A DNA stretch of 54,253 nt from the IMG/VR virus record IMGVR_UViG_3300037258_001211, positions 1 to 54,253 of that record; one strand, written 5' to 3'. Shown one piece after another: positions 1 to 54,253 of this stretch. Numbering within the stretch: position 1 is the stretch's first letter; the number at the start of each line of letters is the position of its first letter. Position numbers and translations under genes: made by a program. The notes under the pieces were generated by a model. That model did not search any database, was not told the DNA's origin, and saw only the letters and a list, made by a program, of their open reading frames with translations. The stretch is from a virus.

Positions 1-255
1 CGTAGCGGCAGCGGAGATATCATTGCCGGCTGCGGAGATCGCGGTGATTGCGGTGCTCACCGTCGTCGCCGTGGCACCGCTGAGCCCCGCCTTGGTGAGC
101 TGCGGCATCGCTAGAACGATATCTTGCCCGACCGATTGCAGAGCTGCGACGAAGGCCGGAATCGCCGCCGGTCCCGAACATCCATCCAAGAGCATAGCGA
201 CCGGGACGATAGAGGTAGCAGTCAGCAGGCGGCGGCGAGTGATGATCGTGTTCAT
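1..255 (-). CDS. Phage lipoprotein, 3' end cut by window edge
   Basis: 85 codons are visible from ATG at 255; the gene runs off the left edge. The N-terminus has TRRR at residues 6-9, a hydrophobic stretch and an LLDGC lipobox with Cys26, so the product is probably a lipoprotein; the arginine cluster could also suit Tat export. The rest is rich in Ala, Thr and Ile and I do not recognise it. AAAGGA lies 8 bases before the ATG. It follows the 84-aa gene at 283-537 in the leftward late operon, close to lysis genes, so an outer-membrane spanin (o-spanin) role is possible but unproven. An Asp at -2 of the Cys is unusual. Confidence 0.6.
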   Translation of the reverse strand, partial: MNTIITRRRLLTATSIVPVAMLLDGCSGPAAIPAFVAALQSVGQDIVLAMPQLTKAGLSGATATTVSTAITAISAAGNDISAAAT

Positions 256-282
256 AGTCGTATTCCTTTATGAGTGCCCCGG

Positions 283-537
283 CTAACTGGTCGCCTTGGT
301 GAAATCGAGGTAGTATTCTTCGCCTTCGGCGAATTTGCCGATCAGCGCAGGATTAGCGACGGTCAACGTCAACATGCCGGATGGCGAGAATTTGGCGTAG
401 GAGTTGTTCTCGTCGCTTCCGTCTTCTGGATATTTCGATGCTGCGACGGCATTGAAGTACAGGGTTTCCTGGCCCTGTTCTTCCGCGTACCGCTTGTCGA
501 TGAAGTTGATCCGCATCTTTGCGCGCATGGTAGTCAT
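283..537 (-). CDS. Small conserved phage protein, function unknown
   Basis: 84 aa, acidic, without a signal peptide or membrane segment. Its pattern (start MTTMRAKMRIN, middle SYAKFSPSG, then TVANPALIGKF and YYLDF near the end) resembles a small soluble protein I remember from many podovirus-like and siphovirus-like genomes; no activity is known to me. A strong AAGGAG sits 7 bases upstream of ATG 537. It lies between the holin candidate and the lipoprotein fragment in the leftward late transcript. Confidence 0.65.
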   Translation of the reverse strand: MTTMRAKMRINFIDKRYAEEQGQETLYFNAVAASKYPEDGSDENNSYAKFSPSGMLTLTVANPALIGKFAEGEEYYLDFTKATS

Positions 538-548
538 GGATTTTCTCC

Positions 549-821
549 TTAGACGGGTTTGACGGGTGCGCCGGCCTGCGCAGAAGCGACGGCGGCGGCG
601 TGCGTGGTGTCGGCGTGTTGGAACTCGGCGATGACCTGCCAGCCGATGCCGACCAGCGTCGAGACCGCTCCCGCCAGTGCGGCGAGGGTGCTCTGATCGT
701 TCAGCGCCGCCGGCAGCGTGAGGCCGAGGACGCCCGCAACCAGCAAGACAGCGCGGAGCACGGCGAGCACGAGTTGGGCCGGCGCCGGATTGGGCGTCGA
801 TACGGTTACGGTGTCGCTCAT
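549..821 (-). CDS. Holin candidate, two membrane helices
   Basis: 90 aa. Two hydrophobic helices are evident: one from about residue 16 to 38 and one from about 48 to 66, joined by a short polar turn (NDQS). N- and C-terminal tails are polar, Ala/Thr-rich. Size, topology and position a few genes from the endolysin (2134-2922) fit a class II holin, which would open the inner membrane for the endolysin. I infer this from context; holins have little conserved sequence. GAAAG precedes ATG 821. Confidence 0.5.
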   Translation of the reverse strand: MSDTVTVSTPNPAPAQLVLAVLRAVLLVAGVLGLTLPAALNDQSTLAALAGAVSTLVGIGWQVIAEFQHADTTHAAAVASAQAGAPVKPV

Positions 822-856
822 GGGATGGCTTTCAGTGATGAAGAGGATGGGTAGAC

Positions 857-875
857 GGGCGGCTCTTCCCCGCCC
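857..875 (-). terminator. GC-rich hairpin between late genes
   Basis: Perfect 6-bp inverted repeat GGGCGG/CCGCCC with a 7-base loop in the 104-base gap between the genes at 926-1321 and 549-821. No T-run follows on either strand, so it may be a pause or mRNA-stability hairpin, not a true terminator. Confidence 0.3.
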
Positions 876-925
876 TGGCGGCTTTCCTGCGGTGCGCCGC
901 TTCGCTCGAAATCAGTTGCGCGGGA

Positions 926-1321
926 CTACCGCTCTGCTGGCGGCGGTGGAAATGTCGGGGCAGGCGGCGGCACGTAACCTGGAGGCGCAATAACTGCCGC
1001 CCGCTCACGTGCAGCGAGGAAGGGATCGGCAAGTTCGCCCGTTTCCTCTTCCCGAAGCTCCCAGTGGATCGCCTCTTTCGGTTCTCCGGGGCCGCGCAGC
1101 CAGTTGATCCGCAGCTTGCGCGCGGGCTCTACCAGAGCCTCGGGAGAACCATTAGCGCCCGCTTCGGCCTCTGCCAGCGCATAGGCCACAACATTGGCCC
1201 GATCGACGTTATCGAACTCGCCGAATTCGATTGACTTCTGATTTCCGAAATCATCGTCCGCCGTGAAGTCGGTGACGATGTAGCGAACCACCGGGCGCAC
1301 CCGGATTTCGTGGTACGGCAT
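926..1321 (-). CDS. Hypothetical phage protein with proline-rich tail
   Basis: 131 aa from ATG 1321, chosen because AAAGGA lies 7 bases upstream; a longer reading frame to 1378 lacks a ribosome site. The first 50 residues mix beta strands and acidic turns (FTADDDFGNQ), the middle is helical, and the last 20 are proline-rich (PPPAPTFPPPP). No motif that I recognise. Leftward late operon, upstream of the holin candidate. Confidence 0.6.
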   Translation of the reverse strand: MPYHEIRVRPVVRYIVTDFTADDDFGNQKSIEFGEFDNVDRANVVAYALAEAEAGANGSPEALVEPARKLRINWLRGPGEPKEAIHWELREEETGELADPFLAARERAAVIAPPGYVPPPAPTFPPPPAER

Positions 1322-1605
1322 GATCGTTTCCTTTCGACCTCCGCAGAGGCCATTGGGTTTGGGATGGGCAAAGGGCACGCCGGCAGCGGGACACGCCCGC
1401 TACTGGCGGCCTCGGTCGCGCGGCGCCCATCCCTGAGACCGCGCGGTCGAGCTAAATGATTGAAACGGCGCGCATATCTGCTTTAAGAGCGGATTCACCG
1501 ATATTTTGTCGGTACATCGCGGTACCAACGATGCGTCCGCTCAGTCGCCCCGACGCCGGGCGCGGTCGAGCTTGTGGAATCAGTGGGTTGTGGTAGAATT
1601 GCCGA
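1322..1605. other. Intergenic stretch between divergent genes
   Basis: About 285 bases between the minus-strand gene starting at 1321 and the plus-strand HNH gene at 1606. It contains GC-rich direct and inverted short repeats around 1380-1450 and a small hairpin CCGA-tattttg-TCGG near 1499. I see no coding pattern; translations on both strands look like noise. The only clear signal is the HNH promoter at 1572-1599. Confidence 0.5.
1572..1599 (+). promoter_or_regulatory. Promoter candidate for HNH gene
   Basis: TTGTGG, 16-base spacer, TAGAAT (5 of 6 to TATAAT). The GTG start of the HNH gene is at 1606, about where transcription would begin, so the mRNA could be leaderless. Confidence 0.4.
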
Positions 1606-1845
1606 GTGAAGAAGCGGCACAAGAGTCCGAGCCAATTGCGGCGCACTCAGGGGTCACGTCACCGCCGCGAACAGCGCATTCGGTTGGCGGAAGCCCAGAA
1701 TTGGCGATGCGCTTACTGCGGCTGCGTCATGGACATCGCGACATCTACAGTTGAGCACGTTGTTCCGCTTAGCAGAGGCGGCACAAACACGTGGCTTAAC
1801 TGCGTCGCCGCTTGCGCCCCGTGCAATCAGGCGCAGCCGTTTTGA
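1606..1845 (+). CDS. Free-standing HNH endonuclease
   Basis: 79 aa from GTG. After a very basic N-terminus (KKRHKSPSQLRR) comes a compact HNH fold: CAYC zinc knuckle near residue 35, the VEHVVPLSRGGTN core with His and Asn, then CAPCN, the second zinc pair. This is the minimal nuclease core, ending right after the second CxxC. It points against the surrounding late genes, as mobile HNH genes often do. It could be a homing nuclease or, by analogy with HNH proteins near terminases, a packaging helper, but the terminase is 25 kb away. No Shine-Dalgarno is seen. Confidence 0.75.
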   Translation: MKKRHKSPSQLRRTQGSRHRREQRIRLAEAQNWRCAYCGCVMDIATSTVEHVVPLSRGGTNTWLNCVAACAPCNQAQPF

Positions 1846-1851
1846 AATGGA

Positions 1852-1878
1852 ATGACCCTAGATTTGACCGAGGGTCAT
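1852..1878. terminator. 8-bp hairpin between convergent genes
   Basis: ATGACCCT (1852-1859) and AGGGTCAT (1871-1878) form a perfect inverted repeat with an 11-base loop directly after the HNH stop. It lies between convergent genes and probably marks transcript ends, though no T-run follows. Confidence 0.35.
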
Positions 1879-1883
1879 AGAGT

Positions 1884-1949
1884 TCCGCCAGCACCGATGC
1901 AGGCACGGCCCTAACCCCTCGCTAGCAGAGGCACATCAGCGCTGGCGGA
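1884..1949. repeat. Long-range inverted repeat with inner hairpin
   Basis: TCCGCCAGC (1884-1892) pairs perfectly with GCTGGCGGA (1941-1949). Inside lies CCTC-gctagca-GAGG (1917-1931). The whole can fold into a stem closing an internal hairpin, in a gap with no coding sequence. Bidirectional terminator or small structured RNA are both possible. Confidence 0.35.
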
Positions 1950-1964
1950 GGGGCGGCGGCGCGA

Positions 1965-2132
1965 TTACGCGGGTAATGGATTTCCGGCGATGATCGCGGC
2001 CCTCTTTTCGCAGTCCTCGCGGCTGTACGCGGTGAAGTGCACGAGCCCGTCGACGACGTATGCCCAGCGGCCATCGCCGAGGGGGACAACCTCGGCCTTC
2101 GCGCTGCGGGGCTTCGCGCTCAGAGCGGCCAT
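1965..2132 (-). CDS. Small hypothetical protein
   Basis: 55 aa from ATG 2132, which sits just after the endolysin stop (TGACATG), so it is likely translated by coupling; a TTG at 2159 in frame is weaker. The middle (PLGDGRWAYVVDGLVHF) resembles small beta-strand proteins seen in many phages, the end is helical. Function unknown. Confidence 0.5.
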   Translation of the reverse strand: MAALSAKPRSAKAEVVPLGDGRWAYVVDGLVHFTAYSREDCEKRAAIIAGNPLPA

Positions 2133-2133
2133 G

Positions 2134-2922
2134 TCAGCGGCTCGCGTAATAGGCGGCAAACGCCGCTGCGGTGCGAGGCCCCCACAACCCGTCTATCGCG
2201 CCCTTGTAGAGCCCTTCGCCCTTAAGAGCCGCCTGAACGTCTTTCAGGGCCGGGAGAATATCCGCTGATCCGACATAGGGGATCGGCAGGGGCTCGTCGG
2301 GCGCATCGCTTACGATCGCCCACCCGCCGTAGTCAGCCGTCTCGACCTCATCGCTATCGACTGCGATCCCGAGCCCAAGATGCTGTTTGTCGCCGACATC
2401 CTGGATCATCGTCGCCCTGCCGCTTGCGGCGAAGTCTCGGCTTCCGCGCATCCCCATGCCGCCGGCAAGCCAGGCGTAATCGGCAATCCCTTGGTCGAGT
2501 GCGGCTTGGCAGATCGCCCCGTTTGCGTAGACCCCGAGCTTGTACGGAGGGGTTTCGGCATAGGCCAGGTTGAGCGCTGTCTTGAAGGCGGCGAAATAGG
2601 CCAGCACGGCGGGTTGCTGCGCGATGGTCGTGTCCTGATCGTCAGCGACATAGATCGCCGAGCCCAGCGGCTGTTTGAGAGCGATGGCGATCGCCACCGC
2701 CTTCGACCCGTCGAGCGCGCCGGCAACCGATCCGCCGAGCGCGCGGTTTGCCGTCGTCTCGAAGACGGAGACGGTGCTCATTCCCTCGGCTGAGATTGCC
2801 GCGATCTCTCCCGCTGAGGTGCGCCCAAGATAGCGACATACGGCAATGACGCCATCGGCCTTCGCCTTTGGGAGCACGCGGGACACGTCCTGATCGGCAT
2901 CGAATGCCAGCATAATCGTCAT
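2134..2922 (-). CDS. Endolysin candidate: DUF1906-like domain plus peptidoglycan-binding end
   Basis: 262 aa. Residues 1-205 look like the DUF1906 (Rv2525c-like, TIM-barrel glycoside-hydrolase-like) family: start MTIMLAFDADQDV, then VIAVCRYLG, VFETTANRA, a YVADDQD strand, LGVYANG and YAWLAGG. Residues about 220-262 form a PG_binding_1-type repeat (DVQAALKGEGLYKGAIDGLWGPRT), which anchors to peptidoglycan. No signal peptide, so it needs the holin. ATG 2922 overlaps the stop of the upstream gene (ATGA). Known for the family: barrel fold and frequent use as phage cell-wall hydrolase; the exact bond cut is not settled. I am confident of a lysis role, less of the catalytic mechanism. Confidence 0.75.
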   Translation of the reverse strand: MTIMLAFDADQDVSRVLPKAKADGVIAVCRYLGRTSAGEIAAISAEGMSTVSVFETTANRALGGSVAGALDGSKAVAIAIALKQPLGSAIYVADDQDTTIAQQPAVLAYFAAFKTALNLAYAETPPYKLGVYANGAICQAALDQGIADYAWLAGGMGMRGSRDFAASGRATMIQDVGDKQHLGLGIAVDSDEVETADYGGWAIVSDAPDEPLPIPYVGSADILPALKDVQAALKGEGLYKGAIDGLWGPRTAAAFAAYYASR

Positions 2923-3110
2923 CGGTTCACCTTTGGCGGATAGGGGCTATCGAGGTGGACATAGATCGAGCCGCATTGCGGGCACTTCGTCGCCCAGCTA
3001 TCGCCCATGTACTTGCCCTCGACGTTGTGTGAGGGACGCGGGCGATCTCGGAATTGATGCTGGCAGCCGCAGCAAGTAAATGGCGCGTCAGGTGGCATCG
3101 GGTGTTCCAT
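2919..3110 (-). CDS. Small zinc-ribbon protein
   Basis: 63 aa with CCGC near residue 13 and CPQC near residue 43, the spacing of a zinc ribbon. Stop overlaps the endolysin start. No clear ribosome site before ATG 3110; ATG 3098 is an alternative. Function unknown; such proteins may bind nucleic acid or another protein. Confidence 0.55.
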   Translation of the reverse strand: MEHPMPPDAPFTCCGCQHQFRDRPRPSHNVEGKYMGDSWATKCPQCGSIYVHLDSPYPPKVNR

Positions 3111-3127
3111 TTCGGGTGGGTTTCGGG

Positions 3128-3133
3128 TAGAAT
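3128..3133 (+). promoter_or_regulatory. -10 box candidate for the tRNA
   Basis: TAGAAT, identical to the -10 before the HNH gene at 1594, placed 17 bases before the first tRNA base. The -35 region (TTCCAT, 17 bases upstream) is poor. It would let the prophage tRNA be made independently of the late operon on the other strand. Confidence 0.3.
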
Positions 3134-3150
3134 CTTTGGGTTGCTGGCGT

Positions 3151-3237
3151 GCCCGCTTGGCGGAACTGGCATACGCGACAGGCTTAAACCCTGCTGCCCC
3201 TCGGGGATTCTCGGTTCAAATCCGAGAGCGGGCCCCA
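3151..3237 (+). tRNA. tRNA-Leu(UAA), class II, with encoded CCA
   Basis: Full cloverleaf by eye: acceptor GCCCGCT (3151-3157) pairs perfectly with AGCGGGC (3227-3233); D arm GCG/CGC with GG in the loop; anticodon stem with loop CTTAAAC, anticodon TAA at 3185-3187; long variable arm with CCCC/GGGG (3197-3206), which marks class II; T stem CTCGG/CCGAG with loop TTCAAAT; CCA encoded at 3235-3237. UAA reads UUA leucine codons, rare in high-GC hosts. Odd points: base 73 is C (3234), where bacterial tRNA-Leu has A, and the outermost anticodon-stem pair is A-C. It lies antisense in a gap of the late operon. Confidence 0.85.
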
Positions 3238-3244
3238 GCAATTC

Positions 3245-3487
3245 TCAGCAGAAGCTCCCCGCCGCCGCGTTCTCTCCGTCCACCGCGAGGGCGATCGCAG
3301 GCTGCTCTTCCGGCCTCGGCTGAAACGCCACGCTCCCCGCTCCCTCGCAGGTGGGGCAGGTCTTGATCGGCGCCGGCATGATGTCGGTCGGGTCGAGGTC
3401 GCCATTCGGCAGCCGGCGGCGTTCTCGGGGGACGATGCCTCTGCCAGAACAGGAGGCGCAGGGCTTGCGGTGAGCGGGCGCGGTCAT
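3245..3487 (-). CDS. Small DnaJ-type double zinc-finger protein
   Basis: 80 aa from ATG 3487, which overlaps the upstream stop as ATGA. It has two CxxCxGxG motifs, CASCSGRG and CPTCEGAG, the signature of the DnaJ cysteine-rich zinc domain, but only two of the four usual copies and no J domain. The linker is basic. Could be an RNA- or protein-binding adaptor; function unknown. Confidence 0.6.
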   Translation of the reverse strand: MTAPAHRKPCASCSGRGIVPRERRRLPNGDLDPTDIMPAPIKTCPTCEGAGSVAFQPRPEEQPAIALAVDGENAAAGSFC

Positions 3488-3924
3488 TTGGCTAAAAAAT
3501 GTTCCCAGGCCCAGGCCGCGCCGGTAACTATCGCCACGACCCAGGGCAGCACCCGGTTGAACGCCAGAAGCATGGCCCTGCTGCCCTGCTGCCGTTTCCA
3601 CCCGTCGATTACCTCGCGGAGGTCACTCCGCATTCCCCGGAACTCTTCGATGACGGCATTGACGGACGGCGCGGCGGCCACCATTGCATCGACCTGGCCA
3701 CGGATATGGCTAAGAGCGGCTTTGCAAGCCTCTTCGGCGATGACGATTTTTTGCAGCTCGTTATTAACGCCGTGCATCGAGGCCCGAACGTGCTCCATAT
3801 CGCCTTTCAGCGCATCGCATTTGACCTCGACCGCCGCGAGCCGCTCGCCGTGCCGCGTCAAGGGAGCGAGTAATCCTCCCATTTGATCTGGCGGGTTCGT
3901 CGTTATCACGGCGTCACCATCCAT
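3484..3924 (-). CDS. Coiled-coil protein with C-terminal membrane anchor
   Basis: 146 aa from ATG 3924. Residues about 15-115 are predicted by eye to be long helices with heptad-like hydrophobic spacing; residues about 120-140 (AFNRVLPWVVAIVTGAAWAW) form one membrane helix near the C-terminus. That layout (coiled coil, then TM) recalls XhlA-type lysis-associated proteins. A GTG 30 bases upstream is possible, but ATG 3924 overlaps the stop of a 22-codon ORF (3914-3982), suggesting coupling. A role in lysis or in membrane interaction is inferred from position. Confidence 0.5.
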   Translation of the reverse strand: MDGDAVITTNPPDQMGGLLAPLTRHGERLAAVEVKCDALKGDMEHVRASMHGVNNELQKIVIAEEACKAALSHIRGQVDAMVAAAPSVNAVIEEFRGMRSDLREVIDGWKRQQGSRAMLLAFNRVLPWVVAIVTGAAWAWEHFLAK

Positions 3925-3982
3925 AATTTGCGCCCCCGATAACGAAGCGTTCACAGTTCAACGACAGGCTGGGCACGGCCAT
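3914..3982 (-). CDS. 22-codon ORF after a duplicated tailspike leader
   Basis: ATG 3982 lies 10 bases after CAGGAG and encodes MAVPSLSLNCERF... before a TGA that overlaps the next start. The leader in front (3989-4007) matches 18 of 19 bases of the leader of tailspike 1 (7315-7333). It may be a remnant of a lost tailspike-like gene or a leader peptide for translational coupling. Confidence 0.35.
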   Translation of the reverse strand: MAVPSLSLNCERFVIGGANYGW

Positions 3983-3988
3983 TCGTCT

Positions 3989-4007
3989 GGCACTCCTGAT
4001 GTGCTGG
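3989..4007 (-). repeat. Duplicated ribosome-binding leader, copy A
   Basis: GGCACTCCTGATGTGCTGG on the plus strand; copy B at 7315-7333 differs at one base. On the minus strand it carries the CAGGAG ribosome site and is preceded in both places by a GGCGC-based hairpin. Confidence 0.7.
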
Positions 4008-4016
4008 TGGTGGTCA

Positions 4017-4049
4017 GGGGCGGCGCGAGCTCGCACCTTGCGCCGCCCC
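4017..4049. terminator. 10-bp GC hairpin
   Basis: GGGGCGGCGC (4017-4026) and GCGCCGCCCC (4040-4049) form a perfect inverted repeat with a 13-base loop. It separates the start of the plus-strand methyltransferase from the minus-strand genes. No T-run, so termination strength is unknown; a weaker relative lies at 7347-7363. Confidence 0.5.
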
Positions 4050-4062
4050 GCTCCTATGCGGC

Positions 4063-4962
4063 ATGGTGCGCGGGATGCGGGATTTCCTCGATAATCTGCC
4101 GCCCGAATTCGAGCCGGAGATATACCGATCACTCTATGGCGATCTCGCGCACATGGACGATACGGCGCTTTTCAACCATTACCGTAAACACGGCAGCGTC
4201 GAGGGGCGGCGCGCCAACCGGCTGAAGGACCGCCAAGACTTCGCGGCGACAATTCCCATCGAAACAAAAGCCCTTGAGATTGGCCCCTTCACGCGCCCGA
4301 TGCTTGCCGGAGCGAACGTCGCGTATTTCGACGTGCTTCCCTCAGACGCGCTGGTCGAGCGCGCGCGGCAGCACAATCTTGATCCCCAGAACGTCCCGCC
4401 ACACATCGACTATGTGTCCCCGACCGGCGATCTATCGATCATCGACCGGATATTCGATGTAGTCGTTGGCAGCAACTGTTTGGAGCACCAGCCCGATCCT
4501 ATTAGGCACCTACAGGGCGTCGCTCGGCTTTTGCAACCCGGTGGTGCCTATTACATGGTTGTGCCAGATCACCGATATTGCTTCGACCACTTCATCCCGC
4601 CCAGCAATATCGCCGAAATGCTCGCCGCTTATTCAGGTGGGAGGGAAGTCCACACCTGGAGAAGCGTCATTGAACACGCGGCGATGACAACTCACAACGA
4701 TTTCACCCGACACTGGCAGGGCGACCACGGGGTGCAGTTCTCTAATTTCGGAGCGCGCTACGCTGCGGCCCTGAAGCAGTTCACAGATTCTCAGGGTCGC
4801 TATATCGATGTTCATGCGTGGTATTTCACGCCAGACACCTTGGCGGTAATAATTGATCTTCTGCGGGAAACCGGCCTGATCGATTTTCATCTAGCGCGCC
4901 TTTATCGAGGACGCTACGGCTTCGCCGAATTTTGGGCCGTTCTACGGAAGCCCCCGACTTAA
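4063..4962 (+). CDS. SAM-dependent methyltransferase, moron
   Basis: 299 aa. Residues 10-50 (IYRSLYGDLAHMDDTALFNHY...) resemble a short N-terminal module found on bacterial glycan-modifying enzymes. From about residue 68 there is a class I methyltransferase core: KALEIGPFTRPM (SAM-binding motif I), an acidic strand end YFDVLPSD, then DVVVGSNCLEHQPDP (motif IV/post-I region with the typical LEH) and LLQPGGAYYMVVPDHRY. Such proteins usually methylate surface sugars or lipids. It faces against the late operon and sits between two copies of a tailspike leader, both typical of a lysogenic-conversion gene. Its stop abuts the stop of tailspike 1. Target unknown; altering the host surface receptor is my inference. 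Start could be ATG 4075. Confidence 0.75.
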   Translation: MVRGMRDFLDNLPPEFEPEIYRSLYGDLAHMDDTALFNHYRKHGSVEGRRANRLKDRQDFAATIPIETKALEIGPFTRPMLAGANVAYFDVLPSDALVERARQHNLDPQNVPPHIDYVSPTGDLSIIDRIFDVVVGSNCLEHQPDPIRHLQGVARLLQPGGAYYMVVPDHRYCFDHFIPPSNIAEMLAAYSGGREVHTWRSVIEHAAMTTHNDFTRHWQGDHGVQFSNFGARYAAALKQFTDSQGRYIDVHAWYFTPDTLAVIIDLLRETGLIDFHLARLYRGRYGFAEFWAVLRKPPT

Positions 4963-7314
4963 TCAAGGAACATTAGCTATAGTGGCGGCCCATTTGACAG
5001 TTGCCGTACTCGCGGCGCTAGATGAAGGGACCACCTTTATCGACCAAGTATCGCCCGCCGCAAAATTCACCGAACCACTTCCGACGCCAGTTGCATTGGT
5101 TCCCGAAATGGTACACGTCATTGATTGATCCGCATTTCCTTTTGTCATCGTAAGCGTGATCGTCTGTCCGGCGCCGGGAGCGGTCGGGGTGCTACAACCG
5201 AAATTACTCATCCGCGACGGTATGGCAATGTTGGCGTTCGTCAAACCCTGAGAAGCATTGCTGATAGCGCCGACTCCGACGAACAACGTTCCGCCACCCC
5301 CAACCACAGCGGCGGCGGTATTGCCTCCGATCGAGGTCCGGTTTGGATAGATCGTGTTTGAGGCGCTGTCGCTCAGATTAACGGTATTGCCTGACCACAC
5401 ATTCGGCCCGATTGTCCAGCCCGTTGCACTCGACCCCAGCGTGACGCCCGCCGCAAGAGAGAGAAATTCGTTTCCCTGAATAATGCCGGTGCCTGCGTTC
5501 TGATCAATCAGAATGCCGGTGCCGTCACCCGGTGTCGGCGATGTGCTGAAGTTGTTGTTGTTGAAAACGAAGTGGCTCGCGTTCGACGAATTTACGTGGA
5601 TGCCCACATTACCAGATTGAATGACATCGAACTCGTTTCCGCTGACGATCATGCCGCCAATCAAACCGGTCACGAGGATAGAGTCGCCGGTATTGAGGCC
5701 GAATTCGTTATTGCTGATATTGAGGGCCGTGCCACCGGCACTGCCGTTGACAATAACGCTAGTCAACACCTCATCCAGGGCGGAATTAACGATCTTTACA
5801 CCTTGCACATAACTACCGTAGATGATGCCGTAACGTCCTCCAATTACACGGACGCCGTTGAAATCATGATCAACGGACTGAGATGCTGACGACAAACCCG
5901 CGAGGGAAAAGCCGTCACCATTTGAACCTGTGGTGCCCTGGAATATCGTCACTCCGTCATAGGCTATGTCGGATATTCCCTGCTCGGCAAAGGCTGTCGT
6001 CCAGTAATCAGTGGTTCCCGAGCCATCTCCACCACGGAACGTGACGTTCGTAAGGGATGTTTGCGCCGACCCGGCTTCATTGCCGACGCTGGTGTTGAGT
6101 TGGACCAGCGAAAGGCCCGTGCCGCCGCCTGCGTTGTTGGTTTTGAACGTCAGGTCATTGTTTGTGAGGCTCGCGTGTTCGTCGGTATAGCTGAGTTGTA
6201 ACCCGCCGCTCGCCGCTGCCCACGCCAGTATCGAAACATCTTGCCCGGCTCCCGACAGGTGAAACGAGGTGGCGGAGGGGATAGTGTTCGTGACCTGAGA
6301 AGTCAGCTTGAACACACCGGCGGGGACGAAGACCCAATTCCTACCCGACGCCAAGCTCGCGGTGATCGCATTGCTGATCGCGGTAGTGTCGTCAGTCGAA
6401 CCGTCCGGAACCGCGCCATATTGACGGATATCGTCATAATGACCCTGCGGGACCGCTTTCCACGAATTGCCATCGCTCGCGTCGACACAAGAACCGCCAT
6501 CATCGACCATGCCGTTATCGGAGCAGGTACCGCTTTGCACGATAAAGAACAACGGACCCGCGTGGTTACCATCCGCGAAGTCATCCCGCCAGACGCCATT
6601 TGGATACGTCAGCGTCGAGGCGAGCGCGAGTGCTGCGTTGGTCGCGACGTGGGGCGTGATATTGCTGTTGCCGCTCGTCGTCACCCCCGCGATCGCACCG
6701 CCAGTAATGGCTACCGCGCTCGCGTCCTGTGTCGCGATGGAGCCGAGCCCGATATCGGTGCGGAACTGCGATGCTGTCGTAGTCGAGCCAAGCGCGAAGG
6801 TGGTTGACCCCAGCGTGAACGAGGGCAATACACCGCTATCCGTCAGCAATTTGCCACTCGTCGCGCCGAAGAGCGGAAGATGCCCGGTTACCGCGCTATC
6901 TGGCCCGATCACGTCTCCGAAGCCAGGGCCGGGAAACGGATAGGTCGTGCCGTTCACGCGGACATGCAGAGCCTTGTCCAGAAGACCCCCATAGCTGTCG
7001 AGCGTGATGAGACCGTTGCCGCTGCTGTCGTGACCGAGGCACAGCGCGTTGTACTGGCTTCCCGTGTTTACCGTGTTGAAGCACTGGCCGAGCGCCAGGT
7101 TGTCTTGCACCGCAAAGGGATTGAGACCCCGGCCGAGCGGATCGCCCAGAAGACCGCCAACGTCCTGTATCTCCCCATCGCGCGTGATCTTCACCATGTC
7201 GTTAGGCGCGATCATCGTGCCGCGCTGATGGACAGGCGTCGATTGTGCCCAAGCGAGCGACGGGAGAAGCACCAGCACGGCAAGCGCGCGGAGCATCAAG
7301 GTCTTCGTGGTCAT
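4963..7314 (-). CDS. Tailspike 1, pectate-lyase-like beta-helix with Sec signal
   Basis: 783 aa from ATG 7314, chosen for CAGGAG upstream and because it begins a clean Sec signal peptide (MTTKTLMLRALAVLVLLPSLAWA, cut before QSTPV). Residues about 25-160 are an N-terminal module shared with tailspike 2 (PVHQRGT, NPFAVQDN, CLGHDSSGNGLITLDSYG, VRVNG). About residue 290 starts a Pectate_lyase_3-like repeat (IRQYGAVPDGSTDDTTAISN) followed by a long right-handed beta-helix rich in G, N, S and T. The role would be receptor binding or depolymerisation of host surface polysaccharide. A signal peptide on a virion protein is odd, since virions assemble in the cytoplasm. Confidence 0.8.
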   Translation of the reverse strand: MTTKTLMLRALAVLVLLPSLAWAQSTPVHQRGTMIAPNDMVKITRDGEIQDVGGLLGDPLGRGLNPFAVQDNLALGQCFNTVNTGSQYNALCLGHDSSGNGLITLDSYGGLLDKALHVRVNGTTYPFPGPGFGDVIGPDSAVTGHLPLFGATSGKLLTDSGVLPSFTLGSTTFALGSTTTASQFRTDIGLGSIATQDASAVAITGGAIAGVTTSGNSNITPHVATNAALALASTLTYPNGVWRDDFADGNHAGPLFFIVQSGTCSDNGMVDDGGSCVDASDGNSWKAVPQGHYDDIRQYGAVPDGSTDDTTAISNAITASLASGRNWVFVPAGVFKLTSQVTNTIPSATSFHLSGAGQDVSILAWAAASGGLQLSYTDEHASLTNNDLTFKTNNAGGGTGLSLVQLNTSVGNEAGSAQTSLTNVTFRGGDGSGTTDYWTTAFAEQGISDIAYDGVTIFQGTTGSNGDGFSLAGLSSASQSVDHDFNGVRVIGGRYGIIYGSYVQGVKIVNSALDEVLTSVIVNGSAGGTALNISNNEFGLNTGDSILVTGLIGGMIVSGNEFDVIQSGNVGIHVNSSNASHFVFNNNNFSTSPTPGDGTGILIDQNAGTGIIQGNEFLSLAAGVTLGSSATGWTIGPNVWSGNTVNLSDSASNTIYPNRTSIGGNTAAAVVGGGGTLFVGVGAISNASQGLTNANIAIPSRMSNFGCSTPTAPGAGQTITLTMTKGNADQSMTCTISGTNATGVGSGSVNFAAGDTWSIKVVPSSSAASTATVKWAATIANVP

Positions 7315-7333
7315 GGCGCTCCTGATGTGCTGG
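7315..7333 (-). repeat. Duplicated ribosome-binding leader, copy B
   Basis: Immediately precedes tailspike 1; one base different from copy A at 3989-4007. Contains CAGGAG 4 bases before the ATG. Confidence 0.7.
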
Positions 7334-7346
7334 GCATAGCCAAGGG

Positions 7347-7363
7347 AGGCGCGAGTTGCGCCT
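7347..7363 (-). terminator. Short hairpin before tailspike 1
   Basis: AGGCGC/GCGCCT with a 5-base loop between the 1698-aa protein stop and the tailspike leader. Same position relative to the leader as the 4017-4049 hairpin. May trim or pause the transcript. Confidence 0.4.
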
Positions 7364-7387
7364 TGAGCTGCGTCGATCAACTTTCGG

Positions 7388-10300
7388 CTATTGGGTTAGG
7401 GCGGCTGCCTTGGCCTGATTGGCCTGAGCCATGATGTCGTTCGCGCCGCCGAAACTCTGCGTCATCACCGTGACCGCTGCGGCTTCGCGCCAGCGCTCGA
7501 CCGTATCCTTGATCTGTTTTATCCGCACGCCGGCCGGTATCATGCTGTTAAACGCGGGCGACACCATCGCGTCGAGTTCCATCTTGATCATGCGCCCCGA
7601 GATCCGGGCATAATCGTCGTACTGCTGCGGGGTAAGCTGAACTCCTCGGATTTTCCGCGACACAGGACCGATCCCGATATGCAGCGCATCCATCGCCTGG
7701 ACGACCTTATCGTTGGCGTAGCGATCGACGGTTCCCGAACCTGTCGTAATCGGCTCGCCGAAGATGTCGCGGCGGGGATAGAGGGTTTCCGAGACAAAGG
7801 GGATATGGGCGCGGGCGGCGTCAAGGATGCCTTGGGCCTCGGTCGATTCACGGGTCTCGCGCTGATAAGGGTCAACGAACCGCGCGGCCTGTCCTAACCC
7901 GACCGAGAACGGCAACCAACTCGTCGCGAAATTCTGTATCCAGCGGTCGCCGTATTCCTCGGGATGATAGATCGCGTCGGTGAGGTCTTTGACGCCGCGC
8001 ATGAAGGTCTCGTCGAGAACCGAATGCGTGAGGCTTTCCATGAACGCCGCCGCGAGGTGCGCGCCGTCCTTTTCGCCCCAGCCCCGCGCCGTTTCGGTCA
8101 TGTTGGAGGCAAACCGCATCAGCATCCCGAGATGCCCGAGCCCCTGATACGAGAGCGTGATCGGTCCGACCGACATGCTATTCGGGCGATGATCGAGGAG
8201 CCAAACACGCCGCTGCTCGGGATCGGTCGGGCCGTCGCCGGTGATGAAGCCTTCCAGAACCCCGACCATCGCCGTCGCCATAAGCCCAGTTCCGGCCACG
8301 ACCTTGCCGATTTGCCTATCGAACGCGGCCCCCCCGCTTTGCATTGTCAGATTGCCGCGAACCTCACTCGACGCGAGCCCAAGCGGTGTCCGCTCGACGA
8401 AAGCGTTACGGACGATCTCAGAGCCGATCCGCATGAAGGGGGCGATGATCTTTGCCGGGAGCCAGCTGTTGGTAAATCGTGTTAGTGCCGCGCCCGCCGA
8501 ATGATAATCTTGGGGCCGCATGTAAAGCTCTTTCAGAGCGTTCCCGGCGGCCTCTTCCATCATCTCCGGCGTCGGGCTTTCGGTCAGTCTCGCGACGTGG
8601 AGATCGCGCGCATCGCCTTCCAGCCCCTTCGCCAAGGCATCACGCATCGCGAGCCCCTGGATTTCTTGCTCGTAACGGATTGCCTTGAAAAACGAGTGGA
8701 TCGAGCCGACCGCACGGCCTGGCGTTCCGAGCACTTTGCCGATACGCCCAGGGATGGGGATCAGAAGGCTTTGATCGATCATCCGGCTCGGAATGCGCTC
8801 GCCCGGCAGCGGCTTTGAATTCCAGTATTTCCACGCCTCGATCGCGGCCGGAATGCCTTCCCGGAAACCTTTTGCCAACCCATAGAGCTGCGCGCTGGCC
8901 TCGGCGAAATGCACCCGATCCGCCACGGGAATGCCTAGCGCTTCACGCGCCGCGCCCGACGTTGCCGCGATCGGCATCTCAACAAGAGGCGTCCATAGCG
9001 CATTAATCGCGTTGCCGACCGAGTAACGAAGATGGGTCAGCGGCCCCGAGATCAGCGCGTTGATGTAGTAGAAGACGATCGCGTTCCTGATCTTGCCATT
9101 CGCCGTGTCGCCGACAAACCGGCTGATCTGCCCGGGAGTCCGCAACGTGCTGCCGAATCGCGCCATCAAACGAAGCTGGTTGAGGTCGCGGCCTGTGTTC
9201 TGCTTGAGAAACTGGTTGAGGTCGCGGGTTTGTTCCCAGCCTTCCAGATTGCGGAACGCCCGGCCAGCGCGGCCCCATTCAGCCGTCGCCTGGGCAACCT
9301 TGCCCTGGATCATCTCATGCCGCGCCAGCTTCTTGGCAAGCCCGGCAAGGTCGGCGTCTGTCCCGCTGGCGGCCTTCTCCATCGCGGCTCGCACATCTGA
9401 AGCGGATTGCACAAGCATCTTGCGGGCGGCAAGGATTTGCTCGGCGCTGAATGCGTCGCCGATCTTCTTCCGATCGAGAAACGCGGGGTCTTTGCCCACC
9501 GCATCGGCGAGGTCGAGCATCTGACCATCGCTGATTTCGCCGCGCCGCTGGGTGACGAAATCGCCGTTGCGCTCGGCAACGTCGCGGAAAACCTGATCGA
9601 TATCTTCGGGCTGGTTGAGGTTGTCGAGCCGGATGTTGCCGGCCTTGTCGATCAGTCCGTCGTCTGTCGGCCCGAAGCTGGCGTTTGGCTCGGTGGGAGC
9701 TTCACCAGTTGACGCACCGCTGCGTCTTGCAGTCCCAACGCTGCGTCCGCCTTGTCGAACGCCGCCTTGTACAGCTTCCTCGCCCCCTGCGGGAGGTCCG
9801 GGTGGTTCAGAGCCGCCTTCGCCTTTCGGCGCATTTCCAGCAGCCTCTGTCTCCGACTTATAGGCATTTTCCAGATCCTCTAAGGATCGCGTGTTATCTG
9901 TATCATGAATCGCGTCCGGTTCCCATGCGTCTCCGCGAGACTCCATGAATGCTTTGGCGCGCTCGTCAGCTGCCGCGAAATCACGCTCGGCCTCGGCATC
10001 CATTGCGCCGATTTCGCGAGCGCGTTCCTCCATTGACAATTGTTCGGCGGCTAGATCGAAAAACTGCTCGCGGGTATAGTCGCGCGGGTCAACACCGAGC
10101 ACGTTCGCGATGCGGTCGATCTCCGCGTTGCTGCCCAGCGCCTTTTGATAAGCGTCCACGGCTGCGGCATCGTGCACGGAATAGCGCGGCTCGCCATTCA
10201 GATCAGCGCGAATAGCCTCGTACAAGTCGTTGATTGTCGGACGCTCAGAGTGTTCGGGGAAGTACCCCTCTTCCCATGCTTTTAGAGCCGCGTCGTCATG

Positions 10301-12484
10301 CGACATGCCCGTTCGGGCTTTGATAAGGCCCTTCGCATTAGGGTGATCGGCGATGGTCCTGATGTCGCTAGGATTGGCTTTGGCGTCTTCTCGCCCGCGC
10401 GCCGTGTTGACGCGACGCGAAAAGGTATCATCCCGTAGGCCGCCATTCTTCTTCAGCCAGTCCACGAGCCGCAGCGGAGCGCGAGGAACGGGAGCATAGA
10501 CGGACTTTGCACCACTCGCGGTCGGCCCCAACTCCCGCGCAGCACGAGGCGGCGTTTCCGGTGCAATGACCGGCTTTTCATCCTTGGTCGCGAGCATCCG
10601 GTCGAACACGCCCCGGATGTCATCATTGATCGGCGACCGCAGTTGCGTGGCCGTCTGATAAATGCGGGTCAGCCAGTCGCGGAACTTGGCGAAGACGCCA
10701 GCCAGTTTCGCGGAGGGAGCATGGCCCTCCATCATATAGCGCTCGAAACCGCGGGCGAACTTCTCGTGCGCCTTGGTCGGGATTTCCTCGCCGGATTTCG
10801 TGCCGAGCCAATCGTGAATGGTCTGTGCGTCTGCTTTCAGATCATCAGGTGCGCGCGGATCAGCGGCGTCGCCCATCATCTCTTCAAGCCAAGCGTGACC
10901 CGTCTCGTGGACGAAGGTCGAGGCATCGGCATCCTTGAACAGCTTGATCGTGGCCTTGGCGTTGTCGGTCGCGAGGCGGATGCTGCCCCGACGGGTTTGG
11001 TTGAGAGTCTGCGCCATCTCCATCGCCGGCTGTACGCCACGTCCGGCTTTTACGGCCGGGGCTTCTGCCGAATAGAGGTCTTCTGCCGTTCCCTTCGCGC
11101 CCTCAAACCGAGCGGCGCGCGCTTCGTAATGCGCCTGCACAAGTGCCCCGGCCGCGTTCGCTTCCTCGGCCGGGCGGCCAGCGGCGGCAAGCTGTTTCGA
11201 CACATCGCCCGCGATGCCGCCTTCGATCGGTGCGGCTGGCGTCCGCGCCTGAGTTTTAGCGGGCGCAGAAGCCGGTTGCGCGGTCGGGGCCGGCTGTTCA
11301 CTCGGAACCGTCGCCTCCGCCGCTGTGGCGGGCACCTGTGGGGTTGTTTGCTCAGGGCCGGCTTGCGGTGCGGTTTCGGGAACAGGTGCCTCTACGGGCT
11401 GCGCAGCGGGTTCCGCAGCCTGCGTCTCGGGGAACTGTTCGGCGGCTTGACGGTAGGCTGCCGACACGTCAGGCGCGAGGTCGCGCATCTGCACGTCCGT
11501 CGCCTGCATATCTTGCCTGATCTTCGCCATCTCTGGCGTATCGGTCGAACGCGCATCCGCAAGCGCTCGTGCTGCGCGGTCGGTCAGCCGGCTCTCGACG
11601 CCGTTCACCTTATCGAGGATGGCATTGACCTGTTGGTTGCGTATCTCGTCGATCCACTGACGGAACGTGTCACGCTGGCCGGACAGGGCGTCGTACTCGG
11701 CGAATGTGTCCGGAGCGATCTGGCGCGCGGCCTCGTGGATATCGGCAGGCGGCTGCTGCGGTGTTGGCGCTTCTGGAGCGGCTTCTGGCACCGGCGCTTC
11801 AACAGGCGCGGCTTGTGGCTGCACAACGCGCTCCGTTGCGCTCGGAACGCCGGTCGGGGCGAGAGCTTGGGTTGCTTCCGGCAAGCCCTGATAGCCCGCT
11901 TCGCCAGCGCCGACCGTCTTCAAATCGGCCGCACGCGCCAGCGTTGGCGGCAATTGCCCATGCGCCGCGTAATCCTGCGGGGTCGGTATGTTCACAGGCA
12001 ATCCCGTGAGATGCCCGGCGGGGAATGCCTCCATCAACGCTTGCGTGGTGGCAGCGGCAGCGCCGACCAGGCCCGGCACTTGCTCAGCCTCGCTGAGCGC
12101 CGCGCCACCAGCGCCCATGATGCCCTTTGCCGTTCTGGTGGCGGCATCGATGGCGACCGCCGCCGGTCGGATCAGCGCCTCGTTGAACGACTTGTAGAGG
12201 CTCGCCCGATTGTTCTGGTAGTCGTTGAAGACGCCGGCCTTTTTCAGCATCTCCTCGCCTTCGGGATCGAGCCCAAGAGGCGTTGAGCCCCACCCGCTCT
12301 TGAACCCCTGCCCCAGTACGTCGAGAATTCGCCCGGGTGTTCCCTGGCTGAAATACTCGTCCATGTCCGCGCCGCCGAGCGCGAGATCGTTCGTATTGAC
12401 CGGAGCCGGCCCGAACGCCTGCGTCGCGGTCGGAACTGGCTTCGGCCCGAACGCCTGCGTCGCTGTGGGAAGTTGGTCGGCCAT
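7388..12484 (-). CDS. Giant internal virion/ejection protein, large polyvalent type
   Basis: 1698 aa, second-last of three ejection-type genes, position of T7 gp16. N-terminus starts with a tandem 12-residue repeat (TATQAFGP twice within residues 6-29), then Ala/Pro/Glu-rich low-complexity linkers to about 420. HETGH at 526-530 in a helix (FVHETGHAWLEEMM) is an HExxH zinc-peptidase-like site, followed near 600 by a helical segment typical of large polyvalent proteins. Around 1180-1250 a hydrophobic segment (FYYINALISGPLTHLRYSVGN) resembles LPD38. These proteins leave the head and help DNA cross the envelope. Overlaps the upstream stop (TGATG). Protease activity is unproven. Confidence 0.8.
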   Translation of the reverse strand: MADQLPTATQAFGPKPVPTATQAFGPAPVNTNDLALGGADMDEYFSQGTPGRILDVLGQGFKSGWGSTPLGLDPEGEEMLKKAGVFNDYQNNRASLYKSFNEALIRPAAVAIDAATRTAKGIMGAGGAALSEAEQVPGLVGAAAATTQALMEAFPAGHLTGLPVNIPTPQDYAAHGQLPPTLARAADLKTVGAGEAGYQGLPEATQALAPTGVPSATERVVQPQAAPVEAPVPEAAPEAPTPQQPPADIHEAARQIAPDTFAEYDALSGQRDTFRQWIDEIRNQQVNAILDKVNGVESRLTDRAARALADARSTDTPEMAKIRQDMQATDVQMRDLAPDVSAAYRQAAEQFPETQAAEPAAQPVEAPVPETAPQAGPEQTTPQVPATAAEATVPSEQPAPTAQPASAPAKTQARTPAAPIEGGIAGDVSKQLAAAGRPAEEANAAGALVQAHYEARAARFEGAKGTAEDLYSAEAPAVKAGRGVQPAMEMAQTLNQTRRGSIRLATDNAKATIKLFKDADASTFVHETGHAWLEEMMGDAADPRAPDDLKADAQTIHDWLGTKSGEEIPTKAHEKFARGFERYMMEGHAPSAKLAGVFAKFRDWLTRIYQTATQLRSPINDDIRGVFDRMLATKDEKPVIAPETPPRAARELGPTASGAKSVYAPVPRAPLRLVDWLKKNGGLRDDTFSRRVNTARGREDAKANPSDIRTIADHPNAKGLIKARTGMSHDDAALKAWEEGYFPEHSERPTINDLYEAIRADLNGEPRYSVHDAAAVDAYQKALGSNAEIDRIANVLGVDPRDYTREQFFDLAAEQLSMEERAREIGAMDAEAERDFAAADERAKAFMESRGDAWEPDAIHDTDNTRSLEDLENAYKSETEAAGNAPKGEGGSEPPGPPAGGEEAVQGGVRQGGRSVGTARRSGASTGEAPTEPNASFGPTDDGLIDKAGNIRLDNLNQPEDIDQVFRDVAERNGDFVTQRRGEISDGQMLDLADAVGKDPAFLDRKKIGDAFSAEQILAARKMLVQSASDVRAAMEKAASGTDADLAGLAKKLARHEMIQGKVAQATAEWGRAGRAFRNLEGWEQTRDLNQFLKQNTGRDLNQLRLMARFGSTLRTPGQISRFVGDTANGKIRNAIVFYYINALISGPLTHLRYSVGNAINALWTPLVEMPIAATSGAAREALGIPVADRVHFAEASAQLYGLAKGFREGIPAAIEAWKYWNSKPLPGERIPSRMIDQSLLIPIPGRIGKVLGTPGRAVGSIHSFFKAIRYEQEIQGLAMRDALAKGLEGDARDLHVARLTESPTPEMMEEAAGNALKELYMRPQDYHSAGAALTRFTNSWLPAKIIAPFMRIGSEIVRNAFVERTPLGLASSEVRGNLTMQSGGAAFDRQIGKVVAGTGLMATAMVGVLEGFITGDGPTDPEQRRVWLLDHRPNSMSVGPITLSYQGLGHLGMLMRFASNMTETARGWGEKDGAHLAAAFMESLTHSVLDETFMRGVKDLTDAIYHPEEYGDRWIQNFATSWLPFSVGLGQAARFVDPYQRETRESTEAQGILDAARAHIPFVSETLYPRRDIFGEPITTGSGTVDRYANDKVVQAMDALHIGIGPVSRKIRGVQLTPQQYDDYARISGRMIKMELDAMVSPAFNSMIPAGVRIKQIKDTVERWREAAAVTVMTQSFGGANDIMAQANQAKAAALTQ

Positions 12485-14808
12485 CAGCGGAGCGGCACTT
12501 GCGGTTGGTATCCTGTCGGAGGCGGGGGCGCCCCATCAGGTACGATCCACCCTTTCTGGATCGCCGTCGCAATCGCGCGGTCGCGGAGGGCCGGGTCTTT
12601 CGCCACTGCCGCTTTCATGTCATCGAGGCTCGTGATCGCGTTGAGATCGATAGGATTGGTCGCCCCGAATGCGCCCTGTGCTTGGCTGCCGCTATCCATC
12701 GACTTCGTGTAATCAGAAAGCGCCTGCCCCATCGTGCGCTTGAACGGCTGGATCGTCTCTGGTGCACCGAGATAGTCGGGCTTCTTCGGGTTCAGCAGAT
12801 CGTCGGGATTCTTGCCCTGCGCCCGGTATTCGGCGACCTTGCCCTCGACCATCTGGCGATATTCGTAAGCTTTTTCCTTGCCGAGCGCATCGTTGGGAAG
12901 ACCCGGGAAGACGCCCGATTTATCGATCTGCGGTGTGATGCCCGTGAAAAACTCCTCCAGTCGTTTGGGGAATGGGTGGTCGCCCGGCGAGGACAACTCG
13001 TCGAACTTCTTCAGCGTGTAGTCGAGATCGGTGCGGTTGAGGCTGTGCATCTGGTCATAGACCTGATCCCGCGTCGTGATCTTGTTTGGATTGCCAAAGG
13101 GTAGCCTCATGCGGTCGATCAACGATTGCGCGGCGTTGTAGCTTTGCCCAGCCGGGACGGTTGAGCCCGGCGGATTGTTGATGAGATCGATCATCGCTTT
13201 GCGACGGTCGGGGTTTCCATCGAAGGCCGGGTCGGTCGCGATCTGCTGCGCCGTGATTGACGGTTGCTGACTGTACACGTCGGCGTAAATTGCGTTTTCA
13301 CGCTGGCGCATCGTGGCTTGTTGGAGTTGCGTCTGCACCTGCACGGCACGCGAGGCATCGGCTTCCTGCGCCTGATAGAGCACCTCGGCGTGGTTGAAGG
13401 CCGCATCGCGCTCCTGATCGTTGCGGAGCGTCGGGTCGGATTGGATGTTCTGCCATACCTGGGTGAGCATCGGCAGGCCGGTGCGGTTCGTTATCGGCGC
13501 GGCGTCAGAGGTGGGCTGAGGCGCAGTCGGCACAGCCGCGCCAACCCGCGACGCCGTGAGTTGCCGCACATCGCCCGCCGTGGCATTGGCGATATTCGGG
13601 TTGGCGTTTAGTACGGCCGGCGGAAAGAGTTGGCTCATCGGCGTGGATGGATCGGCGCTGAGTACCTTCGCCGCCCCGCCGGCACCGAGGAAATGCGCCA
13701 GATACAGCGCGCCATCGTCGGTCGGTAGATTTTGCGCGGTCAGCGATGCCGCGTTCTGCTGGGCGTAAGCCGCAGTCATTTGGCGCGACAGATTGGGATC
13801 ACCCTTCAGCGCCAGAATTTGCGCGTCGCTCTTGCCCTGTGCGACTGCTGGAGCCGCGCTTTTGACCATCGCCAGCCATGTAGAGTCGATGAATTGGCCC
13901 GGCCCACTGGCACTCGACAGCGGATTGCTGACGTTCTGACCGCCGCTTTCCGACCCGATAATGCGATCCGCGAGCGATCCCGAAAGTGCCGGCGTGCCCC
14001 CGGGCGTGCCGCCCATTCCGAGCGCCCGGTTCGCCGCTCCCGCAACCCGCAGTCCGACGCCCTTCGCCTCGGCCTTAGCGCGAATGACTTCCTGTGTGAT
14101 CGGGTCGAGGTCGCCGGCATGTTGGTCAAGTAGCGCGGTCGCCGCCTCGGGCTGCCCAACGTTGATGAGATGGTCCGCGCGCCCCGCGATAAGCTGCCGC
14201 TGCGCGCCCTTCCCGACCGTGTAAGCCTGCTCGTTCGTCAGCGCGCCCGATGCGATGCCCTGTTTGGTGAGGTTGTCGATATTGGCGAGCGCCGCCGGGA
14301 AAGCAACGGGATCAGTCGCCGTCGCGCCTATCTGCGAGAGGTTGTCGAGCTGTGCCTTGGTGCCGGCGACGTATTGGTCGCGGTAGATCGACGTATTGCG
14401 CAGTTGCGCATCGGCTTGGCCTTGCGCTGCGACATGCGCCCGCTCAGCCTGCCACATCTTCGCGGCGCCGGGATCGCTGAACGCGCTGGTCGCATCTTGA
14501 AGCGCCGCGCCATACTGCTGACCGAGCGCCGTCACCTTGGCCGGGTCGGTCTCGGTCTTCATCTGCTCGTTGAGTTGGATAACCTGGCCCGTCAGGTTCG
14601 CATCCGCCGTCGCGCGGTCCATCCGCACCTTGGCGATGTCGCCATAGGCCCCAACGGTCTCCGCCGCTTTCCCGGCCTTCTCCAATCCCTGCCCAAGCCC
14701 ACCCTGTGCCGCGATGACGGGATCGGTGGAATTGAAAGACGGGATCGCACCAGACGGCTGCGGAACAGCCGCCCCAAGCGATGTGAAGTCGGGGAGCGTG
14801 ATCGACAT
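12484..14808 (-). CDS. Internal virion protein with lytic transglycosylase domain
   Basis: 774 aa. Helical, Ala/Gln-rich N-terminus (1-260). Residues about 280-400 match a soluble lytic transglycosylase: IIGSESGGQN with Glu287 as likely catalytic acid, then SSASGPGQFIDSTW (301-311). The rest is helical and beta-poor. Such ejection proteins cut a local hole in peptidoglycan during DNA entry. It combines features of T7 gp15 (position) and gp16 (transglycosylase). Overlaps both neighbours by one base, so translation is coupled. Confidence 0.85.
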   Translation of the reverse strand: MSITLPDFTSLGAAVPQPSGAIPSFNSTDPVIAAQGGLGQGLEKAGKAAETVGAYGDIAKVRMDRATADANLTGQVIQLNEQMKTETDPAKVTALGQQYGAALQDATSAFSDPGAAKMWQAERAHVAAQGQADAQLRNTSIYRDQYVAGTKAQLDNLSQIGATATDPVAFPAALANIDNLTKQGIASGALTNEQAYTVGKGAQRQLIAGRADHLINVGQPEAATALLDQHAGDLDPITQEVIRAKAEAKGVGLRVAGAANRALGMGGTPGGTPALSGSLADRIIGSESGGQNVSNPLSSASGPGQFIDSTWLAMVKSAAPAVAQGKSDAQILALKGDPNLSRQMTAAYAQQNAASLTAQNLPTDDGALYLAHFLGAGGAAKVLSADPSTPMSQLFPPAVLNANPNIANATAGDVRQLTASRVGAAVPTAPQPTSDAAPITNRTGLPMLTQVWQNIQSDPTLRNDQERDAAFNHAEVLYQAQEADASRAVQVQTQLQQATMRQRENAIYADVYSQQPSITAQQIATDPAFDGNPDRRKAMIDLINNPPGSTVPAGQSYNAAQSLIDRMRLPFGNPNKITTRDQVYDQMHSLNRTDLDYTLKKFDELSSPGDHPFPKRLEEFFTGITPQIDKSGVFPGLPNDALGKEKAYEYRQMVEGKVAEYRAQGKNPDDLLNPKKPDYLGAPETIQPFKRTMGQALSDYTKSMDSGSQAQGAFGATNPIDLNAITSLDDMKAAVAKDPALRDRAIATAIQKGWIVPDGAPPPPTGYQPQVPLR

Positions 14809-15554
14809 CAGAGCTGCCCGTAAGGCGCGGAGCCGATCTTCGTGTAGTAGCGAAGAGAGGCCCTATTCGTAGCGAAATTCGAGAATCCGGAGAGCAACGT
14901 CGTCGCGGCGTTGAGCGGGGCAGCTTGGCCGGCACGATTGCCCTGGAATAGATCGATCGATCCTTGGTATTGATCGGCTTGCGCGCGAGACTGGCCGTTG
15001 TAGAGCGCCGTGAGAGCGTTGTAATCGCCCTGTTGCGCCACCTGACCTTCGACGTTCAAGACGCTGGGATCGGTTGCCGAACCGCCCGACGCGGCGGAAA
15101 TCGCCTGATCGCGCGACAGCGTGAATTGGGTTTGCCGATTGGTCTGTTCCTGCTGGCGCTGGGCAGCCGCCGCGTCCTGGTTGGCTTTCTGCTGAAGCGC
15201 TTCGTTCTGGGCCTGTCCCAGCTCTTCCTGATATTTGCCTTGGTCTAGCGCGGATTTCGCCGACAGAGCCGTGCCGCCGATATTGGCGATCGCGCCAAGT
15301 GTGCCGAGAGAGGGAAGTGCAATTGCGGCCGCCGGAACCAGTGATGCGGCTGCAGCTGATCCCGCCGCTGCACCAAAACTCGCCAAACTTACGGGCGCCA
15401 AGGTCGCCGCACCTGCAGACCCCGCCGCGCCAGCCAGCCCCGCCAATTCCCCGATGCCAAAATCATGACAGAGGCTCGGCGGTTCATACCCATCCGCGAC
15501 GGGCATCCCGAGGTCGAGGCTATGCTTGATCAGGCGGAAAAATCGCATTTCCAC
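14808..15554 (-). CDS. Internal virion protein, T7 gp14 position
   Basis: 248 aa. After a short N-terminus comes a long Ala/Gly-rich hydrophobic region (about residues 35-100, GELAGLAGAAGSAGAATL...), then a Gln-rich coiled coil (about 100-145), then a polar C-terminus. This matches gp14-like ejection proteins, which insert in the outer membrane as the distal channel. Start is uncertain: ATG 15554 overlaps the upstream gene by 25 bases; ATG 15506 would remove 16 residues. Confidence 0.7.
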   Translation of the reverse strand: MEMRFFRLIKHSLDLGMPVADGYEPPSLCHDFGIGELAGLAGAAGSAGAATLAPVSLASFGAAAGSAAAASLVPAAAIALPSLGTLGAIANIGGTALSAKSALDQGKYQEELGQAQNEALQQKANQDAAAAQRQQEQTNRQTQFTLSRDQAISAASGGSATDPSVLNVEGQVAQQGDYNALTALYNGQSRAQADQYQGSIDLFQGNRAGQAAPLNAATTLLSGFSNFATNRASLRYYTKIGSAPYGQL

Positions 15555-15931
15555 ACAGGGCGCCCATCGTCAGCAGGAGGAAGGGAGAGATCTGGAGCAA
15601 AACCAAGACGGCGAAGCCAGCGTTCGGCGCCCGCGATCCGGTCGCTGCAATAAGCGTGGACAGCGAGCGCACCGTGGGTTTTCAGCCCAGCAATCCAACC
15701 CGATACGGCGCGATGAATGAGGAAGGCGGAGATCGGCCCTCGCGTATCGACCCATGCCCACAGCCTGCCGTATTCGTCGCGGCTGATGATGCCGATCCCG
15801 ATCAACTGCCCATCCTGTTCGACGACTTCACCCCACCAATCGACGCACCAGCGAGGATCCGGATCTCGGCCCGAATAGGCGCGGAAATCATCAGGGTTTG
15901 CCGGGCGGAGGATCTGGCGGGTTCGGCTCAT
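15530..15931 (-). CDS. GNAT-fold-like protein in the T7 gp13 position
   Basis: 133 aa. Strand/helix pattern of a short acetyltransferase-like fold: WCVDWWGEVVEQDGQLIGIGIISRDEYGRLWAWVDTRG, a helix with ISAFLIHRAVSGWI, then YCSDRIAGAERWLRRLGF, a classic late GNAT segment. It overlaps tail tubular B by 41 bases and lies before the gp14-like gene, as gene 13 does in T7, whose product is needed to assemble the internal core. I infer an assembly role and not enzymatic acetylation. Confidence 0.6.
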   Translation of the reverse strand: MSRTRQILRPANPDDFRAYSGRDPDPRWCVDWWGEVVEQDGQLIGIGIISRDEYGRLWAWVDTRGPISAFLIHRAVSGWIAGLKTHGALAVHAYCSDRIAGAERWLRRLGFAPDLSLPPADDGRPVWKCDFSA

Positions 15932-18614
15932 TGGTCCCCATCTGCAACACCAGCGCCATCAGCGTGCAGGGATAAGGGCTCTGCACCTGCACGCAGACGC
16001 GCGCATCGCTGTCCCAGCCGCCGTTAAACGAACCGGGGACCACATCAAAAGCGGTTAGCACCTCGGTTCCCACGAGCGGGCGCCCTTTGTAAGTCGCCGG
16101 CAATCCGGTCATCGTCGTGAAGTCGCGGCCGATCCGGACGCCTTTCCACCCGACATCGGCCATGACGAGCCCAACCCGCGAGACACGTTTCTGCATTTCA
16201 AGCGGGGTGCCACGCTCGGCCGCAAAGGCGAGTTTCCCCGTCTTTAGCTGAGCCGTGTAGGGGAGCCCGACAACCGCATTCGAGACGGCGGTTGAGAGCC
16301 CGGTGATCTGCCCACCAGTGACCGTTTTTGGCGCATCAGCGGTGACGATAGGCTTGCCATCGCCCCATACCACGACCTCTTTGCCTTCAAGATGCGAAAG
16401 CCCCGTGATCGTCGTCGTCGGAGAGCCTGAATAGACGATATGACTGTCGATCGTCTTGCTCAGCGTCCCGCCCACGCATTCGGTGCGCTTCGCCAGCTTT
16501 TCGACATAGCGCTTGGTCGTTCCGCTGATCGTGCGGGCGACGATGAAGTAAACGTCGTCTTCGTCCGATCCTGGCAGTACCGCGACGCGCTCGATCAACC
16601 CGTCTGTCGATACCGGCGTCCACGCCACGACATCGTCATCGACATCATAGGTCAGGACCGCACAGGTCCCATCACCGAGAACGCACCAAATCCGCGTATC
16701 GGGGTAACGCTGAACCGCGATATCGACCACGCCGGCTGCGCACATCTCCTGTTTGAGCCGGGTCAGCTCCCGTGGGGTATAATCAGTCTGCTGGATCGTA
16801 AAACTGAGTTCGAATACGCGTTGGTCGTCGCGGCCAACATGGATGATATTTTGATCGACCTTGATCGGCCGCACTTTTGCGGTGCCTTTTGTGGAGCACG
16901 CACGGGCGACAAAAGCAGTGGGAGTCAGTTCCTCATCAAAAGCCGAAGCGCGGATCGAGACAGCTTGGGTCGACGTTCCGCCAAGCAGCCGCTGAACCGA
17001 GATCAGCCAACGGAGTCCATCCGCGCCGCCCGTGGCAATCGTCCGATCGATGGGGCCGCTATCTCCAATGGTCGCGGCGTCGAAACTGTCGAACGCGTCC
17101 GATACAGAAGCATCAAGCGATATGCCGGTGCCCCATGCCAACCGTCCTTCATGGAGTGCCACCGCCCCGGGCCAGCCGCGAAAATCAGACCATTCTCCCT
17201 CCGACCATTGCGCGGTCGGGTTCGTCGAGCCGAATTGCGCGAGGACATCGGCGGTTGCGGAAACGCCGCTGGCAACTGCGGTAATCCGCGCAATCCCAGT
17301 CTGACTGGCACTGACATAGGAAAGTTCAGTGATCGCCGCGCCGCTGGTATAATCGCCTGTCTTGATGCCGAGCCGGTAAAAGATGATCTGATTGTCGAGG
17401 GTGTCATCGAATGATTCAGAGGTCGGGGCCGTCCAGGTTTTTACATCGCTCCAACTGCCGATTGCCCCGATCGAGCGCTGCAACGTGATCGTCGCTGAGA
17501 ATGTCCCAGAGATAAAGATTGCGAAGACGCGCTGGGAAGCGCCACCTCCGATGCCAGCCGTGTTGCTTAGACCGGCGACACGGATAGGATCGCCGAATTC
17601 GTTCTCGGCCCCTAAAGTCGCCACGGCAGCTTCGCCCGGCTGTACGAGTTGAAAGAGCGCTCCTACATGTCCTGACATGAAAATGTCACGGGTTGCCGTC
17701 AGCGTTACCGAGCCGTGGACATCGGAGGGCGAGATTTGCGCAGAGGTCTGGTTTGCAAGTCGGAACGGGCCGTCAGAGGCCAGATAAAGGGAAATTCCCC
17801 ACGATCTGGAATCCGATGCATGTCGCTCAATGCGTCGCTGCTGAACCCCATCGCAGGCGACGAAGACGACATCTTCCGACTGGTCGTAGCGGATCAGATC
17901 GAAATCGGTCCACGGCACAGGGATCGACACCGGCCCGGCACCCTCGACATTGATGCTATCAACCAAAGCCGCAAAGGCATCGTCGGCGCCGAGCCGGATC
18001 GTGAAATCCCCTGTTGGGGTAAAAGCAAAGCTATAGGTGCCCGGAAGCAATGATACGCTGAGGTAGGTTCCGTCGCCGGCTGATGTGCCGACCGTCAGGG
18101 AAACAGTGCCGTGCGCGATCACCACCCTCAAGGCATGCTCGACGCCCGTTTGGCTGACTGTGACCGCTTGGTCCCGATAGGCGAAATTCGTTCCAGTCCC
18201 GACGAGCGACAGCATGCCCGGCGAAACCCAGGAGCTCGTGGCGCCGGACTCGTTAGAATTGGTCCAGCCCGTCAGATCGGAAGTGAAATTGCCGTTTGTG
18301 ACCGCCGCACTGACCGCAACGCGGCTCACCCATTCGTCATCGACGAGGAACTGCATCCCGGCCGATGTGACGACAAACAGCGTCTTATGCGTCTCGTCGA
18401 AATAGAACTCGCCGAGCCACCCCGCTGCGTCTCCAGCCACCTCAACGATCATCGCCGTGCCGGGCCGCACCATCGTCGGCCCCAGCACATGTGGAAGCCA
18501 GTTAAGCTGTGACTCGCAGGCGATCTTGATCTTGGCGAGATCGATGCGGGCCAGCGCGAGGCGCGACACCTCCCCAGCATTGAGGCTGGCTAATAAAATT
18601 TCCTGATCAGCCAT
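15891..18614 (-). CDS. Tail tubular protein B (nozzle)
   Basis: 907 aa. The opening is characteristic: LNAGEVSRLALARIDLAKIK, then SQLNWLPHVLGPTMVRPGT at about residues 36-54, as in T7 gp12-like nozzle proteins. The rest is beta-rich with many S/T/G repeats and a jelly-roll-like middle (about 100-230) that may be a carbohydrate-binding-like insertion. It would form the hexameric tail nozzle. ATG 18614 directly follows the tubular A stop. Proline-rich C-terminus. Longer than T7 gp12 (about 790 aa). Confidence 0.85.
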   Translation of the reverse strand: MADQEILLASLNAGEVSRLALARIDLAKIKIACESQLNWLPHVLGPTMVRPGTAMIVEVAGDAAGWLGEFYFDETHKTLFVVTSAGMQFLVDDEWVSRVAVSAAVTNGNFTSDLTGWTNSNESGATSSWVSPGMLSLVGTGTNFAYRDQAVTVSQTGVEHALRVVIAHGTVSLTVGTSAGDGTYLSVSLLPGTYSFAFTPTGDFTIRLGADDAFAALVDSINVEGAGPVSIPVPWTDFDLIRYDQSEDVVFVACDGVQQRRIERHASDSRSWGISLYLASDGPFRLANQTSAQISPSDVHGSVTLTATRDIFMSGHVGALFQLVQPGEAAVATLGAENEFGDPIRVAGLSNTAGIGGGASQRVFAIFISGTFSATITLQRSIGAIGSWSDVKTWTAPTSESFDDTLDNQIIFYRLGIKTGDYTSGAAITELSYVSASQTGIARITAVASGVSATADVLAQFGSTNPTAQWSEGEWSDFRGWPGAVALHEGRLAWGTGISLDASVSDAFDSFDAATIGDSGPIDRTIATGGADGLRWLISVQRLLGGTSTQAVSIRASAFDEELTPTAFVARACSTKGTAKVRPIKVDQNIIHVGRDDQRVFELSFTIQQTDYTPRELTRLKQEMCAAGVVDIAVQRYPDTRIWCVLGDGTCAVLTYDVDDDVVAWTPVSTDGLIERVAVLPGSDEDDVYFIVARTISGTTKRYVEKLAKRTECVGGTLSKTIDSHIVYSGSPTTTITGLSHLEGKEVVVWGDGKPIVTADAPKTVTGGQITGLSTAVSNAVVGLPYTAQLKTGKLAFAAERGTPLEMQKRVSRVGLVMADVGWKGVRIGRDFTTMTGLPATYKGRPLVGTEVLTAFDVVPGSFNGGWDSDARVCVQVQSPYPCTLMALVLQMGTNEPNPPDPPPGKP

Positions 18615-20213
18615 TTACGGGATTTCGCCGGGCAACAGGATATCGATGAAGTCCTGGGAGCGGCGACTGTATCGGGCGCTCACAAACCGTCCGGATTTCT
18701 TGACCCGGGGCATGTCGCGCTCGTCATCGAGCGACTCGGCCTGGCGACATTGGAGCTGGAAGAATTCGAGCTTTTCCTTTGCCGCCGCCGCCATCTTCGG
18801 GTCTTGACGGGCTTCCAAATGCTGAAGCCACGCCAGCACGGCATCGCGGAAGTTCGATGACCATTTGGTCGAGTCCAGCCCGCGTCGGGTCAGATAGCGG
18901 AGCACGATCGGGGTGAAGTTCGCGTGGATCGCCCCGTTTTCCTCGCGGTAATCGACATCCTGCCAGATCGGCCGGAAGCCATTGAGCCACGGGAAATAGG
19001 CTCGCACGGTCCGGACCCAATCGCTCGGCAACGGCATCCGATAGCCATATCCGGGAGACGGCGCTCCATCGAACGACAAATCATCGGGGTTAGCGTCTGC
19101 GGCGAGGCTTACCGTATCGATGCAGAACCGCCAGCGCGCCTTTTCGAGCGCCATGCGCACGGCCTGCATGAACTGACCGGACAACTGAAACCGCAGCCAG
19201 TCATCAACGCCGAGACTGTGCGCCTCTAACGCGTCGGCGAGGAGCTTCTGATAAGCCACCCCTTTCGTCTGGGTCGCCTCTGGCTTCTGCCCGTCGTCCT
19301 CGTCGTCATCCTGCCATTCGAGATAGGCTTGGACGGCTTGAAGGACGAGTTCGGGCCATTTGGTCGTGTCGAGCGCGTCGGTCGAGAGATACCGGGCCGT
19401 AAAGGCTTCCCGATCGGTGCTCCAGTCTCGCGCATCCTCACGGATGTTGATCGGACAGTCCTGCCCGTCGATCCCGATGTAAAGCGCGTGGGTCCGCATC
19501 CAATCGGTCGGCAGAGCAAACCGATAGGGAAACCCGTCGTCGGGATCGGATGTGCTCTGTTCGGTGATCGCAACCGTCTTTACCGCTCCGGGGAAAGTCC
19601 AGAACCCTTGCGCGATCACCGTCCGCGAAGCGCGCAGGAACGCGCTGGTCCGCTGGTAGGCGAGCCATTCTTCCTCGGCGATCGCATCGAGCCGGATCGC
19701 TTCCGGCAGGATCGACGAGAACAGCTGCGACATCCGCGCCGGCGCTGATCGTTCCCCCGTCACCCGCTCCGCGACCATGAAAGCGAGGTACGCGGCGGCG
19801 GCTTGGGAGAAGTGCGGCGGCCAATTCGCCACGGCAGGGTCCGCATAGGTGCTCGACACGTACCGGATCACCGGGGCAACGGCGATATTGACCGAGACCG
19901 CCGATCCCTGCTCGGTCAGATCGAACGGCAATTCGCGCCCACTCTGGTCGATGAAGATCGCATGGGTGCGTAGCCAATCGGTCGGCAGCGGATAGGCCGT
20001 CGTGTAGCCTGGCACCGGAGTCGCCGAGCCAGACATCACGACGGTTTTGAGCGCGAAGCGCCACGGTGCCTGGCTGAGTACGAACGCGATCGCGTCTGCC
20101 CAAGCGTCGTCAAGCGCGTATCGGCTCTCGACATCATCCGTAAGCGCCGCCAGCCGCGCATCCGCGAGGTTGCGGAGCGCTTCCTGATAGATCGAGAGCT
20201 TGGTCGCGGCCAC
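18615..20213 (-). CDS. Tail tubular protein A with three tandem repeats
   Basis: 532 aa, against about 200 aa for T7 gp11. Three homologous units of roughly 160 residues are visible. Aligned markers: WRF at 51, WTF at 205, WRF at 361; LPTDW at 76, LPTDW at 234, LPSDW at 395; RY..S/T......W followed by an Ala-rich helix at 117, 274 and 439. Gp11 forms a 12-subunit adaptor ring under the portal; a triple protein could fill it with four chains, or two repeats may have diverged to other roles. It sits just before tubular B as expected. The C-terminus carries an extra basic tail (RVKKSGRFVSARYSRRSQ). Confidence 0.85.
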   Translation of the reverse strand: MAATKLSIYQEALRNLADARLAALTDDVESRYALDDAWADAIAFVLSQAPWRFALKTVVMSGSATPVPGYTTAYPLPTDWLRTHAIFIDQSGRELPFDLTEQGSAVSVNIAVAPVIRYVSSTYADPAVANWPPHFSQAAAAYLAFMVAERVTGERSAPARMSQLFSSILPEAIRLDAIAEEEWLAYQRTSAFLRASRTVIAQGFWTFPGAVKTVAITEQSTSDPDDGFPYRFALPTDWMRTHALYIGIDGQDCPINIREDARDWSTDREAFTARYLSTDALDTTKWPELVLQAVQAYLEWQDDDEDDGQKPEATQTKGVAYQKLLADALEAHSLGVDDWLRFQLSGQFMQAVRMALEKARWRFCIDTVSLAADANPDDLSFDGAPSPGYGYRMPLPSDWVRTVRAYFPWLNGFRPIWQDVDYREENGAIHANFTPIVLRYLTRRGLDSTKWSSNFRDAVLAWLQHLEARQDPKMAAAAKEKLEFFQLQCRQAESLDDERDMPRVKKSGRFVSARYSRRSQDFIDILLPGEIP

Positions 20214-20216
20214 GGA

Positions 20217-20669
20217 TTATGCCGCTCGGCTCTGCTTTGCGGCTTTGATCTCAGCGAGCTTCGCCATCGCCGCGTCGCGCGAGGGGAAATCCCGCTCGAT
20301 CAGGTTCTTGCCGCGATCGATGATGCGAAACCGATGCGTCGGACCACCCCACTCGATGATATATCCGTCCGGGTCGGCTTTCTCGCTCTCCACCGTGGAG
20401 ACGGCGCTGGTCGTCACGCGCAGCACGCGCACATGCGCCCAGAAAAAGCGCGGATCGACGGCCGTCACGCGGACATCCATATCGAGCGTCCCGTCCTCGG
20501 TCACGATCTCGATCCGATCGTTCACCTTCAGCCGACGCGCGACGAACTGCCAGAATTCGGGGTTCTGCACGTCCTCGGCGGTAAACCCGGCCGGCACGGA
20601 GACAAAAAACACGGTCGTCTCGGTTTCCTGGCGAGCGAGCCGGGTCGGCAGTTTGCTGAGCGTGAGCAT
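20217..20669 (-). CDS. Phage protein of the head-tail region, function unknown
   Basis: 150 aa from ATG 20669, with CAGGAG 7 bases upstream. Beta-rich middle (RIEIVTEDGTLDMDVRVTAVD), then FRIIDRGKNLIERDFPSRDAAMAKL and a lysine-rich helix at the end. Lies between the capsid-linked 87-aa gene, from which a strong terminator separates it, and tail tubular A. Perhaps a head-tail accessory protein; no family recognised. Confidence 0.6.
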   Translation of the reverse strand: MLTLSKLPTRLARQETETTVFFVSVPAGFTAEDVQNPEFWQFVARRLKVNDRIEIVTEDGTLDMDVRVTAVDPRFFWAHVRVLRVTTSAVSTVESEKADPDGYIIEWGGPTHRFRIIDRGKNLIERDFPSRDAAMAKLAEIKAAKQSRAA

Positions 20670-20681
20670 GGGCTCTCCTGT

Positions 20682-20711
20682 GAAGAAAAGGCGGAGCCCG
20701 AAGGCCCCGCC
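20682..20711 (-). terminator. Strong intrinsic terminator with UUCG loop
   Basis: Read on the minus strand: GGCGGGGCC-TTCG-GGCTCCGCC (one G-U pair) followed by TTTTCTTC. A nine-pair stem, a cUUCGg tetraloop and a T-rich tail make this the clearest terminator in the window. It sits after the capsid module. Confidence 0.85.
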
Positions 20712-20719
20712 CACTTTCG

Positions 20720-20983
20720 TTACTCGGCGATCACGACTCCGGTCGAGGACATCGTATCGCCGCTCGACGTGACCGTGAGGATATTCGCCATCGTGGTCGC
20801 CGGGGTCGTGGTGTCGACGACATAGACCACATCGCGGACATTCATCCCCCGGGCCAAGGCGTCGGTGATGAAGTGTGACGCTTTGACCGTCGCGAAGGTG
20901 TCGGCGCTCTTGTAGACCCAGACCTTGAACCCCCCGTTCGTGGTCTGGTTGAGAATGCTCAGATTGTTGCCGTCATAAGCCAT
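20720..20983 (-). CDS. Small capsid-adjacent phage protein
   Basis: 87 aa starting MAYDGNNLS, with GGFKVWVYKSADTF, a helix ASHFITDALARGMNVRDVV, then YVVDTTTPATTM and a C-terminal strand. The pattern resembles small proteins encoded just after major capsid genes in other phages; role unknown, possibly head decoration. GAAAGG precedes the ATG. Hairpins on both sides could adjust its expression level. Confidence 0.65.
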   Translation of the reverse strand: MAYDGNNLSILNQTTNGGFKVWVYKSADTFATVKASHFITDALARGMNVRDVVYVVDTTTPATTMANILTVTSSGDTMSSTGVVIAE

Positions 20984-21009
20984 CGATTTGGCCTTTCATG
21001 CAAAGAGGA

Positions 21010-21031
21010 AGGCCCCACCGGAGCGGGGCCT
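21010..21031 (-). terminator. Terminator-like hairpin after capsid gene
   Basis: AGGCCCC/GGGGCCT with an 8-base loop; on the minus strand it is followed by TCCTCTTTG. Directly after the major capsid stop. Likely a partial terminator or mRNA end-stabiliser. Confidence 0.65.
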
Positions 21032-21037
21032 CCGGTG

Positions 21038-21880
21038 TTACGAGTAGGCGGAATCGTCGTGCGTGAACTTGATGATCCCGGAGTTCTGCAGAAGCGCAGC
21101 GCCGTGGTACACCTTGTGCAGCACGTAGCTCGCATCCTCGCCCGGCACCTGGCCGATCTCCGCAGACACGCCGCTCGGGCTGATGGTGTGACCCATCGCG
21201 TTCCGGTGCCATGCGAGGCAGGTGCAGGCGCTCGTGCCCACCCCGGTCAGGCCCGGATGTTCCGCCCAGTTGATCCCCATCCAGTATTTCCACATGCCCT
21301 GGACCGGGATGCCGTTCTGCATCGAGCCGCCGGTGTCGCTGTAGTTGACATTGGCGAACGACGTGATGTCGGTCATGTAGGCGAACGCGGCATTCGACAG
21401 CGCGCAGAACAGGTTGCCACGATCGGCCTCGCCGGCATGCGCATTGCGCAGCTTGGTCGAGATCGTGTTCGCGACGGTCTTGTTCATCGTGACCGTACCG
21501 GAGATCGAGACCGAGCCAGCGGCGAGCCCCTGGATGATCACGTCGTCGATCTTGCGGTTCATCACGGCGACGCCGTTGTTCCGCATGATCGTCAGCTGGT
21601 CAGACTGCGCGGTGAAGATGTCGAAACCGTTGCGGACCTGCTTGTCGTAGGCCGCCGCGATCGTCACCGGCACCTGGGTCTGCGAGTCATCCGAAACCGG
21701 GATGAGCCCGTTCGACCCGCGCGTCACCGCCGAGCGATTACCGCTGCCGGCAACGAGGAAAACCAGCTGACCACCCTGATTGATGACTTCGCTGGTGACT
21801 GCCTGCCGCAGAAAGCCGGGATTGGCTTCAAAAGCGGCGACATACTGCTCACGATATTTGACTTCTTGAACTGAAGGCAT
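21038..21880 (-). CDS. Major capsid protein
   Basis: 280 aa. It sits after a scaffold gene, has a strong AAAGGAG ribosome site and is followed by a terminator, all typical of the most expressed phage gene. The sequence (MPSVQEVKYREQYVAAFE, FDIFTAQSDQLTIMRNNGVAVMNRKIDDVII, GIPVQGMWKYWMGINWAEHPGL, late HTISPSG) matches the phage_capsid_2-like group found with head-to-tail connector portals. No N-terminal protease-processed delta domain is evident. Confidence 0.8.
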   Translation of the reverse strand: MPSVQEVKYREQYVAAFEANPGFLRQAVTSEVINQGGQLVFLVAGSGNRSAVTRGSNGLIPVSDDSQTQVPVTIAAAYDKQVRNGFDIFTAQSDQLTIMRNNGVAVMNRKIDDVIIQGLAAGSVSISGTVTMNKTVANTISTKLRNAHAGEADRGNLFCALSNAAFAYMTDITSFANVNYSDTGGSMQNGIPVQGMWKYWMGINWAEHPGLTGVGTSACTCLAWHRNAMGHTISPSGVSAEIGQVPGEDASYVLHKVYHGAALLQNSGIIKFTHDDSAYS

Positions 21881-21920
21881 GGCCCTTGCTCCTTTTGAGG
21901 GGCGTTGCAGGGCCGTCCGA

Positions 21921-22060
21921 TCGGGTTGTCCGCTGTCACAGGGTCAATGCGGGTTGTCGGCAAGAGGCCGAGGCCGCGACCGCGTTCTTGCGGGTGCGTC
22001 ACTTCTGGCGGGTTAGGTGTTGGTCGGGTTGCCGGTGCCGCTCACGCGGGTTGTCGGCGG
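21921..22060. repeat. Four short CGGGTTG repeats between scaffold and capsid genes
   Basis: Near-identical units TCGGGTTGTCCG (21921), GCGGGTTGTCGG (21949), TCGGGTTGCCGG (22024) and GCGGGTTGTCGG (22046) lie in a 189-base gap without coding pattern. On the minus strand, the transcript strand, they read CCGACAACCCG. They may form mRNA structure or bind a protein in the capsid leader. Confidence 0.5.
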
Positions 22061-22069
22061 GTGAAATTC

Positions 22070-23044
22070 TCAGGCCGCGCGGCCACGTTCCTCGCGCCGC
22101 AGCCGGGCCGTATAAAGCTCGTCAAGCCGGGCGTCTTCCGACTTGCTCAGCTTCGTAGTGACGGCTTTCTTGTTGAGGTCGGCGATCTCTTCATCGATCG
22201 ACTTGCCGCCGCCGGCACCATCGCCGCCGATCAGCGCCTCGTCATCCGCATAGGATCGCGCCATCGCGACGATACCTTTGACGAACGGGGCGTAATTGCC
22301 GATCTGCACTCCGCTGGGGAGCCGTGCGCTGAGCACCTGTTCCAGCGCTTCATCCGACCCCTCGAAATGCTTGGCGAGGAATTCCTGCGCGAGCCCCATG
22401 TTGCGGGTGTACTCGCGGCCCTTCCACTCGCCCCGAAGCTCGGCGATGCTGCTGAGGTTCGCCTCCTGTGCGGAACTTCCGAACTCGGCGCGGGTCTCGC
22501 CCATCCGCTTCATGTAGAAGTCGAACGCGGCTTTCGCGGCAGCCGGCGGTACATGCGCCGCCTTCATGTGCTGTTGGAACGCGGCGAGCGTCGCGGTATC
22601 GGCCTCGGTCGCGCCCATCTCCTGCGGGAACGAGAGCTTGTAGCCTTCGGGCGCCTCGGGGATGCCCATCTGCTTGTCATAAGCCGCGACCTCTTCCGGC
22701 GTCGCATCTTCGGGCAGAGCGGGCGACCCACTGGTCAGCCGCTTTTGCAGATCGCGGTAGGATTTGGAGAAGTTCTCCGGGCTCGCGAACCGCTTCAGAT
22801 GGCGGAGCGCCGCGTCGTCGCTGCCGGCCAGAGCTTCGCGCCAGTCCTCGCGCCACGATACGGGGTGCTCGCCTTCGGTTGCCTCAGTGCCGCCGCCCAG
22901 TGCGGTAGCCTCGGCACCCGTAGCGGCCGGAGCACCTTCCGTACTAGCGGGAGGCGCTTCGCCTCCGCCGCCGGCATTGCCATCGCCCTCGGTCGTAGCA
23001 AAACACAGGCGCGGTGCGCCCCAATCTTTCCAGTCAATCAGCAT
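22070..23044 (-). CDS. Scaffolding (capsid assembly) protein
   Basis: 324 aa, acidic and helix-rich. Residues 20-60 are Gly/Glu/Ala low complexity. The middle has ENFSKSYRDLQKRL, PEDATPEEVAAYDKQMGIPEAPEGYKL, motifs common in phage capsid assembly proteins next to podovirus capsids; the C-terminus is charged helix (EEIADLNKKAVTTKLSKSED). It would shape the procapsid and then leave. The gene order portal, small genes, scaffold, capsid fits. No convincing Shine-Dalgarno before ATG 23044; a hairpin lies there instead. Confidence 0.8.
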   Translation of the reverse strand: MLIDWKDWGAPRLCFATTEGDGNAGGGGEAPPASTEGAPAATGAEATALGGGTEATEGEHPVSWREDWREALAGSDDAALRHLKRFASPENFSKSYRDLQKRLTSGSPALPEDATPEEVAAYDKQMGIPEAPEGYKLSFPQEMGATEADTATLAAFQQHMKAAHVPPAAAKAAFDFYMKRMGETRAEFGSSAQEANLSSIAELRGEWKGREYTRNMGLAQEFLAKHFEGSDEALEQVLSARLPSGVQIGNYAPFVKGIVAMARSYADDEALIGGDGAGGGKSIDEEIADLNKKAVTTKLSKSEDARLDELYTARLRREERGRAA

Positions 23045-23221
23045 GGGAAAGCCCCAAGAAGGTGGGGCGCCTACACAGGTGGCTGCCTGCGACTGCCGAT
23101 GGCCGGCAGCGGATTATTGGTTAATTTGGCAGCGCCTTACGTCCGTGGCTGCGGACGACGGGATAGAAGAGCGGTTATTCGCTAGATGAGCGCCGCTTAG
23201 GTTTGCGATTGTTTATCATGG
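23045..23221. other. 177-base leader of the scaffold gene, with hairpin
   Basis: Gap between the HTH gene and the scaffold gene. It holds GCCCC-aagaaggt-GGGGC (23051-23068), which would place a stem 6 bases before the scaffold start and might gate its translation, and a 14-codon ORF (MINNRKPKRRSSSE, 23175-23219) just after the HTH stop. Confidence 0.4.
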
Positions 23222-24004
23222 TCATCTCCGGGCCAGCGCTTCGGCAAACCAGCGTGCGATTTCCTGAGGATCTTCGCTGCCGATGAGCGACGAACATGCC
23301 CACAGGAGCGTTGCCTTGCGGGCTGGGAGCTGTAGCGCCATGAACGCTTTTTTGAAGATGGTCGGAGAGACCTTCTGTTTTTCTTCAGCTTTCACCAACT
23401 GGGCAAGCGCTCTATAGTTGGCGCTTCCGCTTTTACCGTGTTTTCTAAGTCTTTTTATTTCGCGTTCACCAAGAGTTCCGAGACGCAAATAAGCGGTAAG
23501 GTTCGATTTCGACAATCCGAAGCGCGTTGCGGCCCATTTATAGAACACGCGCCCATCTCTCGTCTGTTCTAAATGAGTCTCAGAATTATTGATGACTCTA
23601 ACAACGCCGCCCCGCGTGAGACCGACTTCCTTTCCGATGTCTTCGTAACTTAGACCTTCGCTTCGCAACTCTCTCATCTTGTTCAATCGCGATTGATATA
23701 TTGTATGGGCGTGTTTGAAAAAGATTTCTTGAAGTCGCGCAAGTTCGCATCCCACACGATGCCGCTTACTTTCTGCTGACTTGTCAGCCTCGATACTTTC
23801 CCCAAGCGCTTTGTCAACAATCGATGCCTGCGCTTCGATCTCGATATCCTCGGCCGACACATTGAACACCGCTGCTGGCGGTCCATTGTGCGTCCGAGGC
23901 GGAAGCATGTCGGCGGCGTCGTTCTCTTCGCCAGGACGCATAATCCGATGCAGCGCCTTTAATTCACCGCCGCCTTTCCAATCTGCTCCGCGTTGATCCA
24001 TCAT
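23222..24004 (-). CDS. HTH DNA-binding protein inserted in the structural operon
   Basis: 260 aa from ATG 24004, with GGAG 6 bases upstream. Residues about 105-145 form a helix-turn-helix (MRELRSEGLSYEDIGKEVGLTRGGVVRVIN), preceded by a charged helix; the C-terminal half is helical and basic (LGEREIKRLRKHGKSG). The gene is clearly more AT-rich than its neighbours (e.g. 23390-23720), which suggests recent acquisition. A perfect 14-bp palindrome lies 49-62 bases upstream, perhaps its own operator. It lies between the portal-linked gene and the scaffold. A regulator of late genes or a moron; not a standard structural gene. Confidence 0.65.
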   Translation of the reverse strand: MMDQRGADWKGGGELKALHRIMRPGEENDAADMLPPRTHNGPPAAVFNVSAEDIEIEAQASIVDKALGESIEADKSAESKRHRVGCELARLQEIFFKHAHTIYQSRLNKMRELRSEGLSYEDIGKEVGLTRGGVVRVINNSETHLEQTRDGRVFYKWAATRFGLSKSNLTAYLRLGTLGEREIKRLRKHGKSGSANYRALAQLVKAEEKQKVSPTIFKKAFMALQLPARKATLLWACSSLIGSEDPQEIARWFAEALARR

Positions 24005-24052
24005 GTGTGTCTCCATCGGCGCCCGGCCAGCCACGCCCGGCGCGATACAGGG

Positions 24053-24066
24053 GTACGATGTCGTAC
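24053..24066. promoter_or_regulatory. Palindromic operator candidate
   Basis: GTACGA-TG-TCGTAC, perfect dyad, in the gap upstream of the HTH gene. Shape and place fit an autoregulatory operator, by inference. Confidence 0.45.
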
Positions 24067-24135
24067 ACCGGGGCCGATGAAGCTCCTATGTTCGTCCATC
24101 GCGCTCTATCCGCAGTGGCTGCTGCGGAATTCGGT

Positions 24136-24468
24136 TCAGATAGATTTCGGTCGCCGCTTGGCGCGCTCGGTCATCGTCCGTGCGGGCGGCAATTCGGGTT
24201 CGGGTTCTTCGACCATCGGCGCCGCGACGATCCGGCGAAGCTGAAGCCCGACAAATCGGCGGCCCTCTCGCCAGGCCATGACCATCGGCACATCATCGGC
24301 GAGCACGAAGCTCATCCGGTCGGTTCCGGCGAGGTTGTCGAGGATGAAACGGTATGCCTCTATCTGCTGAAGCTCGCTCGCTCGACCAGCCGCCAGCGCC
24401 TTCACGGCGCGGCCGGTCTCGCGCGGCACTTCGACCTGAGCATCGGCCTCTAAGTCTTTAAGACGCAT
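24136..24468 (-). CDS. Small phage protein after the portal
   Basis: 110 aa; its ATG follows the portal stop directly (TAGATG). Helical N-half (ALAAGRASELQQIEAYRFILDNL), then short strands (MSFVLADDVPMVMAWREGRRFVGL), proline/glutamate-rich, then a basic end. Function unknown; likely part of head assembly given the coupling. Confidence 0.55.
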   Translation of the reverse strand: MRLKDLEADAQVEVPRETGRAVKALAAGRASELQQIEAYRFILDNLAGTDRMSFVLADDVPMVMAWREGRRFVGLQLRRIVAAPMVEEPEPELPPARTMTERAKRRPKSI

Positions 24469-26166
24469 CTACGTGGGGCCATACGGCACTTGCTGGTCGG
24501 CCGGCTGCGCTGGATTGAGCAACCCGTTGACCTTCGCCGCTGCGTCAGCCCCTTGGCCGACGATCTGCGCCGCTTGTCCCGCCGCCTGCATCCCGGCGAC
24601 GACATTCCCCGCCGCCGCGTTGGCTGTCAGTGTCGCCTTGAGCTGGTCATCCGGCGTGATCCAGTCAGCCGGTCCCCCAGAGCCCCGCGCACCGTCCTGC
24701 ACCATCTTGATCACATCGACCGCATGGCCGGCATCGGGGTTGATCTGTCTAGCGCCCGCCACGAGCCCGAGCACGGTCGTCGCCTGGTTGACCTTGTTGC
24801 GCTCCATCGCGTCCTGGAGGGGATTGGAGAACGTGAACTCCAGGTCCGATCCAGACAGGGCGCGCGGCCAGCTCTCCGCCGGCCCAAATGCCCCCATATC
24901 CATGAACGCATCGAAGATCGCGCTCAGTACCGCCTCGGTGTCGGCTTCCCACGGCTCGAATAGCGGGATATTCGCGCGGATGAATTCCTCGACGAGTTGG
25001 GCCGTCTCGAACGCCGTCTTGGCCTGCTGCGGGAGGTTGAGCTTTGTCAGATACCAACCGTCTTTTATGGCGGCGGCCTTCATCTGGATCAGCTCGGCCC
25101 CGATCGCGATGTTCTGGTTGTGCGGCAGCAGCGGCTCGATCGCTGGCCCCATCTTCTCGTCATACGCCTTGTCGACCCAGGTAATCCCGGAGGCGCCCAT
25201 GTCGATTTCCGACTTGACGGCACCCCGCGTCGCCTTCATCGGCGGGTCGAGCGCCTTTTCGCCGGCCTCCAGCAGAATCCGCGCCATCATCTGCATACCG
25301 CGCGCATCGGAAAGGGTCGTCAGCGCGGCGGGAGAGATCGCGTATTGCGTGCCGGTCAGGGTTTCCCAGCGCTGCACCACGTAGCGGAACCGCGTGCTCG
25401 GCGCTTCCCGCAACAAAGTCTGATGGTCGCTGTCGTAATAGACCGAGGCCCACGGAGCTTTGCGCCCCGGCTTCTTGTAGAAGCTATATTCATCAGCACG
25501 CATCATGACGTGGCAGAGCTTGAACTCCTTATCGGGTTCCTTCTCCGCCGCCTCTTTGATTTCCCGGTGCACATTGGCTTTGGGAAACTGCCGGATGATA
25601 TGCCGGGCCGAGGCTTTGAACCGCCGGGCGACAAAATCCTGATTGACCCCGTTCTCGTCGTCAAGCCACACGACATCGCGGAGATGCCAGTTCCGCACCA
25701 GCAATTGCCGGCGGCCGGCATCGCTCATGATCGTCTCGACCGACTGCACCGCGTTGCCAAAGGTCACGAGAAACTGATCGGCCTCTTTCTGTGCCCGGAC
25801 AAATCCCGTCTTCTGCTGGTACATCAGCGTGCGCATCAGGTGGTTGACCTGATCGAGCTTCGCTGCGACCTCAGTGCGCTCGTTTATCCCTTCGTCAGCC
25901 GCCTGTACTTTGGCCCATTCCTGACCCCGAGGGCGCAGCATCGAGGCCCGTGCGTTCCCGAGATCGCGGCGGCTCAGCACCGGAGCGGAGTCGAACAGAT
26001 CGATCGCGTATTCCGTGCCGAGCGAGCGTTCTGTCGTGAAATCCGCGCGCTCCGGCCAGAAATTGTATGCGAGCTCCTGATTGAGCGCGTCGAGGTTGCT
26101 CTTCCGATTGAAAAGCTTGTCCTCGCGCCGCTTCAGCTCGGCCGCATTTTCGTCACCAGTGGGCAT
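24469..26166 (-). CDS. Portal, head-to-tail connecting protein
   Basis: 565 aa, typical size. Matches the Bacteriophage head-to-tail connecting family: early ELKRREDKLFNRKSNLDALNQELAYNFWPERADFT, DSAPVLSRRDLGNARASML, WLDDENGVNQ, the wing/stem region, and a long Ala/Gln-rich C-terminus (AAGQAAQIVGQGADAAAKV). It forms the 12-mer through which DNA is packed and leaves. Order TerL, two small genes, portal is usual for these podoviruses. Confidence 0.9.
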   Translation of the reverse strand: MPTGDENAAELKRREDKLFNRKSNLDALNQELAYNFWPERADFTTERSLGTEYAIDLFDSAPVLSRRDLGNARASMLRPRGQEWAKVQAADEGINERTEVAAKLDQVNHLMRTLMYQQKTGFVRAQKEADQFLVTFGNAVQSVETIMSDAGRRQLLVRNWHLRDVVWLDDENGVNQDFVARRFKASARHIIRQFPKANVHREIKEAAEKEPDKEFKLCHVMMRADEYSFYKKPGRKAPWASVYYDSDHQTLLREAPSTRFRYVVQRWETLTGTQYAISPAALTTLSDARGMQMMARILLEAGEKALDPPMKATRGAVKSEIDMGASGITWVDKAYDEKMGPAIEPLLPHNQNIAIGAELIQMKAAAIKDGWYLTKLNLPQQAKTAFETAQLVEEFIRANIPLFEPWEADTEAVLSAIFDAFMDMGAFGPAESWPRALSGSDLEFTFSNPLQDAMERNKVNQATTVLGLVAGARQINPDAGHAVDVIKMVQDGARGSGGPADWITPDDQLKATLTANAAAGNVVAGMQAAGQAAQIVGQGADAAAKVNGLLNPAQPADQQVPYGPT

Positions 26167-26172
26167 CGTGTC

Positions 26173-26469
26173 TTACGGGGTGCCCAACTTGGTGCCGGCA
26201 TAGTTGTTTTGGTTGCCCGACAAGAGCGTCGATGCTCGGCCAGAACGCGCTGCCGCAGCTCCGATCGCGCTTTGCTGCGCGGCCAAAGCGGCAGGGTCGT
26301 TCGGATCGGGCATCGGCATCGGAGGCGGGGGAGGCGGAGGCTTTGGCGGCCCGCTGAACAGCGATTGATAGCGCTTCCGCTCAACCGTGAACGGTGCCGC
26401 TATCCGCACGCCCGCGCGCCAATGGCTATGACGCCGGCCATCAGCCAACGTCGCGAGCAGAGCAGACAT
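26173..26469 (-). CDS. Small proline-rich phage protein
   Basis: 98 aa. A poly-proline run (residues about 42-50) followed by DPNDPAALAAQQSAIGAAAARSGRASTLL and a tail YAGTKLG. The RSGRASTLLSG...GTKLG end resembles small proteins near terminase and portal genes in other phages. Role unknown. One-base overlap with the gene upstream. Confidence 0.6.
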   Translation of the reverse strand: MSALLATLADGRRHSHWRAGVRIAAPFTVERKRYQSLFSGPPKPPPPPPPMPMPDPNDPAALAAQQSAIGAAAARSGRASTLLSGNQNNYAGTKLGTP

Positions 26470-26870
26470 CAGCCGTAATTCCCGGCCGCGAGGGTCAGCG
26501 GGACATACACGATCCCGTCGATCTCGACGCAGACCTTGAACGCGGTCTTCGACGTATCGGTGATCGACAGCTCATAGGTGCCGTTGGCGATGTTTTGCAC
26601 CATCAGCGCCTTTTTCGCGACGAAGGTGCTGAGGATTTGGCCCGTGGTGCCAGCGGTCTTGTCCGTGACCGTACCCGAGGCCGTCGTCGCCGTGAGCCCG
26701 AGCCCCGTCGCGCTGTCGCTCAGGTACACCAAAAACGATTTCGGGCCAACTGGCTTGCCGTTGTTGTTCTTCAACGTCAGCGTCACGAGCGTGGCGTTCG
26801 AGCCATCGGTCGCCACCACCGCCGTCACGTAATGCGGGCGATCGTACATCCACTGTTGAGAATCCGGCAT
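26469..26870 (-). CDS. Beta-rich phage protein, possible decoration
   Basis: 133 aa, nearly all short strands with T, S, G, V, as in Ig-like or head-fibre proteins (NATLVTLTLKNNNGKPVG, YELSITDTSKTAFKVCVEIDG). AAGG precedes ATG 26870. It is placed between TerL and portal. A capsid decoration role is a guess. Confidence 0.5.
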   Translation of the reverse strand: MPDSQQWMYDRPHYVTAVVATDGSNATLVTLTLKNNNGKPVGPKSFLVYLSDSATGLGLTATTASGTVTDKTAGTTGQILSTFVAKKALMVQNIANGTYELSITDTSKTAFKVCVEIDGIVYVPLTLAAGNYG

Positions 26871-26891
26871 GACAGAGACCTTTCGTAAGAA

Positions 26892-28526
26892 TTACCGACG
26901 CCGCTTGACGCGCTCATACCCAACCCGGGCCTTCGTCTGGAGAGGTTGCGGCATTCCCCGCATCGCCGCTCGCTCATCACCGTGTGCCCAGGCCATGACC
27001 ACGGCATCCGCCTTATCGGGAGACCGGCCCAACCGCTTCCGGATCTGCTCTTTCATCTCGATCTGGATCGTCTTCGCTTCCGGCACTCGTTGCGGCATCG
27101 CCAGTTCGGCGGCCAACTCCGGGTCAGGGGGAAGCGCGATATCGGCGCCAGTCTCGGGGTCCAAGGCTTCACGGAAGCGCCACCATGCTTCTGCGCGCTT
27201 ATTGGCGAACCGCTCGATCCCGTTCGCGCTCATCGCGTGGCTTGGGCCGATCCCAAAGAACCCCACAACCCCATCCTCGGGGAGTTGTGTGCGGAGATGC
27301 CCGTAAGCCGTCGAGCCCCAACCACCGCCGAGATCGATAACCACCGTGCAGCCATCCCGCATGACGCTGAACACATGCCCCGCGACCGCAGGCCCATCCT
27401 TCGTGTCGACCCCATCGACCGCTTTTACAGGCGCGAACCAACTGCCGTAGCGTGGGGCGAGGGTCGTGCGATCGGGACCGCCTTGCGCGACATCGACACC
27501 TAACGCCGTCATCGGCATCTTCGGGTGTTCCGGCGTCCACCTCAGCCGCGCCAGTCTGATCCAATCCGAGGGGATGACTTGCCATGCCGCATCCTCGCGC
27601 CCGGCGAAGAAGTCACCCTTGAGAAGCTGAGAACGAAGCGGTTCCGGCAGGTTTTGCAGTGTCGCCCGGTAGTCTGTCCGAGCCAGAAAAGGGTTATCGT
27701 CGAGCGTCGCCGGCAGATAGGTCCGCGAGCGCGCCGTATAATCCTCATCGTCGACATGATATGGACCGGGGCCATCGACCCAGCGCGTCTTGCCTTTGAC
27801 GACGATAAACCAGCGCAATTCCCCGGGCTGTGCGGGATTGGGAAACCCCGGATCAAGCCACGGCGCGAACCACTCGACAACCCAAAACCCCTCCGCACCG
27901 CGCGGCGGATTGGATGCCATGATGACGCGGCACCGCTGTTTCGGATCGGTCGATCGTACCCAGCCGATCAGCGCCGAAACCTGTTCCTCCAGAAACTCCC
28001 CGGCTTCATCAAGACCGAGAAAATCACGCGGTCTGCCAGCGTAGTCGTTCCAGTCGTCCGGTTCCCGACAGCCGCCAAGCCGGATCGTCCTTGGCCCTTG
28101 GCTATGTGTCCCGCCGTTCCCTTCGTAGCGCCAGCCGTCACGGCCGAGCATCTGGTGGAGATCGGCGATCAGCCCGTCAAGCTCGGTCGATTGTCGGCGC
28201 AGGATCAACGAACGTTGGTGTTCGGTCGCCGCGCAGCCGAGCAGGAGATACGATTTCGAGCCGCCCGCCTGCCCGCCAAACAGCAGTTCATCCGCGAGGC
28301 TGCGCAACGCCGCCGTCTGCGGGCCAGGGAGCGGGATAAACGGCTGGCTGAGCGCCGAACCCAGCGCCTTGACGACTTGCCCCCGTTGGTCTTCGCTGAG
28401 CCGCGCAAGATCGCCTTCGAGGGTTTTCAGCTGTTCCGTTGCCGGGAGCGACAGGAATTCCGCCAGCGCGTTCGCCCCTACGGCGTCACGATTGGCGCCT
28501 GACGGCTTCACCAGAGCCGCGAGCAA
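26892..28526 (-). CDS. Terminase large subunit
   Basis: 544 aa from TTG 28526. Walker A GGQAGGSKS at residues 84-92, Walker B LGLDEAGE at 170-177, coupling motif near MASNPP, nuclease first acid in ALGVDVAQGGPDRTT near 343, later GGGWGS and DKADAVVMAW with late acids. It pumps DNA into the head and cuts it. It is separated from the small subunit (31136-31549) by a tailspike and a small secreted-type protein, which is unusual. The start lacks a ribosome site; GTG at 28511 is an alternative. Confidence 0.9.
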   Translation of the reverse strand: MLAALVKPSGANRDAVGANALAEFLSLPATEQLKTLEGDLARLSEDQRGQVVKALGSALSQPFIPLPGPQTAALRSLADELLFGGQAGGSKSYLLLGCAATEHQRSLILRRQSTELDGLIADLHQMLGRDGWRYEGNGGTHSQGPRTIRLGGCREPDDWNDYAGRPRDFLGLDEAGEFLEEQVSALIGWVRSTDPKQRCRVIMASNPPRGAEGFWVVEWFAPWLDPGFPNPAQPGELRWFIVVKGKTRWVDGPGPYHVDDEDYTARSRTYLPATLDDNPFLARTDYRATLQNLPEPLRSQLLKGDFFAGREDAAWQVIPSDWIRLARLRWTPEHPKMPMTALGVDVAQGGPDRTTLAPRYGSWFAPVKAVDGVDTKDGPAVAGHVFSVMRDGCTVVIDLGGGWGSTAYGHLRTQLPEDGVVGFFGIGPSHAMSANGIERFANKRAEAWWRFREALDPETGADIALPPDPELAAELAMPQRVPEAKTIQIEMKEQIRKRLGRSPDKADAVVMAWAHGDERAAMRGMPQPLQTKARVGYERVKRRR

Positions 28527-28541
28527 TGTGCCGAGCAGGGT

Positions 28542-28907
28542 CTAGCGCCCCTCTAGCACTATGATTGTCGAGCCCACAGTGCTGATCCCGTGCACGATCC
28601 CGGTCGGCACCGTCCCAGCTTCCCAGCATTTGACGCCGCCGTCTTTGGCTACCAGCCAGCCCTGCCCCGCGACAGCCACAGTGCCATTGAACGCGAGCGT
28701 CATATCATCGTCGCCGATGTTCTGGAGGCACAACGAGCGATCGGCCGGCCCTGCGTTGAGCGGTCCATCGGTCGCGGCCGACAACGTGACCACGGTTTGC
28801 GTGATCGCTACACCAGTCGGCGGTTCCGCCATCGCCGCGACAGGCAGCAGCAGCGCCGCAACCACGATCAGAACTCTCATCATCGCTTTCTTCCCGCGCA
28901 TGGTCAT
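28542..28907 (-). CDS. Small protein with Sec signal peptide
   Basis: 121 aa. Signal peptide MRVLIVVAALLLPVAAMAEPP after a short basic lead; mature part about 90 aa of beta strands (LCLQNIGDDDMTLAFNGTVAV, TIIVLEGR). ATG overlaps the tailspike 2 stop (ATGA), so the two are coupled. It could be a chaperone, partner or cap of the spike. Another exported product in the late operon. Confidence 0.6.
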   Translation of the reverse strand: MTMRGKKAMMRVLIVVAALLLPVAAMAEPPTGVAITQTVVTLSAATDGPLNAGPADRSLCLQNIGDDDMTLAFNGTVAVAGQGWLVAKDGGVKCWEAGTVPTGIVHGISTVGSTIIVLEGR

Positions 28908-31036
28908 TGCGTCTGATAGGTGCCGGAGACAATCAGCGTTTCGCCGTCCGCGCCGGGGTAGGTGTTGTCGTAATTATGGATGAGCATCGTCGCGCTATTG
29001 CTCGGGACGAACCCCACCAGCATACTCCCCGAAACCACCGTCGCCTGTCCCGCAACGACCGTCGCTTCCGTCGCCGTGGTCGGCAAAGTGATACTCAGAT
29101 CAGTGGCGCATGACCCGTTAGTCGTATCGGTGATAACGGCCTGGAACGTTGCGATCTTGCGCAGCCTGTCGACCACATAAGTGCCCGTCGCCGTGATATC
29201 CGACTTTGTGCCACTTCCACAGCCAACTGTTGGCGTATAAGTGGTTCGCTGGATCGCTCCGCAATCCGCGCTGTAGGATGCTGTGCTGTTGCCCACCGGC
29301 AAGGCTCCGGGATTTATGCCGGCGTTCTCCGCCGTGCAATTGATCCCATATCCACCATTGTTGATGATGGCCGTCGCGCTCGACGTATCAACAACAACGT
29401 CGCCATCTTCAACAAGAATGCCGTCGGTCCCGGCATTGAATATAAAGGGCGAGGAAATGCTGACCACTCCGCCAGCCATTGCTTTTATGTCGATATTGGA
29501 CGTGGCCGCGCTCGCCACCCATCCGGCGATCTGAATCAAATCCCCGCCGTGGCTATCATTGATCTCGACATTCGGCCCGATCGCCGAGCTATCGATCGTC
29601 GCGCCTTTTTCGAGGAAGATTTCCCGGTTTACCTCATCGGCCAGCGCGTTATCGACCAGCACATTGGTCCCCGCGCTCGTCACGTCGCCGATCAGGTGGA
29701 ACCCACCAAACGCACCGCCAATATGGATGCCCACGGCCATCGCTTTGCCGTTGGCCGGGCTGATCTTGCCCCCGATAATCCAGAAATCAGCTTTGAACTT
29801 ACCGGCGCCGACGCCGCCGTTGACCTCGACACCATCATTTTGCGCCGATGCCTGCCCTTCATACGAAGAGACATGATCGCACTGGTCGCACCACAGCCCG
29901 TTCCAGAGATTGCCGTTACCCTCCTGCCCGTCAATATCGACGTTCCACAGTGAGGTATGCCCGACTTGCTCCAGGTGAAAGGCGGCGCTCGTCGTCATCA
30001 CCGTGTTGGACGCGATCCTGAAATTTTTGAACACGAGCCCTTGCGAGGCAGAGCCAGAAGTCGACCCGATCGCGATAAGGTCGCCAGTGGTCCCGGCGCC
30101 CGTATAGAGGAACCCCGACGCCGGCCCGCTTCCGTAAATGCCCCAGTTCGATGCGCCGGAAGCGCCCCACGCCTGCGCGGTTTCAAAGCCAATCAGACCG
30201 GGGGGTAGGAGCAACTTACCATGATTGGCGACAGCCCACGCCACGCTCGCAGCGAGGGCGGTGCTGTTGTCGGTCGCGCCGCCGTCCGCGACGACGCCCC
30301 ACTCGCGAATGTCTGCCCCTGACGCAGGGAACACAGCGAGCCAGCACTTATTGTCCGCGCTCTTGACCTCTGAGCCGTCATCGCCATTGCCGGTATTGAG
30401 GCCACACGCCGAGCTGCTGGCAATATAATCGAGGGGCGGCACATCGCCCGCCGCATAGAATCCTATGCGTCGCACCCGGGCTGGCATCGATGCGGTCGAA
30501 CGCGCCTTGAGCACGGTGTTCGTTTCGATCAGCGGGGCAAATGTCCCGCCCGCATCCGCCGCCGCAGTGCCATCGGTCGAGTTCCACAACATCCCATTGC
30601 CGACGACCGTGGTTAGCGGGCCGACGACGTTTCCGTTCCCCTGCCCGGGGATCGAATAGGTCTGGCCGTTGATGCGGATGTGCGCCCCTTGATCCGAGAG
30701 ACCAAAGCTGTCGACCGTCAGAAGCGCGTTGCCGTCCGCATCATGACCGAGGCAGAACGCCCGATAATCGCCACCCGTCGCCGCCGTGTTGGCACACACC
30801 CCGGGGCCAAGGCTGTCCTCGACCGCGAACGGGAGAACACCGCGTCCGTTCGCGTCTCCCAGCACATTGCCCGCATCGCCGATCTGACCATCGCGCCAGA
30901 ACTTAGCGAGACCGCCTGGCAGGGTAAGCGTGCCGCTCTGGTACACCGGGACCGATTGCCCGCTCGCCACGATCGGCGTGCAGACTATCGCCAGCCCGGC
31001 AAGCGCCGCGCCGTATCGACGCCCCAACAGGGTCAT
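28904..31036 (-). CDS. Tailspike 2, paralogue of tailspike 1
   Basis: 710 aa from ATG 31036, which starts a signal peptide (MTLLGRRYGAALAGLAIVCTPIVASG, then QSVPVYQSGT). Residues about 27-150 match tailspike 1: PVYQSGTL, LPFAVEDS, FCLGHDADGNALLTVDSFG, IRINGQTY. From about 260 (IREWGVVADGGATDNSTALAASV) comes a Pectate_lyase_3-like beta-helix unrelated in detail to tailspike 1, ending with a beta domain. A shared attachment module with different receptor parts suggests two spikes for two surface types. Placed between small and large terminase. Confidence 0.8.
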   Translation of the reverse strand: MTLLGRRYGAALAGLAIVCTPIVASGQSVPVYQSGTLTLPGGLAKFWRDGQIGDAGNVLGDANGRGVLPFAVEDSLGPGVCANTAATGGDYRAFCLGHDADGNALLTVDSFGLSDQGAHIRINGQTYSIPGQGNGNVVGPLTTVVGNGMLWNSTDGTAAADAGGTFAPLIETNTVLKARSTASMPARVRRIGFYAAGDVPPLDYIASSSACGLNTGNGDDGSEVKSADNKCWLAVFPASGADIREWGVVADGGATDNSTALAASVAWAVANHGKLLLPPGLIGFETAQAWGASGASNWGIYGSGPASGFLYTGAGTTGDLIAIGSTSGSASQGLVFKNFRIASNTVMTTSAAFHLEQVGHTSLWNVDIDGQEGNGNLWNGLWCDQCDHVSSYEGQASAQNDGVEVNGGVGAGKFKADFWIIGGKISPANGKAMAVGIHIGGAFGGFHLIGDVTSAGTNVLVDNALADEVNREIFLEKGATIDSSAIGPNVEINDSHGGDLIQIAGWVASAATSNIDIKAMAGGVVSISSPFIFNAGTDGILVEDGDVVVDTSSATAIINNGGYGINCTAENAGINPGALPVGNSTASYSADCGAIQRTTYTPTVGCGSGTKSDITATGTYVVDRLRKIATFQAVITDTTNGSCATDLSITLPTTATEATVVAGQATVVSGSMLVGFVPSNSATMLIHNYDNTYPGADGETLIVSGTYQTQ

Positions 31037-31135
31037 TCGGTCTCTTTCAACCAGAGATGTACAAGGATTTTGGAGAAGAGGGTGTTTCCCCGAGAATTTT
31101 GGCACTCGGTGAATATCTACGGTAGAATGCCGCCC

Positions 31136-31549
31136 CTATTCGGGCTTCTTCGCCCCGTGCAGGATGCCCAGCAGCGCCAGCGCGACCTTCGTATGATCAG
31201 CCTCGGGCGGAATCAGATCCTTGCCGTCAGCGCCAACGATCTCGGTCTTCTCGCGGAAGTCCTCGGGCGCGTGGTTTTTGAGGCCGAATATGACCATTGT
31301 GGCCTGCCCACTTTGGCCGCCTTCACTCGCCACTCCGCGCGCCCGATCCTCCCACCAGCGGGCCCGTTTTGACTTCGCGCGCCCTACGGCTTCTGAAAAT
31401 GCTGGAAATTCCGCGATCCACTCGTTGATCGTTGAACGCGCGACGCCGATCTCGCCAGCGAATGCAGTCAGCGAATAACCTTGATCGCAGAAGGTCACGA
31501 CCTCCTCGCAATAGGCCGGGCTGTATTTTGAGGGGCGACCGATGGGCAT
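31136..31549 (-). CDS. Terminase small subunit candidate
   Basis: 137 aa from ATG 31549 (longer frame starts lack support). MPIGRPSKYSPAYCEEVVTFC then a helix-turn-helix YSLTAFAGEIGVARSTINEWI, typical of small terminases; C-terminal KNHAPEDFREKTEIVGADGKDL, the usual terS tail. It binds the packaging site. It follows the gene at 31554 by 4 bases. No pac or cos site could be identified. Confidence 0.75.
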   Translation of the reverse strand: MPIGRPSKYSPAYCEEVVTFCDQGYSLTAFAGEIGVARSTINEWIAEFPAFSEAVGRAKSKRARWWEDRARGVASEGGQSGQATMVIFGLKNHAPEDFREKTEIVGADGKDLIPPEADHTKVALALLGILHGAKKPE

Positions 31550-31553
31550 CCGG

Positions 31554-31763
31554 CTACTTCGCCTTGATCCCGAGCTTGCGCCGCGCTTCAGCCTTGATGC
31601 GCGCTTCCGTTGCGGCGCTGATATTGCCGGCGCGCTCTGACCGCGTTGCGCCACTGATGGCGAGCCTAGCATGGGTCGCGTCGTTCATCGGGAAGCTGCG
31701 GCCCGGACCAGCAAAATCCGAGCTCGGCATCTTTTTGCGCTTGGCTGCACTAAGGACGGTCAT
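31554..31763 (-). CDS. Small conserved phage protein
   Basis: 69 aa from ATG 31763. The pattern PSSDFAGPGRSFPMNDATHARLAISGATRSERAG recalls a common short phage protein, usually near head genes, of unknown function. The C-terminus is basic. Confidence 0.6.
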   Translation of the reverse strand: MTVLSAAKRKKMPSSDFAGPGRSFPMNDATHARLAISGATRSERAGNISAATEARIKAEARRKLGIKAK

Positions 31764-31824
31764 GCTCGCTCTTTCACGAGAGAGATAGCGGGTGTAGGGT
31801 TTCCGCTCTGTGGGAGCGAAGGAC

Positions 31825-31956
31825 ATGCGGGTTTTGATATTGGTGATTGTCGTCGTCGGCGCGGGCATATTCGCCTATGGGGCGCTGTCGCGGCAGCCGA
31901 ATGTCGTGGCTGAGATGGGCGTGGCGGCCGGGAGGGCCGGCATCGCGGCGAGATAA
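31825..31956 (+). CDS. 43-aa membrane peptide
   Basis: ATG 31825 with GAAGGA 3-8 bases upstream. MRVLILVIVVVGAGIFAYGAL gives one N-terminal membrane helix, then a short polar tail with EMGVAAGRAG. Opposite in direction to the late operon, so probably expressed in the lysogen. Could be an exclusion or toxin-like peptide; function unknown. Confidence 0.5.
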   Translation: MRVLILVIVVVGAGIFAYGALSRQPNVVAEMGVAAGRAGIAAR

Positions 31957-31962
31957 TGCGCC

Positions 31963-31998
31963 AGCCAGCAATGCTACCGCAGCCAGCAATGCTACCGC
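31963..31998. repeat. Perfect 18-bp tandem repeat
   Basis: AGCCAGCAATGCTACCGC occurs twice back-to-back just after the membrane peptide. Likely slippage duplication; copy number may vary between isolates. Confidence 0.8.
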
Positions 31999-32076
31999 GC
32001 GGTTCCACCCCGGCTATCCGCCGCGTGAACACCGCGCATGCGTTCTTATCGCACATATTGGGATAGGCCGTCAATC

Positions 32077-32577
32077 TCACACCAACTCTAGCTCGCGCTC
32101 GTCGACGGTCATCTTTATGCCAAGCATATTGCGGATGATCGCCTTTCCGCTTCCGCTCAATCCTTCGATGATAGCCTCGATGCGGGAACCGTGGAAATCG
32201 AACGCCACAGCTCCTCCAATGGTCAGATCGGGGCGGCGGGCACGCTTGTCTCCCGGCCGAGGCTCGTCAAATGCTCCCGCCATCTCTTTCCGCCACAGGC
32301 CCATTACCTCCTCATCGCCCATGACCGCGATTTCTCCGCTCATCCGCATGGGGCCAACCGTGCCGGATACGGGCTGAGCGAAGCCGCGCCAGTCCTGAAC
32401 AAAGACGTAACTGGGCAGAAGCGGCAGCATTCGGAGCGCATAAGGCCGATCGCGCCCATGCGGCCAGTAAATTTTGCGATAGGTCAGCAGCAACGACCGA
32501 TTTCCGGCCTGGCGAATGCTTTTGGCCGCGATCTCTTCCGCGCCCGGCTTCGTGACGATGATGGTCCACGGCACCAT
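32077..32577 (-). CDS. NusG/RfaH-like transcription factor
   Basis: 166 aa from ATG 32577, AGGAAA 4 bases upstream. N-terminal NGN-type domain: WTIIVTKPGAEEIAAKSIRQAG, then LLTYRKIYWPHGRD and LLPSYVFVQDW, the hallmark LFPGYVFV-like strand. C-terminal half ends with a KOW-like segment: GGAVAFDFHGSRIEAIIEGLSGSGKAIIRN. NusG paralogues bind the RNA polymerase clamp and prevent pausing or termination on chosen operons. Its place at the border of early and late leftward genes suggests an antiterminator for the late genes. Confidence 0.8.
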   Translation of the reverse strand: MVPWTIIVTKPGAEEIAAKSIRQAGNRSLLLTYRKIYWPHGRDRPYALRMLPLLPSYVFVQDWRGFAQPVSGTVGPMRMSGEIAVMGDEEVMGLWRKEMAGAFDEPRPGDKRARRPDLTIGGAVAFDFHGSRIEAIIEGLSGSGKAIIRNMLGIKMTVDERELELV

Positions 32578-32649
32578 GATTTCCTGTTCCCCAAAGATCA
32601 CTTTCCCCGATTACGTGAATTGCTGGCGAGACGGATCACCACGCAGCGA

Positions 32650-32928
32650 TCATCGCCCATTGATTTGATCCTTGAACGCCCCGGCTGGCTTAAAGACGAT
32701 CGCCGTATGTGCCGGAACCTCAACGGGCTCTCCGGTGCGGGGGTTGCGGCGCATCGCGGTCCGACGGTGCTTCATGGTGAAGCTACCGAAGCCGGCGAGG
32801 CGCACGCCATCTCCCACACTCATCTGAGTCACGATACGGTGAAAAACCGCACTCACAGCCGCAGCCGCGTCGCGACTAGTTAGGCCCGTGTCCCACGAAA
32901 CGGCGGCGATCAGCTCTTGCTTGTTCAT
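32650..32928 (-). CDS. HU/IHF-family DNA-binding protein
   Basis: 92 aa, normal HU size. MNKQELIAAVSWDTGLTSRDAAAAVSAVF, then VRLAGFGSFTMKHRRTAMRRNPRTGEPVEVPAHTAIVFKPAGAFK: the GFGSF turn and the RNPRTGE DNA-intercalating arm are intact. It bends and packs DNA, possibly for replication, packaging or integration. Strong AAGGAG upstream; stop of the upstream gene overlaps. Confidence 0.92.
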   Translation of the reverse strand: MNKQELIAAVSWDTGLTSRDAAAAVSAVFHRIVTQMSVGDGVRLAGFGSFTMKHRRTAMRRNPRTGEPVEVPAHTAIVFKPAGAFKDQINGR

Positions 32929-33176
32929 GATGATGTTCTCCTTGGGGTGTTTCGGCGTCGTAGGATTTCTTCGGCCTCACGCAAGACGGCCTCTTCGTGA
33001 TCGATGCGACGGCTCGCTTTGATCGCCGCGACCTCGGCAGGGGTGCGTCGCTTTCCGCCGATGCTGGTCATGCACGTACACCCGGCGTACGTGATCCCCG
33101 GACTTCTCTCGTGAAACGCGCATGTGCGATGCTCGTAAGTGAGTTCCCACTCGTCCTCGTCGTGGCGGATCAGCAT
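32925..33176 (-). CDS. Hypothetical protein, Cys/His-containing
   Basis: 83 aa. N-half has CAF...HERSPGITYAGCTC, perhaps metal-binding; C-half is a charged helix (AIKASRRIDHEEAVLREAEEILRRR). Coupled between the 205-aa gene and HU. No function assigned. Confidence 0.5.
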   Translation of the reverse strand: MLIRHDEDEWELTYEHRTCAFHERSPGITYAGCTCMTSIGGKRRTPAEVAAIKASRRIDHEEAVLREAEEILRRRNTPRRTSS

Positions 33177-33794
33177 CTACGGCTCCTCATCTTCCATAAG
33201 TCCGGTATCGATCAGGGATTGACGATCAGCGGCGAGCTTTTCGGGCGAGGGTTGCTCGCTCCGACGCACAGAGGCTTCCGGCGCATCGGCAACGTTCACG
33301 ATCTTCTTGCACGCCTCCGCATAGGTGCCGCCAGCCTCAAGATACGCGTCGAAATCGTCGTAGCCCTGTTTCCGCGCCCAGTCGTTGGCGAACGATCGAG
33401 CCTCTAGGCTTTCGTAATCCGTCAGGGCTCTCCGCTCGGGGCGTCGGGGTGCCGGCAGAGCTTTGAGGCGGGCATCCTCGTGCCGATCGTGGTTGATCGC
33501 GATGCAGCGTGCCCGGATATCGGCCGGCGTCGGGCGCTTGCTCTGCGTGCGCCGCCAATCCGTGCACGCGTCAGCGACGATTTCGGGGCCGAACCCTTTC
33601 AGATCGTCGACCCAATCTTTCGCCATCGACGCCCGCGCCGCATCAGAGATTTGCCCAGCCCAGAAATGCAGCAGAAGGCGAGCGACAACCCCCGCAATTT
33701 CACGCTCGGGTGACGTAATCGAACGCTGCGAGTTCAGCGTCGTGGGGACTGATCCGGCCCGCGAAACCTCGTCCATTATCCAATTTCCCGTCAT
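33177..33794 (-). CDS. Replication-region protein, loader candidate
   Basis: 205 aa (ATG 33794, or 33776). Helical: residues 30-95 (EREIAGVVARLLLHFWAG...WVDDLKGFGPEIVADACTDWRRTQSKRPTPADIRARC) resemble a small domain seen beside phage replication initiators and in helicase-loader-type proteins. The start overlaps the end of the initiator gene by about 95 bases. I infer a part in replication from context only. Confidence 0.5.
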   Translation of the reverse strand: MTGNWIMDEVSRAGSVPTTLNSQRSITSPEREIAGVVARLLLHFWAGQISDAARASMAKDWVDDLKGFGPEIVADACTDWRRTQSKRPTPADIRARCIAINHDRHEDARLKALPAPRRPERRALTDYESLEARSFANDWARKQGYDDFDAYLEAGGTYAEACKKIVNVADAPEASVRRSEQPSPEKLAADRQSLIDTGLMEDEEP

Positions 33795-34491
33795 TCTGCG
33801 CCGGCTCGTCGAGCCAGCGGTTTCCGTTCAGCCAAGTCGCGGGGTTACACCACGCCCTATCTGGAGGCTTGGTCGCCACATAGCGGCGCAAGCCCTCCAG
33901 CAGCCGTTCGGGGCTGGCTCGTGCCAGAGCGGAGCGATAGGCCTTCTCGGCAGTGGCCCGCCCGACCTTGTGCGGGTACTCGGCGTACCAGCCATCGAAG
34001 GATTTCGGGATCGCGCGCACGATAGGTGAGCGAAGCGAACCTTCTTCTTCTTTCCTTATTTCAACCCCTTGATAAGACGCGCGCGTATCCGGGGCAAAAT
34101 CGTTCCAAGATCGTTCCAGTTTCGTTTCATCGGTACTATTTTTCTCGTCTTTCTGGTACGAAAAGTCGTTGTAATTGCAGATCGTTATAAGGAATTGCCG
34201 GCCTATTTTTTTCGTACCGATGAAACGATGCTGGTACAATTCTGAAACGAAACGCGCGACTTTCGTAGTAGGCCAGCCCCACTGACCCCCCATATCTCGT
34301 ATGCTGATCGACAACTCGCCGCGGGCGAGCTCCACCATTTGCCCCTCGATCTTGGCAGCCGTCGCTTTGAATGCGGCTTTCTCGACCAGCCACATCCATG
34401 CGGCGTGCCGGCTCAACGGCTCGCGGTTCGGCGACCCGAAAATCGGGTGCTCCATCCATCCGCGCTGGATCGTGTAATAGCCTTGGCCCAT
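33700..34491 (-). CDS. Replication protein with winged helix
   Basis: 263 aa from ATG 34491. Residues 1-90 match a winged-helix module of phage replication initiators: GYYTIQRGWMEHPIF, LSRHAAWMWLVEKAAFKA, LARGELSISIRDMGGQWGWPTTKVARFV. The middle is linker with lysines; residues about 180-230 (FDGWYAEYPHKVGRATAEKAYRSAL) then PPDRAWCNPATWLNGNRWLDE are typical of DnaD/gpO-like phage proteins. It would open the origin and recruit helicase. The middle DNA (34030-34280) is AT-rich, a possible origin within the gene as in lambda O. Confidence 0.7.
   Translation of the reverse strand: MGQGYYTIQRGWMEHPIFGSPNREPLSRHAAWMWLVEKAAFKATAAKIEGQMVELARGELSISIRDMGGQWGWPTTKVARFVSELYQHRFIGTKKIGRQFLITICNYNDFSYQKDEKNSTDETKLERSWNDFAPDTRASYQGVEIRKEEEGSLRSPIVRAIPKSFDGWYAEYPHKVGRATAEKAYRSALARASPERLLEGLRRYVATKPPDRAWCNPATWLNGNRWLDEPAQNDGKLDNGRGFAGRISPHDAELAAFDYVTRA
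34030..34280. other. AT-rich stretch inside initiator gene, origin candidate
   Basis: Base composition falls noticeably here relative to the flanks, with runs such as TTTCTTATTTC and GGTACTATTTTTCTCG and repeats of GGTACGAAA/GGTACAAT near 34130-34240. Lambda-like phages often keep the origin inside the initiator gene. I see no clean iteron set, so this is suggestive only. Confidence 0.3.
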
Positions 34492-34529
34492 GTGCGTCGC
34501 GCTCTCCCCAGCGCTAAAAATGTGTTCAG

Positions 34530-35276
34530 TTAAAACGCTGCGCTGCATCCCGAAGGAGAGCGCGTGATCGCCCGCGATATGGACCCCGCGGAGCCATGGT
34601 CGTCCGCTGCTTGCGGGCTGTCGGCGAACATGTCGGAAGGCGCTCCAGGAATGGGGCCGGCGAACTGGCGGCGCTCGTGCGGCCATGTCGGCGCGCCATA
34701 CGTGATTGGGCGCTCGCCGATCGGCAGTCCCGCCTTTCGGAGTTTCTTCGCTCTCTGCCTGACCGCGCCCTCACCATGACCCGGAAACAGAGCCACGATC
34801 TGTTCGACCGATAAGTCGGAGGTCCAAACGCGGACCAAGAGAGCTTCATCTGTGTCGCTCCACGATCCGGGCCTATTTGAGCTCTGCCCTATCCCTGCTA
34901 TGTGCGGCGTGGTCATATTGCCTCCGTAAGACCTTCCGCGGATGTGCCGCCATCGGCGCTCTTCCAGAGCCTTAACGATCGCGGCCACGTCTGCGGCCAA
35001 TTCGCCGTCGACCTCGACGAGGTCAGCTATCTTGCGCCGCGCGTGCAGAACGGTGGTATGATCGCGGCCACCAAAACGGCGCCCGATCATGGGAAGGCTG
35101 TTCCGCGTGAGGATGCAGCAAAGGTACATTGCGACCTGGCGCGGCCTCGCATATTGGCGACGCCGGCTGCCGTAACTGCCGCCCATGACAACATCGGCCT
35201 CGTCGAGCCAGCCCGTTGATATTCCGAACCGCCCGGCGACGGCGTGCTGTATTTCAGCAATCTGCGGCGCGTTCAC
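34530..35276 (-). CDS. DnaA domain IV fused to a GcrA-like HTH
   Basis: 248 aa from GTG 35276, which has GGAGA 4 bases upstream (an ATG at 35339 has none). Residues about 1-110 are a DnaA domain [49 protein letters not shown], the DnaA-box signature, without AAA+ domain. Residues about 135-185 ([27 protein letters not shown]...) form a second homeodomain-like segment reminiscent of GcrA's N-terminus. An in-frame ATG at 34916 with GGAGG 4 bases upstream could yield the second part alone. Likely binds DnaA boxes or competes with host DnaA; upstream of the winged-helix initiator. Confidence 0.7.
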
Positions 35277-35364
35277 GTTGTCTCCGTTGGTACGGTCCGT
35301 AGAGCGGCAGCTGATCGCGTGAGGCTCCGGACCGCTCATCCATACCTCCGGGCGGTATACGGGG

Positions 35365-35793
35365 TCATGCGCTCACCAGGGGGCGCACCGTCACGACAAT
35401 CTTAGGCTGATGGCTGTAAACCTTCTGCAAGGTGCCGTACTCGACGATCAGTGCATCGTCGCGGAATACCACGCCGTTCAGTGCATCCTCGACCTGCTTG
35501 ACCAGATTGGAGAGGTCCGGCTTTTTTGTCGGTCGAAGTTCCCGGCGTAGCGCACTTGCGGCCTTTGCTTTCGAGAAGCTCTTTGGGATCGCAAATTCGA
35601 CAGTGAGATCGAGGCAAATGGCCTCATCAAAGAGCACGCGCCCCGCCATCTCCTGTTGCGCTAGCAGTTTGAGCGCGACGGCGTTGTTGCGCTGCCGGGC
35701 CGGCGTGAAGGGGATGTTGCGCTTGCCAAGGCGAGCCCGCGCCCAGGCTACGGGCTCGCCCAAAAGGCAAACGGTTATAGAGCCATCCGTCAC
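35365..35793 (-). CDS. rusA: RusA-type Holliday junction resolvase
   Basis: 142 aa, usual size. The RusA signature is intact: [18 protein letters not shown], then [29 protein letters not shown], which carries the catalytic Asp residues and the Lys. It cuts branched DNA from recombination or replication before packaging. ATGA-coupled to the gene upstream. Confidence 0.9.
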
Positions 35794-36260
35794 TTATCGC
35801 GGCCCTTGAACGGCATGATCTCGCCGGTATCCGGGTCGACAAGCGCGGTCTGATCGGGATCGGGCTTGGCTGGTGCCTTCTCGCCCATGTACGGCTCGCA
35901 ATCCGCGACCACGATCAGCGCCGACTTGCCGACCGCATCGAGAAGTTCATACCGCAGCGGATCGTGGCGGGATGCCTTCAGTACAACCTTGATCCCGTCC
36001 TTGGCCGTGCACTGTTCGACCGTCGCCGTGATTGTCGGTTTGCCATTGGCCGCGATGAGTTTGACGGCCTCGTTCACGAGATGCGCGGAGACACGCTCGA
36101 CGCCTTCGATCATCTCGCGCTGTTCTTGCTCCGACATGACGGTGTAGGGTTTTGGCATTGCCCGCAGGCGATCGAGGATCGCGTCGCGGAGATCGCCGTA
36201 AAGCGTATCGGTACTGGGAAGCGCGTCTTGCTCGTCCTCTTTGACTGCTGCTGTGGCCAT
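35790..36260 (-). CDS. Hypothetical phage protein of replication region
   Basis: 156 aa. Helical N-half (MSEQEQREMIEGVERVSAHLVNEAVKLIAANGK), then strands ITATVEQCTAKDGIKVVLKA, ending DPDTGEIMPF. The same layout recurs in phages of alphaproteobacteria near RusA, function unknown. GAGGGGAA precedes the ATG. Confidence 0.6.
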   Translation of the reverse strand: MATAAVKEDEQDALPSTDTLYGDLRDAILDRLRAMPKPYTVMSEQEQREMIEGVERVSAHLVNEAVKLIAANGKPTITATVEQCTAKDGIKVVLKASRHDPLRYELLDAVGKSALIVVADCEPYMGEKAPAKPDPDQTALVDPDTGEIMPFKGRDK

Positions 36261-36308
36261 GTGTCAGTTCCCCTCGCGACAAAAGCCGGCCGCGCAACGG
36301 CATTCCTT

Positions 36309-36605
36309 TCAATCCGCCGCCGCAACCGCATGACGCGGGCGGTGGTAGTCGTTCCGGAGCTCTTCTGTGTTGGCTCGCCAGAACCGCTCGACCGGGTCAC
36401 GCACACGGCGGCGCGTGATGAAATACTGATACCGCTCGTCACCAAGACGCTTCTGTGTGAGATCGAGCCACCCTGCGAGGTATGCGGCACCGACGATCTC
36501 TTTCAGGACGAACTCTGCCGTCCTTCCGAGGAAGCCGGTGAAGTAGATACGGCGTTCGCCCGGCTGCGCGGTGTCACGCCATGCCTGTAGCTCGGCTGCG
36601 GTCAT
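36309..36605 (-). CDS. Hypothetical protein, possibly winged-helix
   Basis: 98 aa. AELQAWRDTAQPGERRIYFTGFLGR then helices and a basic RYQYFITRRRV segment, consistent with a small nucleic-acid-binding fold. Unknown function; between two unknown genes in the leftward operon. Confidence 0.5.
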   Translation of the reverse strand: MTAAELQAWRDTAQPGERRIYFTGFLGRTAEFVLKEIVGAAYLAGWLDLTQKRLGDERYQYFITRRRVRDPVERFWRANTEELRNDYHRPRHAVAAAD

Positions 36606-36617
36606 TGCAATCGGCCC

Positions 36618-37097
36618 TCAGCGATTTTCTGCAAATGTCGTTTGACCGCATCCCGCAGCCGCCGCTTCTCTGCTGGTCGGGGGCACCTCTCGGCCAGGGC
36701 CGTCAATCGAAGTGCCGCGCGTCGGTGGAATGACCGGCGCATCTTTCCCCACCACCGCATCATCAAAACGCTCCTCGATCCGCGCCAGACGCGCGGCTAT
36801 TTCCAACATTTCGGCCGTATGAACGGCTTCGTTTGCCGGTGTCCCGGCCAACAAGGCATCGAACGCCGCCCCCAGCACGGCGCTCGCCTGGTTAAGCCGG
36901 TCGATCGTCCAATGAAGGCCGTTCCGCAGATTGCGGGCCTCACGCGGGCAACACAGAAAAATCCGCTCGACCGCTTTGTTTCGGTTGCGGTTCGGCGTCA
37001 GTCGATCAAGCGCCAGTGCGGCGCGCTGTCCGTAGTCGGCAGTCATCTTTTTCTTCGCTGAAATGGCATCATTAGTGCCGCCTTGTTCGCTCGCCAT
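36618..37097 (-). CDS. Hypothetical protein, helical
   Basis: 159 aa. Helical middle (LNQASAVLGAAFDALLAGTPANEAVHTAEMLEIAARLARIEERF) and a disordered, Pro/Thr/Gly-rich C-terminus. No recognised motif. First gene after the inverted-repeat region at 37253-37335. Confidence 0.5.
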   Translation of the reverse strand: MASEQGGTNDAISAKKKMTADYGQRAALALDRLTPNRNRNKAVERIFLCCPREARNLRNGLHWTIDRLNQASAVLGAAFDALLAGTPANEAVHTAEMLEIAARLARIEERFDDAVVGKDAPVIPPTRGTSIDGPGREVPPTSREAAAAGCGQTTFAENR

Positions 37098-37126
37098 CCG
37101 TCACGCTCACCAATAAGTTCGGGGGC

Positions 37127-37357
37127 ATGGCGGACACAGCAACGAGGCGACGCGGAGGACGGACGAATGGATTGGTGAGGATCGGTGTCATTGTGGGGCG
37201 CTTGGTAGAGCGCCTCGACCCCGACCGGATACGAGAGATCATAGATACAACGACACCCGCAGAGCAGCGCGGCTCCCCCGAACCGATGCCGGACGGCCTT
37301 CCCCAAGGCACAACGGCGGCTTGCTCTGCGGGTGTTCCGCAAAAGGGTGAAAAGTGA
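37127..37357 (+). CDS. Doubtful plus-strand ORF in the gap before the mom-like gene
   Basis: 76 aa, GGGGG 2 bases before ATG. The piece RIGVIVGRLVERLDPDRIREIID looks protein-like, but the ORF spans a 14-bp inverted repeat and runs against the operon. The antisense frame here is no better. I give it as possible only. Confidence 0.3.
   Translation: MADTATRRRGGRTNGLVRIGVIVGRLVERLDPDRIREIIDTTTPAEQRGSPEPMPDGLPQGTTAACSAGVPQKGEK
37253..37335. repeat. 14-bp perfect inverted repeat
   Basis: ACACCCGCAGAGCA (37253-37266) and TGCTCTGCGGGTGT (37322-37335), 55 bases apart, lie just downstream of the mom-like gene. A smaller hairpin GGCGCT-tggtag-AGCGCC is at 37197-37214. Could be a terminator, a regulatory RNA fold or a binding site. 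Confidence 0.6.
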
Positions 37358-37362
37358 TGTCA

Positions 37363-38073
37363 TCAGCCCAACCCGATGATCAGTGGAGCGGCCCCGATGG
37401 GTTGCGCATCGCTCACGCCCCTGGGAAGAGGTTCGTCCAATGGACGGGCCGCATTAGGCTTGGGATATGGAAATTCCTTGAGGCCAAGGCGCCGAGCGCG
37501 CGAACGCCCTGCCACCACAAGCGGACGCCAATACAAATGTTTGCCATCATCAAAATGAGGATCAATGACATGACCAGGCAGGATTTGGCGCAGCTTATCG
37601 GGGCTTTGTGTTCCCCACTTAGAGTTGCAGGATCGGCCCGGCTTGAAGACCCCATTAACCGTAACGCCATCCATGCGCCGATCCCGGCACCCGGAATAAT
37701 GCCAGCCGGCAGCCTGATAGACGCCGCCGTGATGCCCTTGTTGCCGATCAGCGAAACCAACCGCGATGAGCCAGCCGTGCTTTTTGAGGCCCCCGCAAGC
37801 AAAGGCAATGAGCCTGGACAACGGTTCTGTGAATTCAGCAACACGCACAAGGCGCGACAGCTCGATCACTTCTTCGGTCCAGCGGGTCGGCGGTATGCTG
37901 AATATTACCGCAGCGAACACATCGCCATAATCGCCGAAGAGGCCGCCCCCACCGCGCGCAACATAGCAGTGTTGAATGTTTACGGGCATTCTCCGCGAAT
38001 AATGGTGAGCGCGGATCAACGGCCACACTTCGTCCGGTTCAGCTCCCGTCAAAAAGTAGTTAGTCGCGCTCAA
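37363..38073 (-). CDS. Mom-like adenine modification protein
   Basis: 236 aa. The core fits the Mom family (GNAT-fold): RAHHYSRRMP near the start, VFAAVIFSIPP, EVIELSRLVRVAEFTEPLSRLIAFACGGLKK, VGFADRQQGHHGGVYQAAGWHYSG. Mu Mom converts adenine to N6-methylcarbamoyl adenine and protects DNA from restriction. ATGA-coupled to a 72-aa gene and followed upstream by ParB-like and NGQHR-type genes. The C-terminus from about 165 is extended and basic. Assignment from motif spacing; chemistry inferred from the family. Confidence 0.75.
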   Translation of the reverse strand: MSATNYFLTGAEPDEVWPLIRAHHYSRRMPVNIQHCYVARGGGGLFGDYGDVFAAVIFSIPPTRWTEEVIELSRLVRVAEFTEPLSRLIAFACGGLKKHGWLIAVGFADRQQGHHGGVYQAAGWHYSGCRDRRMDGVTVNGVFKPGRSCNSKWGTQSPDKLRQILPGHVIDPHFDDGKHLYWRPLVVAGRSRARRLGLKEFPYPKPNAARPLDEPLPRGVSDAQPIGAAPLIIGLG

Positions 38074-38288
38074 TGCAGCCTCCGCAGATCGTCAGCCATG
38101 CGCCGGAGCATGGAGACGAATGAGGTTTCCTCACCGAACCAACTCGCGATGGTGTCGCAATCCGCAAGGGTCAGATCATGATCCTCGGCGACCGTCTCTT
38201 CGATGGCCCGGACGAGGCCGCCGCGCTCGATTGCGTCGGCGATCTTCCGGTACTCATGGGCGCGGACGAGGTGATTGCGGTCAGTCAT
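38070..38288 (-). CDS. Small acidic helical protein in modification cassette
   Basis: 72 aa, helical (AHEYRKIADAIERGGLVRAIEETVAEDHDLTLADCDTIASWF). Overlaps the mom-like start (ATGA) and starts right after the ParB-like stop. Perhaps a partner or regulator of the Mom-like protein; unknown. Confidence 0.5.
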   Translation of the reverse strand: MTDRNHLVRAHEYRKIADAIERGGLVRAIEETVAEDHDLTLADCDTIASWFGEETSFVSMLRRMADDLRRLH

Positions 38289-39089
38289 CTACTTCACCGC
38301 TCGCAAGGCGATGGTGTTGTCGGCGACGGGCATATCCACGCGGGACATGAAGATTTCACGCGCCTCCGGGCCGGCCTTGTTCCATGCGGCCATAAGGGAA
38401 TCCACTTGTCGCTCGACCGTCTCAAAATCATTCAGCGGATCACGGGCCGGCGGTTGCGGTCGCGGTGCGGAACGCGCGGCGGCGTGCTCTCGCAAGGAGC
38501 GCAACTGTTCTTCTTTGCTCGGCTGTTTGGCGGCCGTCAGAAGAGCGGATTGATTATCGTCGAGATGAAGGGCGCGGGCCTCGGCTTTGGCCTCCGGGTC
38601 CAGCGCCGCGATCTTGACCGCACGCTGCGCATCGGTGCGCTCGATACCCAGTTCGCGAGTTGCCGCGCTGAGGCCACCAGTGATACCTCGTCCACCCTTG
38701 GCGGAAACTTGCGCAACTTGCCCAGGTTTTGCCGCCGTCCGCTCGTCAATCAACCCGATCCATTCAGCGATGGCGGAGGCGCGCTGTTCGACGGTCAGCT
38801 CGGCACGGTGAAGGTTCTCGGCGATTTCCCACAGCCGACGATCGATAGCGGAGAGGCTCACCACCACGCAATCAATGCGATCCCAGCCGAGGAGCCGGGC
38901 GGCCTCCAATCGATGCCGCCCGGCCACCAGCCGTACTGTCTCGCCGTCATCGGGCGTCCAGACCGATATCGGGGTCTGGAGCCCAATGACACTCATCGAC
39001 TCGGCGAGCGTCTTAATCCGCTCAGCGTCCGCATCGCGACGAGCGCCCACGATCTCGATATCGCCAACTGCGATGCGGTGGAGTTCCAT
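38289..39089 (-). CDS. ParB-like N-domain protein
   Basis: 266 aa. ParB/Srx N-terminal domain at residues 1-90: IGLQTPISVW, VRLVAGRHRLEAARLLGWDRIDCVVV (the GxHRxxA box), then AENLHRAELTVEQRA. A helical middle follows; C-terminal third is charged. ParB folds bind CTP in partition proteins and act as nuclease or adaptor in others. Its coupling to the Mom-like gene suggests a role in DNA modification or recognition and not partition; there is no parA. Confidence 0.75.
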   Translation of the reverse strand: MELHRIAVGDIEIVGARRDADAERIKTLAESMSVIGLQTPISVWTPDDGETVRLVAGRHRLEAARLLGWDRIDCVVVSLSAIDRRLWEIAENLHRAELTVEQRASAIAEWIGLIDERTAAKPGQVAQVSAKGGRGITGGLSAATRELGIERTDAQRAVKIAALDPEAKAEARALHLDDNQSALLTAAKQPSKEEQLRSLREHAAARSAPRPQPPARDPLNDFETVERQVDSLMAAWNKAGPEAREIFMSRVDMPVADNTIALRAVK

Positions 39090-40006
39090 CAGATGATGCT
39101 CGGGAACGACTGGGTCGGGTTCTGTTCACCGCGCCAACGGAAGATGCCGATGCTGCGGCGCTGGCGCAGAGCATTCCAAGCCATGACCGTAAAGGCGGCG
39201 ATATAAATGTCAGACAACCGCTCGCCGCCCGTGCGCCCCTCAATCAGCCTATTGCGGAGCTTTAGCGCGGCATCTTTAGCGCCCAAGTTTATGCCGGATG
39301 CCGCACCATCGAAGAACCGCATCGCCTGTTCTGCGTTTTTCAGGGAGCACAGATGATGAAGCGCGGTCATCAGCGACGGCGGTGCCAAATCCCTGAACCG
39401 GCTTCCGGGAGCAACCGATTTTGGCAGATCGGGAGCCTGCGCCAAGTAGTAGCTATAAAGCTGGTCCGGAGTTGGCCCCTTGCCGGCCTCCGGGTTCATC
39501 ATCTTTGTGTTGTGGTACTTCCAAATCCACAGTGTCGCCGATGCCATTTTGTTCGCATCGGCGACGCCGTGAATGGAGAAGATGTCGCCGGCCGTGCGCT
39601 TGCGCCCAACGTCCATGAAGGCAAAAGCGTCGTCATCGACACCGAAGACAACAAAGGTCTGGAACTCGCGCTGAGAGGCGATGCAGGCGTGCAACCGATG
39701 CTGCCCATTGAGGAGCCGCCCGGACTTCGAGAGAATGACCGTCTCGCCCGTCAACTTCCAGCCACGCCGCATCTCGTTGGTGTATTTGTCGAGCGTCGAC
39801 GCCGAGAGAGTGCGATTGCGGTAATCTTCACCTTGGTTGCGCCGCAACAGTTCGTCGGCCATCAGCGGCGTGATGGTCATGACACATGCGGTCGGCTCAT
39901 CGCAGTTGGCGTGCCACGCAAGCTGCTTTTTGAACGGCGTCTTGCCGAGGCGGCTGAAAAGGCTTGCCCCAACGTCCGGTCGTTCTATACTCTTGGCTTC
40001 AAACAT
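39089..40006 (-). CDS. ParB-superfamily-like protein with NGQHR motif
   Basis: 305 aa. Residues about 60-130 contain YTNEMRRGWKLTGETVILSKSGRLLNGQHRLHACIAS and VVFGVDDDAFAFMDVGRKRT, the (D/N)GQHR box of a ParB-like fold found in phages and plasmids. The rest is helical. The stop overlaps the ParB-like start by one base. A bidirectional terminator lies upstream, so this begins a unit of the leftward operon reached by read-through. Role unknown. Confidence 0.6.
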   Translation of the reverse strand: MFEAKSIERPDVGASLFSRLGKTPFKKQLAWHANCDEPTACVMTITPLMADELLRRNQGEDYRNRTLSASTLDKYTNEMRRGWKLTGETVILSKSGRLLNGQHRLHACIASQREFQTFVVFGVDDDAFAFMDVGRKRTAGDIFSIHGVADANKMASATLWIWKYHNTKMMNPEAGKGPTPDQLYSYYLAQAPDLPKSVAPGSRFRDLAPPSLMTALHHLCSLKNAEQAMRFFDGAASGINLGAKDAALKLRNRLIEGRTGGERLSDIYIAAFTVMAWNALRQRRSIGIFRWRGEQNPTQSFPSII

Positions 40007-40028
40007 TTGTCGGTTTCCCCTTATCTAA

Positions 40029-40056
40029 AAAGCGTCGCCCTGACCGGTGGCGCTTT
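40029..40056. terminator. Bidirectional intrinsic terminator
   Basis: AAAGCGTCGCC-ctgacc-GGTGGCGCTTT, 11 pairs with two G-U, flanked by T-run on the plus strand (CTTTTTCTG) and by TTTTTAG on the minus strand. It can stop leftward transcription before the modification cassette, an obvious target for antitermination. Confidence 0.75.
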
Positions 40057-40085
40057 TTCTGTTGTCCCCATCCTCTCCGAAAAGG

Positions 40086-40111
40086 AGCCGGCACCCCGAA
40101 GAGCGCCGGCT
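40086..40111 (-). terminator. Second hairpin in the same gap
   Basis: AGCCGGC/GCCGGCT, 12-base loop; on the minus strand followed by CCTTTTCGG. Together with 40029-40056 it makes a tandem terminator. Confidence 0.55.
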
Positions 40112-40135
40112 AAGTTTAGGAGGGAGAAACGAACC

Positions 40136-40234
40136 ATGCCGGATGGCATGGCCTCTACCGACGCGCCCGCGACGGCAAAGCTCGGGTGTGAGGTGATTGA
40201 ATGGGGCGCTCATCGACGCGACCAGCACCAATGA
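40136..40234 (+). CDS. Possible 32-aa plus-strand peptide
   Basis: ATG 40136 follows TAGGAGGGAG by about 8-10 bases; product MPDGMASTDAPATAKLGCEV... is polar. Its end overlaps the end of a minus-strand gene. Listed because of the ribosome site only. Confidence 0.25.
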   Translation: MPDGMASTDAPATAKLGCEVIEWGAHRRDQHQ

Positions 40235-40371
40235 GTTGCGTAGATCATTGTCAAGAGATCGACGAAAATGCTGATTGCCAGCTTCCATCCGGGAACATCG
40301 CCGCCATACGCCATCAAGTAGTCGATACAGAAGGCGTTGACTGCGAAATTGGTGAGGCAGAGCACGATCAT
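40210..40371 (-). CDS. 53-aa membrane protein
   Basis: Two hydrophobic segments: residues 1-20 (MIVLCLTNFAVNAFCIDYLM) and 30-47 (KLAISIFVDLLTMIYATH), ending CWSRR. ATG overlaps the stop of the 32-aa membrane peptide (ATGA). Early leftward gene; may act in the inner membrane, for example superinfection exclusion or inhibition of a host protein. Unknown. Confidence 0.55.
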   Translation of the reverse strand: MIVLCLTNFAVNAFCIDYLMAYGGDVPGWKLAISIFVDLLTMIYATHWCWSRR

Positions 40372-40466
40372 CTCTCCCCACCCCCAACACCGCAGAACGC
40401 GCCGACAAATATCGCCGTAGCGAAGGAGAGCGGCGCCCAGACGAGCAGGAGGTCGAGGACGATCAT
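40368..40466 (-). CDS. 32-aa membrane peptide
   Basis: MIVLDLLLVWAPLSFATAIF... is almost entirely one membrane helix. GGAGG lies 5 bases before ATG, and both ends overlap neighbours by ATGA, so it is surely translated with them. Its opening resembles that of the 53-aa protein downstream (MIVL), perhaps a duplication. Confidence 0.55.
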   Translation of the reverse strand: MIVLDLLLVWAPLSFATAIFVGAFCGVGGGER

Positions 40467-40663
40467 CGCGGCCTCCGTGTCGGCAGTTGATCGAGGTGAT
40501 AGGTGGCGCAGCGATCGCAGAGCAGCGTGATCGGGTGATCGCAGGGCATCGGGTGGATCGCAGCCTCTTTGGAGCCGCGCGCAATCTCCAGCGCCTCCCT
40601 CAGCCCTTCGGCGATCTTGTCGAATGCCGACTTACGCGCGGCGGAGGGTGCGGAAGCGCGCAT
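40463..40663 (-). CDS. Small early protein with Cys pair
   Basis: 66 aa. Helix KSAFDKIAEGLREALEIARGSKEA recalls the N-terminus of phage HigA-like or similar regulators but the HTH is missing; then CDHPITLLCDRC, possible zinc site. Between RNase H and the membrane peptides, ATGA-coupled. Confidence 0.5.
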   Translation of the reverse strand: MRASAPSAARKSAFDKIAEGLREALEIARGSKEAAIHPMPCDHPITLLCDRCATYHLDQLPTRRPR

Positions 40664-40669
40664 GGCGGG

Positions 40670-41122
40670 TCAGACGGCTACGCGCGCTTGGCGCATCGCG
40701 TCGACGGCCAACCGGTCGGCGCGCTCATTCTCGATATGGCCGTTGTGCCCGCGCACCCACTGGAACCGGACATGATGCTGACTTATCGCGCGGTCGAGGC
40801 GGTGCCAGAGATCAAGGTTGAGAGGCGGCTTGCTATCCCATGAGTTTCGCAGCCGCCAGCCCTGCTTGCGCCACTTCGGCATCCCAGAGGTCGCGCCATT
40901 CACGACGTATTTGCTGTCGCTGACGATGACGACGTTGCAGGACACCGAGAGGCTTTCAAGCGCCATGATCGGCCCCATCAGCTCCATGCGGTTGTTCGTC
41001 GTCGCCGGATCAGCGCCGCAAAGTTCTTGCTCGGTCGCGCCGAAGCGAATGATCGCGCCCCAGCCGCCGGGGCCGGGATTGGGCTCGCAAGCGCCATCGG
41101 TGAAGATTTCAACGAAGGCCAT
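40670..41122 (-). CDS. rnhA: Ribonuclease HI
   Basis: 150 aa, full length. All catalytic residues are in place: Asp9 in FTDGACEPNPG, Glu47 in TTNNRMEL, Asp69 in VIVSDSKYV, His126 and Asp136 in VRGHNGHIENERAD. It removes RNA from RNA-DNA hybrids, probably primers or R-loops at the phage origin. Overlaps the Cro-like stop by one base. Confidence 0.93.
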   Translation of the reverse strand: MAFVEIFTDGACEPNPGPGGWGAIIRFGATEQELCGADPATTNNRMELMGPIMALESLSVSCNVVIVSDSKYVVNGATSGMPKWRKQGWRLRNSWDSKPPLNLDLWHRLDRAISQHHVRFQWVRGHNGHIENERADRLAVDAMRQARVAV

Positions 41123-41334
41123 CAGGCGGCCTCTGGTGGCGATGCCCAGATATCCGGTCGCAATTCGTAGAGCGGGATGCCGAGCCCTTCGCTGATGCGC
41201 TTTGCGCGATCTACCGTGGGCACGCGGTCGCCGTTACGGCGCCACCAAATCACGGTCGAATGATCGACCCCCGCGACCTTGGCTAGCTCGCTTAGGCTTC
41301 CCGCGACTTCAATGATTTCATCAATGGTCTTCAT
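41122..41334 (-). CDS. Cro/YdaS-like regulator, first leftward gene
   Basis: 70 aa from ATG 41334. A compact HTH: GSLSELAKVAGVDHSTVIWWRRNGDRVPTVDRAKRISEGLGI, as in Cro and YdaS proteins. The -10 box ends 7 bases before the ATG, so the mRNA is predicted to be leaderless; no Shine-Dalgarno exists. It lies across the operators from the Xre repressor and would shut down the repressor gene on induction, as Cro does. Confidence 0.8.
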   Translation of the reverse strand: MKTIDEIIEVAGSLSELAKVAGVDHSTVIWWRRNGDRVPTVDRAKRISEGLGIPLYELRPDIWASPPEAA

Positions 41335-41341
41335 CCAAAGG

Positions 41342-41370
41342 ATGTTGGCATTGCCAACCCGTAAGGTCAA
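41342..41370 (-). promoter_or_regulatory. Leftward early promoter PL-like
   Basis: Minus strand TTGACC (41370-41365), 17-base spacer, CAACAT (41347-41342). Operator O1 lies in spacer and -10. The twin at 41861-41889 has the same spacer length, the same -10 and the same operator offset (6 bases from the -35). Confidence 0.75.
41344..41358. promoter_or_regulatory. Operator O1
   Basis: GTTGGCATTGCCAAC, perfect 7-1-7 palindrome. Best of four sites with consensus GTTGG-N5-CCAAC. Covers the leftward promoter. Confidence 0.8.
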
Positions 41371-41379
41371 GCCTAAAAT

Positions 41380-41394
41380 GTTGGGTACGCCAAA
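41380..41394. promoter_or_regulatory. Operator O2
   Basis: GTTGGGTACGCCAAA, one outer mismatch. Centre 36 bases from O1; lies just upstream of both the leftward -35 and the repressor -35, so a bound protein could activate the repressor promoter as lambda CI does at PRM. Confidence 0.7.
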
Positions 41395-41396
41395 CA

Positions 41397-41425
41397 CTGA
41401 CTTTGCGCGCCCGTGCGATTATGCT
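41397..41425 (+). promoter_or_regulatory. Repressor promoter PRM-like
   Basis: CTGACT (41397-41402), 17 bases, TATGCT (41420-41425), 3 bases before ATG 41429. Predicted start of transcription falls at or beyond the ATG, i.e. leaderless or nearly so. Weak -35 with an operator 2 bases upstream fits an activated promoter. Confidence 0.5.
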
Positions 41426-41428
41426 CGA

Positions 41429-41815
41429 ATGCAGGCACAGAAAACGGGCAGAGCCGAGCGCGCCCAGGGCGATCCTGTCTTGGGCGCGATGATTCGTGCA
41501 AAGCGAGAGGAATTAAAACTTTCGCAATCTAAACTGGGAGAGGCTGTAGGGAAGAGCCGATCACACGTCGCCAATATAGAAGCGGGACGAGACGGCGCGG
41601 GAGCACGGATGCTAGCAGACATGGCGAAGACGCTAGGACTATCGCTTGACCGGCTGATGAACAGCCAACCCGCCGGCACGCCGGGCACATTCACGGTCAC
41701 GGTGACCGAGGACGAGGCCGACCTTCTCATCGCTACCCGCGGCCATCCTGTCGACGAAATCAAATCGCTCGCCAAGATGCTGCTCCGCGGAAACCAGAGC
41801 CCGAAGCAAAGCTGA
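41429..41815 (+). CDS. Xre-family phage repressor (CI-like), no peptidase domain
   Basis: 128 aa from ATG 41429. Xre HTH at about residues 19-75: LGAMIRAKREELKLSQSKLGEAVGKSRSHVANIEAGRDGAGARMLADMAKTLGLSLDRL. The C-terminal 50 residues (TFTVTVTEDEADLLIATRGH...) are not an S24 peptidase, so RecA-driven self-cleavage is not expected. It sits between two operator pairs and most likely binds them. No Shine-Dalgarno. What relieves repression is unknown; the S24 protein at 53585 or the Cro-like protein are candidates. Confidence 0.8.
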   Translation: MQAQKTGRAERAQGDPVLGAMIRAKREELKLSQSKLGEAVGKSRSHVANIEAGRDGAGARMLADMAKTLGLSLDRLMNSQPAGTPGTFTVTVTEDEADLLIATRGHPVDEIKSLAKMLLRGNQSPKQS

Positions 41816-41837
41816 TCTACGCGACATTCTGACGCTG

Positions 41838-41852
41838 GTTGGGTTTCCCAAC
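41838..41852. promoter_or_regulatory. Operator O3
   Basis: GTTGGGTTTCCCAAC, perfect 6-bp arms with a 3-base centre. Centre 35 bases from O4, upstream of the rightward -35. Confidence 0.75.
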
Positions 41853-41860
41853 ATATTTCC

Positions 41861-41889
41861 TTGACGACAAACGTTGGGAATGCCAACAT
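41861..41889 (+). promoter_or_regulatory. Rightward early promoter PR-like
   Basis: TTGACG (41861-41866), 17 bases, CAACAT (41884-41889), with operator O4 in the spacer and -10. Mirror copy of the leftward promoter. Drives the 41925-52220 operon. Confidence 0.75.
41873..41887. promoter_or_regulatory. Operator O4
   Basis: GTTGGGAATGCCAAC, perfect 5-bp arms. Same placement in its promoter as O1 in the leftward promoter. Confidence 0.75.
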
Positions 41890-41924
41890 CCCCTCACGCC
41901 ATACAGGTGATGAGGGACGAGACG

Positions 41925-42152
41925 ATGGGCAAACGACCAACATTGAGTGACGCAATGGAAGCCGTCGCCCGGAATCTGCGGGAATTCGGCTATCCCGATG
42001 TCACCAGAACGATGATCCGTGAGATTTACGATCAATGGGTCACAGGCGAGCGCTATCCCGATTTGCCACACGGCATCATCGCGGGCTTCGCTGAGCGCCA
42101 GTTCGCGGACCATGCCGAACTGTTAGCGTCTTTAGCGGCGAGTACCGTCTGA
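41925..42152 (+). CDS. First rightward early protein
   Basis: 75 aa from ATG 41925 with GAGG 9 bases before. Helical: LSDAMEAVARNLREFGYPDVTRTMIREIYDQWVTG, then FAERQFADHAEL. I do not recognise it. Being first behind PR, it may be a regulator (position of lambda Cro or CII). ATG of the next gene overlaps its stop. Confidence 0.6.
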   Translation: MGKRPTLSDAMEAVARNLREFGYPDVTRTMIREIYDQWVTGERYPDLPHGIIAGFAERQFADHAELLASLAASTV

Positions 42153-42334
42153 TGCCCCGCACCGACTACCTCGCCCTTGGGGCTGATCTCTGCCGACCCG
42201 TGACGATCCACGATCTTCCCGCGCCCTTTAACAGCAGGCCTGAGATCGAGGGCGAGTGCCCGGATTGCGGGCGGGAGATTTACGTCGGCTGCGATGTCGA
42301 TTGTGACCGCCTACGATGCGCCGAGAGGCGGTGA
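42152..42334 (+). CDS. Small zinc-ribbon protein
   Basis: 60 aa. CPDC near residue 36 and CDVDC/C near 47-56 could bind zinc. Overlaps the previous stop by one base. Function unknown. Confidence 0.5.
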   Translation: MPRTDYLALGADLCRPVTIHDLPAPFNSRPEIEGECPDCGREIYVGCDVDCDRLRCAERR

Positions 42335-42337
42335 CGC

Positions 42338-42799
42338 ATGACCCATGTGTTCCCCTGCGCCGGTTGCCCTTTACGCGATGGATGCGACCAGCGGCAAGAG
42401 TTTGCTCAGCGCGCCAAAGCCTCGGGCGCCGGCTCAATCTCGCTCCGCTGCTCGATCTTGAAGGATGCAGTGCGCCCCGGACGCCGAGTGCAGATCATGA
42501 CGCCTGAGATTGAATACGATCGCTACGGCGAAGTGGTCATCCGAAAAGCGGCGGTATCGGCGACGATCACAACGATCGGCACGAAATACCAATTCGCCAG
42601 CGTGGTCGACCCCGGACAACTCCTACCTGATGACGGGGAAGAGAGGCGGCACCGCGGCAATGTTCGCTTCCGCCGCCGTCAGCCGCACTACCGCATCGTC
42701 CGCTTTCTCGATGAGCCCGACGCGGTTCTGTGCAGCAACGGGAATGTGCAGCGTGATGGCGTCTGCGACACCTATGACGGCACCTGTTTTTGCAAATAG
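42338..42799 (+). CDS. Cys-rich hypothetical protein
   Basis: 153 aa. N-terminus MTHVFPCAGCPLRDGCDQ with a Cys cluster, later Cys at 38 and a C-terminus with DTYDGTCFCK. The middle is beta-like (RYGEVVIRKAAVSATITTIG). May bind a metal; unknown role. Confidence 0.5.
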   Translation: MTHVFPCAGCPLRDGCDQRQEFAQRAKASGAGSISLRCSILKDAVRPGRRVQIMTPEIEYDRYGEVVIRKAAVSATITTIGTKYQFASVVDPGQLLPDDGEERRHRGNVRFRRRQPHYRIVRFLDEPDAVLCSNGNVQRDGVCDTYDGTCFCK

Positions 42800-42840
42800 T
42801 TCGATGTCGATTGTGACCGGGTCGGGTGTGGAGAAAGACG

Positions 42841-43062
42841 GTGACGGATCGCGAGATGCTGGAACTGTGCCGGCTACACTTTGCCTTCCTCGGGAAGGCT
42901 TCCCAGCAAACCTATCTCCGCAACGTCGAGACCGGGAAGCGCATTACCTCGCGCCAGGTCATCCAAGACGAATGCCTCGCCGCCATCCGGGGCATCGAGG
43001 AACACGTTCGCGCCGCCGACGCGGTAGATGCCTTCGCTGAGGGCAGAAAGGATGTCGCGTAA
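42841..43062 (+). CDS. Small helical protein
   Basis: 73 aa from GTG 42841, GGAG 7 bases upstream. Helices with REMLELCRLHFAFLGKASQQTYLRNVETGKRITSRQVIQDECLAAI. Unknown. Next gene overlaps by one base. Confidence 0.5.
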   Translation: MTDREMLELCRLHFAFLGKASQQTYLRNVETGKRITSRQVIQDECLAAIRGIEEHVRAADAVDAFAEGRKDVA

Positions 43063-43280
43063 TGCCCAACAACAACATCAGCCCCTACCTCCTACGCCCG
43101 CTGCGGACACTCGACGAAGCGATGGCGGCGATCACCCGGCCAGTGTCAAACTCGGATCGTCACCGCTTGGTGTTGCTGGCGCTCAAGACCGCGTTTGCCG
43201 CGCTTGAGGACGGCGACCTCTCGGCGACACGGGCGTTCATCGGCGACGCGCAGCTTCATCTGATGGAGATGGACGCATGA
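43062..43280 (+). CDS. Small helical protein
   Basis: 72 aa; LRTLDEAMAAITRPV then HRLVLLALKTAFAALEDGDLSATRAFIGDAQLHL, a compact helical bundle. Unknown function. ATGA overlap with the next peptide. Confidence 0.5.
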   Translation: MPNNNISPYLLRPLRTLDEAMAAITRPVSNSDRHRLVLLALKTAFAALEDGDLSATRAFIGDAQLHLMEMDA

Positions 43281-43360
43281 GCGACAGGACGCTCTGGACG
43301 CTGACCGGCTTCGGCTGGGCGGCGATTGTCGCGATGCTCCTGCAGATGGCGGCGCGGTGA
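43277..43360 (+). CDS. 27-aa membrane peptide
   Basis: MSDRTLWTLTGFGWAAIVAM... is a single membrane helix after a short polar start. Overlaps genes on both sides (ATGA and TGATG), so it is translated in series with them. Confidence 0.5.
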   Translation: MSDRTLWTLTGFGWAAIVAMLLQMAAR

Positions 43361-43614
43361 TGGTCGACACCAAATTCCTTGACCCCGACCGGAGGGTCGC
43401 TCGCGCGCTCAGCCAGATAATGACTGGCGGCGATCACCTCGCGGCGCGCCTGGTCGCCCGCGTCGGCGCCGACTTCGCCATCCGCTTCCCTCCCGACACC
43501 GACCCGGAACATGTCTTGGACGTGCTCGGCGCGACGGCGGATTACGACATGTGGTGTTGCTGGGCGGCGATCATGCGCGGCCGGGCAATCCTTGAGGAAC
43601 CCTCCGATGATTGA
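43360..43614 (+). CDS. Hypothetical protein
   Basis: 84 aa from ATG 43360. Helical (RRVARALSQIMTGGDHLAARLVARV), then ADYDMWCCWAAIMRG. Unknown. Confidence 0.5.
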   Translation: MVDTKFLDPDRRVARALSQIMTGGDHLAARLVARVGADFAIRFPPDTDPEHVLDVLGATADYDMWCCWAAIMRGRAILEEPSDD

Positions 43615-43630
43615 CGACGGGAGACGCACG

Positions 43631-44098
43631 ATGACACTAGCGATCGCGCACAGCAGGGAACTGATCGCGCTGCTTGCTCCGCGCATCTTTGCGCGTGCAA
43701 TGCCGGAACCAAATACGGGGTGTTTTCTGTATGTCAGCCCTTTGACGAGCTCGGGGTATGGCAAGATCGGCTATCAACGTCGCTATTATCAGGCTCACCG
43801 GATAGCACTCGAATCGATGGTTGGGCCGCTCCCCATTGATGTCGTCGTCGATCACAAGTGCCGTGTGCCGTCGTGTGTGAACCCGGCACATTTGGAGCCG
43901 GTTTCTCCGCGAGAGAATGTAATGCGCGGCCTTAGTCTCGTTGCCGCCAATGCACGCAAGACCCATTGTAATGGCGGCCATCCACTCGACGGCAGAAATC
44001 TTTACATACTACCTAACGGGCACCGTAGCTGCCGCACGTGCAGAAATGCTGCATCCATAAAATACCAACATAGTCGAGGGCACTCCGATGTTCAGTGA
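43631..44098 (+). CDS. HNH homing-type endonuclease
   Basis: 155 aa from ATG 43631 (GGGAG 7 bases upstream; ATG 43607 is possible). Residues about 20-50 read GCFLYVSPLTSSGYGKIGY..YYQAHRIALE, then the HNH core VVDHKCRVPSCVNPAHLEPVSPRENVMRG and a late zinc pair C..C in HRSCRTCRNAA. This is the usual phage homing nuclease layout. Base composition is more AT-rich than around it, a sign of mobility. Confidence 0.85.
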   Translation: MTLAIAHSRELIALLAPRIFARAMPEPNTGCFLYVSPLTSSGYGKIGYQRRYYQAHRIALESMVGPLPIDVVVDHKCRVPSCVNPAHLEPVSPRENVMRGLSLVAANARKTHCNGGHPLDGRNLYILPNGHRSCRTCRNAASIKYQHSRGHSDVQ

Positions 44099-44267
44099 GA
44101 TGCCCGAGGACTTCGCCCCGCGCGGCCCGGCTCTCGCCGTCTGCCCGTCCCGGTTGGCGAGGGTGTGGAAGCGGATTGCACCCTTCGCGTTGCTGACGTT
44201 GCTCGCCGCGCCTGCGCTCTGGATGGGCGGGCGGTACGCGGTGCAGTGGGTAGAGAGGTGGTGGTGA
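44088..44267 (+). CDS. 59-aa membrane protein
   Basis: ATG 44088, GAGG 8 bases before. Polar N-half, then KRIAPFALLTLLAAPALWM, one membrane helix, and a tail with Trp/Arg (VQWVERWW). Overlaps the HNH end and the next start. Unknown. Confidence 0.55.
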   Translation: MFSEMPEDFAPRGPALAVCPSRLARVWKRIAPFALLTLLAAPALWMGGRYAVQWVERWW

Positions 44268-44473
44268 TGACTGAACTTAATGAGCCGGTCCTCGCGGACG
44301 ATTACCCGATCTACGCCGACTATCTCTACGTCGTCGACGGGGAGGTCTACCTGAGCGACTGGCATGGGATCACCGCAGCCGAATTGCGGCGTGAACTTGG
44401 CGCGGCCGAGATACGGAGCTGCGACATTTTCGGGCGCCAAGACGCCGCAAAGACAGAGGGAGAGCCGGGATGA
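44267..44473 (+). CDS. Small acidic protein
   Basis: 68 aa from ATG 44267. Very acidic (EPVLADDYPIYADYLYVVDGEVYLSDWHG), then a helix with AAELRRELGAAEI. It could mimic DNA or bind a basic host protein; only the charge pattern supports that. Confidence 0.5.
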   Translation: MTELNEPVLADDYPIYADYLYVVDGEVYLSDWHGITAAELRRELGAAEIRSCDIFGRQDAAKTEGEPG

Positions 44474-44784
44474 CCCTCCAAGAGATGAAGGCTGCCGGCC
44501 GCAAAGCTGCCGAGATCGAAGCCGCGCTCAGCGTCTTGGTGCTCGCGAGGATCAAGCTGGCCGCGGTAAATCGGCACGTGAAGAGCGGACAGGTCTGGTC
44601 ACCGAAATTCCTGATCAAGGAAGGGCGCCCTTATCACAACGACGAAGTCGCGGTCCAATTGACCGTGCCCGCCGAATATCTCCAGCAATGGGCGGTTGAC
44701 GAAGTCCGCAGCGCCGAGCGCGCGGTCATAGCAGCCGGCGGCAGCGTACCCACGATGGCACCTAACAAGGCGGCACGGCCATGA
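44470..44784 (+). CDS. Hypothetical protein before ERF
   Basis: 104 aa. Long first helix (LQEMKAAGRKAAEIEAALSVLVLARIKLAAV), middle VAVQLTVPAEYLQQWAVDEVRSAERAVIAAGG. Unknown; coupled on both sides. Confidence 0.5.
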   Translation: MTLQEMKAAGRKAAEIEAALSVLVLARIKLAAVNRHVKSGQVWSPKFLIKEGRPYHNDEVAVQLTVPAEYLQQWAVDEVRSAERAVIAAGGSVPTMAPNKAARP

Positions 44785-44882
44785 CCCGTGAAGCGTGGAT
44801 CGACGCTCTCCTGTGGTTCGGTGCGCTGTGCATGGCGACGACCGGCTTCTGGATGCTGGCGCAGATCGTCGGGAGGGTTTGA
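44781..44882 (+). CDS. 33-aa membrane peptide
   Basis: MTREAWIDALLWFGALCMATTG... one membrane helix. Overlaps its neighbours by ATGA and by one base (TGATG). Confidence 0.5.
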   Translation: MTREAWIDALLWFGALCMATTGFWMLAQIVGRV

Positions 44883-45694
44883 TGACCGAACAATTCACCT
44901 TGGAGAACCCTATGCCCAACGATGTTATCGACCGTGTGCCAGCGCGCACCGATGCCCGGCAGATGGCCACCGTTACCAGTGAAGCCGGATCGCTCATGGA
45001 GGTCATCAGCCGAGCCGCCGCAGACCCCGCGACCGACGTGGACAAGCTCGAACGCCTCTTGGGCATGTACGAGCGGATCACCGCGCGATCGGCTGAGAAA
45101 GCATATCACGCCGCGATGTCAGAGGCGCAGGCTGAAATGCGGCCTGTCGCAGCCGACGCCAACAACCCGCAAACCAGGAGCAAATACGCCAGCTTCGTTG
45201 CTCTCGACCGGGCACTCCGGCCTGTCTACACGAAGCACGGCTTTTCGCTCAGCTATGACACCGACGACGGCGCCCCGCCCGATTGCGTGCGGATGGTTTG
45301 TAAGGTGTCGCATCGCGACGGGCACGCCGAACGCCCCCGGATCGACATGCCGGCAGACGGCAAGGGTGCCAAGGGTGGCGACGTGATGACTAAGACGCAC
45401 GCCACCGGCGCGGCCATGACCTACGGTCAACGCTATCTGTTGAAGATGATCTTCAACATCGCGGTCGGGGATGACGACGACGGCAATTGGACCCCTCCCA
45501 GCATCAACTCGATCAGCACGGATCAGCTAAACGAACTTTTGGGGCTGGCCGATGACGCCGAAGTCGACAAGCAACACTTTTGCGGTTGGCTGGGCGACGG
45601 GATCGACAGCTTTGCCGCCATCCCCGCCAGTCTATACCCGAGGGCAAAGACCGCATTGGCGGGACGCGTCGCTAAGCGGAGGGCTCAGCAATGA
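44882..45694 (+). CDS. erf: ERF-family single-strand annealing protein
   Basis: 270 aa from ATG 44882. ERF core at about residues 35-195: LERLLGMYERITARSAEKAYHAAMSEAQAEM, NPQTRSKYASFVALDRALRPVYTKHGFSLSYD, then KTHATGAAMTYGQRYLLKMIFNIAVGDDDDG, the family's end box. It anneals complementary strands in phage recombination. Followed directly by its exonuclease partner. Confidence 0.9.
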   Translation: MTEQFTLENPMPNDVIDRVPARTDARQMATVTSEAGSLMEVISRAAADPATDVDKLERLLGMYERITARSAEKAYHAAMSEAQAEMRPVAADANNPQTRSKYASFVALDRALRPVYTKHGFSLSYDTDDGAPPDCVRMVCKVSHRDGHAERPRIDMPADGKGAKGGDVMTKTHATGAAMTYGQRYLLKMIFNIAVGDDDDGNWTPPSINSISTDQLNELLGLADDAEVDKQHFCGWLGDGIDSFAAIPASLYPRAKTALAGRVAKRRAQQ

Positions 45695-46347
45695 TCGAGG
45701 TATTCGATTGTGACCAGGGCTCCGAAGAATGGCTCCGTTGTCGCCTCGGGCTCCCGACCGCCAGCGAGTTTGCCACGGTGCTCGCCAAAGGCAAAGGAGG
45801 CGGTGAAAGCCTGACTCGCGCGAAATACCTGCGCACGCTCGCAGCCGAGATCGTGACCGGCGAGCCCGGCGAAAGCTACAGCAACGCCTTCATGGAGCGC
45901 GGCAAGGCGCAGGAAGCTGAGGCACGATCCCTTTATGCTTTCACCCATGACTGCGAGCCGGCGCTGGTCGGTTTCATTCGCAGCGGCGGACGGGGGTGCT
46001 CGCCGGATGCGTTGATCGGTTCTGATGGGCTACTCGAAGTAAAAACACGCATGGGGCATCTTCAAGTCGAGCTTTTGTTGCGCGACGAATTTCCCCTCGA
46101 CCATCGCGCCCAGTGTCAGGGCAATCTTTTGGTGACCGAGCGCGAGTGGATCGATCTCGCTTGTTATAGCCCCGGCCTGCCGCTATTCGTCAGCCGCCAA
46201 TACCGCGATGACGAATATATCCGCTCACTCGACCGCGCCATCGGGTTTTTCAATGAGGAACTCGCTACGATGGTCGAGCGCATCCGGCGCTACGGCACCA
46301 CACCCCGCGCTGTCGTGCGCGCGGCTCTAGAAGCGAGTGTCGCATGA
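45691..46347 (+). CDS. YqaJ/lambda-type recombination exonuclease
   Basis: 218 aa. QGSEEWLRCRLGLPTASEF at the start, ERGKAQEAEARSLY, GCSPDALIGSDGLLEVKT (catalytic D and E-x-K), then HRAQCQGNLLVT: a complete YqaJ-type nuclease. It resects double-strand ends to load the ERF protein, with which it overlaps by ATGA. Confidence 0.9.
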   Translation: MIEVFDCDQGSEEWLRCRLGLPTASEFATVLAKGKGGGESLTRAKYLRTLAAEIVTGEPGESYSNAFMERGKAQEAEARSLYAFTHDCEPALVGFIRSGGRGCSPDALIGSDGLLEVKTRMGHLQVELLLRDEFPLDHRAQCQGNLLVTEREWIDLACYSPGLPLFVSRQYRDDEYIRSLDRAIGFFNEELATMVERIRRYGTTPRAVVRAALEASVA

Positions 46348-46850
46348 GCACGTCGGCACCCCTAGATTTTTGGTGGCGCGGCGACGCGATGGTGCCGCGC
46401 AATCTCCGCGCCGCTGAGCGGCAATATACCCTTGGCGAGGTCTACCGTCTCGAACACCGCGAGGATCGCAGCGCAGCAAGCCACGGCCACTTTTTCGCCT
46501 CTCTCGCCGAGGCTCACGCCAACCTGCCCGACCACCTAGCCGAGCGATTTGCGACACCGGACCATCTTCGGAAGCACGCCCTTTGCATGACGGGCTGGCG
46601 AGACGAACGATCGATCGTCTGCTCATCGAAAGCGGAAGCTCGCCGGCTCGCGGCCTTCATTGCTCCGATGGACGAGTACGCCATCATCAGCGTGACCGAG
46701 GCCGTGGTCGTGTGCTGGACCGCCAAGTCTCAGAGCGTTCGCGCGATGGGCAAAGCGGCATTCCAGAAGAGCAAAGATGATGTGCTCGGCTTCATCGCCA
46801 GCCTCATTGGAACCACTCCCGAGGCTCTATCACAAGCGAGGGCAGCATGA
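46344..46850 (+). CDS. Nin-region-like protein, function unknown
   Basis: 168 aa. Starts with PLDFWWRGDAMVPRNLRAAERQYTLGEVYRLEHREDRSAASHGHFFA. That layout (substrate-like N-strand, then HxxFFA helix) recalls DUF1367/NinB-type proteins found beside phage recombinases. I give no firm family. Likely recombination-linked, by position. Confidence 0.6.
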   Translation: MSTSAPLDFWWRGDAMVPRNLRAAERQYTLGEVYRLEHREDRSAASHGHFFASLAEAHANLPDHLAERFATPDHLRKHALCMTGWRDERSIVCSSKAEARRLAAFIAPMDEYAIISVTEAVVVCWTAKSQSVRAMGKAAFQKSKDDVLGFIASLIGTTPEALSQARAA

Positions 46851-47536
46851 AGCGTGATCCGATCGTCGGCATCTACACCGAAGACGAACTTCGGAAGGCC
46901 GCGTGGATCATTGGCCCGCATGGTGCCGCAGCGCGAGCGCTTGCGGATGCTGAACGCCGCCGTAGCGAAGGCGAGGACGTGGCGTTCTACCGAACCCGAA
47001 GCAACTGCATCCTCGTCGGTCCGAATGTCGATGCGATTATGGAGTTGGTCGCGCCTCGTGCCACAGACGGGGCCGGTGAACTCTTGGGTGACGCCTCAAA
47101 CACCGATTGGCACAAAGGCAATCCGATGACCGACACCCTCAACCACGCCATCCCCGAACCGAGTGAATGGGCGATGAACGAAGCAAAGCGGCTTCAATAC
47201 GATGACAAACAGCCTACTTGGGCGCTCGTCCCGCGATATGACATCGCCCGAGCCCTCGACGCCGCCAAGGCTGCGGGAGAGGCGAGAGCGACCAATCCGT
47301 GCGCCAAGATATTCGACCACAAGTGGCTCGATCCCGCGTGCGTCGAGAGCGGCTGTAAGTCATTGCTTTCCTACACTGACGGCGTCGCCTATCGGGACGG
47401 TGTGGCTGCGGGACGTGCGGAGATGCAGGCTCTCCTGGTTTCCCGTTTCCACAAAATGTTCGCGGAGAGCTACGCCGAGGCGCTTCTTAAACAGGTCGCC
47501 CTCCCCATAGATGACACAGAGGAGCCGACCCCGTGA
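46847..47536 (+). CDS. Hypothetical protein, perhaps a two-gene fusion
   Basis: 229 aa. Residues 1-92 (IVGIYTEDELRKAAWIIGPHG...) and 93-229 look unrelated. An in-frame ATG at 47123 has AAAGG 8 bases before it, and the following MTDTLNHAIPEPSEWAMNEAKRL is like the start of stand-alone phage proteins. One protein or two products; unknown function. Confidence 0.5.
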   Translation: MKRDPIVGIYTEDELRKAAWIIGPHGAAARALADAERRRSEGEDVAFYRTRSNCILVGPNVDAIMELVAPRATDGAGELLGDASNTDWHKGNPMTDTLNHAIPEPSEWAMNEAKRLQYDDKQPTWALVPRYDIARALDAAKAAGEARATNPCAKIFDHKWLDPACVESGCKSLLSYTDGVAYRDGVAAGRAEMQALLVSRFHKMFAESYAEALLKQVALPIDDTEEPTP

Positions 47537-47742
47537 CCGGAGACGAAGCCGTACCCGTGTGGGCGCTTGATCGTGCCGAGAAGATCCTTGGCATGCCGCG
47601 CGCGTCGAGCGTGACGCGGAACGTCGCCGCGGCCTTGCGCGATGCCCGTCAATCCGGTCGCGAGGAATTGGCGACGGAGTTTCGGGGCGCCGTCTCTGCG
47701 CTTCACGATGTGGTCGCGCGAGCCGTGCAGAGGAGCCGGTGA
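47533..47742 (+). CDS. Small hypothetical protein
   Basis: 69 aa from GTG 47533. Helical (ALDRAEKILGM, NVAAALRDARQSGREELATEFRGAV). Unknown. Confidence 0.45.
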   Translation: MTGDEAVPVWALDRAEKILGMPRASSVTRNVAAALRDARQSGREELATEFRGAVSALHDVVARAVQRSR

Positions 47743-47743
47743 C

Positions 47744-48034
47744 ATGACCATACTGGACGAGGCGATCCGGGCGGCGTGCACCACAGACTCGCGAAACGCG
47801 AGTTGTGATTGGCCGTCAAAAGGCTGCGATCAGAACTGCGAACATTTCCCCGAGGCAATCAAAGTTGCCGTCGCCGTCCTCCTTCCCGCTAAGCCGACGG
47901 CGGAAGTGATCGCCGCTATTCGCACCGAGACGGACTTTGTGAATTTCAGCGAAGCCTTAAATACCGAGCGAGCGACCTTCGCTTATGCTGGCCTACGACG
48001 CGGCCTCGGTCTCGATGCCGGGGAGCCGGGGTGA
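47744..48034 (+). CDS. Hypothetical protein with Cys cluster
   Basis: 96 aa from ATG 47744. CDWPSKGCDQNCEHF near residue 20 may bind a metal. Rest helical with AVLLPAKPTAEVIAAIRTETDFVNFSEAL. Unknown. Confidence 0.5.
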   Translation: MTILDEAIRAACTTDSRNASCDWPSKGCDQNCEHFPEAIKVAVAVLLPAKPTAEVIAAIRTETDFVNFSEALNTERATFAYAGLRRGLGLDAGEPG

Positions 48035-48342
48035 TGACAGACATCACAGCGGCAAACCTGCTTCATCGCGGGTACAGAGAATGGGCCGGATCGGGTAGAG
48101 GCGAGGAACGCTTTTTTCAGAAATGCTTCTCGGATGCCGATGGGAAACGGTTCTACCTCAATTTCCGAGAATGGCAATTCCCTGACCGCGTTTCGTTCGA
48201 TGCTGAACTGTCTTTCGATACGGACGACGGTGCGGCCTGGATCACGCTGAAGGCGCCGACGATCGAACAATCCGAGGCACGCGCCGAAACTATGTGGGCG
48301 GCCGGCGGAAGCGTCTATTACGAGCGGTCGGAGCCGGGGTGA
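48034..48342 (+). CDS. Hypothetical protein
   Basis: 102 aa from ATG 48034. A beta/alpha pattern (GKRFYLNFREWQFPDRVSFDAELSFDTDDGAAWITLKA). Ends with a repeated theme seen in neighbouring genes, AAGGSVYYERSEPG: the genes at 44267, 47744 and 48034 all end in GEPG or SEPG, so the ends of these genes may share recombined DNA. Confidence 0.5.
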   Translation: MTDITAANLLHRGYREWAGSGRGEERFFQKCFSDADGKRFYLNFREWQFPDRVSFDAELSFDTDDGAAWITLKAPTIEQSEARAETMWAAGGSVYYERSEPG

Positions 48343-48752
48343 TGCCGCGTCCAGCCCCACGCATCGCCCGCTCTGTCATCAAAGCGAAGCCGCGCGTCAA
48401 CCCGCGTCGCGCCGCCGCCCACCTCGCCTTCGTCCGCGATATCGGCATTTGCATCGCCTGCGGAGCCGAGTGCCGGTGTCAGGCGATGCACGTCCGCAAC
48501 AACACGGATGGCGGAATGGGGTTGAAGCCGTCTGACCGTTTCAGCCTGCCGGGCTGTGCGACGTGTCACGCGCGCCAGCACCGCCAAGGCGAACAGACCT
48601 TTTGGGGCGAGCTCGGCATCGACCCTCTCGACGCCGCTTGCCGGCTCTGGACCGTCAGCGGCGATATCGAGGCTGGCAGGCGGATCATCTTCCGGGCGCG
48701 CCAGGCCATTGCGCTTCACGCCAGCACGCACATGGAGGAAGTCGCCCCATGA
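48342..48752 (+). CDS. DUF968-like HNH nuclease
   Basis: 136 aa from ATG 48342. FVRDIGICIACGAECRCQAMHVRNNTDGGMGLKPSDRFSLPGCATCHARQHRQGEQTFW: the C-x2-C, H, C-x2-C-H pattern and MGLKPSDRF are typical of the DUF968/NinG-Rap-like group linked to phage recombination. Basic N-terminus. Coupled to neighbours. Confidence 0.8.
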   Translation: MPRPAPRIARSVIKAKPRVNPRRAAAHLAFVRDIGICIACGAECRCQAMHVRNNTDGGMGLKPSDRFSLPGCATCHARQHRQGEQTFWGELGIDPLDAACRLWTVSGDIEAGRRIIFRARQAIALHASTHMEEVAP

Positions 48753-49051
48753 CCGCGAACCTACCGGCACCTATTTCAGTGTCCCGCCAACTTGTCAAAG
48801 AGATCGCAATGGATATCGGCAAGGCTGTCGCAGCGCATATCGAGACCATGTACCCGGCCGCCGTCGCGGCGACTTCAAAGTCGATGCTGCTGTCGGTGCG
48901 AAACTCCACCTACAACGAAATCATCGCCGCGCTCGACGTGACTGACGAGGACGCCATTCGGGGCCGGCTGAAAGTCCGCAGGGCGCACCGCCGCAAGATA
49001 CGCGCGATGTACCGAACGATCCGCAGCACGGGGGAAACCTATGGCCGATAA
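48749..49051 (+). CDS. Hypothetical basic protein
   Basis: 100 aa from ATG 48749. Helix (VSRQLVKEIAMDIGKAVAAHIE), then VTDEDAIRGRLKVRRAHRRKIRAMYRTI, strongly basic end suggesting nucleic acid contact. Unknown. Confidence 0.5.
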   Translation: MTANLPAPISVSRQLVKEIAMDIGKAVAAHIETMYPAAVAATSKSMLLSVRNSTYNEIIAALDVTDEDAIRGRLKVRRAHRRKIRAMYRTIRSTGETYGR

Positions 49052-49130
49052 CACACTGACGCCTCCGATGTCTGACCGCCCCTCCAAGGATCACCCGATC
49101 ATCTACAGCGCGCCGATGGAGGATTTGTAG
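49041..49130 (+). CDS. 29-aa truncated phage protein
   Basis: MADNTLTPPMSDRPSKDHPI.. then IYSAPMEDL and stop. The RP...PIIYSAPM segment resembles the start of a widespread phage protein that normally continues with ALLxGRKTQTRR. Here the frame ends right before the Fic gene, as if the Fic gene replaced the rest. Confidence 0.4.
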   Translation: MADNTLTPPMSDRPSKDHPIIYSAPMEDL

Positions 49131-49576
49131 TGGCACTGATCGATTTCGTCCGCGAGAGCAATTTCATCGAAGGAATCGTTCGCGATCCGACATCGGAAGA
49201 GGTCGAGGCGGCCGAGCGTTTCATGCGGCAATTCGAGATATCGGTCTCGCACCTCAGCGAATTCCAAGCCGTCGTCGCGCCGGGCCATCCGCTGCGGGAC
49301 CAAGAGGGGATGAATGTCCAGGTCGGTGCCCATATTGCGCCGGCTGGTGGACCAAATATCCCCCGTGTTTTAGCGGCGATCGTAGCGACCGCTAATCGTA
49401 ATGGCGACCCGTGGAAGACACACGTCAAATTCGAGATGTTGCATCCCTACATGGACGGCAACGGGCGCACCGGCCGCATGCTATGGGCTTGGCAAATGTA
49501 CGCGAGCGGACGCAATCCGTTCGGCCTCGGTTTCCTCCACCGCTTCTATTACCAGACCTTGAGCGCGCAACGATGA
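49130..49576 (+). CDS. Fic-domain protein with inhibitory motif
   Basis: 148 aa from GTG 49130. Fic motif HPYMDGNGRTGR at 105-116 matches HPFxDGNGRxxR, with His105 catalytic. SNFIEG at 10-15 matches the [S/T]xxxE[G/N] inhibitory helix placed at the N-terminus, as in class II Fic enzymes. Most Fic proteins transfer AMP to a target protein. It is short, with no extra domain. Probably a host-takeover or defence-related effector within the early rightward operon; target unknown. Confidence 0.85.
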   Translation: MALIDFVRESNFIEGIVRDPTSEEVEAAERFMRQFEISVSHLSEFQAVVAPGHPLRDQEGMNVQVGAHIAPAGGPNIPRVLAAIVATANRNGDPWKTHVKFEMLHPYMDGNGRTGRMLWAWQMYASGRNPFGLGFLHRFYYQTLSAQR

Positions 49577-49620
49577 TGTCTGACCTCACCCTATGGGATT
49601 GGGAGACCCCGCATGGCTGA
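49573..49620 (+). CDS. 15-codon coupling ORF
   Basis: MMSDLTLWDWETPHG bridges the Fic stop (ATGA) and the next start (ATG 49613). It may only serve translational coupling. Confidence 0.25.
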   Translation: MMSDLTLWDWETPHG

Positions 49621-49945
49621 CCGCGCTCCGCTACCGCGCTGGCTTGACGGCCTTGGTCCCGGAGATTTCCTCTTCAACGGCACCCGCTGCACACCCGAGC
49701 AATGGGACAGGCTTGACTGGTCGCGCGCCTATGCCGATGTGGGACCGTCGCTAATAGGAAATCTCGGTCCTTACTGGCATGTGCCCTGGGACGAAGATGA
49801 CGATGAGCTGTGGGCGCGGCTCTACCCGAAGGTGCTTCGCGGCAAGTGGCTATTGCTGATCCGCAGAGCTATCGCCGAGGCAGTCAGTAACGCCGCCAAA
49901 GGCGACGACGTAGAGCACATCTTGCGGATACTCACTGATGCCTGA
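49613..49945 (+). CDS. Hypothetical acidic protein
   Basis: 110 aa; GGGAG 7 bases before ATG. Trp-rich N-half (PRWLDGLGPGDFLFNG, EQWDRLDWSRAY, PYWHVPWDEDDDELWARLY), helical end. Unknown; its closeness to Fic suggests it could be a partner. Confidence 0.5.
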   Translation: MADRAPLPRWLDGLGPGDFLFNGTRCTPEQWDRLDWSRAYADVGPSLIGNLGPYWHVPWDEDDDELWARLYPKVLRGKWLLLIRRAIAEAVSNAAKGDDVEHILRILTDA

Positions 49946-50030
49946 CGGCTCCGATCTCCCGCCGCTGATGTGCACGATGCTGGTCCCGGTCAATACCGCG
50001 TGTGCCCTTGTTGGAGCGCTGTGCGAATGA
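49938..50030 (+). CDS. 30-aa peptide
   Basis: MPDGSDLPPLMCTMLVPVNT... with three Cys, moderately hydrophobic. Overlaps both neighbours. Confidence 0.35.
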   Translation: MPDGSDLPPLMCTMLVPVNTACALVGALCE

Positions 50031-50338
50031 CCGAGAAACGACCGACCTTCGCGCAGCTCCGGCTATTAAAGCGTCTCGCCGACGCGCCCGGTTCGGAGCT
50101 CGTGATCCTGGCGGACGAAGCGTCCGGCTACAACGAAGTGCCCAAGTTTCACGGACGCTTTTATTTCCCGCCGTGCCCGACCTGCCACCACGCGACCTTC
50201 GAGCCCGTTTCATGGCTGCCGATACATGCGCTGGCCCAATCCGGCCTGATCGCCTCGCGGCTACGGGGGTTTGACCATTATCCCGTCGTGACGCCGGCAG
50301 GCTATGCCGTTTTAGAACGGGCCGCGCGCAATGCCTGA
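50027..50338 (+). CDS. Small protein with winged-helix-like pattern and zinc pair
   Basis: 103 aa from ATG 50027. TFAQLRLLKRLADAPGSELVILADEASG, then FPPCPTCHHATF, LAQSGLIASRL, VVTPAGYAVLERA: the LTxAG-like ending is typical of small winged helices in phages, with a CPTC zinc insertion. Possibly DNA-binding. Confidence 0.55.
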   Translation: MTEKRPTFAQLRLLKRLADAPGSELVILADEASGYNEVPKFHGRFYFPPCPTCHHATFEPVSWLPIHALAQSGLIASRLRGFDHYPVVTPAGYAVLERAARNA

Positions 50339-50441
50339 CCTCTTCACCCCTTCGCTGGCAACAGCGATGCGCCCAGGGACGCCTTACGCGGGTGCCCAAT
50401 CGCCGGGCGCGACCCTTCTATTTATCGAGGAGAGCCGGTGA
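50331..50441 (+). CDS. 36-aa peptide
   Basis: MPDLFTPSLATAMRPGTPYA.. polar. It carries GAGGAG near its end that serves the next gene. Coupled on both sides; unknown. Confidence 0.35.
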   Translation: MPDLFTPSLATAMRPGTPYAGAQSPGATLLFIEESR

Positions 50442-50632
50442 TGGCTGACCACGACCCCAGCGTCGAAGCTGAGCGTACTACGGGAGAAGAAACCCGCGCC
50501 ATAGTGCGCCGACGCTTCGGTCGCGGGCAGGGGAAGCGGTGCGCTGATCCCACCGTGATTGCCTGCACGATGTGGGCCTGCCAAGTCCGAGACCGGTGCC
50601 GCCTCATCCCAAAGGCGAGGCATAGCCCGTGA
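50441..50632 (+). CDS. Small basic protein
   Basis: 63 aa from ATG 50441. RAIVRRRFGRGQGKRC then CTMWACQVRDRC. Basic and Cys-containing; unknown. Confidence 0.45.
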   Translation: MADHDPSVEAERTTGEETRAIVRRRFGRGQGKRCADPTVIACTMWACQVRDRCRLIPKARHSP

Positions 50633-50694
50633 CCACCATCCCAGTACAGGCGCGCATCTCGTCACGATGGCTGGCCGAGGCGGGGTTGCGATGA
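50629..50694 (+). CDS. 21-aa peptide
   Basis: GTG start, MTTIPVQARISSRWLAEAGLR. Overlaps its neighbours by ATGA and GTGA patterns. Perhaps coupling only. Confidence 0.25.
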   Translation: MTTIPVQARISSRWLAEAGLR

Positions 50695-50921
50695 GCGCGG
50701 AAATGCGCCGGGCGAAGCGTATGTGCGCGACGTGCCCGTTCCGCCTTCCCCTCACCAAAGCCGAGCGGCAGGAGCTCGCCGCGATCGAGCCGGAAGGCTT
50801 CCCCTGCCATACTGAGCAGGGCTACGACTCGTGGTCCGATATCGAATGTCGCGGCCATTGGGAGGCGCGTAGACAATTTGCCCTCTTCGCGGTCGAGGCG
50901 GGGTTGCGGGCCGATGGGTGA
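50691..50921 (+). CDS. Cys-containing protein, DUF6283-like
   Basis: 76 aa from ATG 50691. MCATCPFRLPLTKAERQEL, GFPCHTEQGYDSWSDIECRGHW: CxxCPFR followed by FPCH and C..H is a zinc layout known in a small phage protein group resembling DUF6283. Function unknown. Confidence 0.6.
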   Translation: MSAEMRRAKRMCATCPFRLPLTKAERQELAAIEPEGFPCHTEQGYDSWSDIECRGHWEARRQFALFAVEAGLRADG

Positions 50922-51177
50922 GCGACCGGGTCCGACCCGCTGGCCCCGGCTGATGTCGGAGGACGACGCCGCGCTTTATGTCGGCGTGTCTCCCGCGCGT
51001 TTCCGTATCGAACGCGATCGGGGCATGTGGCCCCAGCCGGTTGATCGCGCCTGTCGCCGAAACACCTATGATCGCGCAGCCTTGGACAGGGCTGTTGACC
51101 GCCTCGCCGGATACCAGGACCCTCAGGAGATCGAGGACGATCTAATCCGGCGGGCGGCATGGGCAGGTTCAAAATGA
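50914..51177 (+). CDS. Excisionase candidate
   Basis: 87 aa from ATG 50914 (or ATG 50953). MSEDDAALYVGVSPARFRIERDRGMWPQPV..RNTYDRAALDRAVDRL is the MerR/AlpA-type winged helix of phage excisionases. ATGA-coupled to the integrase, which supports the call. It would bend attachment DNA and direct the integrase toward excision. Confidence 0.7.
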   Translation: MGERPGPTRWPRLMSEDDAALYVGVSPARFRIERDRGMWPQPVDRACRRNTYDRAALDRAVDRLAGYQDPQEIEDDLIRRAAWAGSK

Positions 51178-52220
51178 GCGTCCCCTATCTCCGGTCGACC
51201 CCGAGCGGGTTCTATTGGGAGCCCAGCCGAAAACTGCGGGCGGCGGGGTTTGCGCCCGAGGCGCTGGGAAAGAATGCCGTGGCGGCCGTGTCGCGGGCTC
51301 GCGATCTCAATCTACAAGCCGAGTCTCAAAGCCCCCCGAGCAATCGTGACCCTCACCATGTCGCCGAGGGCACAATAGCATGGCTGATCCGGCAATGGCA
51401 GCGCTCGCCTGGCTGGGGCGATCTTGCTCCAGAAACCCGCAAATCCTACGGCGCCGCGTTTAAGGCGATCGAAGTATGGTGCGGGCACTATGAGCCCCGC
51501 GCCGTCACACGGAAGGCGATCAAGGCATGGCAGCGCGCCCTTGAGCGGGACCGCGGGCAAGCCATCGCGAACGTCATTTTGCTGCGGCTGCATCGGCTGA
51601 TGGAAATGGCGCGGGACGACGGATTGCTCGAATACAATCCCGCCAACAAATTGCGTCTCCGCAAGGTCGGGGGCAACCAAGAGCCCTGGCCACGCGAGGA
51701 CATCGAGACTGTGCGCGCGCAGGCGATCTCAATGGGGCGCCCGTCTATCGCGCTCGCCGTCTTGCTGGCGGCCAATCTCGGCCAGCGGGAGGCGGATATC
51801 ATCAAGCTCCCCCGCTCGCGCTATGACGCCTCTGCCGGCGTGTTCGATATCGTCCAACAGAAAACCAAAACCCGGATCGGCGTACCGGCGACCATAGAAC
51901 TCAGGGCCGCGATCGACGGCATCCCCGCCACGTCTCCGGTCTTCGTTGTGTCTGAGGAAACGGGGAGGCCCTATAAGGCAACGAATTTCCAGCATACGTT
52001 CCGCAGGATTTGCCGCGCCGCCGGACTCCCCGACAAGCGCCTCTTTATGAACCTGCGGCACACGGTAGCAACGATGCTCGGCGAGGCCGGCTGCACCGAC
52101 GATGAAATCCGCGCAATCACCGGGCATCTCGATCGCGCCGTCGTCGCGCGCTATCTCAAACCCAATACCGCGATGGCAAAAAGCGCGATCGCCAAGCTGG
52201 AGCAGCACAGGACGCGATGA
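51174..52220 (+). CDS. int: Tyrosine integrase
   Basis: 348 aa from ATG 51174. Core-binding SAM-like domain at about 65-155, catalytic domain after it. Residues: Arg in LGQREADIIKL, Lys in QQKTKTRIG, Arg-His in MNLRHTVATML, His in ITGHLD, Tyr in ARYLKPN. The usual first His of the HxxR box is Met here (MNLR), a variation seen at that site in other phage integrases. N-terminus is short, with few basic arm-binding features. Last gene of the rightward operon and next to the presumed attachment region. Confidence 0.92.
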   Translation: MSVPYLRSTPSGFYWEPSRKLRAAGFAPEALGKNAVAAVSRARDLNLQAESQSPPSNRDPHHVAEGTIAWLIRQWQRSPGWGDLAPETRKSYGAAFKAIEVWCGHYEPRAVTRKAIKAWQRALERDRGQAIANVILLRLHRLMEMARDDGLLEYNPANKLRLRKVGGNQEPWPREDIETVRAQAISMGRPSIALAVLLAANLGQREADIIKLPRSRYDASAGVFDIVQQKTKTRIGVPATIELRAAIDGIPATSPVFVVSEETGRPYKATNFQHTFRRICRAAGLPDKRLFMNLRHTVATMLGEAGCTDDEIRAITGHLDRAVVARYLKPNTAMAKSAIAKLEQHRTR

Positions 52221-52435
52221 GCATATTTTCCGTCAAGGCCCCGAACGCCGCAGAAACCCTTGACCCGAAAATGCACCCCTATGACGGAAAATCCGCACAA
52301 AACCCCACAAGTCGCGTACTCGTTGAGCACCTGTTCGGGCGTAATGCCCAGCTCCACCGCCCGCGCCGCGACCTCTTCGATCTCATGCGGTGCAACGGTT
52401 TGCTTCACCGTCGCCTTCCGCTTGGGAGCGGGCAT
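52151..52435 (-). pseudogene. Minus-strand ORF, perhaps cut by integration
   Basis: 94 codons from ATG 52435. The first 40 residues (MPAPKRKATVKQTV, EIEEVAARAVELGITPEQVLNEYA) look like a real small protein, but after that the frame runs as noise into the 3' end of int. This is what a gene truncated at an att junction would look like; a small intact phage gene is the alternative. Confidence 0.35.
52225..52292. repeat. 11-bp inverted repeat downstream of int
   Basis: ATTTTCCGTCA (52225-52235) and TGACGGAAAAT (52282-52292), 46 bases apart, just after the integrase stop. Candidate integrase arm sites, terminator or attachment structure. Confidence 0.5.
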
Positions 52436-52600
52436 CCGGCGCCGACCCCCTGTCGGTGCCCGCGCAGTACCGGTCCGAGGCGGTTTCTGAGATGCCAAGA
52501 GCGGACCTGATGTTTGGGTGGTCCCGGCGGCGGGTTCCGGCCTTGCCGTTTCCCAATCCGCTCAGGATGACCGTCTTGTACCTAAACGATCCGGATTTGT

Positions 52601-52629
52601 CAATTTGTAAATTGCATAATTATCAATTT
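52601..52629. repeat. AT-rich CAATTT/AAATTG repeats
   Basis: CAATTT-gt-AAATTG-cataattat-CAATTT. A sharp AT-rich island at the border between phage-like and GC-rich host-like DNA. Candidate attachment core or binding site. Confidence 0.45.
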
Positions 52630-53180
52630 CAGTGATGCCGGAAATGCGTTTCGAGCGCCCCGAGCGCCGCAACCAATATCCCCGACGCGGCCTCTTGGCT
52701 GACCCGCCGCCCGCTCCACCCCTGCTCGAGCGCCCATTCCTTCAGCGACCGCTCCCACCCGAGCACATGCCACAGACACGACCCCGCCGGCGAGGCGACC
52801 CCGCCCACCGCCTGGATCGCCCGCCACACCGTCTGCCGCGCCGCCTCGATCCTGAGCCCCGGCGCCTCGCGGTCGCGTCGCGCGTTCCTGTCGCCCATCC
52901 GGAGTTGCGACAGATCGATCGCCCGGATCGGGTCGAGCTGCGCCTGCGCGAACCGCGCCCGAAAATCCTCGCCCGCCTGCCGCATCCCCGCGCTGATCGA
53001 CCCGCGCCGCTCCATGATCTGCAGCGTATCGACCAGCCGATAAGGCCGCGCCGGCCGCCCCGCCTCGTCCGCAATAGTATGAGGAACCGCCTCGATTCGA
53101 TCCCGCCGCAACCGCTCCGGCGTAACCACTGCTTCCGCCCCGTCGCCTCGGACCCGTTCCCGCCGCTGCCGAGCCATCAC
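52629..53180 (-). CDS. DUF6456-like protein, host type
   Basis: 183 aa. Basic N-terminus (MMARQRRERVRG), then RPYRLVDTLQIMERRGSISAGMRQAGEDFRARF, LSQLR.., RIEAARQTVWRAIQAVGGVASPAGSCLWHVLGWERSLKEWALEQGW: the pattern of DUF6456 proteins of alphaproteobacteria, possibly DNA-binding. Very GC-rich, unlike the phage genes. Coupled (ATGA) to the zinc-binding gene upstream. Confidence 0.65.
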   Translation of the reverse strand: MMARQRRERVRGDGAEAVVTPERLRRDRIEAVPHTIADEAGRPARPYRLVDTLQIMERRGSISAGMRQAGEDFRARFAQAQLDPIRAIDLSQLRMGDRNARRDREAPGLRIEAARQTVWRAIQAVGGVASPAGSCLWHVLGWERSLKEWALEQGWSGRRVSQEAASGILVAALGALETHFRHH

Positions 53181-53500
53181 CGCCCTCCATTAGGAACATA
53201 ACAAGAACATTGCGGACGCGAAAAGCGCCGCGTCACCCGCTCGAGCTTTTTCAGAAAGTCGTCTGGCGGCCGCCGCGCCCGATCTCCCTGCCGGCCGCCG
53301 ACCATCTTCGCCAGCGCCTCGGCCTCACGCTTCATCCGCCGCGCTTCCGCGCCGCCGTTCCGGATGTGGCACAGCGCGTGATGCACCGGGCAATACGGCG
53401 ATTCCGCCTGCCGCCCCGCCCCGCAGACCGCGCCCTCCTCTCCGATATAGCGGCACCCATCATGATCGTCCCACGTCCCGTTCAGCCCGGCGATATTCAC
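53177..53500 (-). CDS. Zinc-binding protein resembling GcrA C-terminus
   Basis: 107 aa. WDDHDGCRYIGEEGAVCGAGRQAESPYCPVHHALC has the C..C..YC..H layout of the GcrA C-terminal module; then a basic helix and CSC near the end. Transcribed from a good promoter at 53533-53560, divergent from the S24 repressor. Role unknown. Confidence 0.5.
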   Translation of the reverse strand: MNIAGLNGTWDDHDGCRYIGEEGAVCGAGRQAESPYCPVHHALCHIRNGGAEARRMKREAEALAKMVGGRQGDRARRPPDDFLKKLERVTRRFSRPQCSCYVPNGGR

Positions 53501-53532
53501 GCGCCGCCCCCTCTTGCGAATGTCGCACGAGG

Positions 53533-53560
53533 GTTATATGATCGGCTCTTGCCATGTCAA
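53533..53560 (-). promoter_or_regulatory. Leftward promoter of the flank operon
   Basis: Minus strand TTGACA (53560-53555), 16 bases, TATAAC (53538-53533): the best consensus promoter in the window. It overlaps the repressor promoter back to back. Confidence 0.7.
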
Positions 53561-53577
53561 CACGATAATTGCGATAT
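53549..53577 (+). promoter_or_regulatory. Promoter of the S24 repressor
   Basis: TTGCCA (53549-53554), 17 bases, CGATAT (53572-53577), 7 bases before ATG 53585: leaderless mRNA predicted. Confidence 0.5.
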
Positions 53578-53580
53578 TGA
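53557..53580. promoter_or_regulatory. Operator candidate for S24 repressor
   Basis: 24-bp imperfect dyad centred on AATT, outer arms TCAA/TTGA, covering parts of both divergent promoters. Autoregulation by the S24 protein is inferred. Confidence 0.45.
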
Positions 53581-53584
53581 GAAT

Positions 53585-54253
53585 ATGGACGCTGCATGGC
53601 TACATCAGGCGCTGCAACGCGCCGGCGCCTCGCAGGCCGATCTGGCGCGGCATCTGGGCCTCGCCGCCTCGGCGATTTCGCGCATGACCAGCGGCGAGCG
53701 CCAGGTCAAGGCGATCGAGGTGCCGCATATCGCGACCTTCCTCGGCGTCTCGCAGGAGGAGGTGCTGCGCCACGCCCTCACCGACGGCGCCACCGCCCCC
53801 GCCGAACCCGCCCGCCGCGGCCGCCCGCCCCGCTCGGCCTCGCCGATCGCCGCGGCCCCGCCCCCCGGCGGCGAACTCGTCCCGATCAAAAGCGCCGGGC
53901 GCGGCGGTACCGACCAGCAGATGTTCCTCGAAGACGGCCCGATCGGCTACACCCCGCGCCCGGCGAATCTCAACGGCGTCCGCGACGCCTATGCGATCTA
54001 CATGATCGGCGACTCGATGGAGCCGCGCTACGAGCAGGGCTGGCTCCTGCACGTCAACCCGTTCAAGCCCCCCACCCGCGGCCGCGACGTCGTCCTCTAC
54101 AAGACCAGCCAAGCGGTCCTCATCAAGCAATTCGTCGGCTGGCAGGGCGACCACCTCGTCCTGCGCCAGCTCAACCCCGACGAAATCCTCCGCATCCCCC
54201 GCGCCGAGATCGTCGAGTGCCATCTGATCGTCGGCGTGGATCAGGAGGGATAA
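53585..54253 (+). CDS. S24 (LexA/CI-like) repressor
   Basis: 222 aa from ATG 53585. N-terminal HTH at about 5-60 (QRAGASQADLARHLGLAASAISRMTSG), Pro/Ala-rich linker, S24 peptidase from about 98: candidate Ala104-Gly105 cleavage site in KSAGRG, catalytic Ser144 in GDSMEP, Lys181 in VLIKQF. Such proteins cleave themselves on RecA activation, or act as silent peptidase-fold repressors. GC-rich like a host gene. It could be a host or neighbouring-prophage regulator, or give DNA-damage sensing that the phage Xre repressor lacks. The window ends at its stop. Confidence 0.85.
   Translation: MDAAWLHQALQRAGASQADLARHLGLAASAISRMTSGERQVKAIEVPHIATFLGVSQEEVLRHALTDGATAPAEPARRGRPPRSASPIAAAPPPGGELVPIKSAGRGGTDQQMFLEDGPIGYTPRPANLNGVRDAYAIYMIGDSMEPRYEQGWLLHVNPFKPPTRGRDVVLYKTSQAVLIKQFVGWQGDHLVLRQLNPDEILRIPRAEIVECHLIVGVDQEG

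Follow-up and report, generated by a model that had tools for sequence, protein, structure and literature searches.

The window, by which we mean the whole stretch of 54,253 nucleotides that was analysed (IMG/VR record IMGVR_UViG_3300037258_001211), carries divergent xre and cro genes, four 15-bp operators and two outward promoters, pR and pL, arranged as follows:

41122 to 41334, minus strand: gene of a Cro/YdaS-like lytic repressor, 70 aa, whose start codon lies 8 nt after the pR −10
41342 to 41347, minus strand: pR −10, CAACAT, 17-bp spacer, overlapping O1
41344 to 41358, strandless: operator O1, GTTGGCATTGCCAAC, exact GTTGG-N5-CCAAC, inside pR
41365 to 41370, minus strand: pR −35, TTGACC
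41380 to 41394, strandless: operator O2, GTTGGGTACGCCAAA, one mismatch, centre 42 bp before the xre start
41417 to 41422, plus strand: candidate pRM −10, GATTAT, found by eye; would give a leaderless xre mRNA
41429 to 41815, plus strand: gene of an Xre repressor, 128 aa, with an HTH and a short helical C-terminus and without S24 domain
41838 to 41852, strandless: operator O3, GTTGGGTTTCCCAAC, exact, upstream of the pL −35
41861 to 41866, plus strand: pL −35, TTGACG
41873 to 41887, strandless: operator O4, GTTGGGAATGCCAAC, exact, inside pL
41884 to 41889, plus strand: pL −10, CAACAT, 17-bp spacer, overlapping O4
41891 to 41896, plus strand: 5' arm of an inverted repeat, CCCTCA, in the pL discriminator; it ends with A41896, where pL +1 is predicted
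41911 to 41916, plus strand: 3' arm, TGAGGG, containing the Shine-Dalgarno (SD) sequence of the first early gene
41925 to 42152, plus strand: 75-aa gene that opens the pL operon, an orphan of no known family

The original prediction of four 15-bp operators in mirror-image pairs around an Xre gene was borne out, with three exact sites and one, O2, the weakest of the four, carrying one mismatch. As had been claimed, the operator starts 6 bases past the −35 hexamer in pR and pL alike, the spacer is 17 bp in both, and the start-to-start distances are 36 (O1 to O2) and 35 (O3 to O4). The shared −10, CAACAT, is indeed present at both promoters but is not independent evidence: operator and −10 overlap, the half-site itself ends in CAAC, and the identity is therefore partly forced. 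The supposedly lone Xre gene is flanked by operator pairs but has a neighbour, the cro gene, which starts 95 bp off on the opposite strand. The exact motif occurs three times in the 54 kb window, each time at the switch and nowhere outside it, against 0.06 expected (three or more in 0 of 100 shuffles). With two mismatches allowed the window holds 28 sites versus 20 by chance, so only near-perfect sites are meaningful.

HTH is the sole Pfam domain of the 128-aa Xre protein, in line with the prediction that the repressor lacks an S24 domain. The 70-aa Cro protein matched HTH_3 with 28.8 bits and YdaS_toxin with 26.7 bits (cut-off 30). Two features that define a lambda-type region are found in the window: xre and cro diverge with operators in between, and a second operator cluster lies at pL past xre. 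A third operator of the OR3 type over pRM is absent from the window, which has two operators per side. On the minus strand Cro is followed by RNase H and then by ParB-like, Mom-like, replication, terminase, connector and tail genes, and on the plus strand the 75-aa orphan is followed by an HNH nuclease, the ERF and YqaJ recombination genes and an integrase. As in lambda, therefore, pR points toward the genes for replication and late functions, and pL toward those for recombination and integration. The window showed no DNA similarity to sequenced phages, and terminal attachment repeats were looked for in it and not found. The gene of the Mom-like DNA modification protein (37363 to 38073, minus strand; phrog_1384, 1e-22) adjoins the ParB-like gene at 38289 to 39089. 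A tRNA-Leu gene with a TAA anticodon (3151 to 3237, plus strand) lies within the phage; its neighbours are a glycoside-hydrolase-like gene on one side and a methyltransferase gene on the other.

We scanned IMG/VR with two DNA patterns, TTGAC-N7-GTTGG-N5-CCAACAT and a double operator; such scans demand exact matches, so the class size they give is a lower bound. The double-operator and promoter patterns retrieved L017, L018/L026, L045, L046 and L051, and L017, L026, L045, L046 and L051 each have the order cro, operator pair, xre, operator pair, followed by an operon codirectional with xre. Altogether these pattern scans, of the kind that the original prediction had proposed for related prophages, uncovered the recurring layout in 14 other contigs. 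It is complete, with four operators, in 12 of them, namely the five just named with GTTGG half-sites, L059 with a near-GTTGG half-site, L060, L062, L065, L081 and L084 with GTGGG, and L079 with GTCGG; it is partial in two (L064 and L066). The Xre proteins of matching contigs are 24–34% identical, where measured. Together with GTAGG, four half-site types were found. A pattern combining a GTNGG half-site with an ATG 6–8 nt past the −10 matched 14 loci, of which 13 have a Cro-like ORF at the ATG; the ATG spacing is built into this pattern, which leaves the Cro content as the one independent outcome. A still looser pattern added eight loci, five of them with a Cro-like ORF.

In the GTAGG loci (L057, L063 and L078) the position of O2 differs. 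L063 and L078, where O2 lies about 50 bp from O1 and near the start codon, hold an S24-type repressor in the xre slot, the only loci in which this was seen, which indicates that S24 and non-S24 repressors have one cro-promoter design in common. L059 has a third operator (GTTGGCAAAGCCCAC, positions 5695–5709) that resembles OR3, with its centre 17 bp before the xre start; the other loci lack one. In L055, at a contig edge (positions 35–63), a promoter of the same operator-bearing form stands directly before an Xre-like rather than a Cro ORF.

Seven further loci (L052, L053, L054, L056, L080, L082 and L083) were judged from their context to be chance pattern matches. Citrobacter phage Chris1 (L047) shows mirror-image pL and pR but was set aside, as its operators differ, a terminator follows the repressor gene and its leaders carry ordinary SDs. 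Searches of IMG/VR with the Xre or Cro protein singly found nothing, and when the Xre alignment was broadened, none of it was conserved well enough to serve for scanning. Matches from a GTDB scan were rejected as mainly host ParB-like proteins with 20–24 residues matched. Sphingopyxis phage VSN-002, the nearest listed phage by ERF protein, has no such operators. The double-operator pattern had no match in 385 genomes from the class of Acidocella, nor had the cro-promoter pattern in the same 385 genomes and 150 of the Acidocella family; in a control the latter pattern recovered the known records.

In 12 of 16 loci the xre start follows the centre of O2 at 41–43 bp (41–42 bp in 10 of 12 loci, to which L079 with 41 and L081 with 43 were added later). 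No O2 at −42 was found in L064, L066, L084 and L085, and the annotated xre start is 67–70 bp from O2 in L064 and L084. In lambda, OR2 has its centre at −42 of pRM. By eye, the candidate pRM has no good −35, and there is no well-placed SD ahead of xre. Because O2 stands at the lambda OR2 distance and xre lacks a well-placed SD, a leaderless xre mRNA activated from O2 is the simplest reading. A consensus-like promoter directed toward xre, TTGCCA/17/TAAAAT (41351 to 41379, plus strand), overlaps O1 and has no counterpart by eye in the relatives; it could give xre an untranslated leader, against the leaderless reading. Across the first six loci the cro start codon is found at the 7th to 9th nucleotide past the pR −10, and the cro mRNA looks leaderless or nearly so.

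At the other arm, the bases just before the predicted pL +1 pair with the SD region of the first early gene in 14 of the 14 loci measured. The arms are CTCCCC/GGGGAG in L017, GCTCCC/GGGAGC in L046, AGCCTCATCA/TGATGAGGCT in L026, GCGGCATC/GATGCCGC in L045 and TCCCATCG/CGATGGGA in L051; the repeat is also present in L059, L060, L062, L064, L065 and L066, in L081 and L084, where it was read by eye, and as a shorter, 5-bp form in L079. The first six repeats were spotted by eye before testing, whereas the later loci were fetched by patterns blind to pL. The observed stem total was never reached in 5000 cross-pairings of 5' parts with the 3' parts of other loci, and of the window's ORF starts with an SD, only 6% have a stem of at least 6. 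The bases that pair with the SD precede, in most loci, the first A at position 7–9 past the −10, the likely +1, so an RNA started at pL would be without them. Predicted folding energies were −18 to −30 kcal/mol for read-through RNA, including the operator's own stem, and −4 to −15 kcal/mol for pL RNA.

We see about even odds that this repeat is a lock which silences read-through lysogenic mRNA and leaves pL mRNA translatable. Transcripts started upstream, such as the lysogenic xre mRNA, would fold and hide the SD of the pL gene; those started at pL would lack the 5' arm and hence be translated. A lysogen would in that case avoid leaking early lytic protein where the repressor transcript runs into the early operon. 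No strong terminator after xre was seen in the window. O3 was considered as a general xre terminator and discarded: the window's O3 scores terminator-like, but L026 is the sole locus with a clear T-run behind O3. IS10 and IS50 use a comparable fold-back, in which read-through mRNA hides the SD and promoter-initiated mRNA does not; in those elements it shields transposase expression against promoters outside, whereas in the phage the pL operon would be shielded against the transcript of its own repressor gene. We did not find such a pL inverted repeat described in the open-access literature. Against a lock, part of the stem would persist in the GTGGG loci in a pL transcript begun at position 8–9.

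A less probable but still plausible alternative is that the repeat forms a hairpin of the pL transcript itself, as a 5' stabiliser or antitermination element, or is a DNA site for another protein. All the loci measured do have the stem, mostly of 6–10 bp, right where the operon begins. Given the 17-bp spacer and starts at 7–9 nt, however, the SD-pairing bases would lie upstream of +1, and the same offset puts the cro starts at AUG, which supports the start-site estimate. Moreover, the SD each time falls within the 3' arm or directly next to it, though the downstream genes look unrelated by eye.

The original prediction held that a repressor without S24 domain must respond to an induction signal other than lambda's. 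This stands for direct self-cleavage only and not in general: the Gifsy repressors show no direct response to RecA-mediated cleavage but are under RecA-mediated control all the same (PMC10448788). LexA-type boxes (GTTC-N7-GTTC) number 3 in the window, against 1.6 by chance, and none is near the switch. Past the integrase, at the window's right end, the plus strand encodes an S24+HTH protein (53210 to 54253), and one could suppose that this protein keeps lysogeny and that Xre and Cro are accessory. Its HTH and Peptidase_S24 domains and its matches to phage repressor families favour that idea, which we nevertheless consider improbable. The gene adjoins no early promoter, and in the two GTAGG relatives with an S24 repressor that protein occupies the xre position, which in the window is filled by the 128-aa protein. 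Relatives at 33–47% identity occur in 14 of the 385 genomes from the class of Acidocella, as expected for a host gene, so the S24+HTH gene is probably flanking host DNA.

A recognition-helix residue of Xre sorts with the third base of the operator without exception in 19 of 19 loci, counts that are not phylogenetically independent: Lys goes with G (7/7), Gln with A (3/3), Asn, Ala or Thr with T (8/8) and Met with C (1/1). The mutual information over these 19 loci is 1.70 bits, a value as high being reached in none of 2000 permutations. The T and G operator labels switch about four times on the Xre tree, so shared descent alone is insufficient to explain the covariation, although that tree is poorly resolved. 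The sorting residue is the seventh of the aligned recognition-helix motif, N49 in the window protein, where it lies in a predicted helix (residues 44–51; blocks of mean pLDDT >90); from our own alignment we take it to correspond to Gln33 of 434 repressor and Lys32 of lambda Cro. The nearby tenth motif position also gave 0 of 2000 but with a lower score, and the seventh residue is the best, though not the sole, candidate for base reading. That a recognition-helix residue tracks the varying operator base implies that Xre would bind GTNGG-type sites. It is very unlikely that Cro alone binds the operators and Xre does not. The Cro recognition helices also differ by operator type (HH in GTGGG and KH in GTAGG loci), but such a reading leaves aside the 19 of 19 sorting of the Xre residue and the fixed distance from O2 to xre in most loci. 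That the four sites are chance palindromes, for which nothing speaks beyond the near-chance count at two mismatches, is virtually excluded by the excess of exact sites and was already refuted by the recurrence in unrelated contigs.

We conclude, with a probability of roughly 85%, that the region is a lambda-like immunity switch of a temperate phage; the proposed OL/OR arrangement around a repressor is upheld by both the recurrence and the covariation of Xre with the operator base. In the lysogen, Xre dimers would occupy O1/O2 and O3/O4 and block RNA polymerase at pR through O1, shutting off the operon on the cro, replication and late side, and at pL through O4, shutting off the recombination and early operon. 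From O2, centred at −42 if the xre mRNA starts at its AUG, Xre probably activates its own weak promoter. The operator pairs are about 0.5 kb apart, a distance that a repressor oligomer could bridge. Once Xre is lost, pR would fire and Cro would compete for the same sites, acting mainly by taking O2 and O1, as there is no separate operator over pRM. Each promoter may ration its own message, with cro and probably xre read from leaderless mRNAs and the SD of the first pL gene complementary to the discriminator. The full proposal, that in this phage class translation is coupled to the choice of promoter in each arm of the switch and that one repressor residue and one operator base set the immunity type, is tentative and in our estimate falls a little short of an even chance. 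If it is true, only transcripts from the cognate promoter would be translated, and lysogenic read-through would leak no lytic protein.

Like lambda CI/Cro, the window has the repressor gene between OR and OL, a divergent Cro, operators inside pR and pL and an OR2-like site at −42 of pRM. Unlike lambda, it has two operators on each side and lacks both an OR3 over pRM and an S24 domain, and its sites are 15 bp long and 35 bp apart versus 17 bp and about 24 bp in lambda. PaaR2 is, by size and domain content, a small repressor without S24. Lambda-like OL/OR switches without an S24 repressor are already known, namely DicA/DicC/dicBp in the cryptic prophage Qin (PMC10448788) and PaaR2/YdaS in CP-933P (PMC8630535). 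The gene order dicC-dicA-dicBp in E. coli K-12 is that of the window: a cro-like gene on the minus strand, a small non-S24 Xre gene and a pL-like promoter on the plus strand, with operators flanking the repressor gene on either side. In DicA (135 aa) the bond required for RecA-mediated cleavage is missing (PMC10448788). Qin differs from the window in having three operators per side (PMC10448788), a half-site that by eye is GTTAG instead of GTTGG, and a dicBp with a long leader and, by eye, no SD-pairing arm. The window's proteins fall far under the cut-offs of the corresponding models (Xre against DicA, 24.5 bits, cut-off 101; Cro against DicC, 20 bits, cut-off 130).

CP-933P combines its repressor, PaaR2, with a YdaS-type Cro and pR, pRM and pL, and unlike the window has three OR and three OL sites in addition to four inverted repeats of 18 bp; its published account does not cover the leader of the pL operon (PMC8630535). 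PaaR2, 15 kDa as a His-tagged protein, activates pRM, and its mRNA is leaderless by RACE (PMC8630535). The cI and cro mRNAs of the telomere phage PY54 are also leaderless by RACE, as proposed here, but PY54 has a single operator (PMC4488713). What sets the window apart from DicA/DicC and PaaR2/YdaS is thus two operators per side, the lack of an OR3 over pRM, the GTNGG family with its residue rule, and the pL repeat.

The non-S24 lambda-like switch, so far characterised mainly in defective prophages of E. coli, is thereby extended to environmental phages that form a recurring class and probably belong to Alphaproteobacteria. The four half-sites offer a natural set of immunity types with a directly testable one-residue reading rule. 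In one member, L051, a 284-aa ORF (positions 1097–1951), sulfotransferase-like by eye, lies between xre and OL, the place of rex in lambda.
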